64,000 bases of DNA from an uncultured Flavobacteriales bacterium (GTDB taxonomy: Bacteria; Bacteroidota; Bacteroidia; Flavobacteriales_D; Sanyastnellaceae): positions 186,001 through 250,000 of the forward strand of contig CAJQIB010000008.1 in NCBI GenBank assembly GCA_905478325.1. The letters run 5' to 3'. The notes below the pieces were generated by a model. That model was not told the origin of the DNA and did not search any database. It saw nothing but the letters and a program-made list of their open reading frames with translations. The position numbers and the translations under genes were made by a program. This document shows positions 1-64,000 of the stretch, piece by piece; positions within the stretch are counted from its first letter, which is position 1; every line of letters starts with the position of its first letter.

Positions 1-392
1 GAAAGCTGGCGCTGGTATCCTTCCGATTCGATGGTTGCGCGCGTCCCGATGACGCCTACTCTACTACCGCCAAATCGTCGAGAAACGTCCTGTACGACAG
101 GCTGCACGACGTCAATGACGGCAACATCCTCCCCCGCAGTTTCGTAAATGGCATCCAACGCATTGCTCGATGCCGAGTTGCATGCCACCACAATCGCTTG
201 GCACCCCATTTCCTTCAAATGAAGTGAAATGCGAGAAGCATAGTGACGAATTAACTCAGGACTCTTGTCTCCATAGGGCAAGTGGGCTGTGTCCCCAAAA
301 TAAATCAACGGTACATTGGGCAGGCGATTTGCAATCGCACGAGCAACAGTCAAACCACCGATGCCCGAATCAAAAATGCCAATGGGCCGCAT
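1..392 (-). CDS. murI: Glutamate racemase, N-terminal part (cut by window start)
   Basis: Makes D-glutamate from L-glutamate for peptidoglycan precursors in the cytoplasm. About 130 codons are visible, beginning at an ATG whose complement is at 390-392; the reading frame is open to base 1, so the C-terminal half lies outside. The start of the protein reads MRPIGIFDSGIGGLTVAR, with the racemase motifs DSGIGG, YFGDTAHLPYG and the first catalytic cysteine region VACNSAS. It begins 13 bases after the stop of the upstream ompH gene and is co-oriented with ompH, bamA and uppS, so it is probably the last or a late gene of an envelope operon. Identity is secure from these motifs; only completeness is unknown. 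Confidence 0.93.
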   Translation of the reverse strand, partial: MRPIGIFDSGIGGLTVARAIANRLPNVPLIYFGDTAHLPYGDKSPELIRHYASRISLHLKEMGCQAIVVACNSASSNALDAIYETAGEDVAVIDVVQPVVQDVSRRFGGSRVGVIGTRATIESEGYQRQL

Positions 393-405
393 GTAACCGT
401 CTCAA

Positions 406-903
406 TCACATGCCCAGCTTGGCCTTCACCAATGCCGACACATCATCGCCCCCGTTATAGACTGTAGCTCCTGTGCTCGCATCAAAAATGTACGTGAAAC
501 CATTCTCTGATCCGACTGCGTTGATCGCCTCTTGAACCCGCTCAATCATGGGGAGTAAAAGCGTCTGCTCCAATGTCGCTAGTTCATTTTGAACCGTTGC
601 TCCAAATTCTTGAAGTCCCTGATCCAATGCCTGCAATTCACGCTCCTTTTGCTGACGGATTGCTGCTGGCCACGTTTCTCCCTTTTCTTGGTATTCACCA
701 AACTTCAATTGGAGGTCTTGTTGCATGCGCATCATTTCCGACTCGTATTCCGCTGCTTGGGCTTCGATCGTCGCCTGAGCCGCGTCGCGTTCCGGCATGC
801 TCATTAAAATGTCCTGGGCGCTAACGTGACCAAACTTCTGTGCTGAAGCGGAGCTCAAGAGTCCCAAAACGAGGACTACTGTAGTTAAGATTTGCTTTGT
901 CAT
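406..903 (-). CDS. OmpH/Skp family periplasmic chaperone (short copy)
   Basis: Predicted periplasmic chaperone for outer-membrane proteins, 165 residues. A signal peptide (residues 1-21, ending SASA) is followed by an alanine/glutamate/glutamine-rich coiled region at about 38-115 and a C-terminal segment with FTYIFDAS, typical of OmpH/Skp. It is the second of two adjacent ompH paralogues directly downstream of bamA, the standard order in Bacteroidota, and lies 39 bases after the longer copy. It starts at ATG 903. Substrate handover to or from BamA is inferred from family and position. Which of the two copies is the main chaperone cannot be told. Confidence 0.9.
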   Translation of the reverse strand: MTKQILTTVVLVLGLLSSASAQKFGHVSAQDILMSMPERDAAQATIEAQAAEYESEMMRMQQDLQLKFGEYQEKGETWPAAIRQQKERELQALDQGLQEFGATVQNELATLEQTLLLPMIERVQEAINAVGSENGFTYIFDASTGATVYNGGDDVSALVKAKLGM

Positions 904-942
904 TTACTCTAAGGTATGTCTATGTGTTCTAACTCTTCTTTC

Positions 943-1635
943 TCAATCCTTGCTGCGGCCATTCACCGTATTTCCTCCTGGTCGAAGACCATTTGCACCA
1001 CCACGCATTGCTCCGCTAGCAGACTCGCGCCCCTTATCCATTACGTCTTTGGCCTTATCTAAGATGCTCTTACCTGCCTCTTTCTCATCTTCTTCTTCTC
1101 CCTCCATGGTCTCCCCAGGAACATATCCCAGCGCTTTGATCAAGCGATCAGAAATGTCGTATTTCGGATTCGAGTAAAGCATATTGCTCTGGTTGCTTTT
1201 ATCAAAAATAACCATGTAACCACTTCCACTAGCGATGTCCTTCAACTCCTCAAACACCAAGTCTTGAACCGGTTGAATCAGTTCTTGACGGCGCTGAAAC
1301 AACTCTCCTTCCACGCCAAACTTATCGCGTTGAAGCGCTCTTGCTTCTTGTCGTTTTGTCGTGATTTCACCTTCTCTTTTGGCTCTCATCTCAGCTGTTA
1401 GAAGAATGCGTTCTGCCCGATAGGACAGCTCCATTCTTTCCACTGACTGCAATTTGGTTTCAACTTCAACTTGCCAATCGATGGCCATTTGATTCAACTC
1501 TTTTTGCGCATCTGAATACTCCGGCATGTGCAAAAGGACATAATCCGAATCGATGTAAGCAAACTTTTGAGCTTCGGCAATCGAAGCCAATCCAAGCATG
1601 CACGTCATCAAAATAAAGAAGGGAGTCGTTTTCAT
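943..1635 (-). CDS. OmpH/Skp family periplasmic chaperone (long copy)
   Basis: Skp-like chaperone of 230 residues if started at ATG 1635, which puts a signal peptide at the very N-terminus (MKTTPFFILMTCMLGLASIAEA) and has an AAGGA-like ribosome site just upstream. An ATG at 1656 would overlap the bamA stop and add a charged leader before the signal. The middle is a long charged coiled coil. The C-terminal part (FEELKDIASGSGYMVIFDK) is the conserved OmpH end. After it comes an unusual tail of about 60 residues rich in glutamate, lysine and glycine. It lies 20 bases after bamA and is surely co-transcribed with it. The tail is not part of the usual Skp fold and its role is unknown. Confidence 0.9.
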   Translation of the reverse strand: MKTTPFFILMTCMLGLASIAEAQKFAYIDSDYVLLHMPEYSDAQKELNQMAIDWQVEVETKLQSVERMELSYRAERILLTAEMRAKREGEITTKRQEARALQRDKFGVEGELFQRRQELIQPVQDLVFEELKDIASGSGYMVIFDKSNQSNMLYSNPKYDISDRLIKALGYVPGETMEGEEEDEKEAGKSILDKAKDVMDKGRESASGAMRGGANGLRPGGNTVNGRSKD

Positions 1636-1655
1636 GATCTTATTCCTTGTGGGCA

Positions 1656-4205
1656 TCAAAGTTCACCCAAATTCGTGCCAATACTGAAATGAAATTGTCC
1701 ACGGGCCATATTCGGTTGCGCAGAGACATCGTCCAAGCGCCATCCATAATCCAAGCCAAGAAGCCCAAACATCGGTAAAAATATTCGCATCCCAACTCCC
1801 GCTGAACGGTAGACCTCGAACGGATTAAAATCTCGAGCATCCGCCCAAGTCTTTCCAGCATCCAAGAAGCCCATCACGTAAATCGTGGCACTCGGATTGG
1901 TCGAGAGTGGATAGCGCAGTTCAGCACCGTATTTAGCGATGACTGGAGCGCCTGTATCCTGATTCGGGCTGGTAAGCGACAAATCATCAAAGCCACGCAA
2001 GTTGACGATTTCACGTCCGTCCAATACGAAACCACTTAAGTAAACTCCACCGAGGTAGAATCGTTCAAACGGCGAAAGCCCCACGGCACGGTTGTATTGA
2101 CCAATCAAGCCAATGCCCATGTGCGTGCGCAGAACCAAAGAACGTGGGTTTTCCCCAGCCGATTGGGTCAACGGCGTATACCATTCAGCCTTGAGTTTCC
2201 ATTTGTGGTACTCGACCCAGCGAAAACGATCTTCATCCGAGAGGTCATCGTAATACGCATCTTCCTTCCCGCGCAATGCAGAATACGGTGGAGTGGCTTT
2301 CATAGAAAGCGTCACATTTGAACCCCACACAGGGAAAATTGGATCCGAAATCGAGTTCCTGCTGATGGTGTAGTTCAGAGCGAGGTTATTGGCCTTTCCA
2401 TTGGCAAAACTGAAGAAGACTCCGTAATCATTGAGCACAAAGTGCTGGTAGCTCAAAGCGACATTCATTGCAAACCAATCATCTGGCTTTTTCAGTCGTT
2501 GACCCAAGCCCACTTGGAGTCCCATGATCTCAAGTGATTGCCGTAACGCGTTCGGCTCTCCTTCTATCTTTTTTGGCTGGCCATTGGTCTGAATCGAACG
2601 CCAGGCTGAGAAACTCAATGCATTGGGCTTTTTACCACCCAACCAAGGTTCAACAAAGGATAGATTGTAGCTCTGGAAATACAAACCATTGGATTGAGCA
2701 CGAATGGATACCCGCTGGCCATCTCCCGTAGGAATCGGTTTCCACGCTCCTTTCTTGAACATGTTGCGCGCACTAAAGTTGGTGAAGCTCAGCCCCAACG
2801 TTCCGACGACACGATTGCCTCCCCAACCCCCGCTCAATTCAATCTGGTCTGAGGGTTTTTCTTCTACCGCATACTCAATGTCCACCGTTCCGTCTTCAGG
2901 ATGCTGAATTGGATTGATTCCGAAGGCCTCTTGATTGAAGTAATTGAGCTGCGCTAGCTCCCTTTGCGTTCGGATGATGTCAGTTCGGCTAAACAAATCT
3001 CCCGGCCGCGTCCGAATCTCACGATAGATGACATGGTCGTTCGTCTTGGTGTTGCCCTTGACAATAATCTTTCCGATTCGGAATTGCTTGCCCTCCATCA
3101 TGCGGACTTCAATATCAATTGTATCGTTCTCAATTCGAGTCTCAATGGGAACTGCCTGGAACGTCAAATACCCATCATCCTGGTACAACGAACTCAGATC
3201 CATCCCCTTTGGGTCCATGTAAACCCGGGTTTCTAATCGTTCCAAATTGTACACCTCACCCGACTTAATGCCTAAAATCGAATCCAACTGGGTGGATCGG
3301 TACTTAGCATTTCCTGTGAACGCGATGCTTCCAAAATGGAACTGATTGCCCTCATTCACACTGAAACGAATCCCCACATTCCCATCCGCCAAACGATAAA
3401 TCGTATCATTTAAAATTCGCGCATTCCGATACCCTTCTTTATTGTACAAGGCAATCAGCTGACTGCGTGCATCCTCCAAGTTCACTTCAACAAATTTGCT
3501 CGACTTAAAAATCCGATACCATTCTTGCTGTTTAAGATCCTTCATGGAACGCAACAGACGCTTCGATTCGATTTTCTCGGTTCCCACCAATACGATCTCT
3601 CCCACTTTAATCTTCGATCCTTTCGCCACTGCAATGTCCAATCGCGCTCCATTTTCAAACGTGGAATCACTGGTCTGGACAATGTCAATTGCAGCATCCC
3701 AATACCCCTTGTCATGGTAGTACTCCCTGAGTCTTTTCCGCGCAGTTGCAATAACATTCTCATTGACCACGCGACCCGTAAGCAATTCTACTTTGCCCTT
3801 GAGTGTCTCTTGCTCAGAACGGCTCACACCCGTGAATGCGTAACGCGTAAGTCGAGGCAATTCCTTCACTTGAATGACCAAAAAGACTTCGCTTCCCCTG
3901 ACCTCCGCAAGCTCAATCGCGATATCATCAAAAAGCTGTTGAACCCAGAGGTTTCGAATCGCTTTCGCGATTTCCTCTCCTGGCAGCGTAATTTCTTGAC
4001 CAATTTGAAGTGCGCTAAACAACTTGACTGCTTGCGCATCGGTGTAATCCGCACCGATCACTGTCAGACCTGCGATGGTGTACTTACTGCCCCATTCAAC
4101 ACCAGAACTGTCCTGCGCATGCAGCTTGGACGCTGAAGTGCCCATCAAGAGTCCTACTCCTAGGAGTAAAACACATCCTATCATCTTCCAATCTATTCTC
4201 ATCAT
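1656..4205 (-). CDS. bamA: Outer-membrane protein assembly factor BamA (Omp85)
   Basis: Central outer-membrane insertase, 849 residues. A signal peptide (about 1-30) leads into a string of POTRA domains (roughly 43-440, five by eye; the last begins around FRIGKIIVKGNT). A C-terminal beta-barrel follows, with the Omp85 loop-6 signature in VNLRGFDD. The last strand reads QFHFSIG and is followed by a six-residue tail ending in leucine, so the usual terminal aromatic residue is absent. The ATG at 4205 overlaps the uppS stop (ATGATGA), suggesting translational coupling. Two Skp-like genes follow at once. Position between uppS and ompH is the classic Bacteroidota arrangement. Confidence 0.96.
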   Translation of the reverse strand: MMRIDWKMIGCVLLLGVGLLMGTSASKLHAQDSSGVEWGSKYTIAGLTVIGADYTDAQAVKLFSALQIGQEITLPGEEIAKAIRNLWVQQLFDDIAIELAEVRGSEVFLVIQVKELPRLTRYAFTGVSRSEQETLKGKVELLTGRVVNENVIATARKRLREYYHDKGYWDAAIDIVQTSDSTFENGARLDIAVAKGSKIKVGEIVLVGTEKIESKRLLRSMKDLKQQEWYRIFKSSKFVEVNLEDARSQLIALYNKEGYRNARILNDTIYRLADGNVGIRFSVNEGNQFHFGSIAFTGNAKYRSTQLDSILGIKSGEVYNLERLETRVYMDPKGMDLSSLYQDDGYLTFQAVPIETRIENDTIDIEVRMMEGKQFRIGKIIVKGNTKTNDHVIYREIRTRPGDLFSRTDIIRTQRELAQLNYFNQEAFGINPIQHPEDGTVDIEYAVEEKPSDQIELSGGWGGNRVVGTLGLSFTNFSARNMFKKGAWKPIPTGDGQRVSIRAQSNGLYFQSYNLSFVEPWLGGKKPNALSFSAWRSIQTNGQPKKIEGEPNALRQSLEIMGLQVGLGQRLKKPDDWFAMNVALSYQHFVLNDYGVFFSFANGKANNLALNYTISRNSISDPIFPVWGSNVTLSMKATPPYSALRGKEDAYYDDLSDEDRFRWVEYHKWKLKAEWYTPLTQSAGENPRSLVLRTHMGIGLIGQYNRAVGLSPFERFYLGGVYLSGFVLDGREIVNLRGFDDLSLTSPNQDTGAPVIAKYGAELRYPLSTNPSATIYVMGFLDAGKTWADARDFNPFEVYRSAGVGMRIFLPMFGLLGLDYGWRLDDVSAQPNMARGQFHFSIGTNLGEL

Positions 4206-4975
4206 CCTTGTTTCGACATCGTGTGATTGGTATCCAATAGCCCTCCAAAACGCCGGTTGCGATTTTGATAATCACGGACTGCATCATAAAAATTCTCTTG
4301 ACCGAAGTCAGGCCACAAAACAGGAGTAAAATGAAATTCGGCGTAGGCAAGTTGCCACAATAAGAAATTCGAAATACGCCTTTCTCCGCTCGTCCGGATC
4401 ATCAACTCTGGATCAGGAATCCCTGACGTCGCGAGATGCTCCTCGATGTGGGAAGCGTCCAAGTCGTCAGGGTTCACCCCTGATTTCATCAATTTCTTTG
4501 TAGCCTCAACAAGCTCCCATTTCGAGCTATAACTAAGCGCGAGCACCAAATCCAACGTATCCAAGTGCTGTGTGCTCTCAATCGACTTATTGATCTGGTC
4601 TTGGCACGCTTCTGGGAGCGTCGATAAATCACCGATTGCCCGTAAACGCACCCCTTTGGACTCCAGGTCCTGAACCTCCTTCACCAAGGTGCTTACCAAC
4701 AAGTCCATCAATGCGTTGACTTCTTCTTCCGGTCGACTCCAATTCTCTGTACTGAATGCGTAAAGTGTCAAATACCGAACGCCGGTGCGCAAAGCAGCCT
4801 CCACTGCGGATCGAACAGAGTTGATTCCATTGATGTGACCAAAGACCCGTTCTTCTCCGCGTTCCTTTGCCCAACGGCCATTGCCATCCATGATGATGGC
4901 AACATGTTTTGGAATCCGCTTGGAATCCAAGTCAATCGATTCACAAAAAACCTGATGATCAGAGGCTGCACTCAT
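4202..4975 (-). CDS. uppS: Isoprenyl transferase (undecaprenyl diphosphate synthase)
   Basis: Condenses isopentenyl units onto farnesyl diphosphate to give the C55 lipid carrier for cell-wall and polysaccharide synthesis, at the cytoplasmic face. The 257 residues are normal for the family. The catalytic motif HVAIIMDGNGRWA is near residue 25, followed by the GH box (FGHINGI), TLYAFSTENWSRP, and the C-terminal RTSGERRISNFLLWQ block with FTPVLWPDF. The start ATG at 4975 overlaps the stop of the DUF6089 gene and its own stop overlaps the bamA start, so three genes are chained by 4-base overlaps. Chain length of the product is assigned by family only. Confidence 0.96.
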   Translation of the reverse strand: MSAASDHQVFCESIDLDSKRIPKHVAIIMDGNGRWAKERGEERVFGHINGINSVRSAVEAALRTGVRYLTLYAFSTENWSRPEEEVNALMDLLVSTLVKEVQDLESKGVRLRAIGDLSTLPEACQDQINKSIESTQHLDTLDLVLALSYSSKWELVEATKKLMKSGVNPDDLDASHIEEHLATSGIPDPELMIRTSGERRISNFLLWQLAYAEFHFTPVLWPDFGQENFYDAVRDYQNRNRRFGGLLDTNHTMSKQG

Positions 4976-5871
4976 GACGGTTGGACCCAGCAGGTCGTCG
5001 GTTTTTTACTGATTCGAAAACTGATTGAAGCGGAGAGAAATCCGTACTTATCTGAACGTCCAGGGTCACCACGTTGCTTTCCTCCCTGATTTGAATCGCC
5101 GCCCAATTGAATCAAACTTTGATCAGCCAACTCCATTGACAACTCTCCCTTTTCTTGTTGCAAGACCAATGCATCCGCATAGCTTCCGCTGACATCATCC
5201 AAAAAGTCAGTCCATGTCTTGCGGACGGCCCAATCAAAACAGATCGCCATAAAGGGCCCAATATTCGCTTTGAAGCCAAAACCAAAAGGCACTGAAAAAC
5301 CCGCTGTGGAATAAGGGTCTAAACCTAGAGATTCACCCCAAGTGGTTCCTTGCCCCTCTGTTCCTAGCGGCTGCAATGGAATCCACAAACCGTCAACAAG
5401 AGCTTCTGGGCTGTGACTGTAAGCCGCTATACCCGTGAACAAGAAAGCCGTAAAACGGTCTCCTGGATTCCCCATCCGATGTTCCAAGTAATTGATCTCT
5501 ATGAGCGCGCTCACCTCACTGATTTCATTTCTGAAGTGCAAGTTTCGATTCTGCTGCCAGGGGTCCGAGCTGTCAGCATCCCATGCTTCGACCTGTCCAC
5601 GAAAAAAATTCGCTCGCATCGAAATACGTCCCGTAAAGTTGTGACGGTAATAGCCGCCGAAACCAGCATTCAACCGTCCACCTAAGTGTTTCCCTGGGTT
5701 GAGGTCCCCCAAATAATATCCCGTGCCCAATGCCAATCCCAACTCTTTGGATTGGTCAAACCGTCGCTGGCCAGCCACTTCAGGAATGACAGCACACAAA
5801 AACACCACGCAACAAAGCAAGGGGAACATCTGGTCGATTTTTGACCGCTTCGTAAGGGGCTGCGTCCGCAT
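4972..5871 (-). CDS. DUF6089-like outer-membrane beta-barrel protein
   Basis: A 299-residue exported protein with a long signal (residues 1-35, hydrophobic MFPLLCCVVFLCAVIPEVAG). The rest is alternating aromatic and glycine-rich strands (LGLALGTGYYLGDLNPG, GGYYRHNFTGRISMRANFFRG), as in the porin-like DUF6089 family usually found immediately before uppS and bamA in Bacteroidota. Function is not established. The conserved place beside the Bam machinery suggests an envelope role, which is inference. It starts after a 106-base gap behind nadK and overlaps uppS by four bases, so it may head its own transcription unit. Confidence 0.8.
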   Translation of the reverse strand: MRTQPLTKRSKIDQMFPLLCCVVFLCAVIPEVAGQRRFDQSKELGLALGTGYYLGDLNPGKHLGGRLNAGFGGYYRHNFTGRISMRANFFRGQVEAWDADSSDPWQQNRNLHFRNEISEVSALIEINYLEHRMGNPGDRFTAFLFTGIAAYSHSPEALVDGLWIPLQPLGTEGQGTTWGESLGLDPYSTAGFSVPFGFGFKANIGPFMAICFDWAVRKTWTDFLDDVSGSYADALVLQQEKGELSMELADQSLIQLGGDSNQGGKQRGDPGRSDKYGFLSASISFRISKKPTTCWVQPS

Positions 5872-5978
5872 GGGTTAAAGCTCGAAAAGCCTCGTTATAA
5901 CGCACGAAAATACGCGGAATTGCGCAAATGAATTGTGAAAAACAGCTAACAATAGCTAGTCACTTTCCCACGCTTGTG

Positions 5979-6857
5979 TTAGCGGTCTCTCGGATCAATG
6001 CCCCAGTGCATTTTTGCCCGGATCGTTCCGAAAAATTCTTGGTGCTCCAAATTGATTAAAACGAAATGAAATGGCGCGGGGTTGATCCGCACTTTTTTAC
6101 CCCCATCGAGGATAAACATGCGTGAATCTAGACTCAACAGAAATTGATTTTCCCTCCCTTCTGCCACCAATTGAAGCTCGCCATCTCGTGGGACAATCAA
6201 CGGGCGGTTGTTGAGATTGTGGGGGGCTACTGGGTTGATGCACAACACATTCGACTCTGGCGTCACCATCGGCCCTCCTGCGCTTAGAGAGTATGCTGTG
6301 GACCCTGTCGGAGTAGCGACAATGAGTCCATCGGCCCAGTAATTGTTGACATACACATCATCGCGATGCACTTCGACTGCCATCATGCTCGACGTGTCCC
6401 GTTTCATAATGGCAACTTCGTTCAACGCGTAAGGGAATGACCCCAGTTCCATGCCCTCCACCTCCACGTGCAGCATGGCTCTTTTTTCATACCACACCCG
6501 CCCCGCTGCCAATGCGTCCATGGCCAAGTCAATCTCCTCAATCCCCACATTGGATAAAAACCCGAGTCGGCCCGTATTCACAGCCAGAACGGGAATTTCA
6601 CTTTCACGGACCCACGTAGCGGCCTCCAAGACCGTACCATCTCCACCAATGGCCACTAAAAAGTCACATCCCTTGAGCTCATGATGCTCCTCAAAACTTC
6701 GAAGTTGATCTGAAACGTTCATTCGATCATCCAACATCCGCATGAAGGCAGCCTCCACCAATGGGTTGGAATCTATCTCTTCGATGCGGCGGAGAATGTG
6801 CTTGACTGCGTCGTCAAATTCCGTTGCAAATGCTTTGCCGAATATTGCAATTTTCAT
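5979..6857 (-). CDS. nadK: NAD kinase
   Basis: Phosphorylates NAD to NADP. The 292 residues fit the family. Motifs are all present: GGDGTVLEAA (phosphate-binding GGDGT) near residue 72, NTGRLGFLSN, the adenine-site aspartate region, TPTGSTAYSLSAGGP, and the C-terminal sugar-binding region around LSLDSRM. The ATG at 6857 gives MKIAIFGKAF, the normal family N-terminus; an upstream TTG at 6866 would add three residues and is less likely. It follows the CBS-domain gene after 15 bases in the same direction. There is no good Shine-Dalgarno sequence, which is normal in this phylum. Confidence 0.96.
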   Translation of the reverse strand: MKIAIFGKAFATEFDDAVKHILRRIEEIDSNPLVEAAFMRMLDDRMNVSDQLRSFEEHHELKGCDFLVAIGGDGTVLEAATWVRESEIPVLAVNTGRLGFLSNVGIEEIDLAMDALAAGRVWYEKRAMLHVEVEGMELGSFPYALNEVAIMKRDTSSMMAVEVHRDDVYVNNYWADGLIVATPTGSTAYSLSAGGPMVTPESNVLCINPVAPHNLNNRPLIVPRDGELQLVAEGRENQFLLSLDSRMFILDGGKKVRINPAPFHFVLINLEHQEFFGTIRAKMHWGIDPRDR

Positions 6858-6872
6858 AGCGTTCAACAGGTC

Positions 6873-7523
6873 TTAGTTGTCCAAATAACGCATAAAAGCC
6901 TCATACCGCTCTCTCATTTCCTCTTCCAAGCCGGGAGCATGGTGAAAGGTTTGGATGGTATACCCAAAGCGCTGGAACGTTGAGATCACACTTTCCACTT
7001 CCTGAGCTTGCAGCTTCAACGTAACAACAACATTGGAAGACGATTCATCTCTCGATGTTGTACATGCTACGACTTTCGAGTCAGCGGACTCAACGAGTCG
7101 CGCAATTTCAGCAATGGACAAATCCATCTCAGGCACTTCCAACACCACGACCGCTCCGGATCCTGCCCAATGGGTGTGCCGCGCTAAAAACCGCAGCACT
7201 GCCTTGGGATCAATGCAGCCCAAGAACTTTCCTTCATGGACAACAGGCAATGCATCCACCTCTGCTTGAACCAATTGGGAAACGACATCATACAAATGCA
7301 CCTGTGGCCCAACGAAAACCGGCCGGCCCTCCAATGCGGCCATCGGCGTTTCTTCGTCCGACTCCATCAGATCAGTCTCGTAGACCAAGCCCGAGAATAT
7401 CTCTCCGTTGACAAGGGGCAACTGGCACACCTTGTACTCATCCATCAAACGGAGCACCCTTCCTACCGAATCTTCCGGCCGAACGGTCGGTAAATCCAAA
7501 GTCATCAATCGCTGTGCGTACAT
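6873..7523 (-). CDS. CBS-pair protein
   Basis: A soluble 216-residue protein. Two CBS motifs sit in residues 1-120 ([49 protein letters not shown]). A C-terminal segment (about 125-195, [28 protein letters not shown]) has the spacing of an ACT-like ligand domain. CBS pairs bind adenine nucleotides, so it is a plausible energy or nucleotide sensor, but no enzyme is attached. It sits directly upstream of nadK and divergent from pdxJ, a neighbourhood common in Bacteroidota. A link to NAD(P) or vitamin B6 metabolism is inference from neighbours only. Confidence 0.82.
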
Positions 7524-7538
7524 GGTTCTTGCGTGGTG

Positions 7539-7546
7539 TATTTTTG
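7539..7546 (+). promoter_or_regulatory. Candidate -7 box (TATTTTTG) for pdxJ
   Basis: An exact match to the Bacteroidota -7 consensus TAnnTTTG in the 74-base divergent gap between the CBS gene and pdxJ. It would place transcription start about 45 bases before the pdxJ ATG. I see no convincing TTTG box at the usual -33 distance, so confidence is limited. Confidence 0.35.
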
Positions 7547-7597
7547 CGACTATCCACGAATGGAATTTACCGGACGTGTTGGAATCGAAAGGTACGG

Positions 7598-8332
7598 ATG
7601 ACTAGACTCAGCGTCAACGTCAATAAAATTGCCACTTTGCGCAACGCCCGCGGAGGCAGTGCCCCGAGTGTTGTAGAAGCCGCGACTCGGCTGCAATCTT
7701 TTGGTGCACAAGGGATTACGATTCACCCAAGACCAGATCAACGCCATATCACAACGGCTGATGTCTCGGATCTCCGCCCGGTTGTTACCACCGAGTTCAA
7801 CATCGAGGGATATCCTTCGGACGCCTTCATTCAGCTCGTTTGTGGCATTCAACCCGAACAGGTTACACTGGTTCCTGATCCTCCTGACGCCTTGACTTCC
7901 AATGCGGGATGGGATGTAATCCGCCACCAATCACGCTTAAAGGAGGTCCTCGCTGTTTTTCGAGAGCACGGCATCCGAACAAGTTTGTTTACTTCCACGG
8001 ATTTAAAACAAATTGAAGCCGCTTCGGGTGTAGGTACCGACCGAATTGAATTATACACCGAGCCCTATGCCTTGGCATACCAGGCGAAAGAACCCGAAGC
8101 AGCATTGCCTTTTTCACGCGCCGCGACCTTTGCCCATGGCATCGGTTTGGGAGTGAATGCTGGACACGATTTGAATTTGCACAACTTGAGACATTTTTCA
8201 GAACATGTGCCCTACCTCGAAGAAGTCAGTATCGGCCATGCCCTTATCAGCGATGCACTGTATTTGGGGTTGGAGAAAGCCGTTGCTGCTTATTTGGCGT
8301 GCTTGACATTGGACCCCCTTCAAAAGCCATGA
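7598..8332 (+). CDS. pdxJ: Pyridoxine 5'-phosphate synthase
   Basis: Closes the pyridoxine ring from 1-deoxyxylulose 5-phosphate and 3-amino-1-hydroxyacetone phosphate, the last step of de novo vitamin B6 synthesis. The 244 residues fit the family, starting [18 protein letters not shown]. The active-site blocks [16 protein letters not shown] and EFNIEGYP, and the C-terminal [11 protein letters not shown] ... VSIGHALIS (phosphate-binding end of the TIM barrel), are all present. The frame is open upstream to 7514, but homology begins at the ATG 7598. The stop overlaps the next gene's ATG (ATGA). Its substrate is made by dxs, which is also in this window. Confidence 0.96.
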
Positions 8333-9102
8333 CATCCCCTCTGTTTTACAGAACATTGGGCGACCCGTCCGCCCCCCCGCTGATCATCCTTCATGGCTTG
8401 TTGGGAACCTCAGACAATTGGCAAACGCTTGGGAAGGCATACAGCGAACACTACTGCGTTTGGCTCATTGACCAGCGCAATCACGGACGCAGCCCTCATT
8501 TCGAAACACATCAATACCCTGAATTGGCCCAAGATTTGTGCGCCTTTATGGATGAACATGGCATCGAAAAAGCCCATGTGCTAGGCCATAGCATGGGAGG
8601 GAAAACCGCCTTGATGTTTGCGCATCACCACCCGGATCGGTTACGGAAATTGATCGTCGCAGACATGGCAGTTCGGGCCTATGACCCACACCACCAACCC
8701 ATCTTTGACGCGCTCCTATCCGCGCCCATTGAAACGGCAAGTGGGAGAAGTGAAATCGAGAACCACCTCAACGCACAACTGGACGATTCCAGCATGGTTG
8801 GATTTCTGATGAAGAGCCTCAGACGAAGGCCTGATCACGGATTCACATGGCGTCCCAACGTCCCAGTCTTAAGGGATGCCTTAAGCGACGTGGTAGGAGA
8901 AGTCCCATTGGCACTGAATACATGGCCAACACTTGTGATCTACGGGGGGCAATCCAACTATGTTAAGCAGGCTGATATCGAGCGGTATGAGGAAGCATGT
9001 ATGCTTTTGGAGACACACTGCATTGCGGATGCCGGCCATTGGTTGCATGCATCGCACCCTGAAGAATTCTTTGCGATAACCTGTGCATTTCTCGACGCCT
9101 AG
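8329..9102 (+). CDS. Alpha/beta-fold hydrolase (YbfF-like esterase)
   Basis: A 257-residue alpha/beta hydrolase. The oxyanion strand is [12 protein letters not shown], then DQRNHGRSP, the nucleophile elbow [11 protein letters not shown] (Ser near residue 88), an acidic region around [10 protein letters not shown], and the catalytic His in DAGHWLHA. The pattern and length match the YbfF/carboxylesterase branch. The physiological ester is unknown. It is translationally coupled to pdxJ by ATGA, a pairing I recall as common in Bacteroidota, but a role in B6 metabolism is not shown. The gene ends one base before the convergent ClC gene. Confidence 0.85.
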
Positions 9103-9103
9103 G

Positions 9104-10885
9104 TCAGTTCAAACTGGACTCTTGGAGCCATTTCCGGTAGGTGTTGAACAGCCGCGTTCTCGAAACAAAACCGACGAATACACCCTTGGTTTGAACAGGG
9201 AGATACCAGGCTTCAGTTCGTTCAAATTCGGACATCACTTTTTCCATTTTGGTTTGTGAATCCAAGACCCCTTGGGGCAGTGTCATAAACTCATGCACTT
9301 TGATTTCATCGTAGAGCTCGCGGTCGAACATAATTTCTCGAATCTCTTGCAGATCGACTACTCCCAACAAAACGCCCTTTTCATCCAAAACGGGAAAAAG
9401 ACTGTGGACACTGCGCTCTATAATCGGAATCATCTGTCCCAACGTCCAATGAGGCTGAACCACCTCATGATCGTACTCAATTTCATCTTTGAGCTTCATA
9501 AGAGTAAGCACCGAATGGTCCTTATCGTGCGTGAGCAGTTCCCCGCGTTCGGCCAATTCTTGGGTGTAAATGCTGTGACGAACCCACCATTTTGCAATCT
9601 GAAAGCTGATCGCCGAAGTCAGCATAACAGGTACAAAAAGAGCGTAACCCCCGCTCACTTCTGCCGCCAATAAAATGGCCGTGAGGGGAGCGTGCAAAAC
9701 ACCGGCTAACATGCCCCCGATTCCGGCCAAAACGGCATTGCCAACAGGCAATACTTCGGTTCCAAAAATCTGTTCCAACCCCAACGAATAAACATAGCCC
9801 AACAAGGCGCCGCAAAAAATAGCCGGCGCAAAGATGCCTGCCACCCCACCAGCACCAACAGTCATTCCCGTTAGGATGGGCTTAAGAATCCATGCCAGCA
9901 ACAAAAAACCAATCAACCACCAGCCCTGTGGGTCCATTTGATTCATGGTCATGTCACCCGCCAATAATGTTGAGTGCCCATCGAACAAACCATTCACAAC
10001 ATCGTATCCTTCACCATACAGCGAGGGGAAAAACACAACCGCCGCTCCTACCACCGCTCCCGCAACCCAGATGCGTATGCGCGGCGTGCGCATTTTCAAT
10101 ACCGCATGGCTCGCACCCAAGTACACTTTAGAAAACACCACCGAACCCACGGCGCAGACAAGTCCTAAAAGAAGGTAGAGCGGAAGCCGACTCAACTCGA
10201 AATTCTCCAATACGGGAGTGGACAGTACATTCTGGTCTCCCAAAAACAGCTCAGCGGTAATCAGCGCAGTAAGAGAGGCCAGCAAAAGAGGCACCAAACT
10301 AGCGGCAGTCAGATCGATCATAATGACCTCTACCGCGAAAATAATGGCCGCTACAGGCGCCTTAAAGAGGGCCGCCAATGACGCCGCAGCCGCACACCCA
10401 ATGAGCAGCATGCGACGCTTGAACGTCCGCTTTGTTTGCCGACCAATTTCAGACCCGACAGCCGCCGCCGCTTGCAGCGATGGAGCCTCCAATCCTCCCG
10501 ATCCCCCCAAACCAACGGAAAGGGCGCTGGTAATCAACGGTGAAAACATCCAAATTCTTTTGATGCGTCCTCGGCGTTGGGACATCGCATGCAAAATACT
10601 TGGAACCCCTGGTCCTGGATGCTCACCGTTGAGCCAATGGCGAATAACATACCGCGTTGCCAACAATCCGAAAAGTGGTCCGAGACCCAAAACCCAAGCT
10701 CCCCCAACCCATCGACCCAGTCCGAACATTCCTTCATGCAACCCGAAAACCGTACGCTTCAAAAGCACCGCCAACAACCCTGCAAAGAATCCAGTCAGCA
10801 CCGCCCACCCTAGAATGGAGCGGTCGGATTGTTTCCAACGTTCAAATTGTGGAGCCAAGTGACGTTTCAAAATCCTTTGAAGCAT
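9104..10885 (-). CDS. ClC-type anion channel/transporter with C-terminal CBS pair
   Basis: Inner-membrane ClC protein, 593 residues: about ten or more helices to residue ~430, then two cytoplasmic CBS domains (about 455-593). The ClC motifs are visible: the selectivity loop GPGVP (91-95), the gate GLEAP with the external gating glutamate E133, and GVAGIFAPAIF later. Two positions deviate from the E. coli exchanger. The central serine of GSGIP is proline here, as in the plant nitrate exchanger AtCLCa, and the inner proton glutamate position reads valine (FAVEVIM, V187), as in ClC channels. So nitrate preference or loose proton coupling is possible but unproven. It is divergent from a universal stress protein. 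Confidence 0.93.
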   Translation of the reverse strand: MLQRILKRHLAPQFERWKQSDRSILGWAVLTGFFAGLLAVLLKRTVFGLHEGMFGLGRWVGGAWVLGLGPLFGLLATRYVIRHWLNGEHPGPGVPSILHAMSQRRGRIKRIWMFSPLITSALSVGLGGSGGLEAPSLQAAAAVGSEIGRQTKRTFKRRMLLIGCAAAASLAALFKAPVAAIIFAVEVIMIDLTAASLVPLLLASLTALITAELFLGDQNVLSTPVLENFELSRLPLYLLLGLVCAVGSVVFSKVYLGASHAVLKMRTPRIRIWVAGAVVGAAVVFFPSLYGEGYDVVNGLFDGHSTLLAGDMTMNQMDPQGWWLIGFLLLAWILKPILTGMTVGAGGVAGIFAPAIFCGALLGYVYSLGLEQIFGTEVLPVGNAVLAGIGGMLAGVLHAPLTAILLAAEVSGGYALFVPVMLTSAISFQIAKWWVRHSIYTQELAERGELLTHDKDHSVLTLMKLKDEIEYDHEVVQPHWTLGQMIPIIERSVHSLFPVLDEKGVLLGVVDLQEIREIMFDRELYDEIKVHEFMTLPQGVLDSQTKMEKVMSEFERTEAWYLPVQTKGVFVGFVSRTRLFNTYRKWLQESSLN

Positions 10886-10927
10886 GTTACAAATTTCGTT
10901 GGATTCACCCCATTGGTTTTACCTTCG

Positions 10928-10942
10928 TAATCAAATTGATTA
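10928..10942. repeat. Perfect 15-base palindrome, candidate operator
   Basis: TAATCAA-A-TTGATTA in the 66-base divergent gap between the ClC gene and the universal stress gene, ending 9 bases before the latter's ATG. The position and symmetry suit a dimeric regulator controlling one or both genes. No regulator gene is adjacent. Confidence 0.45.
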
Positions 10943-10951
10943 ACAAATCTC

Positions 10952-11785
10952 ATGGGCCAACATCGCATTCTCGTCCCAATGGACTTCACTCCGGTTAGCG
11001 ACATTGCATTGGAGCACGCCTTTGTTGTCGGCAAAGCGTTCAATAGCGAAATCTTGTTGCTGCACATCATTGCAAACAAAAAGGAAATGCCGGAGGCACG
11101 CGAGCGGATGTCCGCCCTGTTGGAACTTCATTCCGCAACCTACCCGCACACGTTGCAAACTGCGATTCGAATTGGCAGCATCTTTGAAGACATTGACGAC
11201 GTGGCGGTAGAGCAAGACGCTACCCTGGTCATCATGGGGACGCACGGCTTGAAAGGCATGCAGTTTCTAACTGGAGGGCGTGCATTGCGCATTGTCACAA
11301 ACAGCTCCACTCCGTTTATCATAACACAAGAGCGGACCATCAAAGAGAATGGGTATGACGACATCGTTGTTCCGTTGGATTTACACCAGGACACGAAGCA
11401 GAAGTTATCCATTGCTGCAGAAATGGCCCAGTATTTTGAAGGACGAGTCCACATTATCAGTCCTGCTGAATCTGACGAGTTTTTGAAAAATCAACTTCTC
11501 AGGAACATCGAATACGCCAAAGAATATTTCACCGAGAAGGGAGTTGACTATACCGTGAAAATTTCACAGCATAGCTCCAGCGCTTTCGTGAAAGACGTCA
11601 TTCGTTTTGCAGCTTCAATTGAAGCCGATTTGATCAGCATCATGAATCTGCATGAGAAGAGCCTGATGGGCATCCTTGGGCACAGCTATGAGCAGCAAAT
11701 CGTCACAAACGAAGCGCAGATTCCCGTGTTGGTCATCAACCCCATCGCGACACGCGTCATCAGAGGGTCTGTTTTCTCACGCTAG
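10952..11785 (+). CDS. Tandem universal stress protein
   Basis: A cytoplasmic 277-residue protein of two Usp domains. The first (1-130) begins HRILVPMDFTPVSDIALEHA and carries MGTHGLKGMQFLTGGRA, a nucleotide-binding-type loop. The second (about 145-275) begins DDIVVPLDLHQDTKQK and ends with a more degenerate HEKSLMGILGHSYEQQIV followed by IPVLVINP. Tandem Usp proteins of this type are common in Bacteroidota and respond to energy or stress state; the target is not predictable. The gene is divergent from the ClC-CBS gene and convergent with the SpoIIE phosphatase gene, 13 bases away. Confidence 0.9.
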   Translation: MGQHRILVPMDFTPVSDIALEHAFVVGKAFNSEILLLHIIANKKEMPEARERMSALLELHSATYPHTLQTAIRIGSIFEDIDDVAVEQDATLVIMGTHGLKGMQFLTGGRALRIVTNSSTPFIITQERTIKENGYDDIVVPLDLHQDTKQKLSIAAEMAQYFEGRVHIISPAESDEFLKNQLLRNIEYAKEYFTEKGVDYTVKISQHSSSAFVKDVIRFAASIEADLISIMNLHEKSLMGILGHSYEQQIVTNEAQIPVLVINPIATRVIRGSVFSR

Positions 11786-11798
11786 ACTTCGTTTGCCT

Positions 11799-13622
11799 TC
11801 AGACGCGGACACCGATGACAAGAACATCGTCTACCTGCTCTTCTGATCCGCGCCACTCGTCGAATGACTTCATCAATGCTTGCTCCATTTCAAGGGCAGG
11901 CAAAGAGGCAATTTGAACCAGCAATTCACGGAACCGTTTCCGCATGAATTTCTTGCCATTCACTCCACCAAATTGATCCGCAAATCCATCGGTCGCTGCG
12001 AAAACCACATCGCCCGAGACCAACGGAAGGGTTTGCATCGTGTACGATTTGGTACCAGGCTCAAATGAGGCAATGGCCATCTTGTCAGGTTTGAGCTCTT
12101 GCAACATGCCCTTGCGCACCAAGTACAATGGGCAATTCGCCCCACTGTATTGCAATTCCATGCGCTCTCGGTCGATACAAACCATTGCCAGGTCCATGCC
12201 GTCCTGCATCGTCACTCCTTGCGCGCTTTGTTCTCCAAATCCGTCCGGGTGAAGCAATTCGCAAGACGCTCGATTCAATTGATCCAGCACCTTGTCGGGT
12301 TGGGTATACACCTTGGTCACGTGCTCAAGGGCATGGTGACCAATCAAACTCATGAATGCCCCAGGAACACCATGTCCTGTGCAGTCCACAGCAGCAAACA
12401 TGCACGCGGGGCCGACCTTATGAAACCAATAAAAATCCCCAGAGACCACATCGCGAGGACGGTAAAAAACAGCCGCTGTTTCAAAAACCATGGAACGGTC
12501 TCGCTTCGACGGTAAAATGGCCTGCTGAATCCGCTCCGCATAGTTGATGCTGTCTCTAAGGTCACCATACAACGCCTCAATCCGAGCCTTTTGCTCTTGA
12601 ACTTCAGCGGTACGGCTTCGGACTTTCCCCTCCAGTTCCAACTCATTCGACTCCAAGTCATCGCGCATTTTCACAATCGCATGACCCAAAGCATCCTCTG
12701 GACTCAACGGTATGTATGGGGCTGAAAATCGCCCGGCTCCAACTTCCAATGAAAATGCTCTCGTTCGATCCAGACCACTCGCCAGTCGATTCACAGCGCT
12801 CGCCATTTCACCTATTTCATCCGACGAGACAGGAACTTCTTGCTCGAGAGGAACCCCGCGCCCCAAGTAAAGCAGTGCTTTTTTCAGATCCTGAATAGGC
12901 CCAACAATCGAGCGTGTTACTGCCCAGGCTATCAAAATTCCCAAGATTAAAACACCCAACGCAACTTGCCCCGCATAAAACTGCAGTTGATCACCAAGCT
13001 CTTCCATTCGCCCGGTTGATTCTGTCAATGCATCGGTTTGCGCTTCAGAAAGAGCATCCATCTGTGAGCGGATGGATTCCGTAAATCTTGGAATGCTCGA
13101 TCCGTCCAAAGCATAGTATTCCGCATCCATACGAACCAAGGGATCATCATAGGATTGAAAGTCTGGAAGCAGGCGTATGATTTCTCCGTAGGCTAAGAAC
13201 AGGTGCTCCACATCACGCTCAAGAGAATCGAATCCCAATTGAAGCGAAGAGGGCCAAAAAGGAACCACATGTCTGAGCGTTGCCAGTTGACGTGGCACCT
13301 CCGTTTGCATCAAATTTCTCAAGGATTCTTTTTCAGGACTCGCGGCTCCCGACTGCACCGACAACCAGTAGTTGATGAACACCCGTGTTTCCGCAATGGA
13401 ACGGTCCAAGTCTTCCAACGAACGGATGCTCGGAGCCAAGACTCCATCGATGCGCTGACTCAACTGACGACTCTCCTGCAAGGTGTTCCGCGTCAGCAAA
13501 ACCAGCATACCCACCGCTATACCAAATAAGCCAAAGCCAAGCGAAATACGCCAGCCTATACCCCATTTAAAATTTTGACGGACCTCCTTTTGAGGAGTGT
13601 CCGAGCGACCGGTGCGAATCAT
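11799..13622 (-). CDS. Membrane HAMP-PP2C (SpoIIE-type) serine/threonine phosphatase
   Basis: A 607-residue inner-membrane signalling phosphatase. TM1 is at about 26-44, a helical extracytoplasmic sensor region at 45-217, TM2 at about 218-237 and a HAMP linker at 237-290. A coiled coil (about 325-380, ending in NYAERIQQAILP) leads into the PP2C/SpoIIE domain (385-607). Metal-binding motifs are intact: DVVSGDFYW, VDCTGHGVPGAFMS, ATDGFADQFGG and the final QVDDVLVIGVRV. It should dephosphorylate a protein, typically an anti-sigma antagonist, under control of its outer domain. It is third in a cassette after a YfiR-like and a TPR gene, 42 bases behind the latter. The partner protein is not in the window. 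Confidence 0.92.
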   Translation of the reverse strand: MIRTGRSDTPQKEVRQNFKWGIGWRISLGFGLFGIAVGMLVLLTRNTLQESRQLSQRIDGVLAPSIRSLEDLDRSIAETRVFINYWLSVQSGAASPEKESLRNLMQTEVPRQLATLRHVVPFWPSSLQLGFDSLERDVEHLFLAYGEIIRLLPDFQSYDDPLVRMDAEYYALDGSSIPRFTESIRSQMDALSEAQTDALTESTGRMEELGDQLQFYAGQVALGVLILGILIAWAVTRSIVGPIQDLKKALLYLGRGVPLEQEVPVSSDEIGEMASAVNRLASGLDRTRAFSLEVGAGRFSAPYIPLSPEDALGHAIVKMRDDLESNELELEGKVRSRTAEVQEQKARIEALYGDLRDSINYAERIQQAILPSKRDRSMVFETAAVFYRPRDVVSGDFYWFHKVGPACMFAAVDCTGHGVPGAFMSLIGHHALEHVTKVYTQPDKVLDQLNRASCELLHPDGFGEQSAQGVTMQDGMDLAMVCIDRERMELQYSGANCPLYLVRKGMLQELKPDKMAIASFEPGTKSYTMQTLPLVSGDVVFAATDGFADQFGGVNGKKFMRKRFRELLVQIASLPALEMEQALMKSFDEWRGSEEQVDDVLVIGVRV

Positions 13623-13664
13623 GCAGGCAATTTAACGCGATAAGGCCATCAGACCATCCATTAC

Positions 13665-14597
13665 TCACCGCCCTTTTCCATTCAGTCCATCGAGCATTCT
13701 TCGATACCGTTCTGATGCCTCGGGTTGATTCAAGGCATAGTGGATGGTCATCAAACCCTTCAAGGTTTCAAAGCGCTCTGGCTTCAATTTGTGCGCGGAC
13801 TCCATCGGAGATAGCGCCTGTTCAAATAAAGCGACACACGTGTCTTGAATTTCCATGAGTTCAAACATGGATGTTTCATGGTCAATTCTCTTCAATTGTC
13901 GAACACCCTGATTGTATTGGGTAATCGCCAGGTTGTACAAGCCAGAATAATTTCCTGGAGTCAACTTCAAAGCCGCCTCGTAGTGGCTCACAGAACGATC
14001 AAACAACGTCTGCTCCTCTTCCAATTGAGCCCCTTCTAATCCGTTAATCAACTGGCCGTTTGCCAGGCCCAGGTAGCGATAAACATCGGCTTTTTGGACG
14101 CTCACATCCGCGGTTGGATCCATGGTTTTGACCAAAGCTTCATACCGTCCAAATAACGCCAAGACCTCCCCGTCTGAATCCATAGTAAACCCATCCACCC
14201 GATCAATGGCATCCAATAAGTAGCTCCGGGTTAGAAAATCCAACGCGGCTTTAATGGAAGTGGCGTCATCGCGAGACGGTCCCAACTCCCAAGCTCTTTG
14301 CAAACTCGATACAGCCTCCAAACGAAATGGACTGTCCGCATCATTCCGCTCCGTCGTTTTGTACAATTCCTTCTGGATAAAGCCCAACACATACCACGAA
14401 TGCGCATCGGACTGCAGCGCGGTCGTTGTCATTTGCGGAAGTAAAGTCTGCAAGGCTTCATCCCAATCTCCTGCTTGACCGAAGGCCATGGCACGCTCTA
14501 CAACAGCCTGACCAAAGGATGCTTGCGTGATTCCCAAAGACAGCACAAAGACGAGGGCCCATCGACCACATTGCACTTGGAACATTCCTTGTTTCAT
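13665..14597 (-). CDS. Exported TPR-repeat protein
   Basis: A 310-residue predicted periplasmic or membrane-anchored protein. A signal peptide (about 1-29, WALVFVLSLGITQASFGQ) is followed by tetratricopeptide-like helices, e.g. AMAFGQAGDWDEALQTLLP and HYEAALKLTPGNYSGLYNLAITQYNQG. I start it at ATG 14597, which forms an ATGA overlap with the yfiR-like stop; an ATG at 14618 would add seven residues and overlap more. No enzyme domain is visible. Lying between a periplasmic YfiR-like gene and a membrane phosphatase gene, it could be an adaptor in that signalling path. This is inference. Confidence 0.75.
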   Translation of the reverse strand: MKQGMFQVQCGRWALVFVLSLGITQASFGQAVVERAMAFGQAGDWDEALQTLLPQMTTTALQSDAHSWYVLGFIQKELYKTTERNDADSPFRLEAVSSLQRAWELGPSRDDATSIKAALDFLTRSYLLDAIDRVDGFTMDSDGEVLALFGRYEALVKTMDPTADVSVQKADVYRYLGLANGQLINGLEGAQLEEEQTLFDRSVSHYEAALKLTPGNYSGLYNLAITQYNQGVRQLKRIDHETSMFELMEIQDTCVALFEQALSPMESAHKLKPERFETLKGLMTIHYALNQPEASERYRRMLDGLNGKGR

Positions 14598-15193
14598 TTG
14601 CCTGAATTTACTGCCCATGAAAGTATTCGACTACCAATGAGCACCCCTTTTTTGGAAGCCTCTTTTGCATTGATTTCATACCGCAAACGACGATCTACGG
14701 CGACAAAATTGATCAAAGAACCGCGCTCCAGTGCTGACTCCGTATCCGTCACCAACAAGACAGGCTGGCCCTTCCATTGCGACGCCAATTCCTCCAACTC
14801 TGCACCCGCAGATTCAGAATAAATCAAATGGAAAAAGCCCTCTTCTTGCATGTCGTTGTCCGTGTCAAACGACACAATCTCCAACGGCTGAACACCGATT
14901 GATTTCAGCGCATACTTGTCAATCAACTCTTGAAATAGCCGTTCATTTCCAACGACCGCCATTCGAAACGGACCCGTTTTTGTCTCAGCGGGCCATTCAT
15001 TCGAAGCAGAAAAGTGGAACAAAAAGTTGGCCTTCATAATGGCCTGCGTATCTGTATTGTCCAACTTATCTCCTTGGATTAAAGGACCTGCAGCCCATGC
15101 TAGCGCAGCCAAGGCCACCAGAGGAAACCACAGCCAACTCAGGCGAACTTTCGTCCGTTTACTCAACAATGCAGATGGAATTTCGAAGCGCAT
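14594..15193 (-). CDS. YfiR-like (DUF4154) protein
   Basis: A 199-residue protein with one N-terminal hydrophobic signal or anchor (about 20-36, FPLVALAALAWAAG) and a periplasmic DUF4154 domain. Typical YfiR blocks are present: IMKANFLFHFSASNEWP, GPFRMAVVGNERLFQEL, FHLIYSESAGAELEEL, PVLLVTDTESALERGSLINFV and the end DRRLRYEINAKEASKKGVLIGSRIL. In Pseudomonas, YfiR is a periplasmic repressor of the membrane diguanylate cyclase YfiN. Here the co-transcribed membrane partner is a PP2C phosphatase instead. It starts 15 bases behind the ferritin gene and overlaps the TPR gene by four bases. Confidence 0.85.
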   Translation of the reverse strand: MRFEIPSALLSKRTKVRLSWLWFPLVALAALAWAAGPLIQGDKLDNTDTQAIMKANFLFHFSASNEWPAETKTGPFRMAVVGNERLFQELIDKYALKSIGVQPLEIVSFDTDNDMQEEGFFHLIYSESAGAELEELASQWKGQPVLLVTDTESALERGSLINFVAVDRRLRYEINAKEASKKGVLIGSRILSWAVNSGK

Positions 15194-15208
15194 GAAAAGC
15201 GTAAATCT

Positions 15209-15712
15209 TCAGGCGTTTGCAGATCCCGCCAAACTCAAAATATCCCGATCGAAGAGGTACAAGGCACCTCGATCACCCCCCACCAAAGCCAGTTTATCCA
15301 AAATCTTCCGCGCCATCGCCTCCTCTTCAATTTGTTCAGCCACGTACCACTGCATGAAATTATGTGTGGTGTAATCCTTCAGTGTTAAGCATTCATCCAC
15401 AACAGAATTGATGCTCGCAGTCACGGTTGTTTCGTGCTCCAAGATGGATTGAAAAATCGCATCCAATCCAGGATATTCCACTGCGGGCGCTGTAAGCGGA
15501 GGCACGGTAGCAACTCCACCACGCTCATTGACAAAGCGCATGAGCTTGAGCATGTGCATGCGCTCCTCTTCAGCATGCTCATACAAGAAAGCTGCAGTTC
15601 CATCATATCCGCTTGTCTCGGCCCAAACAGCCATGGCCAAGTAGGTATGGGAGCTTTGCGCTTCCAACGTAATCTGTTTGTTCAGGGCTAAGGCAATTTG
15701 TTCGTGCAGCAT
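15209..15712 (-). CDS. ftnA: Non-haem ferritin
   Basis: Iron-storage ferritin forming 24-subunit cages, 167 residues from ATG 15712; an upstream in-frame TTG at 15733 is less likely because family homology begins at MLHEQIALALNKQI. Ferroxidase-centre positions are visible: glutamate in LEAQSSHTYLAMA, the E-E-x-x-H cluster in HAEEERMHM, and the later EQIEEEA. So it is the catalytic FtnA type rather than bacterioferritin. It lies 54 bases after gbsR and 15 before the yfiR-like gene, all on one strand. It could therefore belong to either unit. No Fur-type box was recognised. Confidence 0.93.
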   Translation of the reverse strand: MLHEQIALALNKQITLEAQSSHTYLAMAVWAETSGYDGTAAFLYEHAEEERMHMLKLMRFVNERGGVATVPPLTAPAVEYPGLDAIFQSILEHETTVTASINSVVDECLTLKDYTTHNFMQWYVAEQIEEEAMARKILDKLALVGGDRGALYLFDRDILSLAGSANA

Positions 15713-15766
15713 ATCAGGACATTTTGAGACCAAGTTAAGGGTTCAACGATTTCGCTGCACACCTTT

Positions 15767-16306
15767 TCAATTTCTTCGCAAACCACGCAACAACCACTGC
15801 TCCCACCAGCGTTCATCTTCAGCAAGAAGCCTGCCCAAAACGCCATCTACAGCAGACGCCTGCGCGAGAACTCCGTCAAGGGTTTTATCCAAAACAGCAG
15901 ACGCTTCTAGGCCATCGGTCTTTGACGCCCATGAACGTTTCCAAGCGTCTAGCTCCAACAAAGGGTCCAATTCGCGTTTCTTCCGCTGACGCGCAATACA
16001 GGACATCATCTGCCACGAATCCCTCTCAGCAACGTACCGCACCTGACGAGAGCCCAATGTCTTGATCGGATAAACCAACCCCCATTCAACCAACGCTTGC
16101 AGCTGGGTATGCGCGCTTCCTCGACTCAACGATAGAAAGGACATGACCTCATCCGTGACCATCGGATGCTCTTGCGTCATGAGCAGTCCATGGATTGCAG
16201 CCATCGCCGGAGGAATGCCCCATGCTACGCCCAGTTCGCGCCATTTCTGCACAAACTCCTGCTGTTTTGCACTCCATACAACCTGGTTGACTCCTGTATT
16301 GGACAC
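15767..16306 (-). CDS. GbsR/MarR-family transcriptional regulator
   Basis: A winged-helix repressor. The core reads QKWRELGVAWGIPPAMAAIHGLLMTQEHPMVTDEV, then the recognition helix LSLSRGSAHTQLQALVEWGLV and wing IKTLGSRQVRYVAE, the GbsR branch of MarR. From GTG 16306 it has 179 residues, the usual family length, and starts 10 bases after the upstream oxidoreductase stop. The alternative ATG at 16381 would add 25 residues, overlap that gene by 65 bases and place a perfect palindrome inside the coding region. I prefer the GTG but keep both open. The palindrome just upstream, repeated before kbl, is the likely operator. Ligand unknown; glycine- or amine-type substrates of the operon are a guess. 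Confidence 0.85.
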   Translation of the reverse strand: MSNTGVNQVVWSAKQQEFVQKWRELGVAWGIPPAMAAIHGLLMTQEHPMVTDEVMSFLSLSRGSAHTQLQALVEWGLVYPIKTLGSRQVRYVAERDSWQMMSCIARQRKKRELDPLLELDAWKRSWASKTDGLEASAVLDKTLDGVLAQASAVDGVLGRLLAEDERWWEQWLLRGLRRN

Positions 16307-16311
16307 GGTAT

Positions 16312-16335
16312 TACTTTCAATTTTTTGTGAAAGTA
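16312..16335 (-). promoter_or_regulatory. Palindrome TACTTTCA-N8-TGAAAGTA, candidate GbsR operator (site A)
   Basis: Perfect 8-base arms separated by 8 bases, ending 5 bases before the proposed GTG start of the gbsR gene and overlapping the oxidoreductase stop codon. The same arms with the same spacing and strand occur before kbl. Size and symmetry suit a MarR-type dimer. Autoregulation is inferred. Confidence 0.55.
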
Positions 16336-17369
16336 CGAAATCTGTCCGGACGAACTTCTTTGGGTACTTCCCAATTCTCATCCATGCACGTTTTAACGGT
16401 CCAGTCCGCTGTTCTTGGACCGATTAACACCCCCCGTGTACCCCATCCATTGCACGCGATGTACCAGGGTCGCTCATCCGAAACCCGGCCGATTATCGGC
16501 CTACGGTCCGGACTCGCTGGCCGCAATCCCGCGCGATGACCAACGACTTGATGCGGGGCAAAAGGCGCACCGTGTCGTGCACCATTCGCTTTGTCCAACA
16601 GCTCTTTTTGTGTGGCTTCTAAAACCTGAGCTTTCATCATGTCCCATCGATAGGTTGAACCGATTCGAATCAAATCGGAATCTACCGGCATGGCCCACGT
16701 GACGTTATTTATCGTTTCATCGCCCATCGCATTTTCAACGCGAACAGTGAGCACCTCGCCTTGATTCGGTCTTACCTGTAAGCCGAATTGACTCAAATCC
16801 GATTCAGCTCCAACTCCACGACAATCGATGACGGCATCAAACCCCTCAGGACAACCGACTTCTAAAGACCACCCCTGCATTTTCCAGCGCTTGCCATCGC
16901 GCCAGAATTCACGGCTTTTGGTGACCAACAATTGAACATCGACCCAACCCGCTTGCCGAATTCGCCCTGCGCCATGAGGTGCCGCAACTGATGCATGCCA
17001 ATCGCCTTCAGCACAGCGCTCAATAAAGCCTGCAACGGGATGCCCCTCTTCGATACGTTGATCCCATAAAGCGGCATAGGCGGCGTCTGGAAAAATTCTC
17101 AAGAGCGGAACATCATGCCAAAGAGAAATTCCCAATGCCTGCTCACACATGCGGTATCTCGAGCGCGCGCTCTTCAAGTGATCTTCGGCATCCCAAACGG
17201 GAAGAAGCCGACGAAATGACACCGGATTGAACATGCCCGCAGCCACGTCAGAGGCCGCTGGGGAACCATCGCTCCACACTTCAAAATCTACGCCCTGCTC
17301 CTTCAGTTCCCATGCTACCAACGTACCCGCAAGCCCATCACCCACAATCAACATCCGTTTGGTACTCAT
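16317..17369 (-). CDS. FAD-dependent amino-acid/amine oxidoreductase (DAO family)
   Basis: A 350-residue flavoprotein. The FAD-binding GxGxxG is at the N-terminus (LIVGDGLAGTLVAWEL), an early AAGMFNPV block matches DAO-family proteins, and the C-terminal GHRAGLRPASPDRRPIIGR followed by ACNGWGTRGVLIGP closes the fold. Family members include glycine oxidase (ThiO), DadA and MnmC-like oxidases; the substrate is not readable here. It starts 13 bases after kbl, which yields glycine from threonine, so a glycine-like amine is a reasonable guess. It is followed by the gbsR regulator. The three form one apparent transcription unit. Confidence 0.85.
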   Translation of the reverse strand: MSTKRMLIVGDGLAGTLVAWELKEQGVDFEVWSDGSPAASDVAAGMFNPVSFRRLLPVWDAEDHLKSARSRYRMCEQALGISLWHDVPLLRIFPDAAYAALWDQRIEEGHPVAGFIERCAEGDWHASVAAPHGAGRIRQAGWVDVQLLVTKSREFWRDGKRWKMQGWSLEVGCPEGFDAVIDCRGVGAESDLSQFGLQVRPNQGEVLTVRVENAMGDETINNVTWAMPVDSDLIRIGSTYRWDMMKAQVLEATQKELLDKANGARHGAPFAPHQVVGHRAGLRPASPDRRPIIGRVSDERPWYIACNGWGTRGVLIGPRTADWTVKTCMDENWEVPKEVRPDRFRTFTKN

Positions 17370-17382
17370 GCTGAACTGGCGA

Positions 17383-18585
17383 TTAAACCTGCTCTAACAC
17401 CCCGAGTTCGCGTCCCACTTTTTCAAATGCAGCAATCGCGCGATCCAGCTGTTCCCGCGTATGCGCCGCAGACAACTGAACGCGAATTCGCGCAGCGCCT
17501 TTGGGCACGACTGGAAAGAAAAATCCTATGACATAGATTCCTTCTTCGAGCAGCCGATTCGCCATCGTTTGAGACAACCTCGCATCACCAAGCATCACAG
17601 GCACAATGGCCGATTCACCATCCTTAATGGGCAGGCCAACCCGGCGCATCCCCGCTTTGAAGTAATTGGTGTTTTCCTCCAACTGATCTATCAACTCAGT
17701 GGACTCCTCGAGCATTTTAAACACTTCCAAGGATGCCCCGACAATACTCGGAGCGAGACTATTGGAGAACAAATATGGCCGCGATCGCTGGCGCAGCAAT
17801 TCAATGATTTCTTTTCTACCCGTCGTAAAACCGCCCATGGCACCACCCATTGCTTTTCCCAAGGTTCCCGTGATAATATCAACCCGACCCAATGCACCGC
17901 GCAGCTCAATGCTTCCTCGCCCTGTCGCCCCGATGCATCCGGTTGCATGGCATTCATCGACCATCACAAGCGCATCGTACTTGTCTGCCAAATCGCACAC
18001 CTCATCGATTTGAGCGACATATCCATCCATGGAGAAAACACCATCCGTAACGATCATCTTGAATCGGTGATTGGCTGCTGTGGCAGCTTGCAGTTGGGCT
18101 TCCAGATCCGCCATGTCATTGTTGGCATACCGAAAGCGAGCTGCCTTGCACAACCGAACTCCATCGATGATACTCGCATGGTTCAATGAATCCGAAATAA
18201 TGGCGTCTTCAGGGCCCAATAAAGGCTCGAAAACTCCGCCGTTCGCATCAAACGCTGCGGCATACAGTATGGTATCGTCTGTATGATGGAACGCTGCAAT
18301 CTTCGCTTCCAACTCTTTGTGAATGTCTTGAGTCCCGCAGATAAACCGAACGCTGGACATCCCAAACCCATGGGAATCGACGGCCCGTTTGGCAGCCTCG
18401 AGAATCCGAGGATGGCTGCTCAAACCGAGGTAATTGTTCGCACAAAAGTTGAGCACCTTTGATCCGTCAACAAGTGAAATTTCGGTATCCTGCTTGCCAG
18501 CGATGACGCGTTCACTTTTGAACAGTCCGGCCGCCTCAATCTCCTTCAATTCTTCCTGTAAGTACCCTTCTAATTTTCCGTACAT
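17383..18585 (-). CDS. kbl: Glycine C-acetyltransferase (2-amino-3-ketobutyrate CoA ligase)
   Basis: A PLP enzyme of the alpha-oxoamine synthase family, 400 residues against about 398 for E. coli Kbl. It splits 2-amino-3-oxobutyrate with CoA to glycine and acetyl-CoA, the second step of threonine breakdown. Visible features: [54 protein letters not shown] and the PLP lysine in [13 protein letters not shown]. No threonine dehydrogenase gene is nearby. It heads a minus-strand unit with an FAD oxidoreductase and a GbsR regulator. A palindrome matching the one before gbsR lies within 25 bases upstream of its ATG, so repression by that regulator is likely. Confidence 0.94.
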
Positions 18586-18608
18586 AATTTCAATTTAAAA
18601 TGAAAGTA
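18585..18608 (-). promoter_or_regulatory. Palindrome TACTTTCA-N8-TGAAATTA, candidate GbsR operator (site B)
   Basis: On the minus strand the left arm TACTTTCA is identical to site A, the spacer is again 8 bases and the right arm differs at one base. It touches the kbl start codon and lies downstream of a TAATTTTG box, so binding would block transcription or initiation. Confidence 0.55.
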
Positions 18609-18636
18609 TTCTAGTGTGTCCAACGCCTCAGCGACG

Positions 18637-18644
18637 CAAAATTA
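18637..18644 (-). promoter_or_regulatory. Candidate -7 box (TAATTTTG) for kbl
   Basis: An exact TAnnTTTG match on the minus strand, 51 bases before the kbl ATG. No clear -33 TTTG lies at the standard distance. It is followed by the candidate operator, which fits a repressible promoter. Confidence 0.4.
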
Positions 18645-18661
18645 ACGCATTTACAACGGCT

Positions 18662-19498
18662 TCAGCCGTCTAAAGCTGCTCCTAAGACTACGGGCATGTT
18701 GAGCGTACCATGTCCGACGGGAACATCCCACCGCACCTCCTTTGACGCCGGCACATGCTCTGCTACCATTTGCTTCAGATTCCTACCAAAAGGATTGTCG
18801 TGTGACTGGCCGTGCGCCCGTGTATTGTCATGCAAGTCACTAAACGTACCCACAAGTAAACCATGGATCCGGTCAAATACCCCCGCCAATTTGAACGCTA
18901 AAAACATGCGGTCAATGTGATAGAGGTACTCATCCAAATCCTCTATTAGCAACCAACAGCCTTCAGGGGTTGGAAAATAGGGCGTTCCCAAAAGACTATA
19001 CAATACACTGAGATTTCCACCGACGACAGGAATTCCCTGCGTATTCGAGGGCTCGCGCAGTCGATCCCACATGCCCCGAGCATGAACGGAATCCGTAGAA
19101 GCATACGTATTGGCGACGGGCGCATGCAGCGCACCTACTCCCAGATGATCGGCCCAACCATGCATGGCCGTGATGTCGCTAAAACCGATGATCCACGTGG
19201 GGTCAGCTTGGTATATCTCAGCGTTTAAAAATGGCAAAATCCGTGCGCTACCGTACCCTCCTCTCATTGCCCAGATCGCGCGAATATGGGGGTCAGCAAA
19301 CCCCTGATTGATGATCCCCGCTCGATGAGAGTCCGTCCCGCCAAACTGGCCATCGCGGGCTTCCAAGCCAGATGGAATCACAGCTTTAAAACCTGCTTTT
19401 TCTATGGTTTCCTTGGCTAAAACCACATCCTCAGGCTGCACAAATCGAGCCGGCGCCGCCAACATAATCTGATCGCCACGCTTCAATGGAGCGGGCAT
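18662..19498 (-). CDS. LD-carboxypeptidase (peptidase S66)
   Basis: Cuts the L,D bond of murein tetrapeptides during peptidoglycan recycling in the cytoplasm. The protein has 278 residues from ATG 19498 (MPAPLKRGDQIMLAAPAR); the open frame extends further upstream but would run into the divergent metG region. All three parts of the Ser-Glu-His triad can be placed: GFSDIT (Ser), LLIEDLDE (Glu) and PVGHG (His). AIWAMRGGYGSARILP is the other hallmark block. It is divergent from metG and 76 bases before kbl. A small hairpin (18656-18669) sits at its stop codon. Confidence 0.92.
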   Translation of the reverse strand: MPAPLKRGDQIMLAAPARFVQPEDVVLAKETIEKAGFKAVIPSGLEARDGQFGGTDSHRAGIINQGFADPHIRAIWAMRGGYGSARILPFLNAEIYQADPTWIIGFSDITAMHGWADHLGVGALHAPVANTYASTDSVHARGMWDRLREPSNTQGIPVVGGNLSVLYSLLGTPYFPTPEGCWLLIEDLDEYLYHIDRMFLAFKLAGVFDRIHGLLVGTFSDLHDNTRAHGQSHDNPFGRNLKQMVAEHVPASKEVRWDVPVGHGTLNMPVVLGAALDG

Positions 19499-19547
19499 TA
19501 TTCGGGTCCGAACACGATGCATCCACGCAAGATGGCCATGTATCTCG

Positions 19548-19564
19548 GAATTTGAGCGAAATTC
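19548..19564. repeat. Inverted repeat GAATTT-N5-AAATTC between ldcA-type gene and metG
   Basis: Six-base perfect arms with a 5-base spacer in the 92-base divergent gap. It may be an operator for one of the genes, but arms this short and AT-rich can arise by chance. Confidence 0.25.
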
Positions 19565-19590
19565 GCAGCACCTTTTTGAATTCGCTCCAC

Positions 19591-21675
19591 ATGGCTGACC
19601 CGCTTTTGACTTCCTCGCCCCACCGTTTGATGATGACATCGGCATTGCCTTATGCCAATGGCCCTATTCACATTGGACACGTTGCCGGTGCCTACCTCCC
19701 CGGTGACATCCGTGCCCGATATGAACGTTTAGCAGGAAACGATGTGCTTTGGGTTTGCGGGAGTGATGAACACGGAGCGGCCATCACGCTGCGTGCTAAA
19801 AAAGACGGCCTCACTCCACGGGACATTGTTGATCGTTATCACGGTGAGATGCAACATGCGTTCGAAGGTCTTGACCTCTCGTTCGACCATTACAGCCGAA
19901 CAAGCAGTCCAAAACACCACCAAAACGCGCAAGACTTTTTCAAAACACTCCTCGATAAGGGCAGTTTTGAAGTCAAGACTGAAGCCCAGTTTTACGACCC
20001 GGAAGCACAACAATTCTTAGCCGACCGGTACATCATAGGCACGTGTCCAAAGTGCACAGCGGACGGAGCGTATGGAGATCAGTGTGAAAAATGCGGGAGC
20101 GCACTGTCTCCAAACGACTTAATCCAACCCAAATCCACACTCAGCGGTGCGACCCCCATTTTAAAGGATACGACCCTCTGGTATCTGCCCATGGGACGGC
20201 ACGAGGAGTGGCTAAAAGACTACATCGAAAAAGGGCTATTCGAAGGGCAACCACACCACGATCCGCAAACATGGAAAGCCCACGTCACAGGCCAATGCCG
20301 CAGTTGGATTGACGGTGGACTGCAAAGCCGTGCGATGACGCGTGACTTGGATTGGGGCGTCTCAGTGCCGGTGGAAGGCGCAGAAGGCAAAGTCCTCTAT
20401 GTTTGGCTCGATGCGCCCATTGGGTACATCACCGCTACCATGGAATGGGCGGAAAAAAACGGAAAAGACTGGCGAGATTGGTGGCAATCAAAGGATGCAG
20501 AGCTCGTGCATTACATCGGCAAAGACAACATCGTTTTTCACTGCCTCATTTTCCCGATTCTTTTGCGGGAACATGGCGGATACAATTTACCGACCAACGT
20601 CCCTGCCAATGCCTTCATGAATTTGGAGGGAGACAAAATCTCCACATCCCGCAACTGGGCCGTTTGGGTCAGTGAGTACCTCGAGCAATTTCCCGGGAAG
20701 AGCGATGAGATGCGCTACGTGCTCGCGAGTATTATGCCTGAACAAAAAGACAGCGAATTCACCTGGACCGATTATAGAGAGCGCATCAACAACGAATTGG
20801 CGGATGTCCTAGGCAACTTCATTAACCGGGTGGTGGTGCTTACCCAGAAGTACTATCAAGGCCAGGTACCAGAGGCCCTTGGGTCCGCAAGCGAATCTGC
20901 TGACGACGCCATCATCGAGGCGTTGCAAACGGCCCCCGAACGCATCGGCGCATTGATTCAAAGAAACCGCTTCCGTGAAGCCTTGCACGAAGCTATGGGT
21001 GTGGCTCGTTTGGGCAACAAGTACATGACGGAGCAGGAGCCTTGGAAGGTGCAAAAAACCAATCCAGAGCGTACTGCAGTCATCTTGCACCACTGCATCC
21101 AAGTCGCTGGCATCTGTTCGGTCGTACTCGAACCCTTTATTCCGCGGACAGCCAAAAAAATTCAAGGGGCATTTGGCGTTGAAAACGCTACCTGGTCATC
21201 CGCTGCTGCAGATATGATTCCAGCGGGAAGAACGCTGAATCCATTGCCCATTTTATTCGAAAAAGTAGAGGAATCGGTCGTTCAAGCACAATTGGAGAAA
21301 TTGCAAGCGAGCCGCGCCGAGACGGAAACCAGTGTTCAACCAATCAAAGAGGAAATGACATTTGATGATTTTCAAAAGCTCGATCTACGGGTCGGTGAAG
21401 TAATCGCATGCGAACGGGTCCCTAAAGCGAATAAATTGCTCAACTTGACCATTCGAACAGGACTGGATGAGCGCACTGTATTGAGCGGGATTGCCGAACA
21501 TTTCGAGCCCGAGCAAGTCGTTGGGAGGCGCGTAACGGTATTGGTCAACCTCGCTCCTCGTACCATGCGCGGCATTGAAAGTCAAGGCATGGTCCTCATG
21601 GCTGAAACCGCGGACGGGGGCTTGCGGTTTGTCACACCAGAAGAAGGCACCGCTGCAGGAGACGTCATTAGCTAA
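19591..21675 (+). CDS. metG: Methionyl-tRNA synthetase with C-terminal tRNA-binding domain
   Basis: Charges tRNA-Met in the cytoplasm. The 694 residues from ATG 19591 are the long form. The class I signature HIGH is in GPIHIGHVAG, the zinc knuckle is CPKC ... CEKCG (about 150-170), and the KMSKS loop appears as GDKISTSRNWAVW. The anticodon domain contains the helical block around LADVLGNFINRVV. A C-terminal Trbp111/EMAP-like domain begins at MTFDDFQKLDLRVGEV. The frame is open back to 19486, but that would overlap the divergent carboxypeptidase start. It is followed 66 bases later by tRNA-Thr. Confidence 0.96.
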   Translation: MADPLLTSSPHRLMMTSALPYANGPIHIGHVAGAYLPGDIRARYERLAGNDVLWVCGSDEHGAAITLRAKKDGLTPRDIVDRYHGEMQHAFEGLDLSFDHYSRTSSPKHHQNAQDFFKTLLDKGSFEVKTEAQFYDPEAQQFLADRYIIGTCPKCTADGAYGDQCEKCGSALSPNDLIQPKSTLSGATPILKDTTLWYLPMGRHEEWLKDYIEKGLFEGQPHHDPQTWKAHVTGQCRSWIDGGLQSRAMTRDLDWGVSVPVEGAEGKVLYVWLDAPIGYITATMEWAEKNGKDWRDWWQSKDAELVHYIGKDNIVFHCLIFPILLREHGGYNLPTNVPANAFMNLEGDKISTSRNWAVWVSEYLEQFPGKSDEMRYVLASIMPEQKDSEFTWTDYRERINNELADVLGNFINRVVVLTQKYYQGQVPEALGSASESADDAIIEALQTAPERIGALIQRNRFREALHEAMGVARLGNKYMTEQEPWKVQKTNPERTAVILHHCIQVAGICSVVLEPFIPRTAKKIQGAFGVENATWSSAAADMIPAGRTLNPLPILFEKVEESVVQAQLEKLQASRAETETSVQPIKEEMTFDDFQKLDLRVGEVIACERVPKANKLLNLTIRTGLDERTVLSGIAEHFEPEQVVGRRVTVLVNLAPRTMRGIESQGMVLMAETADGGLRFVTPEEGTAAGDVIS

Positions 21676-21741
21676 CTGCATTGCAAAAGAATTTGGGTCG
21701 AAGTGCAACCTCCATTGGAGGACCTCCGTATCCTATTCCAT

Positions 21742-21814
<73 letters not shown>

Positions 21815-21822
21815 CATTTTTT

Positions 21823-21855
21823 CCGCTTGTCCCTTCGGGGGCAGGCGGTTTTTTT
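21823..21855 (+). terminator. Rho-independent terminator after tRNA-Thr
   Basis: An 11-base stem (CCGCTTGTCCC with GGGGCAGGCGG, including two G-T pairs) closed by a TTCG tetraloop and followed by seven T. It ends transcription from metG/tRNA-Thr before the convergent TonB receptor gene. There is no T-run on the other strand, so it works in one direction. Confidence 0.9.
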
Positions 21856-21879
21856 GTTTTCAATTGACGGAAACAGCCG

Positions 21880-24765
21880 TCAGAACATCATCTTGAGCGA
21901 AGCACTGACTGTTCGACCGTAAGCCCAATAGCCCTCTAAACGACCATTCTCCACAGTCCCTTGCTCCTTCACTCCGGTTTGCGGATTCGTCACGAACGTT
22001 TCAAATCCATCGGAGATGTAGATGTTGTTCAAGGCATTCTGAACGTTTACACTGGCCCTCCACGACATTCCTGCAAGGTCAAATGAATAGCTGCCTCTCA
22101 CGTCCAAATAACCAAAAGAGGGAAGCATCACCGGTTGCAAACCCGATCGATCGGGATCTGTTCGGTCAGCATCGACTTCGAAACGCGCGTACAGCTTACT
22201 GTTGTGCACGTAATTCGCTCCAAAACGCCATCCTTTTCCAAAATTGAAACTGCTCAAAAATCCAATTTGCTGCTGTGGAGCATCGCTGACTTTGAGGCCG
22301 GCAGAATAGATAAAGAGCGATTCCAACACCTCGCCGCCTTCTTCGCTGATGATCTCCGCGTTGACATCATTCTCCCAGCGCCAGTTACCAAAGGAAGCCA
22401 TACCTCCAATTTCCAAGAAACGGAATGGACGTGCCTTCCACTCAAACTCGAGTCCTTCGTGCGTCTGGGTCAACCCCGTAATAAACGCTCGGTACTCGGT
22501 GCCATCAGGACGCAACAACGGACTGCTCATGATGGTCTTGTCACGCCACTGCGTGTGGTACGCATTGACATCGAATGAAATCCCACGCCAGCGAAAACGA
22601 TATCCAGCTTCAAGTGCGGCCACTTTTTCATTGGTCAACCGATCGTTGCTCAAGACATTCGAATAGTTGGTGAACACGTAGCGAATGAAAGGCGCTCTCG
22701 AATAAACACCTCCATTGACATAGAGATGACTTGTTCCCCCTAAACGCACACTTCCACCGGCTTTCGCATTGTATCCCCAGCTGCTCGCCTTTTCGGATTT
22801 GATTCCATACATAAATTGCTCCGAGGTGACCAGCTCGCCCGTTTCAGAATCGACTTCCGTGACGCTCTGCATGCCCGTCTCTTCGTAGCGGAAATACTTG
22901 TAGGGGTCAATTCGGCGGTATTGCGTGTAACTCATCGTACCGGCCGCGAAGAGACTGAACCGGTCGTCCTTGTATTCCAATTGAGCAAAACCACCACCAT
23001 AGCTCACTTTCCCGATATCATCGTAGTCCACGACATCACCAGGTTGTGCCAGCAAGTTGTAATCGGGATTGACTCCGTAGCCGTCCGAACTTCCAAAGGA
23101 CTGGAGATAGTAATCGCCCCCGAGTAGGTTGTCCACTTTCGTAAAATGTTTGCCGGCATAATACCGTCCGTCTATGCCCGCAATCAACTGAAGTCTATCG
23201 TTGAGATCGAAGCGCAATGTGGACAACACTCCAGTCCAAAAGTGCTCATTGTGCGCGTTTTCAATCAAACTCCGGCTACGCCCTCCGACAACCGTATCGC
23301 CTTCCATGACCACAGGGTCACCAAAAGCATGCACCGTATCAATCCATGCTTGGGCACTTTCGTTGAAGGCAATTTCATTGGCCGCGTAAGTCGTGGCTTG
23401 GTTATTCGACACATTCGAGTCGTAGAGATAATCCCAATTGAGTGTGGTTTTTACGGTGCGCGTAACGCCCGCCGTATCCACGTATGATTCGCTCAAACGG
23501 GGTGAACTTGTGCCATCATATCGGGACCCGTAACCCTGGCCCGTGCTGATGTAATAGCTCGTTGCAAGGTTTGCACGTTCACTCAACTGCCAATAATGGT
23601 TGAGTGCAAATTGTGGCTTGTGGTAGCCATTGGTGCGCGAGTTGAAGGTGGAATTGTCATAATCTCCGCGATTCAAATACCCCCAATCCTCATTCCACCG
23701 ATGGGCCTCATACCCTAAGGCGTTGAGGTCATTGAAGCGATCGACGGTCAATTGACCGCGGCGTTGGCCGTGGGTTTGTGGAGCACCAATGGCGGTGAAA
23801 ACCAGCCTGTGCGCACCGAAATCTTTGGCTGCCGTCAAGAAATAACTCCAAGCATCGATGAACGTGGCATCCACATAGGCATTGCCCGCAGTGCGACTCC
23901 CCACAGCACTCACAGCCCACCCACTCGGTAAGATTCCGGAACTGAGAGAGAGCATCGATTTGTAGCGTCCATAATCGGTCATGCTCTGCATGAAACTCCC
24001 GCCCCGCTGCATGTCGGTGGCCTTGGTGATGATGTTGAGCGTGCCGCCCACAGAATTGATGGCCAACTTGGACGCTCCCAGCCCGCGTTGGACTTGCATC
24101 GTATTGACCGCGTCGCCCAGCCCAGCCCAATTGGACCAATACACCCACCCGCTTTCCATGTCATTGACTGGAATTCCGTTGATCAATACGGCTACGTTGC
24201 GCTGGTCAAACCCGCGAATATTGATCCGGCTATCTCCAAATCCGCCGCCGCTTTTGGTGGCATAAACCCCTGGTGTGACATTCAAAGTCTCGACCAATTC
24301 TTTGTCCCCTATCTGCTCTTCGATGGTACGAGCATCCAAAGTCGAAACAGCAATAGGAGTCTCTCGATCTATGGCCACCGATGCAATGATGTTGGCCTCT
24401 GCCAGACCAATGGTGGAACTCTTCATCACGACGAGCCCCAAATCAATCGCTGCCATTCCGAGGTTGCCCCCTTGACGCGCAGGCAATTGGATATAGGTCC
24501 GTACCATCTCATAACCGATCATACTGACCACCACATGCGCCTCACCCGTTTGGCGGGTGCTAAAGCGAAAGTTTCCGTCAAAGTCGGTCATACCGCCCGT
24601 TGCGTATTCTTCCAAATAAACCGAGGCCCCCACGAGCGATTCGCCCGTGACTTGGTCCAATACCCGGCCCGTTATCTGGGTCTGGCCGTTCACTGTTGAA
24701 AAGCAGAAAAAAGCGCTCGCGAGCAAAAGAAGCGAACACAAAACAGGTGCGTGCGAATGGGTCAT
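21880..24765 (-). CDS. TonB-dependent receptor with CarboxypepD-like N-terminal domain
   Basis: Outer-membrane active-uptake receptor, 961 residues from ATG 24765 (a TTG at 24810 is upstream but lies before the signal). The order is signal peptide (about 1-27), carboxypeptidase-regulatory-like beta sandwich (QITGRVLDQVTGESLVGASVY ... DGNFRFS, about 28-115), plug (about 140-270, with INIRGFDQRNVAVLINGIPVND and GTLNIITKA), then a 22-strand-type barrel ending VSASLKMMF. The terminal phenylalanine is as expected. The substrate is not evident; there is no SusD partner, so a glycan SusC role is unlikely. It stands 57 bases after asd without a functional link. Confidence 0.92.
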   Translation of the reverse strand: MTHSHAPVLCSLLLLASAFFCFSTVNGQTQITGRVLDQVTGESLVGASVYLEEYATGGMTDFDGNFRFSTRQTGEAHVVVSMIGYEMVRTYIQLPARQGGNLGMAAIDLGLVVMKSSTIGLAEANIIASVAIDRETPIAVSTLDARTIEEQIGDKELVETLNVTPGVYATKSGGGFGDSRINIRGFDQRNVAVLINGIPVNDMESGWVYWSNWAGLGDAVNTMQVQRGLGASKLAINSVGGTLNIITKATDMQRGGSFMQSMTDYGRYKSMLSLSSGILPSGWAVSAVGSRTAGNAYVDATFIDAWSYFLTAAKDFGAHRLVFTAIGAPQTHGQRRGQLTVDRFNDLNALGYEAHRWNEDWGYLNRGDYDNSTFNSRTNGYHKPQFALNHYWQLSERANLATSYYISTGQGYGSRYDGTSSPRLSESYVDTAGVTRTVKTTLNWDYLYDSNVSNNQATTYAANEIAFNESAQAWIDTVHAFGDPVVMEGDTVVGGRSRSLIENAHNEHFWTGVLSTLRFDLNDRLQLIAGIDGRYYAGKHFTKVDNLLGGDYYLQSFGSSDGYGVNPDYNLLAQPGDVVDYDDIGKVSYGGGFAQLEYKDDRFSLFAAGTMSYTQYRRIDPYKYFRYEETGMQSVTEVDSETGELVTSEQFMYGIKSEKASSWGYNAKAGGSVRLGGTSHLYVNGGVYSRAPFIRYVFTNYSNVLSNDRLTNEKVAALEAGYRFRWRGISFDVNAYHTQWRDKTIMSSPLLRPDGTEYRAFITGLTQTHEGLEFEWKARPFRFLEIGGMASFGNWRWENDVNAEIISEEGGEVLESLFIYSAGLKVSDAPQQQIGFLSSFNFGKGWRFGANYVHNSKLYARFEVDADRTDPDRSGLQPVMLPSFGYLDVRGSYSFDLAGMSWRASVNVQNALNNIYISDGFETFVTNPQTGVKEQGTVENGRLEGYWAYGRTVSASLKMMF

Positions 24766-24822
24766 GTGAACAGTTGCAATCGGTTCCCTCGAAATCCAAG
24801 GTGCTTGCAAGTTAAGTGGATT

Positions 24823-25857
24823 TCAAGAAGCGCCGCTCCAACGCCCTTGATTCCATAAATAGCGCGCAATTTGGACGGTATTTGTCGCTGCTCCTTTGCG
24901 CAGGTTATCCGCTACAATCCAAAGATGCAGCCCCCGAGGATGCCCCAAATCTTTGCGAATGCGCCCAACAAATACTTCGTTTTTTCCAGCGGCATGCAGC
25001 GGCATTGGATACGAATTGTTGGCCGGTTCATCTACCACCTCCACACCGTCAAAATCGCGCAACAATTGAAATACCTCATCCAGTTCAAAATCACGCGCAA
25101 ACTCGAGATAAACGCTTTCACTGTGCCCTCCCATGACAGGAACTCTCACAGCGGTGCAGGACATCTGCACAGCATCATCCCTCAATATTTTCTTGGTTTC
25201 ATTCCACACCTTCATTTCTTCACGCGTATATCCATTCTCTTCGAACACATCGCAGTGCGGAATCACATTCATGTCGATGGGGTGCGGGTAAACCGCCTCT
25301 CCTTTATGGCCCGCACGTTCCGCTTCCAACTGTGCCATTGCAGCCTGTCCCGTTCCTGTAATACTTTGGTATGTGCTCACGATGCCCCGTTCAATTGAAA
25401 AGGCGTCATGCAACGGTTTGAGCGCCATGACCAATTGCATGGTGGTGCAATTCGGATTGGCGATAATGCGGTGATGCGACTTGATATCAGACCCGTTCAC
25501 TTCAGGGACGACCAAAGGACAACTCGCGTCCATTCTAAAGGCACTGCTGTTATCGACTACGGTGCATCCCTGTTCCGCAAATTGAGGAGCCCATTCTAAG
25601 CTTACGCTTCCCCCAGCACTGAATAAGGCGACATGTGGATTGGAGCGCAACGCATCTGCAACCGACATCACCCGTTGAGGTTTCCCTTGAAACATGACTT
25701 CTTTTCCCACGCTGCGTTCGCTACCAGCGGGTAACAAGGTGCGCACTGGAAAATCCAATTCTTCCAACACTTTCAACATGGTTTGGCCAACCAACCCTGT
25801 TGCACCGATGATTGCAACATCAATGGGGCCTTGTTTTATTTGATCGATAGAATCCAT
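24823..25857 (-). CDS. asd: Aspartate-semialdehyde dehydrogenase
   Basis: Reduces aspartyl phosphate to the semialdehyde, the branch point to lysine, diaminopimelate, threonine and methionine. The protein has 344 residues from ATG 25857. The NADP loop is AIIGATGLVGQTML, the catalytic cysteine is in ANPNCTTMQLV, and the substrate and histidine region is PVMGGHSESVYLEF. The open frame upstream to 26151 runs antisense through the start of the next gene and has no family similarity. It is divergent from the lamin-tail protein across an 84-base gap holding a strong palindrome. Confidence 0.95.
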   Translation of the reverse strand: MDSIDQIKQGPIDVAIIGATGLVGQTMLKVLEELDFPVRTLLPAGSERSVGKEVMFQGKPQRVMSVADALRSNPHVALFSAGGSVSLEWAPQFAEQGCTVVDNSSAFRMDASCPLVVPEVNGSDIKSHHRIIANPNCTTMQLVMALKPLHDAFSIERGIVSTYQSITGTGQAAMAQLEAERAGHKGEAVYPHPIDMNVIPHCDVFEENGYTREEMKVWNETKKILRDDAVQMSCTAVRVPVMGGHSESVYLEFARDFELDEVFQLLRDFDGVEVVDEPANNSYPMPLHAAGKNEVFVGRIRKDLGHPRGLHLWIVADNLRKGAATNTVQIARYLWNQGRWSGAS

Positions 25858-25894
25858 TTTGTAAGCGGTACAGTGTAATTGATGCGAGGTAAGC

Positions 25895-25922
25895 CAAATC
25901 TCTGATAAAATTGAGAGATTTG
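25895..25922. repeat. Perfect 9-base inverted repeat, candidate operator
   Basis: CAAATCTCT - 10 bases - AGAGATTTG in the divergent gap between asd and the lamin-tail protein. The right arm ends 19 bases before the plus-strand ATG; the left arm is 37 bases from the asd ATG. It could also form a hairpin in a leader. The position favours a protein-binding site. Confidence 0.45.
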
Positions 25923-25941
25923 TAGCATTGATTGTGAGAGG

Positions 25942-28900
25942 ATGAGGAATTGGAGTGTTTTCGCGCGAGGAGTGTGCCTGACGGGGTGTTTGCTGGGCCT
26001 TCGGGAAATGGTCGCGCAAGAAGAAGATTCTGTGCACTGGAAAGGCACGTTGGATCAATGGGAGCATACTGCATCCCTTTGGCAACTCAACGCCCCTCAA
26101 GCGGGAAATGCATGGCTCTATGCTTGCATGAATACGGCCTTCATTCCGCATGATTCATTGGGTCGAAAAGCGCGCGTGCGCTGGTCCCAATCTTATGCCG
26201 GGTCGAATAACAACTTCAGCCGCTTGCATTTTTTCACTCCACACGCTAGTGACTCAGCCGCTTTGCTACCCATTCCAATCTCAAATTGGACAGCCAATTC
26301 CGATTCACTCGCTACAGGAAGTTTCATTCACCTGGGCACAACAGGAACTCAAGACCCATTGGACTGGAGACGGGTTTCTGACCCCATGGCCAGTGGAGAG
26401 TCCTTTCCTCTCATTCAATCCACTCTGCCTGGTAGCTATTCAGAAGGGATGGACGCTTGGTTTGAATGGACACAATTGCCAGGTGATTCACTGGCGACCA
26501 TTACCGTTGAATCCACCCTAACCAATGCACCACCACTCGCCATTTTTACCGCCGTTCACCCATTCCCCACATGCATCGGCATTTCCACTCAATTCACCAT
26601 TTCGAACATCGATGCGATCGAATTCGAATTGGATCAATTTTCCATGTTTGTTCCTGACACGGTGGCGCCCAAACTGGAGGGATGCTCTTGGCCAGGCGAC
26701 TCACTCGTTTCCTGGCATTTTAGTGAATCTGTAAGACCGGGTCTCGGAACTATCTCCTCTGCAATTGGACAACCCATGGAAATCCAGCAAAACCAAACGT
26801 CTAGCAAAACAATCCACATGCCATTCGATACCCATTGGATCCCAGGTATAGAACGGACTTTTTTACTTCAACACTTCACGGATCAAGATGGCAACATGCT
26901 GTCCGACACAACGGTCCAGGTCCTGTGGACATCACCCAACACCGCCAACCGGGGCGACGTTGTTTTGACTGAAATAATGGCCGACCCGACCCCTCACGAC
27001 GATCTACCCCCTTGCGAATGGGTGGAGGTTTTGAATCGATCCAACCGCACGTTCGATGTCCAGTTTTGGAATTGGTGGGATGAGGGTTCCAGCGAGGTAA
27101 TCCCCATCAAACCACGCCCACCGTGGGATGGAATCTTACTCCCCGGTGAACGCTTCCTGATCTCAGGGTGTAGCACCTCCATTTTGAATGGAGGTGCTTT
27201 GGAGGCACACATCCAAGGCGCCCCTGCTTTCAATGACTCCCAAGATGGATTGGGTATTCTTCGCAACGACGGGATGGTGCTGGATGCTGTTCATTATCTG
27301 CAAACATGGTGGCAGGGTGACAATGGAGGTGTATCACTTCAAATTTTACAGCCAGGGGCATGCGCTAGCCCTGTCAACTGGATTCGAAGTAACGCCATAG
27401 ACGGCTGCACACCGGGCACGGCCAGCAACCAAGAAACAGCGATTGGGGTTGAAAGCGAACAGCTGGCTATTGAACGGATTGTCCCTACTTCGATATCGGA
27501 CGGCTTTATCGAATTCAACAGTCCACTTGACCCGTTATCTGAAGTGCAGATTTCGCCGCGAGGAAGCGCCACTTGGCATACCGAGGACCACTTTCCTAAC
27601 CGTTTGTTTTGGAACCAACGGTTAACACGTCCTGATCAGCGGGTACGCTTCGAAATTGACCGTCTAAAACGATGTGAGTCCGATTGGTCCACAGGATCGA
27701 GGTTCGCATTCAAAGTGGATTTTGAAACAGCCAGATTTCCTGAGCCAGGCGACCTCATCATCTCTGAAATCGCGGCGAATCCTGAGGGAAGCTCAGCCGT
27801 TTGGGGAGAGTTTATTGAGCTCTACAATCGCCACGGAAGCGATGCTATTGAACTTGGCGGTTTGCAGTGTGGCGATCTGACAATCGATGAGAGAAGTGTC
27901 CTTCAATCTGGTGAGCGGAGGGTTGTCTATCCAGGTGCATTACCAAATGAAAAGGGCACGGTGACATTGCGCAATGGAAAGGGAATCGTATTGGACGAGG
28001 TGCACTATTCAGCATGCTGGCATGCCCATCGAAAAAATGCGGAATCAGGATTCAGCCTTGTACGTGTCGACATCCATGGACCGGCACAAAACAATAAAAA
28101 CTGGGCTTCAAGTGGGCACGCTCTCGGAGCCAGTCCGGGAGAAACAGATCCCGATGAGCGCATGGGGTCTTGGCTCGATGGACAGAATTTAGATGTTTTT
28201 GATGGTGCATTCTTGCTGCATGGACAAACCTCGAGTGACACCTATTTTTTATTCAGCAAACCCGTTCAGTTGGACACCACCCTCTTCAGGGTCGTCGGAC
28301 AACAAGAACCCATTGACTGGTTTCATTCTGCTGATGCCAATCGCATTTGGGCGCAATCCGCCTTGTTGCCCATCCCGGATTCTATCTGCGCCATGGATGT
28401 CCACGGACGCATCGAATGGCTAAAAACCCGCCCGTTCGATGTCAATTTAAACGAAGAAAACACTTCGATGCATCTCAATGAAGTTCTCGATGCGGATGCC
28501 TTTGGAGAGCCCTTTATCGAGTTGGAGAACATAAATGCAACGGCTCTTGGGACAGCTGATTGGTTGGTTTCAACCGAGACACTCCCCTTTCCAGATGATT
28601 GGATCGCGCTGTCCCCAGGAATAAATTGGCAAATCCCTCCGAATGAGCCCTGGGCCTTTTCGGCGTGTCCCAATCGACTTCTTACACCACGGGCCATCAC
28701 CACATCACTGCCAAGTTTATATGGTCGCAACCAGATTCATCTCAAATCCCCCGAGCATGTTATCGAAACGGTACCATTGAACACAGAACTTCACGCACCG
28801 TGGGCAAGTCCGAGAAAAACATCGTTAGAACGCCTGCAGTCCAGAGCAAATGCACAATGGAAGTCCAGTGCAGCTGTGAGCGGCTCAACCCCAGGGGCTC

Positions 28901-29283
28901 AAAATAGTTGGAGTATCTGGGGGGCTACAGCACATCAAACGCGACTACCCAGCCTTGAAATCATACAAAGCACTTGGTTGGCGATGTCCCACAGCCAGCA
29001 ACCCCGATCGGTCATTTTTGCGCTTCACCCCGGAGAAGATGAGACCGTTTGGCAAGCGCACATTTGCGTTCTCTCTGCTTCTGGACGGATTATTTGGCGG
29101 GTCCCGCAAAGTCCATGGATCGCCCCGAATCAATCGGCTTGGACAGGAGCCTGGGATGGCCGAAATGAACATGGAATTTTAGCAGCGGCTGGAAACTACC
29201 TGTTACAAGTCATTTTTGAAGAGGTTGAAACGGGGCGGCGTATTCCCACAGTTGCCCCGGTCTACATGGCTCCTGCACAGTAG
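25942..29283 (+). CDS. Large secreted protein with lamin-tail domains
   Basis: A 1113-residue exported protein. After a short signal (about 1-25) comes an N-terminal beta-rich region. Three lamin-tail-like units follow: one at about 338 (GDVVLTEIMADPTPH ... EWVEVLNRS), one at about 603 (GDLIISEIAANPEGS ... GEFIELYNR) and a more divergent one at about 843 (MHLNEVLDADAFGEPFIELEN). The C-terminus (AWDGRNEHGILAAAGNYLLQVIFE, about 1070) has the FlgD-like fold seen in type IX sorted proteins, but no canonical sorting motif. No enzyme domain is seen. A surface or extracellular adhesive role is inference. DUF4271 and hemD follow on the same strand. Confidence 0.8.
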   Translation: MRNWSVFARGVCLTGCLLGLREMVAQEEDSVHWKGTLDQWEHTASLWQLNAPQAGNAWLYACMNTAFIPHDSLGRKARVRWSQSYAGSNNNFSRLHFFTPHASDSAALLPIPISNWTANSDSLATGSFIHLGTTGTQDPLDWRRVSDPMASGESFPLIQSTLPGSYSEGMDAWFEWTQLPGDSLATITVESTLTNAPPLAIFTAVHPFPTCIGISTQFTISNIDAIEFELDQFSMFVPDTVAPKLEGCSWPGDSLVSWHFSESVRPGLGTISSAIGQPMEIQQNQTSSKTIHMPFDTHWIPGIERTFLLQHFTDQDGNMLSDTTVQVLWTSPNTANRGDVVLTEIMADPTPHDDLPPCEWVEVLNRSNRTFDVQFWNWWDEGSSEVIPIKPRPPWDGILLPGERFLISGCSTSILNGGALEAHIQGAPAFNDSQDGLGILRNDGMVLDAVHYLQTWWQGDNGGVSLQILQPGACASPVNWIRSNAIDGCTPGTASNQETAIGVESEQLAIERIVPTSISDGFIEFNSPLDPLSEVQISPRGSATWHTEDHFPNRLFWNQRLTRPDQRVRFEIDRLKRCESDWSTGSRFAFKVDFETARFPEPGDLIISEIAANPEGSSAVWGEFIELYNRHGSDAIELGGLQCGDLTIDERSVLQSGERRVVYPGALPNEKGTVTLRNGKGIVLDEVHYSACWHAHRKNAESGFSLVRVDIHGPAQNNKNWASSGHALGASPGETDPDERMGSWLDGQNLDVFDGAFLLHGQTSSDTYFLFSKPVQLDTTLFRVVGQQEPIDWFHSADANRIWAQSALLPIPDSICAMDVHGRIEWLKTRPFDVNLNEENTSMHLNEVLDADAFGEPFIELENINATALGTADWLVSTETLPFPDDWIALSPGINWQIPPNEPWAFSACPNRLLTPRAITTSLPSLYGRNQIHLKSPEHVIETVPLNTELHAPWASPRKTSLERLQSRANAQWKSSAAVSGSTPGAQNSWSIWGATAHQTRLPSLEIIQSTWLAMSHSQQPRSVIFALHPGEDETVWQAHICVLSASGRIIWRVPQSPWIAPNQSAWTGAWDGRNEHGILAAAGNYLLQVIFEEVETGRRIPTVAPVYMAPAQ

Positions 29284-29343
29284 CGACTAGGATTCGAAGC
29301 GAAATGACAGAACAAATCAAGGATTCTTTCCAATCTTCGCAGC

Positions 29344-30027
29344 GTGTTTGAAGGTCAATCGATTCTCGTTCCCTCACATGAGGTGTATGGCCCAGTCCTC
29401 TTGGCTTGGGCCTTGGGTATGCTTGCAACCTTGCTGTTGCGCGTTCGATTTGATCGCGAGTGGAATCTCACCATGTGGACCGTCATTCATATCAAACGTG
29501 TTTGGCAACGCCTGTCCGATGAGTCTGCCCGTACCGGTGGAACCATGACCAGTCACACCATGGGACTCATCGCATGGAGTCTATGCGGAGGGTGCTGGGC
29601 GGTTGCACAGTACCCCGACATTCCTGCAGGCTCCGGCCAGGTATGGTCTGGTTGCGCATTTGGGGCGCTCACAGGACTCATCGCTCTGATCGCGCGCACC
29701 CTTGGAGCATGGCTAGGAGGGTGGATTACCTTGGAACAAACGGCCGTGAAGCGCGGGCTGGAAATTGATCGCCACATGCGCAATTGGTTGCTTTGGGGCT
29801 TCATGGTTCTTTTTTTTCTATTCCTCATTCGAAATCCCGGATTCACGTTTGAACATCATCCCTTTCATGCCATGCTGATGCTTTGGTGGGCTTGGATTGG
29901 ACTCAAATGGCTGCGTCAATTGCAAGTCGTTGTTCGCTCATCTCTTCATTTCGGCTGGGGAATTGCGTACATTTGCACCTTCGAAATCGGCCCTACTTGG
30001 ATTCTTTACCGAGAAATCTTTAGCTGA
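29344..30027 (+). CDS. DUF4271 multi-pass membrane protein
   Basis: A 227-residue integral membrane protein starting at GTG 29344. Five or six hydrophobic helices are visible (e.g. 16-32, 76-90, 100-125, 147-162, 174-190), with charged loops such as RFDREWN and KRGLEIDRHMRNW. It matches the DUF4271 family of Bacteroidota, which typically sits right before uroporphyrinogen-III synthase, as here (27 bases). Function unknown. The neighbourhood suggests a link to haem or to membrane homeostasis, without direct evidence. Confidence 0.75.
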   Translation: MFEGQSILVPSHEVYGPVLLAWALGMLATLLLRVRFDREWNLTMWTVIHIKRVWQRLSDESARTGGTMTSHTMGLIAWSLCGGCWAVAQYPDIPAGSGQVWSGCAFGALTGLIALIARTLGAWLGGWITLEQTAVKRGLEIDRHMRNWLLWGFMVLFFLFLIRNPGFTFEHHPFHAMLMLWWAWIGLKWLRQLQVVVRSSLHFGWGIAYICTFEIGPTWILYREIFS

Positions 30028-30053
30028 CTAATTCGAGCAACCAAGATCCAGAT

Positions 30054-30797
30054 ATGGCGCAAAAGCTCAAGACTATTCTGATTTCTCAACCTCGCCCTAC
30101 AGCAGAGAAGTCACCTTACTTTGACCTTGCTGACCGTCAAAAGCTCACCATCGATTTTCGCCCTTTCATTCATGTAGAAGGGGTTGATGGGCAGGAGTTT
30201 CGACAGCAAAGAGTTGCATTCGCGGAGCATACTGCGGTCATTTTAACGAGCAGAAACGCCGTTGACCACTTTTTTCGCCTTGCAGAGGAGCTTCGATTTG
30301 AAGTTCCCGATACCATGAAATATTTCTGCATCAGCGAAGCCACGGCTTTCTATTTACAGAAGTATGTCGTTTACCGGAAACGTAAGATTTTCTTTGGAAA
30401 GCAAAGCTTCCAAGACTTGATGGAGCACATCAAAAAACACAAATCCGAGTCATTCATTTTGCCTTGCAGCGATTTGATGAAGCCGTCCATTCCTAAATTA
30501 TTGGATGAAGTCGGCATCAACTACAGCCGGGCTATGATGTACCGCACGGTATGTTCGGATTTGAGTGATTTGAGTGAGGTGAAGTACGATGTCTTGGTTT
30601 TTTACAGCCCGAGTGGCATTGAGAGCCTTTTCAAGAACTTCCCGAATTTTGTGCAAGACGAAACGCGCATAGCCACATTTGGCCCCACCACGGCCAAAGC
30701 AGCCAAGGAAGCCAACCTTCGCGTCGACATTGCGGCGCCAACTCCGAAGGCCCCCTCCATGACAATGGCGATTGAGCATTACATTTTGGGCAAATAA
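30054..30797 (+). CDS. hemD: Uroporphyrinogen-III synthase
   Basis: Cyclises hydroxymethylbilane with inversion of ring D on the way to haem and sirohaem. It has 247 residues. The divergent Bacteroidota form shows the family pattern: KTILISQPRPTAEKSPYFDLA, AVILTSRNAVDHFF, FCISEATAFYLQKY, SFILPCSDLMKPSIPKLL, DVLVFYSPSGIESLFKNF and IATFGPTTAKAAKEANL. Family sequence identity is generally low, so assignment rests on these blocks and on the conserved DUF4271-hemD-rnpA-protease order. It ends 8 bases before rnpA. Confidence 0.88.
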   Translation: MAQKLKTILISQPRPTAEKSPYFDLADRQKLTIDFRPFIHVEGVDGQEFRQQRVAFAEHTAVILTSRNAVDHFFRLAEELRFEVPDTMKYFCISEATAFYLQKYVVYRKRKIFFGKQSFQDLMEHIKKHKSESFILPCSDLMKPSIPKLLDEVGINYSRAMMYRTVCSDLSDLSEVKYDVLVFYSPSGIESLFKNFPNFVQDETRIATFGPTTAKAAKEANLRVDIAAPTPKAPSMTMAIEHYILGK

Positions 30798-30805
30798 ATC
30801 TGCCC

Positions 30806-31231
30806 TTGTCCACTTCCTATCAGGAAAACCGCTCATTCGCCCGGCCCTACCGACTAAAATCAAGGGACGTTCTCAACAACGTGTTTGAGAACGGGAGGAA
30901 AGTCAAATCCTGGCCTGTCATACTCCACTTTATCGACACAGCATTGCCCGAGGCAGTGCCTTGTCAGGCAGCGGTGAGTGTGAGCAAGAAACGGTTTAAG
31001 CGTGCAGTTGACCGAAACCGCATCAAACGACTGCTTCGAGAAGCGTGGCGTCTTGAAAAAATTCCTGTAGAAAAAGCACTGCATGCACACGGAAAACAAC
31101 GTGCAATCGTTTTCATCTTTACAGGCAAAGAAATGCCCACGTATGAAGCCATTCTCTTGTGTGTGCAAACCGTCCTGAAAAAAATGCCACTCCCCTCCGA
31201 CTCACCCGAAAATGAAGAAGTTCTTTCCTGA
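30806..31231 (+). CDS. rnpA: Ribonuclease P protein component
   Basis: A basic protein that binds RNase P RNA for 5' maturation of tRNAs, 141 residues. The signature RNRIKRLLREAWR is present (about 71-83), after AAVSVSKKRFKRAV and the N-terminal RLKSRDVLNNVFENG. No ATG lies before the conserved core, so initiation is placed at TTG 30806, eight bases after the hemD stop. The C-terminus overlaps the protease gene by 20 bases, and coupled translation is likely. The usual rpmH partner is not adjacent. Confidence 0.92.
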   Translation: MSTSYQENRSFARPYRLKSRDVLNNVFENGRKVKSWPVILHFIDTALPEAVPCQAAVSVSKKRFKRAVDRNRIKRLLREAWRLEKIPVEKALHAHGKQRAIVFIFTGKEMPTYEAILLCVQTVLKKMPLPSDSPENEEVLS

Positions 31232-32921
31232 AATATCCAAACGTCTCGGAAAAGGACAGCCCGCTCATCGACGATGGAAGTGGATTCTATTTCCTGTCGT
31301 TTTCCTGATGTTAGCCGCTGCTCCTTTGCGCGAGAATTATTTTGAGATGTCCAAGCAATTGGAAATCATGACAGCACTTTTTCGCGAACTGAACATCTAC
31401 TATGTGGATGAGCTTCAGCCGGGGAAACTGATGGAATCGGGAATCGATGCCATGGTGCACAGTCTCGATCCGTATACGGTCTATTATCCTGAGTCACGTG
31501 TTGAGGATTTAAGGTTCATGACGACGGGAGAATATGGCGGTATAGGAGCCAGCATCCAATTTCTCAATGGCCAGCATACCATGGTCGATATCTTGCCTGG
31601 CTTCCCTGCCGATAAAGAAGGCTTGAAAATTGGAGATGTCTTATTGTCAGTCGATGGCAAGTCTCTTGCCAATGTAGATGTGGATCTGGTTCCTGAAATG
31701 TTGCAAGGAGCAAGTGGGTCAGAGGTGGTGATTTTATTCAAGCATTTCGGATCGGAAGAAGCTCTTGAAATCTCGCTGACCCGCGAAAAAATCAAACTGC
31801 CCGCCGTTCCATTCCGTTCCGTAGTTCAGGACAGTACAGGCTACATTGTGCTGTCGCAATTTACACGTGGCTCATCCTTTGAAGTTCGACAAGCACTCCG
31901 TTATCTCCAAGACAGCGTGGGAATCAACCAACTCGTTTTAGATTTGAGAGGCAATGGGGGAGGGCTTTTGCAAGAGTCCATTAGCATCGTAAATCTTTTT
32001 GTAGAGAAAGGGCAAGAGGTTGTCAGCACTCGAGGGAAAAACGAGGAATGGCTTAAATCCTATACAACTCGAGGTGAACCAATTGCACCGGACATCCCCC
32101 TTGCCATTCTCATTGATGGTCAATCTGCATCCGCATCTGAAATTGTGGCTGGCACCTTGCAAGATCTTGATCGGGCCTTGGTGGTTGGACAAGAGAGTTT
32201 TGGAAAAGGCCTGGTGCAGCAGACGAAGCAACTCGCGTACGGTACCCGGCTCAAAGTGACGGTTGCAAAATATTACACCGCTAGTGGCCGTTGTATCCAG
32301 CGGTTGGATTATGGGGGCGATCGCGCACAAGATGGAGCGGCCCTTGCCGTTTCAGATTCTGCTATTCAAGTCTTTTACACCACCAACGGCCGGCCCGTTG
32401 TTGACGGAAAAGGAATCCAACCCGATGTCCTGATAGACACCCCATATTCTAGCTACGTTTTGAACGGGCTTTACCTCAACGGTGTCCTCTTTGACTTTGC
32501 TAACCAATGGTTTTCAGAACACGACAGCATCGGACCGGCGTCGGACTTTACCCTTTCCGATTCCGACTGGAACGCATTTGTAACATTTACAGCAGGAAAG
32601 GATGACGCGGTCTATGAATCGAGCAGTTCCATGATCTGGGAAGAGCTTCTTGAAGCTGCTGCTTTTGAGCAATATATCGATACCGAAGGAGAGGCATTCG
32701 ATGCCTTTTCAAAGGTTCTGGCCCCCGACACACAGCGCGACCTGAATCAATTCCGCAAGGAAATCCAAACGGCCTTGGAGCAGGAAATCATTCTGCGCTA
32801 CTACCTCCAAGATGGTGTCATTGAATGGCTCATTCCACAAGATTCCGTGCTCCAGAAATCAATTGATTTGCTTTCATCTGGCGAAGCACGACAGCTACTT
32901 TTAGGCCCCGTGAATCCGTAA
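31212..32921 (+). CDS. C-terminal processing peptidase (S41 family)
   Basis: A periplasmic serine protease anchored by one N-terminal helix (about 24-38), 569 residues. A PDZ domain (about 95-185, GGIGASIQFLNGQHTMVDILPG ... GLKIGDVLLSVDGK) comes before the S41 core. The catalytic serine is in DGQSASASEIVAG and the lysine in GQESFGKGLVQQ, the Ser-Lys dyad of CtpA/Prc. The C-terminal 150 residues are a helical extension usual for Bacteroidota forms. It removes or trims tails of exported proteins; targets unknown. It overlaps rnpA by 20 bases and is followed 4 bases later by the ligase-like gene. Confidence 0.93.
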   Translation: MKKFFPEISKRLGKGQPAHRRWKWILFPVVFLMLAAAPLRENYFEMSKQLEIMTALFRELNIYYVDELQPGKLMESGIDAMVHSLDPYTVYYPESRVEDLRFMTTGEYGGIGASIQFLNGQHTMVDILPGFPADKEGLKIGDVLLSVDGKSLANVDVDLVPEMLQGASGSEVVILFKHFGSEEALEISLTREKIKLPAVPFRSVVQDSTGYIVLSQFTRGSSFEVRQALRYLQDSVGINQLVLDLRGNGGGLLQESISIVNLFVEKGQEVVSTRGKNEEWLKSYTTRGEPIAPDIPLAILIDGQSASASEIVAGTLQDLDRALVVGQESFGKGLVQQTKQLAYGTRLKVTVAKYYTASGRCIQRLDYGGDRAQDGAALAVSDSAIQVFYTTNGRPVVDGKGIQPDVLIDTPYSSYVLNGLYLNGVLFDFANQWFSEHDSIGPASDFTLSDSDWNAFVTFTAGKDDAVYESSSSMIWEELLEAAAFEQYIDTEGEAFDAFSKVLAPDTQRDLNQFRKEIQTALEQEIILRYYLQDGVIEWLIPQDSVLQKSIDLLSSGEARQLLLGPVNP

Positions 32922-32925
32922 TGCC

Positions 32926-34524
32926 ATGACGGAAACAAGAAGAGACCGGACCCCTGGGACAACGAATCCTCTTGTACAGCGTGCCTATGATGCCGCGATG
33001 ATCCTCACCGTCATTGCGCTTCCCTTTTCAAATTTCTTGATGAGTCAAGGCGCCTTTTTGATGCTTCTCGCTTGGGCCTTGGACCGATGGAAAAACGGGC
33101 CACTCTTTCGATCTCGCGGGTGGGGGTTTTGGCAAACACAACTGACTTTCTGGGCGGTAATCGCATTGTTTGCTTGGCTCCTCATCGGCCAATTGTGGAC
33201 CACCGAATTGCAAAATGGATGGACGGCCCTCCGCATCAAGCTTCCCCTATTGGCCTTCCCATTGGTCTTAATTACAGGGCGTTGGGACTTCAAGCGCGGA
33301 ATGCGTGTGGTGAGTTACACCTTGGCCCTTTCCATCGCCGCGGCTTGTCTAGCGGTATTGTGGACTGGCTATCAAAGCGATTCCCCGCTGCACGCGCGGG
33401 AATGGTCTCCATTCATTTCGCACATCAGATTCAGTCTTATGATCGCGTTCGCTTGGTCATGGTGGTTCTGGATTTTTATCCGACAGCGTGCAACGCGAGC
33501 AGGCCTCATTTGCCTTCTTCTTTCTCTTTTAGGTGGGTGGGTCATTTGGAAGACCGCTTCCATCACGGGGCTCTTGATGGTCCCGCTCTCCGGCGCCTTG
33601 GTCCTGTGGCTCGAAGGCCTCGGGGGAAAATCACCGCGCATGGCCCAAGTTCGATTCGGATTGCGCATTCTGGGCCTCTCGACTGGACTCCTGATTTGCA
33701 TCGGAGGTTGGAACCTTAAGCCCACTCCACCCGCACCATCCGAAATGCTACAAACGACGGCTTTAGGAGCCTCATATCAGCACTTTCCGGAGCGTTGCTT
33801 GCGCGAAAATGGCAACCCCGTCTGGATCAACGTCGCTTGGAGTGAATTGGAGGCAAGTTGGAACGCAATCAGCGGGGTTTCTTTTGACGGACCCGATGGT
33901 CGCAATCAAGAATTAAAAACGACTTTAATTCGTTTTCTGACCTCCAAAGGATTGACTAAAGATGCCGCCGGGATCCATGCTTTGAGTAAAGGGGACATTG
34001 AACATGTCGAGGCGGGCATACCCACTGTATTAGAATTTGAACACCAGGGCCTTCGGAGACGCTGGGATATCATTCAATTTGAAATTGCAAACTGGCTTGA
34101 TGGCGGCGACCCCAGTGGACATTCATTGGTTCAGCGGTTTGCATTTCTCCACGCCGCCTCCTATGTCTACCATAGCCACCCTTTACTTGGTGTCGGAACC
34201 GGTGATCTCAAGCGTGAATTCGCTTCAGCCTATGTCGCGATAGACTCCCCTTTGCAACTTCCCTTCCGCCTTCGTGCGCACAATCAATATGTCACGTTCT
34301 TAATTTCAGGAGGCCCCATAGCTTTGATTTTATGGATCGCTGTTCTCGTGTCATTGCATTTTACACAAGCAATGGTTCCTGAACGAAGGGCCACCCTTTT
34401 ATTCGTGCTCATTCTTGGATTGTCCTGTCTGTCAGAAGACACTCTTGAAACACAGGCAGGAGTGACCTTTGCCGGTTTATTCATCGGTTTATTCGGACGA
34501 AAAATGAGAGAAAAACCCCTCTAA
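32926..34524 (+). CDS. O-antigen ligase/polymerase-like membrane protein
   Basis: A 532-residue polytopic inner-membrane protein with about ten helices. Two hydrophobic bundles (30-260 and 455-525) flank a large outside loop (about 270-450). The Wzy_C-type signature stands at HSHPLLGVGTGDLKREF and the following RAHNQYVTFLISGGPIALILW. Such proteins join or polymerise glycans on lipid carriers at the periplasmic face. Whether this one is WaaL-like or Wzy-like cannot be decided. It meets the GT2-GT9 lipopolysaccharide glycosyltransferase gene tail to tail, 11 bases apart, which supports a surface-glycan role. Confidence 0.82.
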   Translation: MTETRRDRTPGTTNPLVQRAYDAAMILTVIALPFSNFLMSQGAFLMLLAWALDRWKNGPLFRSRGWGFWQTQLTFWAVIALFAWLLIGQLWTTELQNGWTALRIKLPLLAFPLVLITGRWDFKRGMRVVSYTLALSIAAACLAVLWTGYQSDSPLHAREWSPFISHIRFSLMIAFAWSWWFWIFIRQRATRAGLICLLLSLLGGWVIWKTASITGLLMVPLSGALVLWLEGLGGKSPRMAQVRFGLRILGLSTGLLICIGGWNLKPTPPAPSEMLQTTALGASYQHFPERCLRENGNPVWINVAWSELEASWNAISGVSFDGPDGRNQELKTTLIRFLTSKGLTKDAAGIHALSKGDIEHVEAGIPTVLEFEHQGLRRRWDIIQFEIANWLDGGDPSGHSLVQRFAFLHAASYVYHSHPLLGVGTGDLKREFASAYVAIDSPLQLPFRLRAHNQYVTFLISGGPIALILWIAVLVSLHFTQAMVPERRATLLFVLILGLSCLSEDTLETQAGVTFAGLFIGLFGRKMREKPL

Positions 34525-34535
34525 AATTCGAGAGG

Positions 34536-36341
34536 TTAGCGCTTGCCGTGTTCCGTCCAAAGCTGTTCAAAAGCTTCCCAAACTGAGGCAACAGAAACGT
34601 CAAGTCCTGTCGATTTATCCACGTTTGTGGCGACAAGCCAGCGAGCCTGCTTTCCGACCGGATGCCATCGCTGAGGCCAAGCAGGGGCCTCATGGCCGTA
34701 CAAACCAACGCAAGGCGTGTCCAAAGTCGCCGCAAGGTGCAAAGGGCCGGTGCTCGAAGCGAGCAAGCCATCTGCAGACTGAATCAATGAGATCAACTCC
34801 CCCAACTTCAATTGCCCCGTCACATCCACAAGATTGGGGTGGTTCATGGACCGCAAACTCTCGATGGTTTTTCCTTCAGCGGAGGTCCCCGTGATCAAGA
34901 CACGACACCCCCGTTGCAAAAACCACTCTGCAGCTTCTTGGTAACGAGCGAGCGACCAATTGTTGGCACTACCAGCGGATCCCGGGTGCATGATGACACA
35001 GCGTTGGTCCGAGTCGAGCCATGTTGACGCCCCTGTTATCGCGTGTTGCGCCAACTCCCAAGGCACAACATTCCATTTGCACAAGGCCGACCATTCTTTG
35101 GGGTCTTCTGGCACAATCAATCCCGGCTTAAACCAACCGGGCGTTAAATGCAACCGATACAGCAGATGCAATCCATGCCACGTTTCATGCTTACCTGAGC
35201 GTTTCCGCGACTGCCAAACCCGATGTGTTAACATCCGAATTGTCAGGAAGCGCCTGCCGGTACCGATTCGGATTGGAGTCTTGGCATCCCGCACGGCTCG
35301 CACTACCGCTGGGTCCGGATACGCCAAAACAACGGCATCAAACCCCGTCAAGTCGGGAGGAGAAACGGGGTCCCAAATCAATACCTCATCTACAGCATCT
35401 GCTATTTCTGCAACAGGAGCAGCATAGGTCCGCACCAACAATGTCACTTGGATTTCTGAAGCAGATTGCTTTAACCAGCCAGCCAACGGAAGCGTCAAAA
35501 CCAAATCTCCAATGGCATCTGTTCGTGCAATCAAAACACGCTCTACTTTCGCTTTTCCCGCCTTCTGTAATAAGCGTTTGCCACGAGCAACACGATGTAC
35601 TTTGCGGTACTTGTGCAAGGTAGCGCGAGCGCTCATGTATGCGATCGTCCATCCTGTCGCACCGTCCTTCCATCCTCCTTTCAATACGCTTGTTTTCACC
35701 CATTGAAAACACGCCTTCGCACCTCGAATCAAGGGCCAAGATGCCCATAACCCCCCGGTGTACGAGGCTGCAGCGATATCTGAGAAGTAATCTATTTGCC
35801 GCTCATGGTCTTCCAACGAATGGTATGAATGATGCAGCAAATCCCCTTCAAGATGCCCTTCAGAACTGGGTTGCAACAATGCCAATCGGTCGTGCGGATT
35901 CTCTCCTCCCCAAGCGGCGGCATCTCGTTTCCATAGTCTCAACTTGCAATCGGGATACCAACCGCTATGCCGCACCCATTTTCCGCAATACGATGTCAGT
36001 CGATTGAATCCGTAAGCCAAATGAGGCGGATCAATAGACGCCTTCCACAAGAGCAGGGCTTGTTTTAGCTCATCACTCAATGATTCATCGGCATCCAAGG
36101 AGAGCATCCAAGAACCCTTGGCTTGTTTCCAAGCCCAGTTCTTTTGTTCTACATGTCCTTCAAAGGCATGAGATATGAAGACGGCACCCCGCTCTTCACA
36201 CAATGTCCGTGTGGAATCTGTCGACCCGGAATCCACGACAACAACCTCATCCGCCACGTCTGCCAGGGAGTCTAGGCAACGCGCAATGTTGCGTTCTTCA
36301 TTGAACGCGATGATGACTGCTGATAAATAGGGCTTGTCCAT
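34536..36341 (-). CDS. Fused GT2 glycosyltransferase - GT9 heptosyltransferase-like protein
   Basis: One 601-residue chain with two complete glycosyltransferase modules. Residues 1-250 are GT2 of the WaaE/KdtX kind: AVIIAFNEERNIARCLDSL, VVDSGSTDSTRTL, the DxD region LSLDADESLS and WVRHSGWYPDCKLRLWKRD. Residues 266-601 are GT9 (ADP-heptose:LPS type): VLIARTDAIGDLVLTLPL, MHPGSAGSANNWSLARY, then SSTGPLHLAATLDTPCVGLYG. These are normally separate neighbouring genes. The frame is uninterrupted and a linker of about 15 basic residues joins the modules. The product probably adds two successive sugars to the lipopolysaccharide core on the cytoplasmic face. Exact donors are unknown. Confidence 0.9.
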   Translation of the reverse strand: MDKPYLSAVIIAFNEERNIARCLDSLADVADEVVVVDSGSTDSTRTLCEERGAVFISHAFEGHVEQKNWAWKQAKGSWMLSLDADESLSDELKQALLLWKASIDPPHLAYGFNRLTSYCGKWVRHSGWYPDCKLRLWKRDAAAWGGENPHDRLALLQPSSEGHLEGDLLHHSYHSLEDHERQIDYFSDIAAASYTGGLWASWPLIRGAKACFQWVKTSVLKGGWKDGATGWTIAYMSARATLHKYRKVHRVARGKRLLQKAGKAKVERVLIARTDAIGDLVLTLPLAGWLKQSASEIQVTLLVRTYAAPVAEIADAVDEVLIWDPVSPPDLTGFDAVVLAYPDPAVVRAVRDAKTPIRIGTGRRFLTIRMLTHRVWQSRKRSGKHETWHGLHLLYRLHLTPGWFKPGLIVPEDPKEWSALCKWNVVPWELAQHAITGASTWLDSDQRCVIMHPGSAGSANNWSLARYQEAAEWFLQRGCRVLITGTSAEGKTIESLRSMNHPNLVDVTGQLKLGELISLIQSADGLLASSTGPLHLAATLDTPCVGLYGHEAPAWPQRWHPVGKQARWLVATNVDKSTGLDVSVASVWEAFEQLWTEHGKR

Positions 36342-36433
36342 GTTCTAAATGACAGTTGCAAGTTACTGCGCTGAATCCATGAAGTTTCCAACGAGGACCT
36401 TGCAGCCACAAATTGAGCGCTTAATTTTACAGC

Positions 36434-37717
36434 ATGAATGTTCTTCTGTTGGGAAATGGCGGCCGGGAGCACGCCATCGCTTGGAAACTGAGTCAATCCT
36501 CTTTGTTGCGCACGTTGCACGTGGCACCAGGCAATGGTGGTACCCGGAGTTTAGGGACATCTGCTGATCTGGACCCGATGGATTTCCAGAGCGTAGAGCG
36601 CTACATCCGAAAAAATCAAATCGACTTGGTTGTTGTCGGGCCCGAAGCCCCCCTCGTCAATGGCATTGCTGATTATCTCGAGGACAGTAAAAAGGTCAAC
36701 GTGAAAGTGGTTGGCCCGCGAAAGGCCGGAGCATTGTTGGAAGGCAGCAAGCGTTTTGCAAAGGAGTTCATGCACCGCCATTCGATTCCAACAGCACGCT
36801 ATGGCAGTTTTAACAACACACAATTGGACAAAGCCGTGTCATTCTTAGACACCGTTTCTCCCCCATATGTTTTGAAGGCAGATGGATTGGCTGCGGGCAA
36901 AGGTGTCGTCATTACGAGCTCCAAACAAGAAGCCAAGGACACCTTGAAGTCCATGCTTCTAGATGGGGCCTTTGATGGTGCGGGGAGTGAGGTTGTCATT
37001 GAAGAGTACTTGGATGGAAAAGAAGTGAGCATGTTCGCCATTACAGATGGTAGAAGATTCCACTTACTCCCGTCGGCCAAAGATTACAAACGTCTTGGCG
37101 ATGGGGATACAGGGCCAAATACGGGGGGGATGGGAGCCATCTCTCCGGTGCCATTCTTAACCGAAGAATTTCAAGAGAAGGCCCTGAATCAAATCATCAT
37201 TCCAACCATTAAAGGGTTGGAAAAGGAAGGGATTCCTTATGTCGGATTCCTCTTTTTTGGATTGATGAAAGTGGGCAGCGACCCCTTTGTCGTTGAATAC
37301 AATTGTCGATTGGGTGACCCTGAAACAGAAGTCATTCTTCCGCGCATTAAAAGTGATTTACTTCACCTTTTTGACAGCCTCTGCTCAGGCCTTCTTTCAG
37401 AATACGACCTGGTGGTTGACGATCGAGCAGCAAGCACCGTTGTTTTGGCCAGCGACGGGTATCCTGGGCCTTATGAAAAAGGGAAAGAGATTAAGTTCTC
37501 GGATGATATTGACACCATCGATGGACACATCTTTCATGCCGGCACACGTGAAAACCGAAAGAAAACCTGGACCAATGGTGGGCGCATTCTAGCCCTAACA
37601 GGTCGTGGAAATGACTTAAAGGAAGCCGTCAAGAACAGTTACGCGCTCAGAGAACGCGTAAACTTCGAAGGGTGCTTTTCAAGAACAGACATCGGTCGTG
37701 ATGCCTTGGAGGATTGA
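36434..37717 (+). CDS. purD: Phosphoribosylamine-glycine ligase
   Basis: The second step of purine synthesis: ATP-dependent joining of glycine to phosphoribosylamine. It has 427 residues with the ATP-grasp layout. The N-terminal domain has VLLLGNGGREHAIAWKL and VVVGPEAPLVNG, the ATP-grasp core has LKADGLAAGKGVV and EEYLDGKEVSMF, then GPNTGGMGAISP, and the metal-binding VVEYNCRLGDPETE. The start ATG is at 36434, 92 bases divergent from the glycosyltransferase gene. purQ follows three genes later, so purine genes are loosely clustered. Confidence 0.96.
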   Translation: MNVLLLGNGGREHAIAWKLSQSSLLRTLHVAPGNGGTRSLGTSADLDPMDFQSVERYIRKNQIDLVVVGPEAPLVNGIADYLEDSKKVNVKVVGPRKAGALLEGSKRFAKEFMHRHSIPTARYGSFNNTQLDKAVSFLDTVSPPYVLKADGLAAGKGVVITSSKQEAKDTLKSMLLDGAFDGAGSEVVIEEYLDGKEVSMFAITDGRRFHLLPSAKDYKRLGDGDTGPNTGGMGAISPVPFLTEEFQEKALNQIIIPTIKGLEKEGIPYVGFLFFGLMKVGSDPFVVEYNCRLGDPETEVILPRIKSDLLHLFDSLCSGLLSEYDLVVDDRAASTVVLASDGYPGPYEKGKEIKFSDDIDTIDGHIFHAGTRENRKKTWTNGGRILALTGRGNDLKEAVKNSYALRERVNFEGCFSRTDIGRDALED

Positions 37718-37726
37718 GGGGCAATT

Positions 37727-37748
37727 GGAAATGCGGTATCCCGCTTCC
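37727..37748. terminator. Weak hairpin between convergent purD and DUF6341-like gene
   Basis: GGAA-AT-GCGG / TATC / CCGC-TTCC: eight pairs with a 2-base bulge in a 32-base gap between convergent genes. There is no T-run. It is placed where a shared terminator would be expected. Confidence 0.35.
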
Positions 37749-37749
37749 A

Positions 37750-37938
37750 TTATACCAGACCTCCCTCTTGCTTCGCTTTTTGCGTGTACTTCTTTTGCAA
37801 ACGCAGCCAAAAAGCTAGTCCAATGAACCCCAAGAGGATGACCACCGAGTTGATTGGATCACTTATCGGAACCAGCACGGTCTCGAAGGTCCATTCGATG
37901 AATTTTGCTACTGGGGTGATGATTTCTTGCGTGTTCAT
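37750..37938 (-). CDS. Small single-helix membrane protein (DUF6341-like)
   Basis: A 62-residue protein from ATG 37938. An amphipathic start NTQEIITPVAKFIEWTFETVL is followed by one transmembrane helix (about 29-44, NSVVILLGFIGLAFWL) and a basic tail ending QKAKQEGGLV. It resembles the short DUF6341 proteins encoded by Flavobacteriia beside a DUF6427 gene, the divergent arrangement found here with a gap of only 32 bases. Function unknown. The extension upstream of ATG 37938 would overlap the neighbour's start region and is not used. Family assignment is from memory of neighbourhood and shape, so moderate. Confidence 0.7.
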   Translation of the reverse strand: MNTQEIITPVAKFIEWTFETVLVPISDPINSVVILLGFIGLAFWLRLQKKYTQKAKQEGGLV

Positions 37939-37970
37939 GGTAATCGATTCGGCACAAAAATAAGCATCCC

Positions 37971-38957
37971 GTGGTATCCATCCTCCGTTCAAACCAACCG
38001 ATTGCTTGGCTCATTGTTCCGGTGACCGGTTTGTTCTGGTTTTTACTCACAATTTGGGGGACAAACACCGCTTTTTTATCCCTCGTAATTCAGGCAATCG
38101 GAAGCCTCACAATTGCAAGTATGGCGCACCGAGTTTACGTGCGCTATGGATTTGTAGAACGCGGAGACCCTGCACTTGCATGGCTTTCCATGGTCTTGCT
38201 ACTCCTGCTTATGCCACAAGAAACGTTGGCGTCTGCCGCCCGTTCTTGGCTGGCATTGCTCTTGCTTTTGGCTGCAGTTGATCAAATCCTTCAGGTGCAT
38301 CGTCAAACCTCGACCAGTGGATTGCAATTCCGAAGCGGAGCCCTCGCATCCCTCTCCACCATGCTCGAACCGCTTCATTTCGGGTTCGTTTTGGCCATGC
38401 TAATTGTTTTGAGCATATCACGTCCCTTCATATTCAGAGAATGGTCGATGATGGTGATCGGACTTGTTTGGGGCATCGCAATCGCCCAAGCCGTGAGCGC
38501 TTTTGGCCCTGACTGGGGGGTGTCCATTCGCGAGACATCTGAAACGCTTAGCCTGCAGGGGTATAGAACCCGCTGGATTTCTCCGCATTTTGCACGCCTT
38601 TGGCTCATCGTCCTCTCCGTTTGGGGAGGCGGCATCTTATTACGTGAAAAGACGAAAGTGAGCCTTCGCGCTCACACCACCCGTACACATTTACTCATTC
38701 TATTCTGGGTCTCACTGCTTCTCGCGAGTCTTATTCAACCGACTTACCTCCCGTTCGTTACAGACGACATCCGCATTGCTTTTAGGGGACAATCCTACGG
38801 AACATTGGACAAGTTCTTAGCTGTAGGTGCCGCTTTTGGCGTCGTCGGACTCGTTCCACAGACTCGCCGACACCGTGGATTATCTGCAAAGGCTGACACC
38901 TTTCGTTTGTTGGTGATTCTCGGGAGTTTGTTGATTCTTTTTATGCCCTCTCTTTGA
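37971..38957 (+). CDS. Polytopic membrane protein (DUF6427-like)
   Basis: A 328-residue inner-membrane protein with eight or more hydrophobic helices and hardly any soluble part (e.g. IAWLIVPVTGLFWFLLTIWG at 11-30, then pairs near 67-90, 130-155, 200-220, 238-255 and 302-325). It starts at GTG 37971. It resembles DUF6427 proteins of Flavobacteriia, which occur with a small DUF6341 gene and near purine genes. Function unknown. It is followed 34 bases later by purQ on the same strand. Confidence 0.68.
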   Translation: MVSILRSNQPIAWLIVPVTGLFWFLLTIWGTNTAFLSLVIQAIGSLTIASMAHRVYVRYGFVERGDPALAWLSMVLLLLLMPQETLASAARSWLALLLLLAAVDQILQVHRQTSTSGLQFRSGALASLSTMLEPLHFGFVLAMLIVLSISRPFIFREWSMMVIGLVWGIAIAQAVSAFGPDWGVSIRETSETLSLQGYRTRWISPHFARLWLIVLSVWGGGILLREKTKVSLRAHTTRTHLLILFWVSLLLASLIQPTYLPFVTDDIRIAFRGQSYGTLDKFLAVGAAFGVVGLVPQTRRHRGLSAKADTFRLLVILGSLLILFMPSL

Positions 38958-38991
38958 GGCACGATTGGAAGTCTTTCCCGAACTTCGCCTC

Positions 38992-39684
38992 ATGAAATTT
39001 GGTGTCGTAACATTCCCAGGATCCAACTGCGATATGGACATGGTCCATGCCTTGGAACATGATTTAGGTTTTGAAGTCGTGCAGCTTTGGCACAAAGACC
39101 GTGACTTACAAGGTGCTGATGTCATCGTACTTCCAGGCGGATTTAGTTACGGTGACTATTTGCGAAGTGGTGCCATCGCACGGTTTTCCTCCATCATGGA
39201 GCCCGTTGTGGCACACGCTAAAAAAGGAGGACGCGTCTTTGGTGTTTGCAATGGCTTTCAAATTTTGTGCGAAGCGGGGCTTCTTCCAGGAGCTTTGTTA
39301 CACAACGAGAGCCAGAAGTTCATTTGTCGGAATGTCCATTTGAAGCCGGTGTCTCGGATCGCCTCAATCTCTGCTGAATTGGACCCTTCGAAACCACGGA
39401 TGATTCCGATTGCGCACGGTGAAGGGAATTATCACATCTCCGCAGATGGCTTGAAAGCCTTGGAAGATCAGGATCAAATCCTGTTCCAATACTGCGACGA
39501 AAAGGGCAAAGTCAACCCCTGGTCCAACCCCAACGGGTCCATGCACAACATCGCCGGTGTAGCCAATGAACAAATGAACGTCTTTGGAATGATGCCACAC
39601 CCCGAGCGCGCCGCTAGTGAAGATCTCGGCAACACCGATGGCGCAGCCATCCTAAGCGGGCTGGTTGCATTGGCAGAGGCCTGA
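38992..39684 (+). CDS. purQ: Phosphoribosylformylglycinamidine synthase, glutaminase subunit
   Basis: Supplies ammonia from glutamine for FGAM synthesis in purine biosynthesis. The 230 residues from ATG 38992 are the class I amidotransferase type. The N-terminus KFGVVTFPGSNCD, GGFSYGDYLRSGAIA, the nucleophile in VFGVCNGFQILCEAGLLPGAL and the His-Glu end GMMPHPERA are all intact. It is the free-standing small PurQ, so a separate PurL and PurS are expected elsewhere instead of the large fused enzyme. It follows the DUF6427-like gene by 34 bases. Confidence 0.96.
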   Translation: MKFGVVTFPGSNCDMDMVHALEHDLGFEVVQLWHKDRDLQGADVIVLPGGFSYGDYLRSGAIARFSSIMEPVVAHAKKGGRVFGVCNGFQILCEAGLLPGALLHNESQKFICRNVHLKPVSRIASISAELDPSKPRMIPIAHGEGNYHISADGLKALEDQDQILFQYCDEKGKVNPWSNPNGSMHNIAGVANEQMNVFGMMPHPERAASEDLGNTDGAAILSGLVALAEA

Positions 39685-39746
39685 CGCAGCGTTCATTATG
39701 TTGGCAAAATGGCTTGCTCCTTGCGGCACGCCGAACAAGAACACCT

Positions 39747-39754
39747 TAGATTTG
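39747..39754 (+). promoter_or_regulatory. Candidate -7 box (TAGATTTG) for dxs
   Basis: An exact TAnnTTTG match in the 102-base gap before dxs, 33 bases from its ATG. A TTG lies about 23 bases upstream of it, near the accepted distance for the -33 element. It is a plausible promoter start for the dxs unit. Confidence 0.4.
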
Positions 39755-39786
39755 TTGGAATCGTCAAACCGTATTGGCTCTGAACC

Positions 39787-41736
39787 ATGAAATCCTTCCC
39801 TGCAGGCCCTCATCTCTCTCGTATCCAGACTCCTGCTGATTTACGCAGTCAATTTGATCAATCGGATTTGCCCGTTATCTGTGACGAACTCCGTCAGTTT
39901 ATCGTGGATGTAGTTTCAGAGAAAGGCGGGCACTTTGGGGCGAGCTTGGGAGTAGTGGAGTTGACTGTCGCTTTGCATTATGTGTTCAATACGCCCGAAG
40001 ACCAACTGGTTTGGGATGTAGGACACCAAGCTTACGGCCACAAAATCCTTACTGGGCGACGCGACACGTTTCACACCAATCGCGAATACAAAGGACTTTC
40101 AGGCTTTCCAAAGCGATCGGAAAGTCCGTATGACACATTTGGCGTAGGCCACAGCTCAACGTCCATTTCTGCTGCATTGGGGATGGCTATGGCCAGCAAG
40201 ATTGATGGCAAGAATCAGAAACAACACATTGCAGTCATTGGCGACGGCGCCATGACAGCAGGTTTGGCATTCGAAGGGTTGAACCACGGCGGTTCTGAAG
40301 ACACCAATTTATTGGTCGTTTTAAACGACAATTGCATGTCCATTGATCCGAACGTCGGCGCGTTGAAGGATTACCTGACAGACATCACGACGTCCAAGAC
40401 ATACAACAAGGTCAAGGATGAGGTTTGGCACCTTCTCGGACGTATTTCAAAATTCGGTCCCAATGCTCAAGCCATCGCGCAAAAAGTGGAAGCCGCTGTC
40501 AAGTCCGCCTTGCTCAATCAATCCAATCTTTTTGAATCCCTCAATTTTCGCTATTTCGGCCCCGTAGACGGTCATGATGTCGAGCATTTAGCACAAATTC
40601 TTGAAGACATAAAGCACATTCCTGGACCAAAACTACTGCACTGCGTTACAACAAAAGGGAAGGGGTACGCTCCGGCAGAAGCAGGGAGTCCAACCACGTG
40701 GCACGCACCAGGTTTGTTCAATAAAGAGACGGGTGAAATTGTTCGAGTCAAGAAAACCGAGCCACAGCCTTCCAAGTTTCAAGACGTATTCGGTCACTCC
40801 ATTATTGAATTGGCCAAGATGGATTCGCGCATTGTTGGCGTCACGCCAGCCATGCCCTCAGGATCGTCTTTAAAGTTTATGCTCGAAGAGATGCCTGACC
40901 GTGCCTTTGACGTCGGCATTGCAGAACAACATGCTGTTACATTTAGCGCAGGCTTGGCTACGCAAGGAAAAGTACCTTTCTGTAATATTTATTCTAGTTT
41001 CATGCAGCGCGCGTATGACCAAGTCATTCATGACGTTGCAATCCAAAATCTTCCTGTCATCTTCTGCCTTGACCGCGGAGGGGTTGCTGGAGCCGACGGA
41101 CCGACGCATCATGGCGCATATGACATGGCGTACATGCGGTGCATTCCGAATATGGTTGTTTCCGCACCCATGGATGAAATTGATTTGCGAAATTTGATGT
41201 TTACCGCATCACAAAAACACTCCGGCCCCTTCTCGATTCGATATCCACGAGGTGCCGGAACCATCATAGATTGGAGACAGCCCTTTGAGGCGATCACGAT
41301 AGGGACAGGTCGCAAATTAGAGGCCGGAGAAGACATTGCAATTTTGACAATCGGCGCCATCGGAACGCAAGCAACAAAAGCAATCCCTTTATTGAAAAGC
41401 CGTACGATTTCAGCTGCACATTATGACATGCGCTTTGTCAAACCATTGGACGAAATGCTGTTGCACGAAGTCTTCGGTTCTTTTGATGAAATCATTCTTG
41501 TAGAAGATGGCTGTGTTTTAGGTGGATTTGGAAGTGCGGTCATTGAGTTCATGGTAGACAATGGATATCGCGCACAGGTCAAGCGATTGGGATTGCCTGA
41601 CCAGTATGTCGAACATGGCACGCAACAGGAATTGTATGCAGAAAACGGATACGACACCCATGGAATCGTTGAAACTGCCGTTGCCATGATGGAACAAAAA
41701 AACAACCGGCTCACAGCCATTCAAACGGCTGGATAA
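39787..41736 (+). CDS. dxs: 1-deoxy-D-xylulose-5-phosphate synthase
   Basis: A thiamine-diphosphate enzyme condensing pyruvate and glyceraldehyde 3-phosphate, the first step of the MEP isoprenoid pathway; the product also feeds PdxJ. It has 649 residues. Visible features: GGHFGASLGVVELTVALHYVF, DVGHQAYGHKILTGR, the ThDP motif GDGAMTAGLAFE ... NDNCMSI, the central DVGIAEQHAVTFSAGLA, and the C-terminal transketolase domain with VEDGCVLGGFGSAV. ispG and uppS of the same pathway are elsewhere in this window. The DUF2480 gene follows by 8 bases. Confidence 0.97.
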   Translation: MKSFPAGPHLSRIQTPADLRSQFDQSDLPVICDELRQFIVDVVSEKGGHFGASLGVVELTVALHYVFNTPEDQLVWDVGHQAYGHKILTGRRDTFHTNREYKGLSGFPKRSESPYDTFGVGHSSTSISAALGMAMASKIDGKNQKQHIAVIGDGAMTAGLAFEGLNHGGSEDTNLLVVLNDNCMSIDPNVGALKDYLTDITTSKTYNKVKDEVWHLLGRISKFGPNAQAIAQKVEAAVKSALLNQSNLFESLNFRYFGPVDGHDVEHLAQILEDIKHIPGPKLLHCVTTKGKGYAPAEAGSPTTWHAPGLFNKETGEIVRVKKTEPQPSKFQDVFGHSIIELAKMDSRIVGVTPAMPSGSSLKFMLEEMPDRAFDVGIAEQHAVTFSAGLATQGKVPFCNIYSSFMQRAYDQVIHDVAIQNLPVIFCLDRGGVAGADGPTHHGAYDMAYMRCIPNMVVSAPMDEIDLRNLMFTASQKHSGPFSIRYPRGAGTIIDWRQPFEAITIGTGRKLEAGEDIAILTIGAIGTQATKAIPLLKSRTISAAHYDMRFVKPLDEMLLHEVFGSFDEIILVEDGCVLGGFGSAVIEFMVDNGYRAQVKRLGLPDQYVEHGTQQELYAENGYDTHGIVETAVAMMEQKNNRLTAIQTAG

Positions 41737-41744
41737 CCCGAACC

Positions 41745-42260
41745 ATGGAAGAGGAAATTCGCAACCGAGTCGATGAAAGTGGTCTTGTTTCACTCGACCT
41801 CGGCGATCTTCTGCCACAGTCTCCCATTGTCTCTTTTGACTTACAAGACCACCTTTGGGAAGGCTTTATTCTTCGCGAAAAGCCTTTCCGAGAAATGCTT
41901 AAATCGCTCAGCGAATCTGACTTTTCAGGACGCATAGTCGCCCTGTATTGTTCGACCGATGCTGTGATTCCAGACTGGGCATGGATGCTCGTTACCTCCC
42001 ATTTGACCCTCCTCAAAGCCCACGTTTTAATCGGAAGTCAAGAAGAGGTTCGCTCACAACTGTTGATTGCCAACATCGACGCGATGGATCCAAAGCCTTT
42101 TGTTGGAGCACGCATTGTCATCAAAGGATGTTCAGAAGCTGGCGGACCTCATGCACTTGGGCAAGTCATCAGAAAACTTCAACCCGTTGCTCGCTCGATT
42201 ATGTACGGTGAACCGTGCTCTACAGTCCCCATTTACAAGCTACCAAAAGCTTCAAGCTAG
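41745..42260 (+). CDS. DUF2480 family protein
   Basis: A soluble 171-residue protein with no signal peptide. The DUF2480 pattern is clear: IVNRVDESGLVSLDL-like N-terminus, DLQDHLWEGFILREKPFREML, IVALYCSTDAVIPDWAWMLV and a C-terminal region KPFVGARIVIKGC ... VPIYKLPK. The family is almost confined to Bacteroidota and has no known function. It lies 8 bases after dxs and 64 before polA on one strand. The cysteines (CSTD, KGCSEAG, GEPCST) might bind a metal, a speculative point. Confidence 0.82.
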   Translation: MEEEIRNRVDESGLVSLDLGDLLPQSPIVSFDLQDHLWEGFILREKPFREMLKSLSESDFSGRIVALYCSTDAVIPDWAWMLVTSHLTLLKAHVLIGSQEEVRSQLLIANIDAMDPKPFVGARIVIKGCSEAGGPHALGQVIRKLQPVARSIMYGEPCSTVPIYKLPKASS

Positions 42261-42324
42261 GCCTACAGAATTGCAACATCTGAGGTAACTTCGAAGGGAC
42301 ATCCATTGATGATGCCCTGACCAC

Positions 42325-45198
42325 ATGATTACAGCAAGCTCAGACAAAAAGCTCTTCTTAATTGATGCATACGCCCTGATTTTTCGGGCGTATTACGCAT
42401 TCATTAAAAACCCCAGAATCAATTCCAAAGGGATGAATACCAGCGCAGTATTCGGATTCACCAATGCGATTTTAGAAATTATTCGCAATGAGCACCCCAC
42501 GCATTTAGCGGTCGTATTTGATGCGCCAGGAGGGTCATTTCGCAATGTTCAGTATCCCGAGTACAAGGCCAACCGGGATGAAACTCCTGAAGATATCAAA
42601 CGATCCGTTCCATGGATATTTCAAGTCCTGGACGGGCTCAACGTTCCGCAAATCAGCAAGGTTGGGTATGAGGCAGATGATGTCATTGGTTTTATCGCCC
42701 AAAAAGCAGAAATCGAAGGGTTCGATGTGTACATGATGACCCCGGATAAAGACTTCGGTCAGCTTGTGACTGAGAAAGTCAGGATGTTTCGTCCAGCAAA
42801 AGGCGGAGGTCCTGCTGAAGTGTGGGGGCCGCCAGAAATTTGCGAAAAATTCGGTGTGGATCATCCCAAACAGGTCATCGACCTCTTGGGTTTAATGGGC
42901 GATAGCGCTGACAACATCCCCGGAGTACCGGGGGTTGGAGCCAAAACTGCTTCGAAACTTCTACTCCAGTATGGCAGTATGGAGAGCATCATGGAGCACA
43001 GTCATGAACTGAAAGGGAAGCTCAAGGAGCGCGTTGAAGAAAACAAAGAGCAGGCTTTTCTCTCCAAAGAACTGGCAACTATTTGCTTGGATATTCCGAT
43101 GGACATCGATCTAGACGCCATGATCATGGAGTCTCCCAAGCCCACCGAACTGCGCGCGACATTGGAGGACCTGGAGTTTCGCGCGTTGGCAAAACGCATC
43201 TTAGGGGATACTGAAGGCAGCACGCCCGTCAAGTCCAAGACTGCTGCCAACGAAAACGCAGTATTGACTTCCCCTGCAGACAATCCAGAGGGTGCTCAGT
43301 TGGACTTATTCGGCACACCCGCAGGAGCATCAAGTGCAGCGTCTTCAGCACATTTTGCAACGCCTACCACTGCGTTGTCTACCGAAAACTCTCTCGAAAA
43401 AGTAGCCCATCACTATACCTTGGTGCAAGATCGAGCTGCGCTCACGGCACTTGTAAATCGTTTAAAAGAAGCGGACGTCTATGCGTTTGATACAGAAACC
43501 TCTGGGCTGAATACAATGGATGCGGAGTTGGTAGGCATGTCATTTTGCATGAAGGCCAATGAAGCTTTTTGGGTGCCGGTTGCGAGTGTCGACTGGACCG
43601 AAGAGAGCCTACTCGATGCGCTGCAAGATGTCTTTTCAGATCCGTCAAAAGAAGTGGTCGCTCACCACTTCAAATTCGATTATAAAATGCTCGCTCGACG
43701 TGGCGTGCGTATCCAAAATCGACTGTTCGATACGATGGTTGCACATTATCTCATCCAACCTGAGGGATCCCACAAGTTGGATCGTTTGGCGGAAATCGAA
43801 CTAAGCTACACGACCATCCCCATCACTGATCTCATCGGTAAATCGGGGAAAGACCAACGGACCATGGCAGACCTTGACGCTGCCTCGATCACCGATTACG
43901 CTTGTGAGGACGTGGACATCACTTGGCAACTCAGAGCGCGCTTCTTACAGCAAATGCAAGGCGTTGTGGCCACAGAGCTGTTCGAAGAGGTAGAAATGCC
44001 ACTTGTGCGCATATTGGCTGACATGGAATTGGAGGGTGTCCGCATCGATGTGGGTGAGCTTCAGACGTATAGCGTCGAACTCGCTGATCGTCTTGAACAA
44101 CTCACCACGAACATTCACGAAATCGCAGGGGAGGCGTTCAACATTGACAGCCCAAAGCAACTCGGAAACATCCTCTTTGAAAAGCTGAACATCCCTGCTC
44201 AAGTCAAAAAAACCAAGTCAGGACAGTATCCAACCGGTGAGGAGGTTTTATCGAAACTTCAAGATGCCCACCCCATCGTTACCGATATTCTCTCCTATAG
44301 AAAACTCAAGAAGTTACTGAACACCTATGTTGAGCCGCTTCCTAAGTTGGTCCATCCAGAAACAGGACGTGTTCACACAAACTACCAGCAAACAGTAGCG
44401 GCTACCGGGCGTTTGAGTTCAAAAGATCCCAACCTTCAAAACATTCCCATCCGCACACCTGAAGGACGGGCGATTCGAAAGGCATTCATTCCCGCTAGCG
44501 ATCAACATGTCTTACTCGCTGCCGATTACAGTCAAGTGGAGCTGCGCATTGCAGCGGCACTGTCTCAAGATGCGGGTCTGGTGGAAGCGTTTATTCAAGG
44601 CATGGACATTCACACGGCCACCGCGGCGAAAGTCTTTGCCGTATCCCCTGACGAAGTGGACCGGGCTATGAGAAGCAAAGCCAAGGCTGTCAACTTTGGG
44701 ATCCTCTATGGTCAAGGAGCATTTGGTCTGGCCCAAAACTTGAGCATTCCCCGGAGAGAAGCGAAGGAAATCATTGAAGCGTATTTCGAACAGTTCAAAG
44801 ACCTCAAACAATTCACCGCCAATTGTGTCGAAAGCGTGCGCGAAAAAGGATACGCCGAAACGGTCATGGGGCGTCGTCGCTACCTCCCCGACATTCAATC
44901 GAACAATGCGACAGTGCGCGCCTTTGCCGAACGAAATGCCGTGAACGCTCCCATCCAAGGATCCGCTGCCGACATCATTAAAGTTGCGATGGTTCGTGTT
45001 GACAAGGCCCTTAAAGCCGCTGATCTCAAATCACGTATGATCATGCAGGTCCATGATGAATTGGTCTTTGATGTCTTACTTGAAGAAGTCGAAGCCGTCG
45101 AAAAGCTTGTGAAAACAGCAATGGTTGATGCGGTCACAATCTCCGTACCGCTCGTTGTGGACATGTCAACAGGGAAAGACTGGCTGGAGGCACATTGA
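42325..45198 (+). CDS. polA: DNA polymerase I
   Basis: Repair and lagging-strand polymerase, 957 residues, with all three activities. The 5'-3' nuclease (1-290) has LIDAYALIFRAYYAF and DDVIGFIAQKA. A low-complexity linker (about 300-350, Ala/Ser/Thr-rich) follows. The 3'-5' exonuclease (about 360-560) has its motifs intact: FDTETSG, AHHFKFDYKML and YACEDVDITW. The polymerase has DYSQVELRIAAALSQD, KAVNFGILYGQGAFG and MQVHDELVFDV. Proofreading is therefore probably active. The gene stands 64 bases after DUF2480, with no gene overlap. Confidence 0.97.
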   Translation: MITASSDKKLFLIDAYALIFRAYYAFIKNPRINSKGMNTSAVFGFTNAILEIIRNEHPTHLAVVFDAPGGSFRNVQYPEYKANRDETPEDIKRSVPWIFQVLDGLNVPQISKVGYEADDVIGFIAQKAEIEGFDVYMMTPDKDFGQLVTEKVRMFRPAKGGGPAEVWGPPEICEKFGVDHPKQVIDLLGLMGDSADNIPGVPGVGAKTASKLLLQYGSMESIMEHSHELKGKLKERVEENKEQAFLSKELATICLDIPMDIDLDAMIMESPKPTELRATLEDLEFRALAKRILGDTEGSTPVKSKTAANENAVLTSPADNPEGAQLDLFGTPAGASSAASSAHFATPTTALSTENSLEKVAHHYTLVQDRAALTALVNRLKEADVYAFDTETSGLNTMDAELVGMSFCMKANEAFWVPVASVDWTEESLLDALQDVFSDPSKEVVAHHFKFDYKMLARRGVRIQNRLFDTMVAHYLIQPEGSHKLDRLAEIELSYTTIPITDLIGKSGKDQRTMADLDAASITDYACEDVDITWQLRARFLQQMQGVVATELFEEVEMPLVRILADMELEGVRIDVGELQTYSVELADRLEQLTTNIHEIAGEAFNIDSPKQLGNILFEKLNIPAQVKKTKSGQYPTGEEVLSKLQDAHPIVTDILSYRKLKKLLNTYVEPLPKLVHPETGRVHTNYQQTVAATGRLSSKDPNLQNIPIRTPEGRAIRKAFIPASDQHVLLAADYSQVELRIAAALSQDAGLVEAFIQGMDIHTATAAKVFAVSPDEVDRAMRSKAKAVNFGILYGQGAFGLAQNLSIPRREAKEIIEAYFEQFKDLKQFTANCVESVREKGYAETVMGRRRYLPDIQSNNATVRAFAERNAVNAPIQGSAADIIKVAMVRVDKALKAADLKSRMIMQVHDELVFDVLLEEVEAVEKLVKTAMVDAVTISVPLVVDMSTGKDWLEAH

Positions 45199-45306
45199 TT
45201 GAAGCATTTCTTCCTGAACATCTCACTGTGTGGAACTTTTTGGGAAGACACCCGTATACGACTCTGGTACGAGGCAAATTGTGCTTCAATATCCAGCAAT
45301 AAAATC

Positions 45307-46224
45307 ATGCGTTTCATTCAACGAACTCAAACATCGATAGCAGTCCTCGGACTGGGTGTCATCCTCATAGCAGGATGCGGAGAAACCGCCGAAAACATCC
45401 AAGTCAGTCAAGATCCTGCAGCCCAAGAAACCGCTATGGATTCTGAAGGCATGTCCGTCACTACGAGACAATCCACTTTGACCAAGATTTTCCATGCGGC
45501 TCCATCTCCTATGGAAACAGCCTCGTTGATCAAGCGAAGTGGAGCTCACTTTCATGCCGACGCGTTGAATCCCGCGGCACAATCCGCTCAATACACCACC
45601 AGCGATCGTCAAGCGATCAACTTGGGGATTTACGGAGCTGATTTGAGTTACGCTACGATTTTCGAAGAAAACTCAACCAGCATTGACTATCTCGAAGCCA
45701 TTCAATCATTGAGCACCGCTTTGGGTGTGAATGATGTTTTGAACGATGAAGTCATGGGCTCTGTTGAAGACAATCGAAATGATCGTCAAGCACTGATCCG
45801 CATTGTTTCCGAAACATTTTACGATCTCAACGAACGACTCAAATTCAATGGGCAAGAAGACCTGGCCGGTTTGGTCGTTGCTTCAGGCTGGATTGAAGGC
45901 ATGTATTTGGCAACACGCCATTTGGAAGAAGCCCCAGCAGAGTTAAAGCAACGCATCGCTGAGCAGAAACTCACGTTAGATGATGTGATGCGCTTGTGTC
46001 GCAGCTACGAACAAACCGCTGAACTCACCGGCTTGTTGAATGCTATGGCGCCCATCGAAGCCGCTTATGCCCAGGTCAGTTCAGAAGAAGGCGAGAGCAC
46101 GACCAACAGAGAAGAATCCGGATCTTTCGTTATCGGTGGAGGGCCCACTTTTTCAGCTGACGATGCCACCATTCAAGCCATTGCTGCTTCCGTCGCTTCT
46201 GTGCGGAACGCATGCATCCAATAA
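45307..46224 (+). CDS. Unrecognised lipoprotein
   Basis: A 305-residue lipoprotein from ATG 45307: basic start MRFIQRTQ, a hydrophobic stretch and the lipobox LIAGC at about 18-22. After a polar linker (about 25-60) it is an all-helical domain (e.g. INLGIYGADLSYATIFEEN, IDYLEAIQSLSTALGVND, LAGLVVASGWIEGMYLATRHL), ending with FSADDATIQAIAASVASVRNA. I know no function for it. The 108-base leader holds no clear promoter. A small secreted protein gene follows by 14 bases, and the two share a terminator, so they are probably co-expressed. Confidence 0.8.
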   Translation: MRFIQRTQTSIAVLGLGVILIAGCGETAENIQVSQDPAAQETAMDSEGMSVTTRQSTLTKIFHAAPSPMETASLIKRSGAHFHADALNPAAQSAQYTTSDRQAINLGIYGADLSYATIFEENSTSIDYLEAIQSLSTALGVNDVLNDEVMGSVEDNRNDRQALIRIVSETFYDLNERLKFNGQEDLAGLVVASGWIEGMYLATRHLEEAPAELKQRIAEQKLTLDDVMRLCRSYEQTAELTGLLNAMAPIEAAYAQVSSEEGESTTNREESGSFVIGGGPTFSADDATIQAIAASVASVRNACIQ

Positions 46225-46238
46225 TGTCCAGTAGTAAG

Positions 46239-46664
46239 ATGAAGCATACCCTTATCCTCCTCATGGCCTTTGGCCTCTTGGCAACAACTGCACAAGCGCA
46301 ATGCCGTGCATTTACCAAGAAAAACTGTATGACCTCTTTGGACGGTTACATCCAAAATGACAATTACAATAGTGCGATCCTCATACCCGGTGATGAAGCC
46401 GAATTGATGCTAACGTTTCTTGCTGGGCAAGATTACCGTTTAGTGGTGTGCAGTCATCCTGTTCTTGGCGATGTGACCTATGAAATTTTCGATGGCCGTG
46501 GCAAAACGCTATTCGATAGTCGCAAAGGTGAGCCGAATGAAAACCACGTTGATTTCAAAGTGGAAACCACACAGCAACTCCAAGTGAAAGTTCAAGTTCC
46601 GAAATCAGCAACAGCCATTACGCATGAAGGATGTGTTACGGTGCTGATGGGCTCGAAGAGCTAA
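46239..46664 (+). CDS. Small secreted protein, unrecognised
   Basis: A 141-residue exported protein from ATG 46239. A clear signal peptide (KHTLILLMAFGLLATTAQAQ, cleaved about residue 20) precedes a beta-rich domain with four cysteines (CRAF, NCMT, VVCSHP, EGCVT) that may pair in the periplasm. It begins CRAFTKKNCMTSLDGYIQND and ends VPKSATAITHEGCVTVLMG. The pattern (VTYEIFDGRGKTLFDSR; FKVETTQQLQVKVQVP) suggests a small sandwich or CUB-like fold. No function is known. It follows the lipoprotein gene and precedes a strong bidirectional terminator. Confidence 0.75.
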   Translation: MKHTLILLMAFGLLATTAQAQCRAFTKKNCMTSLDGYIQNDNYNSAILIPGDEAELMLTFLAGQDYRLVVCSHPVLGDVTYEIFDGRGKTLFDSRKGEPNENHVDFKVETTQQLQVKVQVPKSATAITHEGCVTVLMGSKS

Positions 46665-46693
46665 ATCCCTTTCGATTCCGTTGATGCAACGGA

Positions 46694-46740
46694 AAACGAA
46701 ACGACCGCGTTGGACTCTGTCCTTCGCGGTCGTTTTGTTT
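46694..46740. terminator. Bidirectional terminator between convergent genes
   Basis: A 16-base stem with a single G-T pair (46694-46709 with 46725-46740, core AAACGACCGCG/CGCGGTCGTTT) around a 15-base loop. The AAAC...GTTT ends give a T-rich tail on either strand. It serves the small secreted protein gene on plus and the metalloprotease gene on minus. Confidence 0.85.
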
Positions 46741-46774
46741 CACATCGTTAGATGCCTCAACCCATTGGGTCAAA

Positions 46775-48922
46775 TCACTCGAAAACCACCATTTCCGCGC
46801 TTGGGATACCGTCCAACTGCACGCGAATGAAGTACGTTCCAGCGGCATGACCCCTTCTGTTGATGGCCATGCGCTGAAGTCCCGGTGTCAATTGACCCGA
46901 ATGCATGGTTTCAACCAATCTTCCGGTCATGTCCAATAACTCTACGCTCACCTCTTCGTGTACCATCCATGTCTGAAACTCCAACCAAGCTTGATCCGCA
47001 CTTGGATTTGGATACACCGTTAAAGGAATGCCCTGAAGGCGTTCACGTTCCAATAAATCAGACGCCGTGAACACTTGAATATTCACATCATCAAGATAAA
47101 TATTGTTCCCCAATCGGCTCTCAAACTCAAACATCATCCGGAAGTTCTCAGTGAAGAATTGCGCGTAAGGCAGCACCAAGGTGTATGAATTCCACTCGTC
47201 TGGCCCATTTGGCGTGAATGGAAAAGGGTGTGGAGGAGCAGACGGAAGGTCCGTATACCCCCTGTGCATACGGCGTAAACTCCACGTTTGACCACAATCT
47301 GGAGAAGCGTAAATCTTCAATCGATCGTCGGTCTCATCATCCTCACTGGTCCCTTTGAAGCTGTAAGCCCACTTGTAGGCAATGTGAATTTCTTCCGCGT
47401 CCGACATGTCCATTGAACTGCTCACCAACTGGTCTGCATTGAATTCCACAAAGTTGGACCAGTTTTGAATCTTCATAGACTGGGATCCTGACACGGATGC
47501 CGTTGAGGTCAATTCCCAGCCCTCCCCATCCAGTCCAAGATCCATCACGAACCAATCTTCCGAAAGTTCAGCCGCTTCGAAATCATCGACAAATGGCAAG
47601 GACAATGCTCCTGAAGGAAGAACTTGTATGAACGCCTCCTTCGTTAGGCTCACATCATCTGCGCCGTTACCGGCAGTCAACTGGACATCATATAATCCCG
47701 GTTCCATGTATTGATTCCAAGGGGTCTCTCCTTCGCCTACTTGTCCGTCTCCAAATGACCAACTCCAGGTGGTTACACCGTGATAACTGTTGTCAAAAAA
47801 CTGGACCGAATCGCCCGCACAAATGGTTTGGCGCGAAGCCGAAAAACGCGCCTCGCACAAAATGGATTCTTCCAAAACACCGGTGTTTTCCAAGTTAGCT
47901 GGCGTCCACAGTTGATTTCTCTGGGCCACACTGCTGTACATGGCTGCGCGCATTCTGGTTCCTTGACCCTCAGAGAACATCCGTCCGCAATAGGAATATT
48001 CCATGTAATTCTGAATGTTGTCCAAAGAGCCACACGTCTCGCCAGTCAAGTTGCATGAAGTCCACCCACTCGTAAGCGGTGTATCTGCCACGTTGTCGTC
48101 GGTTTCGCAGTTCTCTGCATCCCCCGGATTGTTGCTATTGCCCCACGTGTGACGCAAGTTCATCCAATGACCCGCTTCGTGCGTCAACGTCCGCGATCGG
48201 TAATTGTTACTGGTTCCAATGTTCCCTGTGTAATCGTGCGCTACGACAATGCCATCATTGCCCGCCCCTTGATTTCCATTGACAGAACTCGGATACAAGC
48301 TATATCCCGCAGCGCCTGCTGCATTTTCTACCACCCAAATATTCAAGTAGTTGTTTCTTGGCCATTGAATCAAATCCTTCACTTCCCCTCCACCGTCGTA
48401 GGTCAAACCACTCAACAACCGGTTAATCCCAATGTGGCAATTCCCGTCGGGGTCTCGCTGCGCTAAACGAAACTCAATTTCCACATCATTGGCAATTCCG
48501 GCAAACGCTTCGACAACATCCGTAATGTCCTCATTCAATTTTCTAAAATCCCGGTTCATAACCGTGATTGCGCTGTGCACTTGATCATCACTGATATTCT
48601 CCGGTCCATTGAAATGGATCACGTGAAACACCACAGGGATGATGATGAGTTCATCCCGGTTGAAGTTCTGAAACGTGCTCGTCTCTAATTCCAGTTGAGC
48701 GTCATCCCGTTCGGCACGCTCGCGCTGCTCAGGGTGCGCGTTGAAAAACGCCTCGGTCATTTCCCATTGACCGCAAAATTTTACATCGGCAACGGAAGTT
48801 GCTCCCGACGGCAGCGCATCAGCTTGACCCCACGCCGGAGACCATAAAAAGGCGCTTAAGCCCACTATAAAAATTCGAAGCGCACGGCTTTGGTGTGCAT
48901 TTGCACTTTGGATATCCAGCAT
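46775..48922 (-). CDS. Secreted M43 (pappalysin-like) metalloprotease with PKD and T9SS sorting domain
   Basis: A 715-residue extracellular zinc protease. Signal peptide at about 1-32 (start ATG 48922; in-frame starts upstream only lengthen the n-region). The catalytic domain carries LTHEAGHWMNLRHTWG, the HExxHxxxxxH zinc site, and the met-turn-like IQNYMEYSYCGRMFSEGQ. A PKD domain follows (about 365-435, FFDNSYHGVTTWSWSFGDG), then a jelly-roll-like region (VDDFEAAELSEDWFVMD) and a type A sorting domain at the end (LTVYPNPSADQAWLEF ... AAGTYFIRV). It is thus exported by Sec, then T9SS. gldH, a gliding/T9SS gene, is close by. Confidence 0.93.
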   Translation of the reverse strand: MLDIQSANAHQSRALRIFIVGLSAFLWSPAWGQADALPSGATSVADVKFCGQWEMTEAFFNAHPEQRERAERDDAQLELETSTFQNFNRDELIIIPVVFHVIHFNGPENISDDQVHSAITVMNRDFRKLNEDITDVVEAFAGIANDVEIEFRLAQRDPDGNCHIGINRLLSGLTYDGGGEVKDLIQWPRNNYLNIWVVENAAGAAGYSLYPSSVNGNQGAGNDGIVVAHDYTGNIGTSNNYRSRTLTHEAGHWMNLRHTWGNSNNPGDAENCETDDNVADTPLTSGWTSCNLTGETCGSLDNIQNYMEYSYCGRMFSEGQGTRMRAAMYSSVAQRNQLWTPANLENTGVLEESILCEARFSASRQTICAGDSVQFFDNSYHGVTTWSWSFGDGQVGEGETPWNQYMEPGLYDVQLTAGNGADDVSLTKEAFIQVLPSGALSLPFVDDFEAAELSEDWFVMDLGLDGEGWELTSTASVSGSQSMKIQNWSNFVEFNADQLVSSSMDMSDAEEIHIAYKWAYSFKGTSEDDETDDRLKIYASPDCGQTWSLRRMHRGYTDLPSAPPHPFPFTPNGPDEWNSYTLVLPYAQFFTENFRMMFEFESRLGNNIYLDDVNIQVFTASDLLERERLQGIPLTVYPNPSADQAWLEFQTWMVHEEVSVELLDMTGRLVETMHSGQLTPGLQRMAINRRGHAAGTYFIRVQLDGIPSAEMVVFE

Positions 48923-49024
48923 GGTTTCATTCTTGCGGATGCAATTTACCATAAACTCGGCCTCGAGAAGCACATAAAAACACCGATATCAAATCCGAAA
49001 GGTATCAGGCTCTACTTTCGTGGC

Positions 49025-49483
49025 ATGAATATTCTTCATTACTCATTCTCAGCTCTATGTGGTTTCGTGTTCGCCGGATTTCTATTTGGCAGCTGTGGCA
49101 GCGGAAGCTCAACGACGACTGTTCATAGTGCCCCACATCAGCAGGTCACTGAACTTTCCATCCTGTTTTTGGACTCCCTTCAGCAGGCTCATCCAGACGC
49201 CATCTTACTCGATGTGAGATCGGATGAAGAATGGGCATTGGGGCACTTGAGCCAAGCTGCGTATATCTCATTCGATTGGGACCATCGTTTGGAGCCCTTA
49301 AAGGAACTTCCTACAGACCGCCCTGTTTTCGTCTATTGTGAAGCCGGGGGACGCAGTGGCGTCATCACAGAAGAGCTCCGGATCATTGGACATCCGCACA
49401 TCGTCGATTTGATTGGCGGGATGGAAGCTTGGCTAGAAGCCGGCAAGGATGTTGTGTTCGGAGAACCTGTCTCGCTCCCCTAA
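49025..49483 (+). CDS. Rhodanese-domain lipoprotein
   Basis: A 152-residue lipoprotein starting at ATG 49025, with lipobox LFGSC near residue 21, so anchored outside the inner membrane. The rhodanese domain has ILLDVRSDEEWALGHLSQAAYISF and the active-site loop VYCEAGGRSG with its cysteine, then IVDLIGGMEAWLEAGK. It could transfer sulfane sulfur or handle persulfides in the periplasm; the substrate is unknown. It is divergent from the metalloprotease gene (102-base gap) and convergent with gldH. Confidence 0.85.
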   Translation: MNILHYSFSALCGFVFAGFLFGSCGSGSSTTTVHSAPHQQVTELSILFLDSLQQAHPDAILLDVRSDEEWALGHLSQAAYISFDWDHRLEPLKELPTDRPVFVYCEAGGRSGVITEELRIIGHPHIVDLIGGMEAWLEAGKDVVFGEPVSLP

Positions 49484-49499
49484 ACGGCCTCTTTTCGCC

Positions 49500-49979
49500 T
49501 TATTTCAACGTCGAAGATTCCAAACGAAAACCGACGTCACGCATCCCTGGAAGTGGATCAAGGCGCATTCCGTGAGTGATTTGAATCGAGTAATCTCCCG
49601 CAATCGGGAACGATGTCTTGCGCTTGAATCCAATGCGATGGTCTACCAAGTTGCCCCAACCAGATCCGAGCCAACGACCGCGGTCATCTGCCAACGTGCA
49701 GGCCACTGTATCGCGAAGTAATCTCCCATTGGGAAATGTGAAATCCACGAAGAGGTAAACATTGCTGTAAGGAAAGGTTTGGTCATGCCGCAGGTCAATG
49801 AAAAAATCATGCTGTGTCATTGTGTCTTGAATTTGCCATTCAAAAACAGCTGATTCCGACGCGTTCCACCCAACCGATGGCAGAGCTTCGTGACCAGAGA
49901 ACGTAGCATTGTTTCCGCAAGCAGCCCATTGAAAAGAAAGAATCACCCACCATACGAGCATGTGGATTCGTCCTGTCAT
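49500..49979 (-). CDS. gldH: Gliding motility lipoprotein GldH
   Basis: A 159-residue lipoprotein with an acylation site in FQWAACGN (cysteine about residue 21). The mature domain has GldH-typical blocks: AVFEWQIQDTMTQHDFFIDLRHDQTFPYSNVYLFVDFTFPNG and RDTVACTLADDRGRWLGSGWGNLVDHRI. GldH is required for gliding and linked to T9SS in Flavobacterium. The start overlaps the ricT stop (ATGA), the standard holB-ricT-gldH order of Bacteroidota. Whether this species glides cannot be told; GldH also occurs in non-gliders. Confidence 0.88.
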   Translation of the reverse strand: MTGRIHMLVWWVILSFQWAACGNNATFSGHEALPSVGWNASESAVFEWQIQDTMTQHDFFIDLRHDQTFPYSNVYLFVDFTFPNGRLLRDTVACTLADDRGRWLGSGWGNLVDHRIGFKRKTSFPIAGDYSIQITHGMRLDPLPGMRDVGFRLESSTLK

Positions 49980-51316
49980 CCCTTCTTGTTCTGGTTGTTA
50001 GGCTGGCTAGGAGCTCTTTCACCCCCACGTGAACGTCCTCTTCCTCTGTTCTGAGCGTCCCCTCCCTTTGCAGGCGGCTTCGACCCGCCCGATTTTTGGC
50101 GAGCTGCAGGTGCTTGTGCTTTCGCTCCTCCTTCAGAACGGTCGCGATTTTTCGGCGCGTTCGATCGGTTCCGGTTTCCGCCTGAACCTGAACGACCTCC
50201 TTTTTTTCTCCGCTTCTGGCGCTGCTCATCAAATCGAGTCAAGCTGTCCTGACCAACGACGTTGGAGTAGACCGTATCCACCTCATCCGGCTCTTCTTGC
50301 AATGCAAATTCCGACAGTGAATGAGGGTATTCCCCACGTTCGTTCATTGCCATAAGTTCCTTCATGTCGTCCAATGACACCGGAACAGGTGATGATGCTG
50401 GAGCATCCAAATGCAACAAATAGACAAGCTTCTTGAAGATATCCATTTTGAAGACCACTGCACGGCCCTCTTTCATTTTTATTTTGGCGTTGGGAGATGG
50501 GAATTCTTTCACAGATTCCACATACTGGTCCAACTCAAAATTCAAGCAACACTTCAACTTACCACATTGGCCCGCCAGCTTTTGAGGATTCAGAGAAAGC
50601 TGTTGGTAGCGCGCGGCAGAAGTACTTACACTTCGAAAGTCTGTCAACCAACTCGCACAACACAATTCTCTTCCACACACACCGATGCCTCCAACGCGAG
50701 CCGCTTCTTGTCTCGCTCCAATTTGGCGCATTTCTACGCGCACCGCAAAGGCACCTGCCAATTCACGAACCAAATCGCGAAAATCCACACGGTCGTCTGA
50801 CGTGTAGTAATACGTCACCTTCTTTCCGTCGCCTTGAAATTCTACGTCCGACAATTTCATCCGCAAACCCAATCGCTGAATGATCTCCCGGCTCTTGATC
50901 ATGGTCTCCCCTTCACGCAACCGGGCCTTCTGCCATAGATCAACATCCTCTTGCGTTGCCTTGCGAAGTACTTTTTTAAGCTCGTGGTCGTCTCTGACTT
51001 TTTTTGCGCTCATCTGCGCGCGAACCAATTCGCCGCGCAAGCTGACCACTCCAATGTCATGGCCTCGATCAGATTCAACCGCAATGACATCGCCCACTTG
51101 AACATCCAATCCGCCTGAACGTCTAAAAAACCCTTTGCGATTGGCTTTGAAACGTACCTCGACAACATCAAAGGCTGTTTGACCTGTTGGAAGCGCCACG
51201 CCTTCCAACCAATCAAACACCGTCATGGGTCCGCAGCCTCCCGTTCCGCAATTTCCATTGCTCTTACATCCTCGCGGATTTCCGTCCTCTCCTTTTTTGC
51301 AATTGCTACAGCTCAT
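49976..51316 (-). CDS. ricT: PSP1-domain protein, RicT-like, with Cys-rich head and basic tail
   Basis: A 446-residue cytoplasmic protein from ATG 51316. The N-terminal 30 residues form a cysteine cluster (CSNCKK, GCKSNGNCGTGGCG). The PSP1 core (about 30-280) includes GHDIGVVSLRGELV, RVEMRQIGARQEAARVGGIG, CGRELCCASWL and CGKLKCCLNFE. The last 75 residues are low-complexity and rich in G, R, K, N and Q (e.g. GRGRSRGGERAPS), typical of RNA-binding disorder. In Bacillus, RicT is part of an iron-sulfur complex acting on mRNA processing. The role in Bacteroidota is unclear. It lies 22 bases behind holB and overlaps gldH. Confidence 0.88.
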   Translation of the reverse strand: MSCSNCKKGEDGNPRGCKSNGNCGTGGCGPMTVFDWLEGVALPTGQTAFDVVEVRFKANRKGFFRRSGGLDVQVGDVIAVESDRGHDIGVVSLRGELVRAQMSAKKVRDDHELKKVLRKATQEDVDLWQKARLREGETMIKSREIIQRLGLRMKLSDVEFQGDGKKVTYYYTSDDRVDFRDLVRELAGAFAVRVEMRQIGARQEAARVGGIGVCGRELCCASWLTDFRSVSTSAARYQQLSLNPQKLAGQCGKLKCCLNFELDQYVESVKEFPSPNAKIKMKEGRAVVFKMDIFKKLVYLLHLDAPASSPVPVSLDDMKELMAMNERGEYPHSLSEFALQEEPDEVDTVYSNVVGQDSLTRFDEQRQKRRKKGGRSGSGGNRNRSNAPKNRDRSEGGAKAQAPAARQKSGGSKPPAKGGDAQNRGRGRSRGGERAPSQPNNQNKKG

Positions 51317-51338
51317 AGTATAGCGAAGATACGTTTGG

Positions 51339-52466
51339 TTAGGTCGTCTTCCGCAGCAAGATGTTGACTTGTACACTCAAATCGAGAAAGACCAATCGGC
51401 CGTTGACATTTCCAGCCACATCCCCGTGTGCTTTTTCGAGCAAAGCTTGCAATGGAATCACGTTATCATGGTGAATAAACGGGGCAAATTTCTCTGCAAA
51501 GTTGCGCTCCTCAGCCGTCAAGCGAACCAATTCCATGGCGCCATAATTGCCCACAATGCACTGCCTGACCATGTGCATTGAGTAAATGAAAAAACGCTTC
51601 ATCGCCTCCCTCCCTAATTTGGAAACCTCCTCTGCTAATTCAACAATAACAGCTGAATCTTGGCCATAACATGCCCGCATCCAACGCACAAACAAGCCAT
51701 GGTCAGTCCCCGAGCCCTCACTCTGTTGCAATCGCAATGCCGCAGCGACATTGCCGTCTACGACTTGTGCCCATTGTGAAGCCATCGACGCTTCGACATC
51801 GAATCTTTCGGTTAAAGCCGACGCCGCTTCTCCATCCGACAAACGCGGGACGCGAATCGTCTGAACACGCGATCGAATGGTTGCTAATAACGCGTCAAAA
51901 TGCTCACTCACAAACAACATTACGGTGCGATCGGTTGGCTCCTCTATGAGCTTGAGCATTTTATTCGCCGTGTCCACACGCATGGTTTCTGGCAACCAAC
52001 AAATCAAAACTTTCCAGCCTCCTTGAAAGGATTTCAGCCCCAATTTCCGATTGATTTCCATGGCCTCATGAACACTGATAAACAGTTGCTTCTTATCAGC
52101 TCCGATGGCGTCAAGCCATTCTGCTTGTCCAAAATAAGGCCCCGCTAACATGCGCAGTCGCCATGCCGATTGAAAAGGCAGTGATGTCGCATGCTCTCCA
52201 CCATCCTTTTTGAAAAAAGGAAAGGACCAATGCAAATCGGGATGTTGCAACGAATCATACGAGCGACACGATGAGCACTCACCACACGAATCAAGATCTG
52301 TCCGGTCGTTGCAGTGCAAGTATCTTGCATAGGCCAGCGCCAGTGCGAGCGTTCCAGAGCCCTCTGGGCCATCAAATAACTGCGCATGAGCAACCCGATT
52401 GGATTGAACTCCATTCCGCAAGCGCTCCCCTATTTCTTTGTGACCGATGACCTCTGAAAAACGCAT
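51339..52466 (-). CDS. holB: DNA polymerase III delta' subunit
   Basis: A clamp-loader subunit, 375 residues. The N-terminal AAA+ fold begins FSEVIGHKEIGERLRNGV with a degenerate P-loop FDGPEGSGTLALALAYA, so it likely does not hydrolyse ATP. The zinc-binding cluster CNDRTDLDSCGECSSC is present. ANKMLKLIEEPTDRTVMLFVSE and IRSRVQTIRVPRL are the delta'/gamma blocks, followed by a helical collar domain. The neighbours ricT and gldH match the usual order of the phylum. The haem-type TonB receptor gene lies 23 bases upstream. Confidence 0.92.
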   Translation of the reverse strand: MRFSEVIGHKEIGERLRNGVQSNRVAHAQLFDGPEGSGTLALALAYARYLHCNDRTDLDSCGECSSCRSYDSLQHPDLHWSFPFFKKDGGEHATSLPFQSAWRLRMLAGPYFGQAEWLDAIGADKKQLFISVHEAMEINRKLGLKSFQGGWKVLICWLPETMRVDTANKMLKLIEEPTDRTVMLFVSEHFDALLATIRSRVQTIRVPRLSDGEAASALTERFDVEASMASQWAQVVDGNVAAALRLQQSEGSGTDHGLFVRWMRACYGQDSAVIVELAEEVSKLGREAMKRFFIYSMHMVRQCIVGNYGAMELVRLTAEERNFAEKFAPFIHHDNVIPLQALLEKAHGDVAGNVNGRLVFLDLSVQVNILLRKTT

Positions 52467-52489
52467 TTCACGAAGGTAACGATTGCCTT

Positions 52490-55051
52490 TTAGAACGAAG
52501 CATGAAGTGACGCGTAGAAGCCACGACCTGCAGCACTGATTCCACTTGCAAATACACGGTAATGCATGTCCAAAGCATTGCGCACACCCAAACGTAAACT
52601 CAAAGAAGGATGCACCTGAATCTCACTTTCGACATTGAGTGTCCACCAAGATGGCGACCCCGATGGCAACATCAAATCCAAGTTGTCCGTTGCGAAGTCT
52701 CCAAATTGATCGCTGGGCTTTTGAGCACTGAATAACACATATCCCTCCACAGTCCACCACCGGTGCTCGTAATCCACGGCCACCCTACCAAACAAGGGTG
52801 GGATATGGGCCATGGGGCGTGTGGTTGATTCTCCTTTTGCGACTTGTCTACCACGCGTCCAGTTGACTGCACCTTGAAAGCCGCACTTTTCCGTGATCTG
52901 TGCATTGACCTCTAAACGGCTCCCCAAAATGGTTGCTTGGTCTGCATTGACATGCGTTTGAACCTCTGCTGAATCTCCATCAATCAAAAACATGGAAGCT
53001 CCATCAAGCAATGCGTTTTGCGGAACAATGGCATGATCCAAAAAACTAGCAAAAGCCGTCCATGTGCACGATAAGACATTCCGACTCTGGAAGTCCCATG
53101 TGACACCTTGCTCCAAACTTGTGAGGTATTCCGGTCGCAACGCGTCATTGGGAATCAACACAAACCCCCCTTTCTCACGGACTTTGCCAACATCGTCAAT
53201 GTTGGGGTGTCTAAACCCTGTGGACAATGACGTCATCGCAGACCAGGACCCCATGCTTTTCCAATGTCCCGAAAGCCCGCCTGTCAATGCGCCGTTGTTC
53301 ATGTTCAATTTGTTGAACGGAAGCGTGTAACTCGCATTCGAATTGAACCGTGCATTGAGCTGTGACTGACTCCAGCGCACCCCTGCGGCAAGTCGATGTT
53401 GTCTCCATGGCCATTGGGCTGTAGCGAAAACACCTTGCGTGAGTAATCCGCTGCCCCCATTGGGGTAACGGGTCATTGCTGCTCGGGTGCTATCCCCATC
53501 CATCACGTGTGTTTGCTGAGCCATAGAGGTGACATCATCCCAGGATGCACTTACGCCGGCTGTTAGATTCAATCCTGAATACCAGCGCTTATTGAACGTG
53601 GTGTACCCGTTTAGAACTTGGACCGTTTCTGTTTGTGTCTCACGCCATTCCTCGCCAAACCGACGTTTGATGCGTGACTCCTCGATGCGCTGAACCGCAA
53701 CCTGCGTTTCCCATTGCACATTCCAACGGTACAATTGACGTGAAAATTTAGCGGAGCCCAATGCCCGATTTTGAGGACCGTAATTCCACTCTGCCCATTT
53801 CAATTGGCCATTGCTCGAATCTCCCGAAACATCGTACCGTGGGACATTGGAACTCGTGCTGTATTGAAAATTCAAATCAATCACGCCCGGCCCGGCCTGA
53901 ATTCGGAATTTCTGAAGCCAGTCGGTTTGGTGGTACCCTGAGCCCATTTGGATTTCCGGTGAACCATTGACCAGAACCGTATCGACTCCATCGATCCTCG
54001 CAACATATAGGGAGTCCAATCCCCAATGCGAATCACCGTGCTGTCTCCACGTGCCCATGCGCAAATCTCCATATCCCGCTCGGCTCACGCTCGTTAAACT
54101 AGCCCATCCTGGACGCGAAATTTCGAAGTCAAGATGCCCCGACCCACTGGTATTGGGTGTGCGATAAGCCGCGGAACTGCGCACACTGAAATTCTTCACT
54201 CCCAATTTGGGAGTCCGGGTATGGTAATGAATGACACCGCCCAACGCATCGCTTCCAAACAAAATGCTGTTTGGGCCGAGCAATACATCTGTTCGCTCCA
54301 GCACTTGGGGGTCAATGGTGATGGCATTCTGCAAATGACCGCTCCGGTAGATCGCGTTGTTCATGCGAACACCGTCCACGACAAGCAAGATCCGGTTGGC
54401 TTCAAATCCCCTTAAAATAGGAGAACCGCCTCCCTGTTGACTTTGCTGAACCAAAACGGCCCCCGTTGACCAAAGCAACTCTGCCGCTGTCTGCGGAACT
54501 TCCAAAGGAGCGACGGACTGCGAAAGGGGGGCAATTTTATTGACCTGCATGGACAAGGACGAGGATTGAACATCTCCCAAACCTTGACTCACCACTTCAG
54601 CCGTTTGCAAATTGACCAAGTCCTCTACCATTCTAACCTTAGCAGGAACAGGGTCACCGGGATAAACAACCATATCCATGAAGCCAACACTCCGAAAAAC
54701 GAGCGTATCGGTCGACTGAGATCGAGAAATCGTAGCCTTTCCCCTCACATCCGTGAGTACACTTTCCCCTGAGTTTTTATTGAAAACAACGGTGAACGGG
54801 ATGGGGGTTATTCCATCAGAACCGACCGTTCTAATCTGATTCGCGGTCTGCAAAGCACCGCGATTTACAGCCGGGGCTGCATTCAACGTGGCATCCAAAG
54901 CACGGATTGATTGTGATTCCTTTTGTTTCACATTCGTCGCACTGGAATCTGTTTGGCCCCAAGTTGAGCCTACCACCGTCAAAAGAAGGGTGGTCGTCCC
55001 AAACAATGCGCGAGCATTGAATTTTAAAGCCGAACCGATTAAAGTGCACAT
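52490..55051 (-). CDS. TonB-dependent receptor, haem/haemoglobin type
   Basis: Outer-membrane receptor, 853 residues from ATG 55051; the earlier in-frame start would overlap recO. Signal peptide at about 1-33. A short CarboxypepD-like domain (about 70-150) precedes the plug, whose sequence SPILRGFEANRILLVVDGVRMNNAIYR (in parts) is that of the haemoglobin/transferrin receptor group. In the barrel, GFRHPNIDD and PNDALRPEYLTSLEQG correspond to the FRAP and NPNL boxes of haem receptors. It ends in phenylalanine (YASLHASF). Haem or a related iron source is likely but unproven. It sits between recO and holB. Confidence 0.88.
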   Translation of the reverse strand: MCTLIGSALKFNARALFGTTTLLLTVVGSTWGQTDSSATNVKQKESQSIRALDATLNAAPAVNRGALQTANQIRTVGSDGITPIPFTVVFNKNSGESVLTDVRGKATISRSQSTDTLVFRSVGFMDMVVYPGDPVPAKVRMVEDLVNLQTAEVVSQGLGDVQSSSLSMQVNKIAPLSQSVAPLEVPQTAAELLWSTGAVLVQQSQQGGGSPILRGFEANRILLVVDGVRMNNAIYRSGHLQNAITIDPQVLERTDVLLGPNSILFGSDALGGVIHYHTRTPKLGVKNFSVRSSAAYRTPNTSGSGHLDFEISRPGWASLTSVSRAGYGDLRMGTWRQHGDSHWGLDSLYVARIDGVDTVLVNGSPEIQMGSGYHQTDWLQKFRIQAGPGVIDLNFQYSTSSNVPRYDVSGDSSNGQLKWAEWNYGPQNRALGSAKFSRQLYRWNVQWETQVAVQRIEESRIKRRFGEEWRETQTETVQVLNGYTTFNKRWYSGLNLTAGVSASWDDVTSMAQQTHVMDGDSTRAAMTRYPNGGSGLLTQGVFATAQWPWRQHRLAAGVRWSQSQLNARFNSNASYTLPFNKLNMNNGALTGGLSGHWKSMGSWSAMTSLSTGFRHPNIDDVGKVREKGGFVLIPNDALRPEYLTSLEQGVTWDFQSRNVLSCTWTAFASFLDHAIVPQNALLDGASMFLIDGDSAEVQTHVNADQATILGSRLEVNAQITEKCGFQGAVNWTRGRQVAKGESTTRPMAHIPPLFGRVAVDYEHRWWTVEGYVLFSAQKPSDQFGDFATDNLDLMLPSGSPSWWTLNVESEIQVHPSLSLRLGVRNALDMHYRVFASGISAAGRGFYASLHASF

Positions 55052-55091
55052 GGCCAAGCGGTAAGCAACAATTGGGCCATTTTGCAGAAGC

Positions 55092-55823
55092 TTAAGAAGA
55101 GAATATGGATTCCAAAACATCGTAACTCTGAATGGTCTTAGGGCCACTCAAGTGGTGTTGCAAATATCGTACTTGGCCCAACACCAATCGACGTCTTTCT
55201 GAAATACTCAGCTTCGGTGAAGCATCCAATGCTGCTTGTGGCATCGTCCAATGCACAAACCAGGTTGCCAGCTCAGAGCCCAAATGATCCTCGTCTTCAA
55301 ATACCCCATCCATCCATTCTCCCGTCTGTAAGTCCAAGCCTCTCCCTACTCGGTTTTCTGGCGTTGGGGCCAACCCCAATAGGCTGATCAATTGACCCAA
55401 AAAGTGGACATGTATCCAACCCGTTTGAGGCATGTCCTCCAACTGTGTCAAGGTGTCCCAAAACAGGTCAAAAACTTCGGGGTGTGCCGATTCCTCGGGC
55501 AACGTTTTGAGCACTACCTCCGAAAGAAAAAAAGCGACCGAGCTTCGTCGCACCTCTGAAATCAACTTTTCAAACATCACAACCCGGTTGACTTCATGAA
55601 AACGAAAGAGCCCTTCAGAGCCTTTTCGCTTTAAACCAGTGACTTCCAAAAGAGCGCCGGGGTGCCACAGTCCGGCCTGGCGTTTTTTGCCCGTTCCCAA
55701 TCGAACCCACAATGGAACCACTCCCAACTCACGACTCAAGACGCGAATGACCCGCGTTTGATCACCATGCGCCTTTGATGACAACACAATAACACGGTCT
55801 TGGTCAATTGAAATGGAACCCAT
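55092..55823 (-). CDS. recO: DNA repair protein RecO
   Basis: Recombination mediator that loads RecA with RecR, 243 residues. The N-terminal OB fold reads VIVLSSKAHGDQTRVIRVLSRELGVVPLWVR. The helical part has VAFFLSEVVLKTLPEESAHPEVFDLF and a long C-terminal helix. No zinc-finger cysteines are present, as in E. coli. It is divergent from ispG across 95 bases. The downstream TonB gene begins 40 bases after its stop. Confidence 0.9.
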   Translation of the reverse strand: MGSISIDQDRVIVLSSKAHGDQTRVIRVLSRELGVVPLWVRLGTGKKRQAGLWHPGALLEVTGLKRKGSEGLFRFHEVNRVVMFEKLISEVRRSSVAFFLSEVVLKTLPEESAHPEVFDLFWDTLTQLEDMPQTGWIHVHFLGQLISLLGLAPTPENRVGRGLDLQTGEWMDGVFEDEDHLGSELATWFVHWTMPQAALDASPKLSISERRRLVLGQVRYLQHHLSGPKTIQSYDVLESIFSS

Positions 55824-55918
55824 GATGGAAAGTTAGGGGCCAGCGGACGCAAACGGATGCCCTCGAGTCAACAAACCAACCCCCTGAGGAGTTAATTTAG
55901 CACCCTCAGCTCTCGTCC

Positions 55919-57874
55919 ATGGAAAACAGCATGCATTCACCAGAAAAATCAGATTTCGGTGCGGATCTCTTCAGCTACCGCCGGAGGACATCGCGTGAAG
56001 TCAAGATCGGGTCATTGACCCTTGGAGGAGATGCTCCTATTCGAATTCAATCCATGACCACAGCGGATACGCTGGATGTGGAATTGACAGTTGCTGAAAG
56101 TGTGCGCATGATCGAGGCCGGTTGCGAGCTCGTGCGCATCACCGCTCCTTCCAAAAAAGAGGCGGAGGCACTGAACGAGATTGCGAATAGATTGCGTGCA
56201 TTGGGGCACGATGTGCCTCTGGTTGCAGACATTCACTTCACACCCAACGCCGCGGAAGTTGCCGCCGATTATGTGGAGAAGATTCGAGTGAATCCAGGCA
56301 ACTACGCCGACAAAAAGAAATTCGAAGAACTCACATACTCCGATGCAACGTATGCGGATGAGTTGAAACGCATCGAATCCCGATTTACTCCGCTCGTGCT
56401 CAAATGCAAGAACCTCGGTCGGGCAATGCGCATTGGTACAAATCACGGATCGCTGTCTGACCGCATCCTGGGTCGTTACGGCGACACACCGATGGGCATG
56501 GTTGAAAGTGCTATGGAGTTCTTGCGGATCTGCCGCCAGCATGATTACCACGATGTGGTCATTTCGATGAAGGCCTCCAATCCGCAAGTGATGGTGCAAG
56601 CCTATCGGCTGCTGGTATCTCACATGGACCAGGAAGGCATGGATTATCCATTGCACTTGGGAGTGACGGAAGCGGGAGATGGGGAAGACGGTCGCATCAA
56701 AAGCGCTGTGGGCATTGGGACGTTGTTGGAAGATGGCTTGGGCGATACCGTCCGGGTTTCGCTCACAGAAGCTCCCGAAGCTGAAATGCCCGTCGCACGA
56801 AAGCTGGTTGAACGCTACCACGGGCGTAAGGACCTCGAAGACATTCCTTCCGTACCGCTCAGTTTTGACCCCTTTTCTTACCAACGCAGAACCACACGTG
56901 AAGTCGCCAACATCGGACATCGTCACGTGCCTGTTGTGGTCCATGATCTGAGCAATCAGCCTATCACCCCCGCCAGATTGTTTGGATGTGGTTACCGGTA
57001 TTCTGTTCCATTGGACAAATGGAACCTGGATGATTTTGCTTGCGATTTTATTTTTGCCGGTGATGAAACCGTTGATTTTGAGCTACCGGGAACACTCGGT
57101 GTGATTCAAAATGCCGAAGCTTTTACTGGAGGAACGCGTCACTTCCCATTGTGGGATGCGCATGCCTGGTCGGCAATACCATCCACTGCAGGAATTGAAG
57201 CCGCCATTCACTTTGTGAAAGTTGAGCGGAGCCACCTGACGGATGCCTTCCTTGAATGGGTGAATTCTCAAAACAACGTCGTCTTGGTGCTGACGACATC
57301 GCACGCCCATGCGATGGCTTCTTTGCGCGCCATGTGCATGCGATTGGACGAGGTTCAATGCACCGTTCCCGTGATATTTCATCGCCATCCCGAGGTGACA
57401 GAACCCGAAACCTACCAGTTGCATGCTGCCACGGATTTCGGGGGGCCGCTTTTGGACGGATTTGGAGATGGGGTTTGGTTGGGCGGCACAGTCGTTCCGT
57501 TGCAATGGCGAAATTCCACAGCATTCGGAATTCTTCAAGCCACACGAACACGGATTTCGAAAACGGAATACATCAGCTGTCCCAGTTGTGGAAGGACGCT
57601 ATTTGACCTTCAGGAGACCACGGCTAAAATTCGGGAAGTCACCTCACATTTGAAGGGAGTGAAGATTGGCATCATGGGGTGCATCGTCAATGGTCCGGGA
57701 GAAATGGCCGATGCCGATTACGGCTATGTTGGCACCGGGCCAGGCAAGATTACCTTGTACAAGGAAAAGGAAGTGATTCAGCGAAATGTACCCGAGGCGG
57801 AGGCTGTTGATGCCTTGGTCGAATTGATTCGAGAGCACGGTGATTGGGTCGAGCCCGTGATGGCTTCACATTAA
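55919..57874 (+). CDS. ispG: (E)-4-hydroxy-3-methylbut-2-enyl-diphosphate synthase, long three-domain type
   Basis: The penultimate MEP-pathway step, converting MEcPP to HMBPP, an iron-sulfur enzyme. The 651 residues are the long form with an extra middle domain. The TIM barrel (about 20-310) has RIQSMTTADTLD, the VADIHF and RVNPGN(Y) blocks and VISMKASNPQVMVQAY. The inserted domain is at about 315-540. The 4Fe-4S domain has CPSCGRTLFD and MGCIVNGPGEMADADYGYVG. A repeat is visible: FSYRRRTSREVKIG (18-31) and FSYQRRTTREVANIG (319-333). Its stop shares TTAA with the convergent lspA. Confidence 0.96.
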   Translation: MENSMHSPEKSDFGADLFSYRRRTSREVKIGSLTLGGDAPIRIQSMTTADTLDVELTVAESVRMIEAGCELVRITAPSKKEAEALNEIANRLRALGHDVPLVADIHFTPNAAEVAADYVEKIRVNPGNYADKKKFEELTYSDATYADELKRIESRFTPLVLKCKNLGRAMRIGTNHGSLSDRILGRYGDTPMGMVESAMEFLRICRQHDYHDVVISMKASNPQVMVQAYRLLVSHMDQEGMDYPLHLGVTEAGDGEDGRIKSAVGIGTLLEDGLGDTVRVSLTEAPEAEMPVARKLVERYHGRKDLEDIPSVPLSFDPFSYQRRTTREVANIGHRHVPVVVHDLSNQPITPARLFGCGYRYSVPLDKWNLDDFACDFIFAGDETVDFELPGTLGVIQNAEAFTGGTRHFPLWDAHAWSAIPSTAGIEAAIHFVKVERSHLTDAFLEWVNSQNNVVLVLTTSHAHAMASLRAMCMRLDEVQCTVPVIFHRHPEVTEPETYQLHAATDFGGPLLDGFGDGVWLGGTVVPLQWRNSTAFGILQATRTRISKTEYISCPSCGRTLFDLQETTAKIREVTSHLKGVKIGIMGCIVNGPGEMADADYGYVGTGPGKITLYKEKEVIQRNVPEAEAVDALVELIREHGDWVEPVMASH

Positions 57875-58533
57875 GCCTCCCCTTCCTCAGACGAGGTCGC
57901 CGACTCAGAGATTTCCTTTTCTACAGGTTCGGCAAAAAACCGCCGCTGTGAAATCAACAGCGTGATCACGCCAATCGATATCGCTGCATCCGCTAAATTC
58001 CAGATCGGCGGGAATATCTCATAAGAACGCATGCCATCAATCGGCCACCACGAAGGCCACCGCGCCGTGAAATGGAACATGTCTACCACATTGCCCATTA
58101 GAATGGGAGCATACCCCCCTCCTTCACCTAAAAATTCCGCAATCAACCCCCATGAGCTGCGTGAAAACAAAGCACCATACACTGCACTGTCAATGATGTT
58201 CCCAATGGCCCCCGCCCAAATGAATGAAATGCATGCCAACAATCCCAAGTGCGCTCCATCTTTCAGCAAACGCTTTAAATAGAAGCCCAGCCCGACAGCC
58301 GCTACCAGTCGAAACGAGGTTAAAAGTAACTTTCCTGCCATGCCTGGGAGTGCCCACCCAAATGCCATACCTTCATTTTCAATGAATTGCAATTCAATCA
58401 ACCCTGGAATTAAATCCCGTTGTTGACCAATCGAAAAAGACAGTTTAATCCAAATCTTGAGCACCTGGTCCGCCACCAACACCGGCAACACGATGGCTAG
58501 AAACCATCCTCCCAATGATTGAATGCGTCTCAA
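57871..58533 (-). CDS. lspA: Lipoprotein signal peptidase
   Basis: Inner-membrane aspartyl protease removing the signal of prolipoproteins (such as GldH and the two other lipoproteins here). The 220 residues are longer than the E. coli form because of an inserted loop and an acidic tail. There are four helices. Catalytic aspartates are in GNVVDMFHF and WNLADAAIS; the other conserved blocks are VADQVLKIWIK, FIENEGMAFG and GAIGNIIDS. The stop codon shares the palindrome TTAA with ispG (4-base tail-to-tail overlap). The DksA-like gene precedes it by 3 bases. Confidence 0.95.
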   Translation of the reverse strand: MRRIQSLGGWFLAIVLPVLVADQVLKIWIKLSFSIGQQRDLIPGLIELQFIENEGMAFGWALPGMAGKLLLTSFRLVAAVGLGFYLKRLLKDGAHLGLLACISFIWAGAIGNIIDSAVYGALFSRSSWGLIAEFLGEGGGYAPILMGNVVDMFHFTARWPSWWPIDGMRSYEIFPPIWNLADAAISIGVITLLISQRRFFAEPVEKEISESATSSEEGEA

Positions 58534-58536
58534 GGG

Positions 58537-58908
58537 TTACTGCTGGTTCTTGGCTTCGATGGACATCGTAGCGTGAGGGACCAAACGCAAACGTGCTTTA
58601 GGAATCAACTTCCCTGTGACCCGACAAAGGCCGTAGGTCTTGTTCTTGATTCTAAGCTGTGCATTTTCTAGGTTTCGAATGAACTTCTCCTGACGTGATG
58701 CCAATTGAGCAGTTTCTTCCCGGCTCATGGTCTCCGAACCATCCTCCATCATCTTGAATGTTGGTGAGGTGTCATCCGTTGTGTTGTCATCCTGATGCGA
58801 AAGCGCACGTTGAAGCTCCCCGTAATTATCACGTGCAACCTGCAATTTCTCTTGAATCAAAGCCTCAAATTCCTTGAGGTCTTTGTCCGTGTAGCGTGTT
58901 TCTGCCAT
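58537..58908 (-). CDS. TraR/DksA-family protein without zinc cysteines
   Basis: A 123-residue DksA-like protein. The N-terminal coiled coil (about 8-85) contains YTDKDLKEFEALIQEKLQVARDNYGELQRAL, then REETAQLASRQEKFIRNLENAQLRI. The zinc-finger region is reduced to one cysteine (NKTYGLCRVTGKLIPKARLRLVPHAT); the other three of the classic C4 site are missing, as often in Bacteroidota members. In other bacteria such proteins enter the RNA polymerase secondary channel to alter initiation. Whether this one does is unproven. It sits between ileS (7 bases) and lspA (3 bases), a common order. Confidence 0.88.
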   Translation of the reverse strand: MAETRYTDKDLKEFEALIQEKLQVARDNYGELQRALSHQDDNTTDDTSPTFKMMEDGSETMSREETAQLASRQEKFIRNLENAQLRIKNKTYGLCRVTGKLIPKARLRLVPHATMSIEAKNQQ

Positions 58909-58915
58909 GACGGTA

Positions 58916-61900
58916 TTATCTGTTCACTTTTTTCAAGGTCATCCATATCGTCTGACCATCATCTAAAATCACCTCTTCCTTTGAGTCCACTTCACTCCAG
59001 TGAATCTCATCGGCCAACGTCTCGGCCCGAATATAATCCATATTCAATGCAATCGCCTTTTGGATATCGTTTTCCGCCTTCAGCTGCACGACAATGCGGT
59101 CCGTTACTTCCAATCCTGTATCCTTTCGCATGTTTTGAATGCGATTGATCAATTCACGCGCGATTCCTTCAGAACGCAACGATTCATCGAGGACAATGTC
59201 CAATGCCACCGTCACACCTGAAGCACTTGCGACCAGCCAGCCTGGAATATCTTCCGTTGAAATTTCAACATCCGTCAACAACACCTCTGCTGTTCCCAAG
59301 CCATCTGCCGGTTCAACCTCAATGCTTCCCGTCGACTCTAACCGCTCAATTCCATCCGCATCAAGCGCTGAAACTGCAGTTGCCAATGACTTCATCCGCT
59401 TCCCAAATCGAGGCCCCAAGCTTTTAAAATCCGGTTTGATCCGCTTGACGATGGTGACATCCGAGTCGTCTCCATCCCGTAAAATCTGCAATTCCTTGAC
59501 ATTGACTTCGCTCAAAATCAACGATTCGACCGCTTTCAACCTGCGTGCCATGTCGTCGTTCAAAACAGGGACCAAAATCCTTCGTAAAGGCTGACGGACG
59601 CGCAGTTTCTCACGCTTTCGCAGCGATAAAACCTGTGAGGAGAGCTGCTGAGCCAAGGCCATTCGCGCTTCCAATTCCAAGTCAATCCACGCCTCGTGTA
59701 CCTCGGGGAATGAGGTCAAGTGAACAGATTCCGTTTCTGTTGGATTGGCCAATCCCGCATTCAGATCTCGGAATAGACGATCCAAGTAAAACGGTGCAAT
59801 GGGCGATCCTAGAATGGAGACCGTCTTCAAACATTCGACCAACGTTTGGTACGCACTCATCTTATCGGCCGTCAGTTCGCCCTTCCAAAATCGCCGACGT
59901 GACAACCGAACATGCCAGTTGGACAATTCATCAATGGTGAAGGACTGGATGGCCCTTGCAGCCTTTGTTGGCTCGAGGTCCTGGTAAGCTTGGTCGACTT
60001 CAGCGATTAAAGAATGCAACCGAGAAAGCACCCACCGATCAATTTCCGGACGGTCTGCGTGAGCAATTGGTTCCTCCGAGCCGTTGTAGCCGTCGATATT
60101 CGCGTACAGCACCAAGAAATTGTACGTGTTGTGTAACGTTCCAAAGAACTTTCGCTGCACCTCGCCAATCCCATTTTCGTCAAACTTCAAGTTGTCCCAT
60201 GGCTGCGCGTTGGAGATCATATACCAGCGGGTCGCATCCGCTCCGTATTTCTCTAAGGTGACAAATGGATCCACTCCATTGCCCAGTCGTTTGGACATCT
60301 TCAGTCCATTTTTGTCCAACACCAGACCATTGCTCACAACGCTCTTGTACGCCACGGAATCGAACACCATGGTCGCAATGGCATGCAGGGTAAAAAACCA
60401 GCCACGTGTTTGGTCCACGCCCTCTGCAATAAAGTCAGCCGGGAATGCACTTCCCTGATCAATTTTCTCTTTGTTTTCGAACGGATAATGCCACTGCGCA
60501 TACGGCATGGATCCACTGTCAAACCAGACGTCGATCAAATCAGATTCACGGCGCATGGGTCGTCCATCCGCACTCTTTAACACCACCTCATCCACCTTGT
60601 GCTTGTGTAAGTCGAAGACGTCATAGTTCGATTTCGAAAAATCCCCCACCACGAATTCGGTCAATGGATTTCGCTCCATCAAACCAGCGGAAACACTCTC
60701 ATCGCAGCGCGTCTTCAACTCTTCAATCGAGCCAATACACACTTGCTCCAATCCATCCTCCGTGCTCCAAATTGGAATGGGAATCCCCCAAAATCGAGAA
60801 CGACTCAAATTCCAATCGTTCAAATTTTCCAACCATTTTCCGAACCGACCAGAGCCCGTGCTTGCTGGCTTCCAGCGAATGGTTTTATTCAACTCCTGCA
60901 TCCGCTCTTTTGCAGCCGTCGAACGAATGAACCAACTGTCCAACGGATAGTACAAAATCGGTTTGTCTGTTCTCCAACAATGCGGGTAGTTGTGCTCGTA
61001 CTTCTCGACGATAAATGCTTGTCCCCTCTCTTTCAAAAGAATGGCAATTTCAACATCCACCGAACGTTCAGGAGCGGTGCCTTCAGGATAAAACTCTTGT
61101 TTTACATACCGTCCTGCAAAAGGACCAATCCCTTCCCGAATCCGTCCCTGCATGTCCACTAGCGGAACACCGTGTCCCATCCCATCGTCCACCAGCATCG
61201 GTGGAACTCCAGCGGCTTGAGCAACACGTGCATCGTCAGCTCCGAAAGTTGGCGCGGTATGGACGATCCCGGTTCCATCCTCCGTGGTTACAAAGTCCCC
61301 CGGAATAATCTGGAAGGCACCGGCTACGCCGTCCATCGGCTCAGCCCAATCGAACAAAGGTTCATAGCGTTCTCCGCACAAGTCTGCTCCTACGACGTGA
61401 GCCAATACCTCATGTTCTGGAGCATTTTTTCCGCCAAACTGCTTGGAAAGCAATGATTCCGCTAAGACCACCAATCCCTTGGTTTCGGTATACCGATTGG
61501 TGGTGGAAACCAGGACATACATGATCTTCGGACCAACCGTCAACGCCGTATTCGAAGACAATGTCCAAGGAGTCGTGGTCCACGCCAAAAAATCCACTGG
61601 CAACTCCGCCAGCGCTGTCCGTTTTTCTGGTGCAATGTGCTCACGCAACCGAGCCGCTGACTCCGGCAATGCTCTGAATTGGGCCACCACAGTCGTATCC
61701 TTCACATCCTGATATGCGCCGGGTTGATTCAATTCATGTGTGCTCAACCCTGTCCCCGCAGCAGGGCTGTATGGCTGAATGGTATAGCCCTTATACAGCA
61801 GCCCCTTGTCATTCATTTGTTTGATTAACCACCAAACACTTTCAATGTATTTATTCTCATAGGTGACATACGGCGTTTCCATGTCCACCCAATACCCCAT

Positions 61901-62332
61901 TTTCAGCGTGAGGTCATTCCAAATGTCTGTATACCGCATCACCGCTTTGCGACACGCATCATTGTATTCTTCAACAGATAGCTTAACTCCGATGTCTTCC
62001 TTGGTAATCCCCAGCTCTTTTTCAACGCCAAGCTCAACAGGAAGACCGTGGGTGTCCCAACCGGCCTTGCGCTCTACACGGTATCCCTTGAGGGTATGAA
62101 ATCGACAGAAAATGTCCTTGATCGCCCGGGCCATGACATGATGAATGCCGGGTTTCCCGTTGGCTGAAGGCGGACCCTCAAAGAAAACATAGGGCCGATC
62201 AGCCGGTCGAGAATCGATGCTTTTCTGGAACGTATTCTCGCGCTCCCAATCACTTAAAATTGATTGTGCGATTTCAGGCAAGTTCAAACTGCCCCGTTCG
62301 GGAAATGAATTCGGATGGAGTGACTTGGACAT
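58916..62332 (-). CDS. ileS: Isoleucyl-tRNA synthetase
   Basis: Class I synthetase, 1138 residues, longer than E. coli IleS (about 940) and of the eukaryote-like (type 2) form common in Bacteroidota. Features: NGKPGIHHVMARAIKDIF (HIGH region, near residue 60), KAGWDTHGLPVE, the editing domain with VDFLAWTTTPWTL and GTGIVHTAPTFGADD, and the KMSKS loop in LKMSKRLGNGVDP. The anticodon domain follows, then a C-terminal extension (about 970-1138). This type is often less sensitive to mupirocin, a known family trait, not tested here. A CACCTG-AATG-CAGGTG hairpin lies in its leader (62352-62367). Confidence 0.96.
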   Translation of the reverse strand: MSKSLHPNSFPERGSLNLPEIAQSILSDWERENTFQKSIDSRPADRPYVFFEGPPSANGKPGIHHVMARAIKDIFCRFHTLKGYRVERKAGWDTHGLPVELGVEKELGITKEDIGVKLSVEEYNDACRKAVMRYTDIWNDLTLKMGYWVDMETPYVTYENKYIESVWWLIKQMNDKGLLYKGYTIQPYSPAAGTGLSTHELNQPGAYQDVKDTTVVAQFRALPESAARLREHIAPEKRTALAELPVDFLAWTTTPWTLSSNTALTVGPKIMYVLVSTTNRYTETKGLVVLAESLLSKQFGGKNAPEHEVLAHVVGADLCGERYEPLFDWAEPMDGVAGAFQIIPGDFVTTEDGTGIVHTAPTFGADDARVAQAAGVPPMLVDDGMGHGVPLVDMQGRIREGIGPFAGRYVKQEFYPEGTAPERSVDVEIAILLKERGQAFIVEKYEHNYPHCWRTDKPILYYPLDSWFIRSTAAKERMQELNKTIRWKPASTGSGRFGKWLENLNDWNLSRSRFWGIPIPIWSTEDGLEQVCIGSIEELKTRCDESVSAGLMERNPLTEFVVGDFSKSNYDVFDLHKHKVDEVVLKSADGRPMRRESDLIDVWFDSGSMPYAQWHYPFENKEKIDQGSAFPADFIAEGVDQTRGWFFTLHAIATMVFDSVAYKSVVSNGLVLDKNGLKMSKRLGNGVDPFVTLEKYGADATRWYMISNAQPWDNLKFDENGIGEVQRKFFGTLHNTYNFLVLYANIDGYNGSEEPIAHADRPEIDRWVLSRLHSLIAEVDQAYQDLEPTKAARAIQSFTIDELSNWHVRLSRRRFWKGELTADKMSAYQTLVECLKTVSILGSPIAPFYLDRLFRDLNAGLANPTETESVHLTSFPEVHEAWIDLELEARMALAQQLSSQVLSLRKREKLRVRQPLRRILVPVLNDDMARRLKAVESLILSEVNVKELQILRDGDDSDVTIVKRIKPDFKSLGPRFGKRMKSLATAVSALDADGIERLESTGSIEVEPADGLGTAEVLLTDVEISTEDIPGWLVASASGVTVALDIVLDESLRSEGIARELINRIQNMRKDTGLEVTDRIVVQLKAENDIQKAIALNMDYIRAETLADEIHWSEVDSKEEVILDDGQTIWMTLKKVNR

Positions 62333-62351
62333 GGGATGCGCTATTCGATAA

Positions 62352-62367
62352 CACCTGCATTCAGGTG
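62352..62367 (-). other. Leader hairpin between pyk and ileS
   Basis: A perfect six-base stem (CACCTG/CAGGTG) with a 4-base loop, 19 bases before the ileS ATG and 47 after the pyk stop. It could be a weak terminator for pyk, an mRNA end, or a leader structure. There is no T-box-like sequence and no T-run. Confidence 0.3.
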
Positions 62368-62414
62368 CCGCGAAGATAACAATGCAACAGCTGCAAACGA
62401 ATGAAGTCCGAAGC

Positions 62415-63833
62415 TTATACTTGGCTCAATTTCACCATGTTCGTCATGCCGGCCTCGGCAATTGGCATACTCGCCAAGTGGACAACCATATCTCCCGTTT
62501 CAACCTGCCCAAGCTTTGTCAGTTCGAACTTGATATCTGCGATGGTGTGATCTGTACTCACCATTTTCTGATAGGGATACGCTGTAACACCCCAAACCAA
62601 AGCCATTTGGCCCAGAATTTTCTTGTTCGCTGTGAACATGTAAATATGTGCTTTCGGCCGCTGGCTTGAAACCTGGATCGCCGTATAGCCGCTAAACGTC
62701 ATGGTTACTATTGCTTTGGCCTCGACACGCTTTGCCAATCGACATGCATTGTAGCACATACTATCGCTGACAAATCGTTCATCACTTTTGCTCAAAGGGG
62801 GGCGTTCATAGTAGTACATGCCGTCATGGACTTCCATAGACTCTACGATCAGCGTCATGGCCGAAACCGCTTCCACAGGATATGCTCCGACCGATGTCTC
62901 AGCACTGAGCATCACAGCATCCGCTCCATCCAAAACAGCGTTGGCAACATCATTGACTTCAGCCCTTGTCGGAACAGCACTTTCAATCATGGACTCCATC
63001 ATCTGTGTTGCCACGATTACGGGGCGTCCAATGGCCATGCAGCGACGGATAATGTCCTTTTGCACCATGGGCACTTCTTGCATCGGAATCTCCACACCAA
63101 GATCTCCACGCGCCACCATCACAGCATCGGTTGCTTCTAGGATCGCATCCAAATCTTCCAACGCTTCTGGCTTCTCTATTTTCGCAATGATCCGAGCATG
63201 CTTGCCGGCTTTTTGTATCAAGCCACGCAATTCGTGGATGTCAGCGGCATTGCGCACAAAGGACAATCCAATCCAATCAACATCTTGTTCCAATGCGAAG
63301 TCCAAGTCGCTTGCGTCTTTGGGCGTGATACAGGGCAATGAAATCGCTGTAGAAGGAAGATTAATGCCCTTTCTTGGCTTCAGCACACCGCCATGGATGA
63401 CTTTACACGTTACGGCATCTTTTCCATTGGTCTCCACCACATGCAACCGCAACTTCCCATCGTCCAACAGCACGGGTTCACCAGCCTGAACGTCTCGGGC
63501 AAATTCCGCGTAATTCGTAAACACTTCATTTCCTGATCCCACACCGTTACCGGTACGAATGGTAACGGTTTCACCAGTGACCAAGTCCATTTTTCCTCCC
63601 TCGATATCACCTACACGTAATTTTGGACCCTGCAAGTCAGCAAGCAAAGCGGTATGGGTACCTAATTTCTCATCGACAGCACGAATGGCCTTAACGGTTG
63701 CTCCATGTACCGCGTATTCTCCATGAGAAAAGTTCAATCGCGCCACGTTCATTCCAGCCTGAATCAATTGCGTCAAAACCGCTTCTGATGAAGAGGCGGG
63801 ACCCATGGTTGCCACTATTTTCGTTCGTTTCAT
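62415..63833 (-). CDS. pyk: Pyruvate kinase
   Basis: The last glycolytic step, phosphoenolpyruvate to pyruvate with ATP formation; 472 residues. Motifs are intact: RTKIVATMGPAS at the start, MNVARLNFSHGEY, the active-site helix IIAKIEKPEALEDLDAIL, then VMVARGDLGVEIPMQEVPMVQKDII and ATQMMESMI. The C-terminal domain carries AIVTMTFSGYTA. The start ATG at 63833 overlaps the stop of the upstream IPExxxVDY-family gene (ATGA); a run of eight A precedes the ATG. Confidence 0.96.
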   Translation of the reverse strand: MKRTKIVATMGPASSSEAVLTQLIQAGMNVARLNFSHGEYAVHGATVKAIRAVDEKLGTHTALLADLQGPKLRVGDIEGGKMDLVTGETVTIRTGNGVGSGNEVFTNYAEFARDVQAGEPVLLDDGKLRLHVVETNGKDAVTCKVIHGGVLKPRKGINLPSTAISLPCITPKDASDLDFALEQDVDWIGLSFVRNAADIHELRGLIQKAGKHARIIAKIEKPEALEDLDAILEATDAVMVARGDLGVEIPMQEVPMVQKDIIRRCMAIGRPVIVATQMMESMIESAVPTRAEVNDVANAVLDGADAVMLSAETSVGAYPVEAVSAMTLIVESMEVHDGMYYYERPPLSKSDERFVSDSMCYNACRLAKRVEAKAIVTMTFSGYTAIQVSSQRPKAHIYMFTANKKILGQMALVWGVTAYPYQKMVSTDHTIADIKFELTKLGQVETGDMVVHLASMPIAEAGMTNMVKLSQV

Positions 63834-64000
63834 TTTTTTTCGTTTCCTTCCAAATGCAGGCTGCTCGTTTCAGCCAAGTCAAGCAAAGCAAGATGTTCCA
63901 TCGCTCCTGAATGAAGCGGGTCTAACATCTGCGTATACACAACGGCCGAACAGCTTTTTAACTTTGACAGCCATTCATCTCCCGACAATCCCCCCTCGCC
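63830..64000 (-). CDS. IPExxxVDY-family protein, C-terminal part (cut by window end)
   Basis: An open frame of 56 codons plus TGA with no start inside the window, reading leftwards from base 64000. It gives GEGGLSGDEWLSKLKSCSAV, then VYTQMLDPLHSGAMEHLALLD and a short acidic end LEGNEKK. The VYTQ-LDP pattern and the position directly before pyk (ATGA overlap) match the small IPExxxVDY proteins of Bacteroidota, of unknown function. The N-terminus with the name-giving motif lies outside. Codon usage and the overlap make it a real gene. Confidence 0.72.
   Translation of the reverse strand, partial: GEGGLSGDEWLSKLKSCSAVVYTQMLDPLHSGAMEHLALLDLAETSSLHLEGNEKK

Follow-up and report, generated by a model that had tools for sequence, protein, structure and literature searches.

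The locus and the parts of the cassette

The window (the whole stretch of DNA analysed, 64,000 nucleotides) carries on its minus strand, at 11799-15193, ORFs for a YfiR-like DUF4154 protein, an exported TPR protein and a HAMP-PP2C phosphatase, all three where an earlier note on this DNA had placed them. The DUF4154 gene (14594..15193, 199 aa) and the TPR gene (13665..14618, minus strand, 317 aa as listed) overlap by 25 bases if the listed TPR start at 14618 is used. The likelier start is an internal ATG at 14597, read from the sequence, from which the TPR gene would overlap the DUF4154 stop by the four bases ATGA; with either start, the coupling of the two genes claimed in the earlier note was borne out. 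The phosphatase gene (11799..13622, minus strand, 607 aa) follows after 42 bases. A ferritin gene (15209..15733, minus strand; PF00210, E 1.1e-38) lies 15 bases upstream of the cassette, and ferritin was found immediately upstream in 20 of 42 cassettes, spanning six families; it is a kept neighbour and perhaps co-transcribed with the cassette. On the other side, a universal stress protein gene (10952..11785, plus strand; PF00582, E 3.9e-22) is convergent with the cassette. This too is a kept neighbour, present at position +3 from DUF4154 on the opposite strand at 15 loci.

The DUF4154 protein matched PF13689 with 96.3 bits against a curated Pfam cut-off of 24.9. It has a hydrophobic N-terminus (approximately residues 18-36) followed by the fold (approximately 45-196), and is predicted from its sequence to be exported to the periplasm. 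Such an N-terminus was found by hydropathy in 42 of 43 DUF4154 proteins, the window's included, and none of them had a lipobox-like motif. In a Foldseek search with the AlphaFold model (pLDDT 88), ranks 1-15 were all YfiR (best E 6.3e-7), and superposition on the YfiR structure gave a VIA Z of 16.1 and an rmsd of 2.7 over 144 residues. The alignment places YfiR F151 at I/L/V161 (I161 in the window) and E163 at E173, so these YfiR surface positions are kept. The protein falls outside YfiR proper, scoring 24.1 against a cut-off of 85 with the NCBIfam YfiR equivalog; the nearest NCBIfam model was YfiR_like_TOL0243 (96.7 against a cut-off of 125). The two cysteine pairs of YfiR are missing, the mature part of the window protein having no cysteine at all; among 43 DUF4154 proteins, 16 have none, 17 have one, eight have two and two have three. 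Redox sensing through such pairs was dropped from consideration for this reason.

The TPR protein scored above the Pfam cut-offs (TPR-S, 29.8 against 27.6; TPR_19, 27 against 25), and its N-terminus is hydrophobic in all 43 triplets, including that of the window. YfiB, the OmpA-like outer-membrane lipoprotein, was not found in a scan that covered seven proteins of the locus.

The phosphatase (AlphaFold pLDDT 84) is built in the order TM1, helical outer sensor, TM2, HAMP, linker helix, PP2C. The membrane helices span residues 26-44 and 217-235, and both were found in 43/43 cassette phosphatases. Between them lies the outer sensor (residues 45-216; 12975..13490, minus strand), in which W86, W123 and Y158 show little or no variation across 26 aligned relatives. 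The HAMP domain (residues 235-284; 12771..12920, minus strand; PF00672, E 2.2e-6) scored 28.3 against a cut-off of 25 and the SpoIIE/PP2C domain 73.9 against 25. The catalytic domain occupies residues 408-607 (11802..12401, minus strand), with a conserved GD motif at 395-396 immediately ahead; D396, D413, D545, D598 and D599 are invariant in 42 aligned rows including the window. The sensor is predicted to be an all-helical bundle and not the PAS/CHASE8-type domain of YfiN, and a CHASE8 sensor was rejected after Pfam found none in the cassette phosphatase. Of the YfiN-like layout described in the earlier note, the topology was thus retained and the sensor was not.

DUF4154 as a probable phosphatase input and the proposed sign of control

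DUF4154 and SpoIIE were found in a single ORF in nine genomes (L106, L110, L123, L147 and five genomes of the genus of L110), and a strong membrane helix separates the two domains in 4/4 fusions inspected. These natural fusions are strong evidence that DUF4154 can serve as a phosphatase input. Together with the kept linkage described below and the best fold matches, which are all YfiR, they support the suggestion of the earlier note that YfiR-type control has been joined to a PP2C.

The cassette resembles the YfiBNR system of P. aeruginosa in pairing a periplasmic DUF4154 protein of YfiR fold, with YfiR F151/E163 matched by conserved I161/E173, with a two-helix HAMP membrane enzyme. It differs in having PP2C where YfiBNR has GGDEF, a helical sensor where YfiBNR has PAS/CHASE8, and no cysteine pairs. 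Output swaps with DUF4154 have been reported by Malone et al. 2012 (PMC3375315). Histidine kinases with CHASE8-HAMP, linked to DUF4154, occur in L103, L108 and L116; they likewise combine DUF4154 with an altered output domain, but the output is a kinase, the sensor is CHASE8 and the gene upstream encodes a TonB-type receptor rather than a TPR protein.

We infer that the YfiR-like and TPR proteins act in the periplasm by binding to the outer helical sensor, and that a change in the sensor would reach the PP2C domain by way of TM2, HAMP and the linker helix. By analogy with YfiR and YfiN, the YfiR-like protein would keep the phosphatase off, and the TPR protein would stand in for the partner, YfiB, that frees or holds it. 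The sign could also be the opposite, with the YfiR-like protein as an activating co-receptor, perhaps ligand-bound, and the TPR protein as a second input and not a YfiB substitute. DUF4154 does occupy the place of a ligand-binding input domain in the fusions, its model also matched substrate-binding folds, weak binding of VB6 and L-Trp by YfiR has been reported (PMC4887326), and in L106 a PP2C with a TPR-like front adjoins the DUF4154-PP2C fusion. YfiR, however, is reported to be a repressor in the studied YfiBNR system (PMC3375315), and we regard an activating role as rather improbable.

The SiaA-type phosphatase and its candidate substrate

When the PP2C domain was compared with PDB sequences by phmmer, the sole match was SiaA (6k4e, E 3.4e-39); the structures of RsbU, RssB and SpoIIE gave no sequence match at E 1e-3. 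All three were matched by fold, ranked below SiaA, which came top at 33% identity. The NCBIfam SiaA model gave the cassette phosphatase 223.9 bits, under the equivalog cut-off of 700 and with an alignment covering residues 311-607 only; the other PP2C of the genome reached 41.9 with this model. By sequence, fold and NCBIfam, the cassette PP2C is SiaA-type and not RsbU/SpoIIE-type; the SpoIIE-type output named in the earlier note was right as to PP2C family (Pfam, 73.9 bits) and wrong as to subtype. It is the only SiaA-like PP2C of the host genome. Across these genomes SiaA-like PP2Cs form a broad class, the TPR-like protein of L106 also scoring 182.7 bits with the SiaA model.

The host genome has one SiaB-SiaC pair, on contig C22, separate from the cassette on C8. 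SiaC scored 125.8 bits against a cut-off of 24.5 (Pfam), and its T68 is in register with the phospho-threonine of the NTSS site in the P. aeruginosa protein. SiaB was over the Pfam cut-off (DUF6272, 63 against 26.6) and under that of the NCBIfam subfamily (65 against 85). In the order sample of 199 genomes, SiaC was matched in 118/120 sensor-positive genomes, G420 and G457 being the two without a match, compared with 54/79 others; these are raw genome counts with shared ancestry included, and, SiaA-like PP2Cs being so broad a class, the co-occurrence with SiaC does not single out the cassette.

The SiaABC(D) system of P. aeruginosa is alike in the two membrane helices, HAMP and PP2C, the domain being nearest to SiaA among solved structures, and in having SiaB and SiaC with T68 in register. 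There, siaA-D form one operon with the diguanylate cyclase SiaD; here SiaB-SiaC lie elsewhere, there is no GGDEF, DUF4154 and TPR proteins are added, and in NCBIfam the alignment with SiaA leaves out the sensor region. GGDEF was not found anywhere in the host genome, and in the order only 7/199 genomes had any match, four of them over the cut-off, so the output is not c-di-GMP.

Since the PP2C is SiaA-type and SiaB and SiaC with T68 are present, we infer that SiaC phosphorylated at Thr68 is a likelier substrate than an anti-sigma antagonist; SiaB would be the kinase working against the phosphatase. Once freed, the phosphatase would remove the phosphate from SiaC, and SiaC would go on to bind some target that is not a diguanylate cyclase, as the genome has none.

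The earlier note had favoured an anti-sigma antagonist, that is, a STAS protein (SpoIIAA/RsbV-like) whose dephosphorylation frees a sigma factor or another target of an RsbW-like kinase. The SpoIIAA/SpoIIAB-type partners that it proposed to look for were indeed found: a STAS protein with a DSSG site and an RsbW-like kinase are each encoded once in the genome as standalone proteins, and each family was matched in 17/17 genomes searched. The cassette thus shares with RsbU/SpoIIE partner switches the SpoIIE-type PP2C family and the presence of these proteins in its host, but its PP2C is nearest to SiaA by sequence and fold. The second SpoIIE protein of the genome, of RsbU/RssB type, is the better fit for the STAS protein. 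A STAS protein was therefore downgraded as main substrate after the SiaA match, and we now consider it unlikely.

Linkage of the cassette and the proposed unit

With linkage defined as the sensor lying within 4 kb downstream of DUF4154 on the same strand, DUF4154 was present in 125/199 genomes of the order and the phosphatase sensor was directly downstream in 113 of these 125 (raw genome counts, as above). Both were found in 115 genomes and neither in 69; six genomes beyond the 113 have DUF4154 and PP2C as a single polypeptide. In the class, cassettes occur in 15 families, a count made without L082, L083, L091 and L146, where DUF4154 was missed by the ORF caller or the model. The arrangement is met again and again in the order and in those 15 families, which puts it beyond chance; the three genes are a unit kept in marine Bacteroidota.

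Five genomes of the order have the sensor only; in four (G485, G508, G524, G556) the phosphatase lies at the edge of its contig or close to it; in G399 no PP2C was detected by the models used. DUF4154 also adjoins the same sensor carrying a GAF or GAF-PAS output. A phylum-wide search with the sensor alignment (395 genomes, drawn differently from the order sample) gave matches in 11 at E 1e-20, several of them to the HAMP-linker part alone; only in the host genome and in G062 was the match to the known cassette phosphatase of the respective genome. In mirror-tree analysis, the partial tree-distance correlation was 0.32 for DUF4154-sensor and 0.31 for DUF4154-catalytic domain, the sensor being no stronger.

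That the order of genes is merely inherited, the YfiR-like and TPR proteins having other envelope roles and the phosphatase sensing alone, is consistent with this weak correlation, with TPR-PP2C genes lacking DUF4154 in L185 and L187, where the contigs run on, and with the 6/13 GAF-type relatives that lack it, but is very improbable given linkage in 113/125 genomes, cassettes in 15 families and fusions in nine genomes.

On balance we lean, with modest confidence, towards one envelope-sensing unit, in which the YfiR-like and TPR proteins are inputs to a SiaA-type phosphatase, phosphorylated SiaC is the substrate and the YfiR-like protein holds the off state. We suggest more tentatively, and as a possibility a little short of even, that a YfiR-type controller was joined in Bacteroidota to the SiaA-SiaB-SiaC threonine-phosphate switch in place of c-di-GMP, the envelope being read through two exported proteins and SiaC acting on a non-GGDEF target. 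As part of the same suggestion, DUF4154 with the helical sensor could be a portable input, seen also with GAF-PAS outputs.

YfiR and SiaA are reported as biofilm controls acting through c-di-GMP (PMC3375315, PMC4655355, PMC4887326, PMC7647112, PMC7278518). Papers naming both exist; our searches found none in which YfiR/DUF4154 is connected with a SpoIIE/PP2C or SiaA output. The cassette apparently combines two signalling parts kept separate in Pseudomonas biofilm control, and does so in a large order with almost no GGDEF genes. If this is true, neither module is tied to c-di-GMP, a widespread operon gains a likely function, and the role of SiaC without a cyclase would be testable in a genome with a single copy of each part.

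The cassette and its YfiR-like protein

On the minus strand, the genes run in the order ferritin (15733-15209), DUF4154 (15193-14594), TPR (14618-13665) and membrane phosphatase (13622-11799). ORFs, Pfam and hydropathy confirmed the last three as the cassette that the earlier note had placed at 11799-15193. Pfam gave 96.3 bits for DUF4154, TPR models slightly above cut-off, and HAMP (28.3 bits) and SpoIIE (73.9 bits) in the phosphatase. By hydropathy, the DUF4154 and TPR proteins each carry one hydrophobic N-terminal stretch and the phosphatase two membrane helices. The DUF4154 gene, the only one in this genome, starts 15 bases past the ferritin stop. The TPR ORF as called overlaps the DUF4154 ORF; read directly from the sequence, an alternative start at an internal ATG (14597) would give the common ATGA overlap.

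The predicted model of the DUF4154 protein (pLDDT 88) best matched YfiR (Foldseek E 6.3e-7), with a Z of 16.1 and an rmsd of 2.7 over 144 residues by VIA, and YfiR was also found by sequence from the DUF4154 profile (1.4e-5). Passages of PMC4887326 and PMC4655355 tie YfiR residues F151 and E163 to YfiN binding in P. aeruginosa. In the profile alignment these correspond to I161 and E173 of the window protein; position 161 is I, L or V in 43/43 rows and position 173 is E in 35/43 (window included). The cysteine pairs of YfiR are absent from the cassette protein.

Conservation of the linkage, and fusions

PF13689 (DUF4154) matched 153/395 genomes of the class and 125/199 of the order. The same 199 genomes were searched with a sensor-HAMP alignment at E 1e-10, the sensor being the outer region of the phosphatase; 123 matched and the 120 stronger ones were kept. 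In raw genome tallies, uncorrected for shared ancestry, 115 genomes had both DUF4154 and the sensor, 10 had only DUF4154, 5 only the sensor and 69 neither. The survey showed conserved linkage: in 113 of the 115, the sensor lay less than 4 kb downstream of DUF4154 on the same strand, with a median gap of 956 bases, space for a TPR gene. The other two genomes (G442, G552) have them non-adjacent, on separate contigs. In G514, which has two full-length phosphatase copies (C9, C32), DUF4154 was matched near the C9 copy but not near the C32 copy.

We also fetched 80 loci (41 families by our labels) from DUF4154-matching genomes, a non-random set skewed to strong matches. The ORF caller and models found the ordered DUF4154-TPR-PP2C arrangement in 42 loci of 15 families, fusions in 4, DUF4154 with other or incomplete neighbours in 32 places, and no DUF4154 in 4 loci.

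The four fusions (L106, L110, L123, L147) are single polypeptides in which one strong membrane helix, seen by hydropathy, separates DUF4154 from SpoIIE. The predicted layout is DUF4154 outside, a long coiled coil, the helix and PP2C inside. Five further genomes of L110's genus (G486, G504, G507, G510, G522) likewise encode DUF4154 together with SpoIIE, the ORFs being 598-625 aa long, and 6/10 order genomes with DUF4154 but no sensor encode a fusion. Of all the evidence, these fusions speak most strongly for DUF4154 serving as an input domain of this kind of phosphatase. In L106 (2260-8155), our own model found three successive PP2C genes; two precede the fusion, the nearer a further SiaA-type PP2C with a TPR-like front.

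A sensor scan of contigs gave 30 long matches (L180-L209), all under Bacteroidota names; the closest named were Flavobacteriales (69% identity) and Crocinitomicaceae (64%) metagenome assemblies. Seventeen were PP2C-type, 12 with DUF4154 upstream; of the remaining five, three sit at a contig end, unlike L185 and L187. The other 13 lack PP2C, and 7 of them adjoin DUF4154. Ten of the 13 were scanned (L193, L195, L196, L203-L209): these sensor-HAMP-GAF(-PAS) proteins share the sensor with the cassette phosphatase, all ten having GAF, some PAS and none an enzyme domain.

Other arrangements were seen alongside. In genus g201 the phosphatase (L078:7953-9428) is 491 aa long and has no HAMP match; its DUF4154 and TPR-like neighbours are retained. 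DUF4154-histidine kinase fusions occupy single ORFs at L099:6818-8653 and L113:5435-7246. DUF4154 adjoins a CHASE8-HAMP histidine kinase gene in L103, L108 and L116, with a TonB-type receptor gene upstream that was identified by Pfam in L103 and L116 and from its sequence cluster in L108. Twenty of the 42 cassettes, spread over six families, have a ferritin gene immediately upstream in the same orientation, with gaps of 6-452 bases (window 15209-15733; L072-L151); a shared promoter or an iron/oxidative-stress link is possible. In six loci a large-protein gene lies 3' of the phosphatase (L109:9414-13298, same cluster in L096, L111, L112, L114 and L115). The L109 protein, the one scanned, has a sensor propeller, an HD domain and a nucleotide cyclase domain, so cAMP may be tied to the cassette in those loci.

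The phosphatase output

SiaA was the sole match to the PP2C domain among all PDB sequences at a threshold of E 1e-3. The phosphatase model (pLDDT 84, pTM 0.45) has an all-helical outer part, and its top fold match was the SiaA PP2C domain 6k4e (33% identity, E 2.6e-18). Residues 311-607 scored 223.9 bits against the NCBIfam SiaA model, whose full-length cut-off is 700. The only other SpoIIE protein encoded in the genome scored 41.9 bits and is closer by sequence to Rv1364c and RssB.

The genome has one SiaC, directly 3' of a SiaB-like gene, and its T68 lines up with the NTSS site of P. aeruginosa SiaC; according to published work on that species, SiaB phosphorylates Thr68 and SiaA dephosphorylates it. 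SiaC matched 172/199 order genomes: 118/120 sensor-positive vs 54/79 sensor-negative, and 6/6 with fusions. GGDEF matched 7/199 (4 over cut-off), and in that search this genome had none; SiaC, should it be the substrate, therefore cannot have a GGDEF enzyme as its target here. Both the substrate of the phosphatase and the direction of control we infer.

The earlier note had proposed an anti-sigma antagonist as the probable target. A search for SpoIIAA/SpoIIAB-type partners did find, in this genome, a STAS protein carrying a DSSG site, together with an RsbW-like kinase, which makes that reading possible, but it suits the second PP2C better than the cassette phosphatase.

Malone et al. 2012 (PMC3375315) had already described YfiR-YfiN as a modular system in which the output may be GGDEF-EAL, HPT or a histidine kinase; its main text does not contain the terms SpoIIE, PP2C or Bacteroidetes. 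Paper searches that paired YfiR or DUF4154 with SpoIIE, Flavobacterium or SiaA, in literature excluding most subscription journals, found no report of the cassette: its parts are known, the combination not found described. YfiR-type control joined to PP2C, as first suggested from the sequence, is well supported by linkage and fusions as regards the connection between DUF4154 and this kind of phosphatase, and the cassette is a genuine, widely conserved signalling unit.
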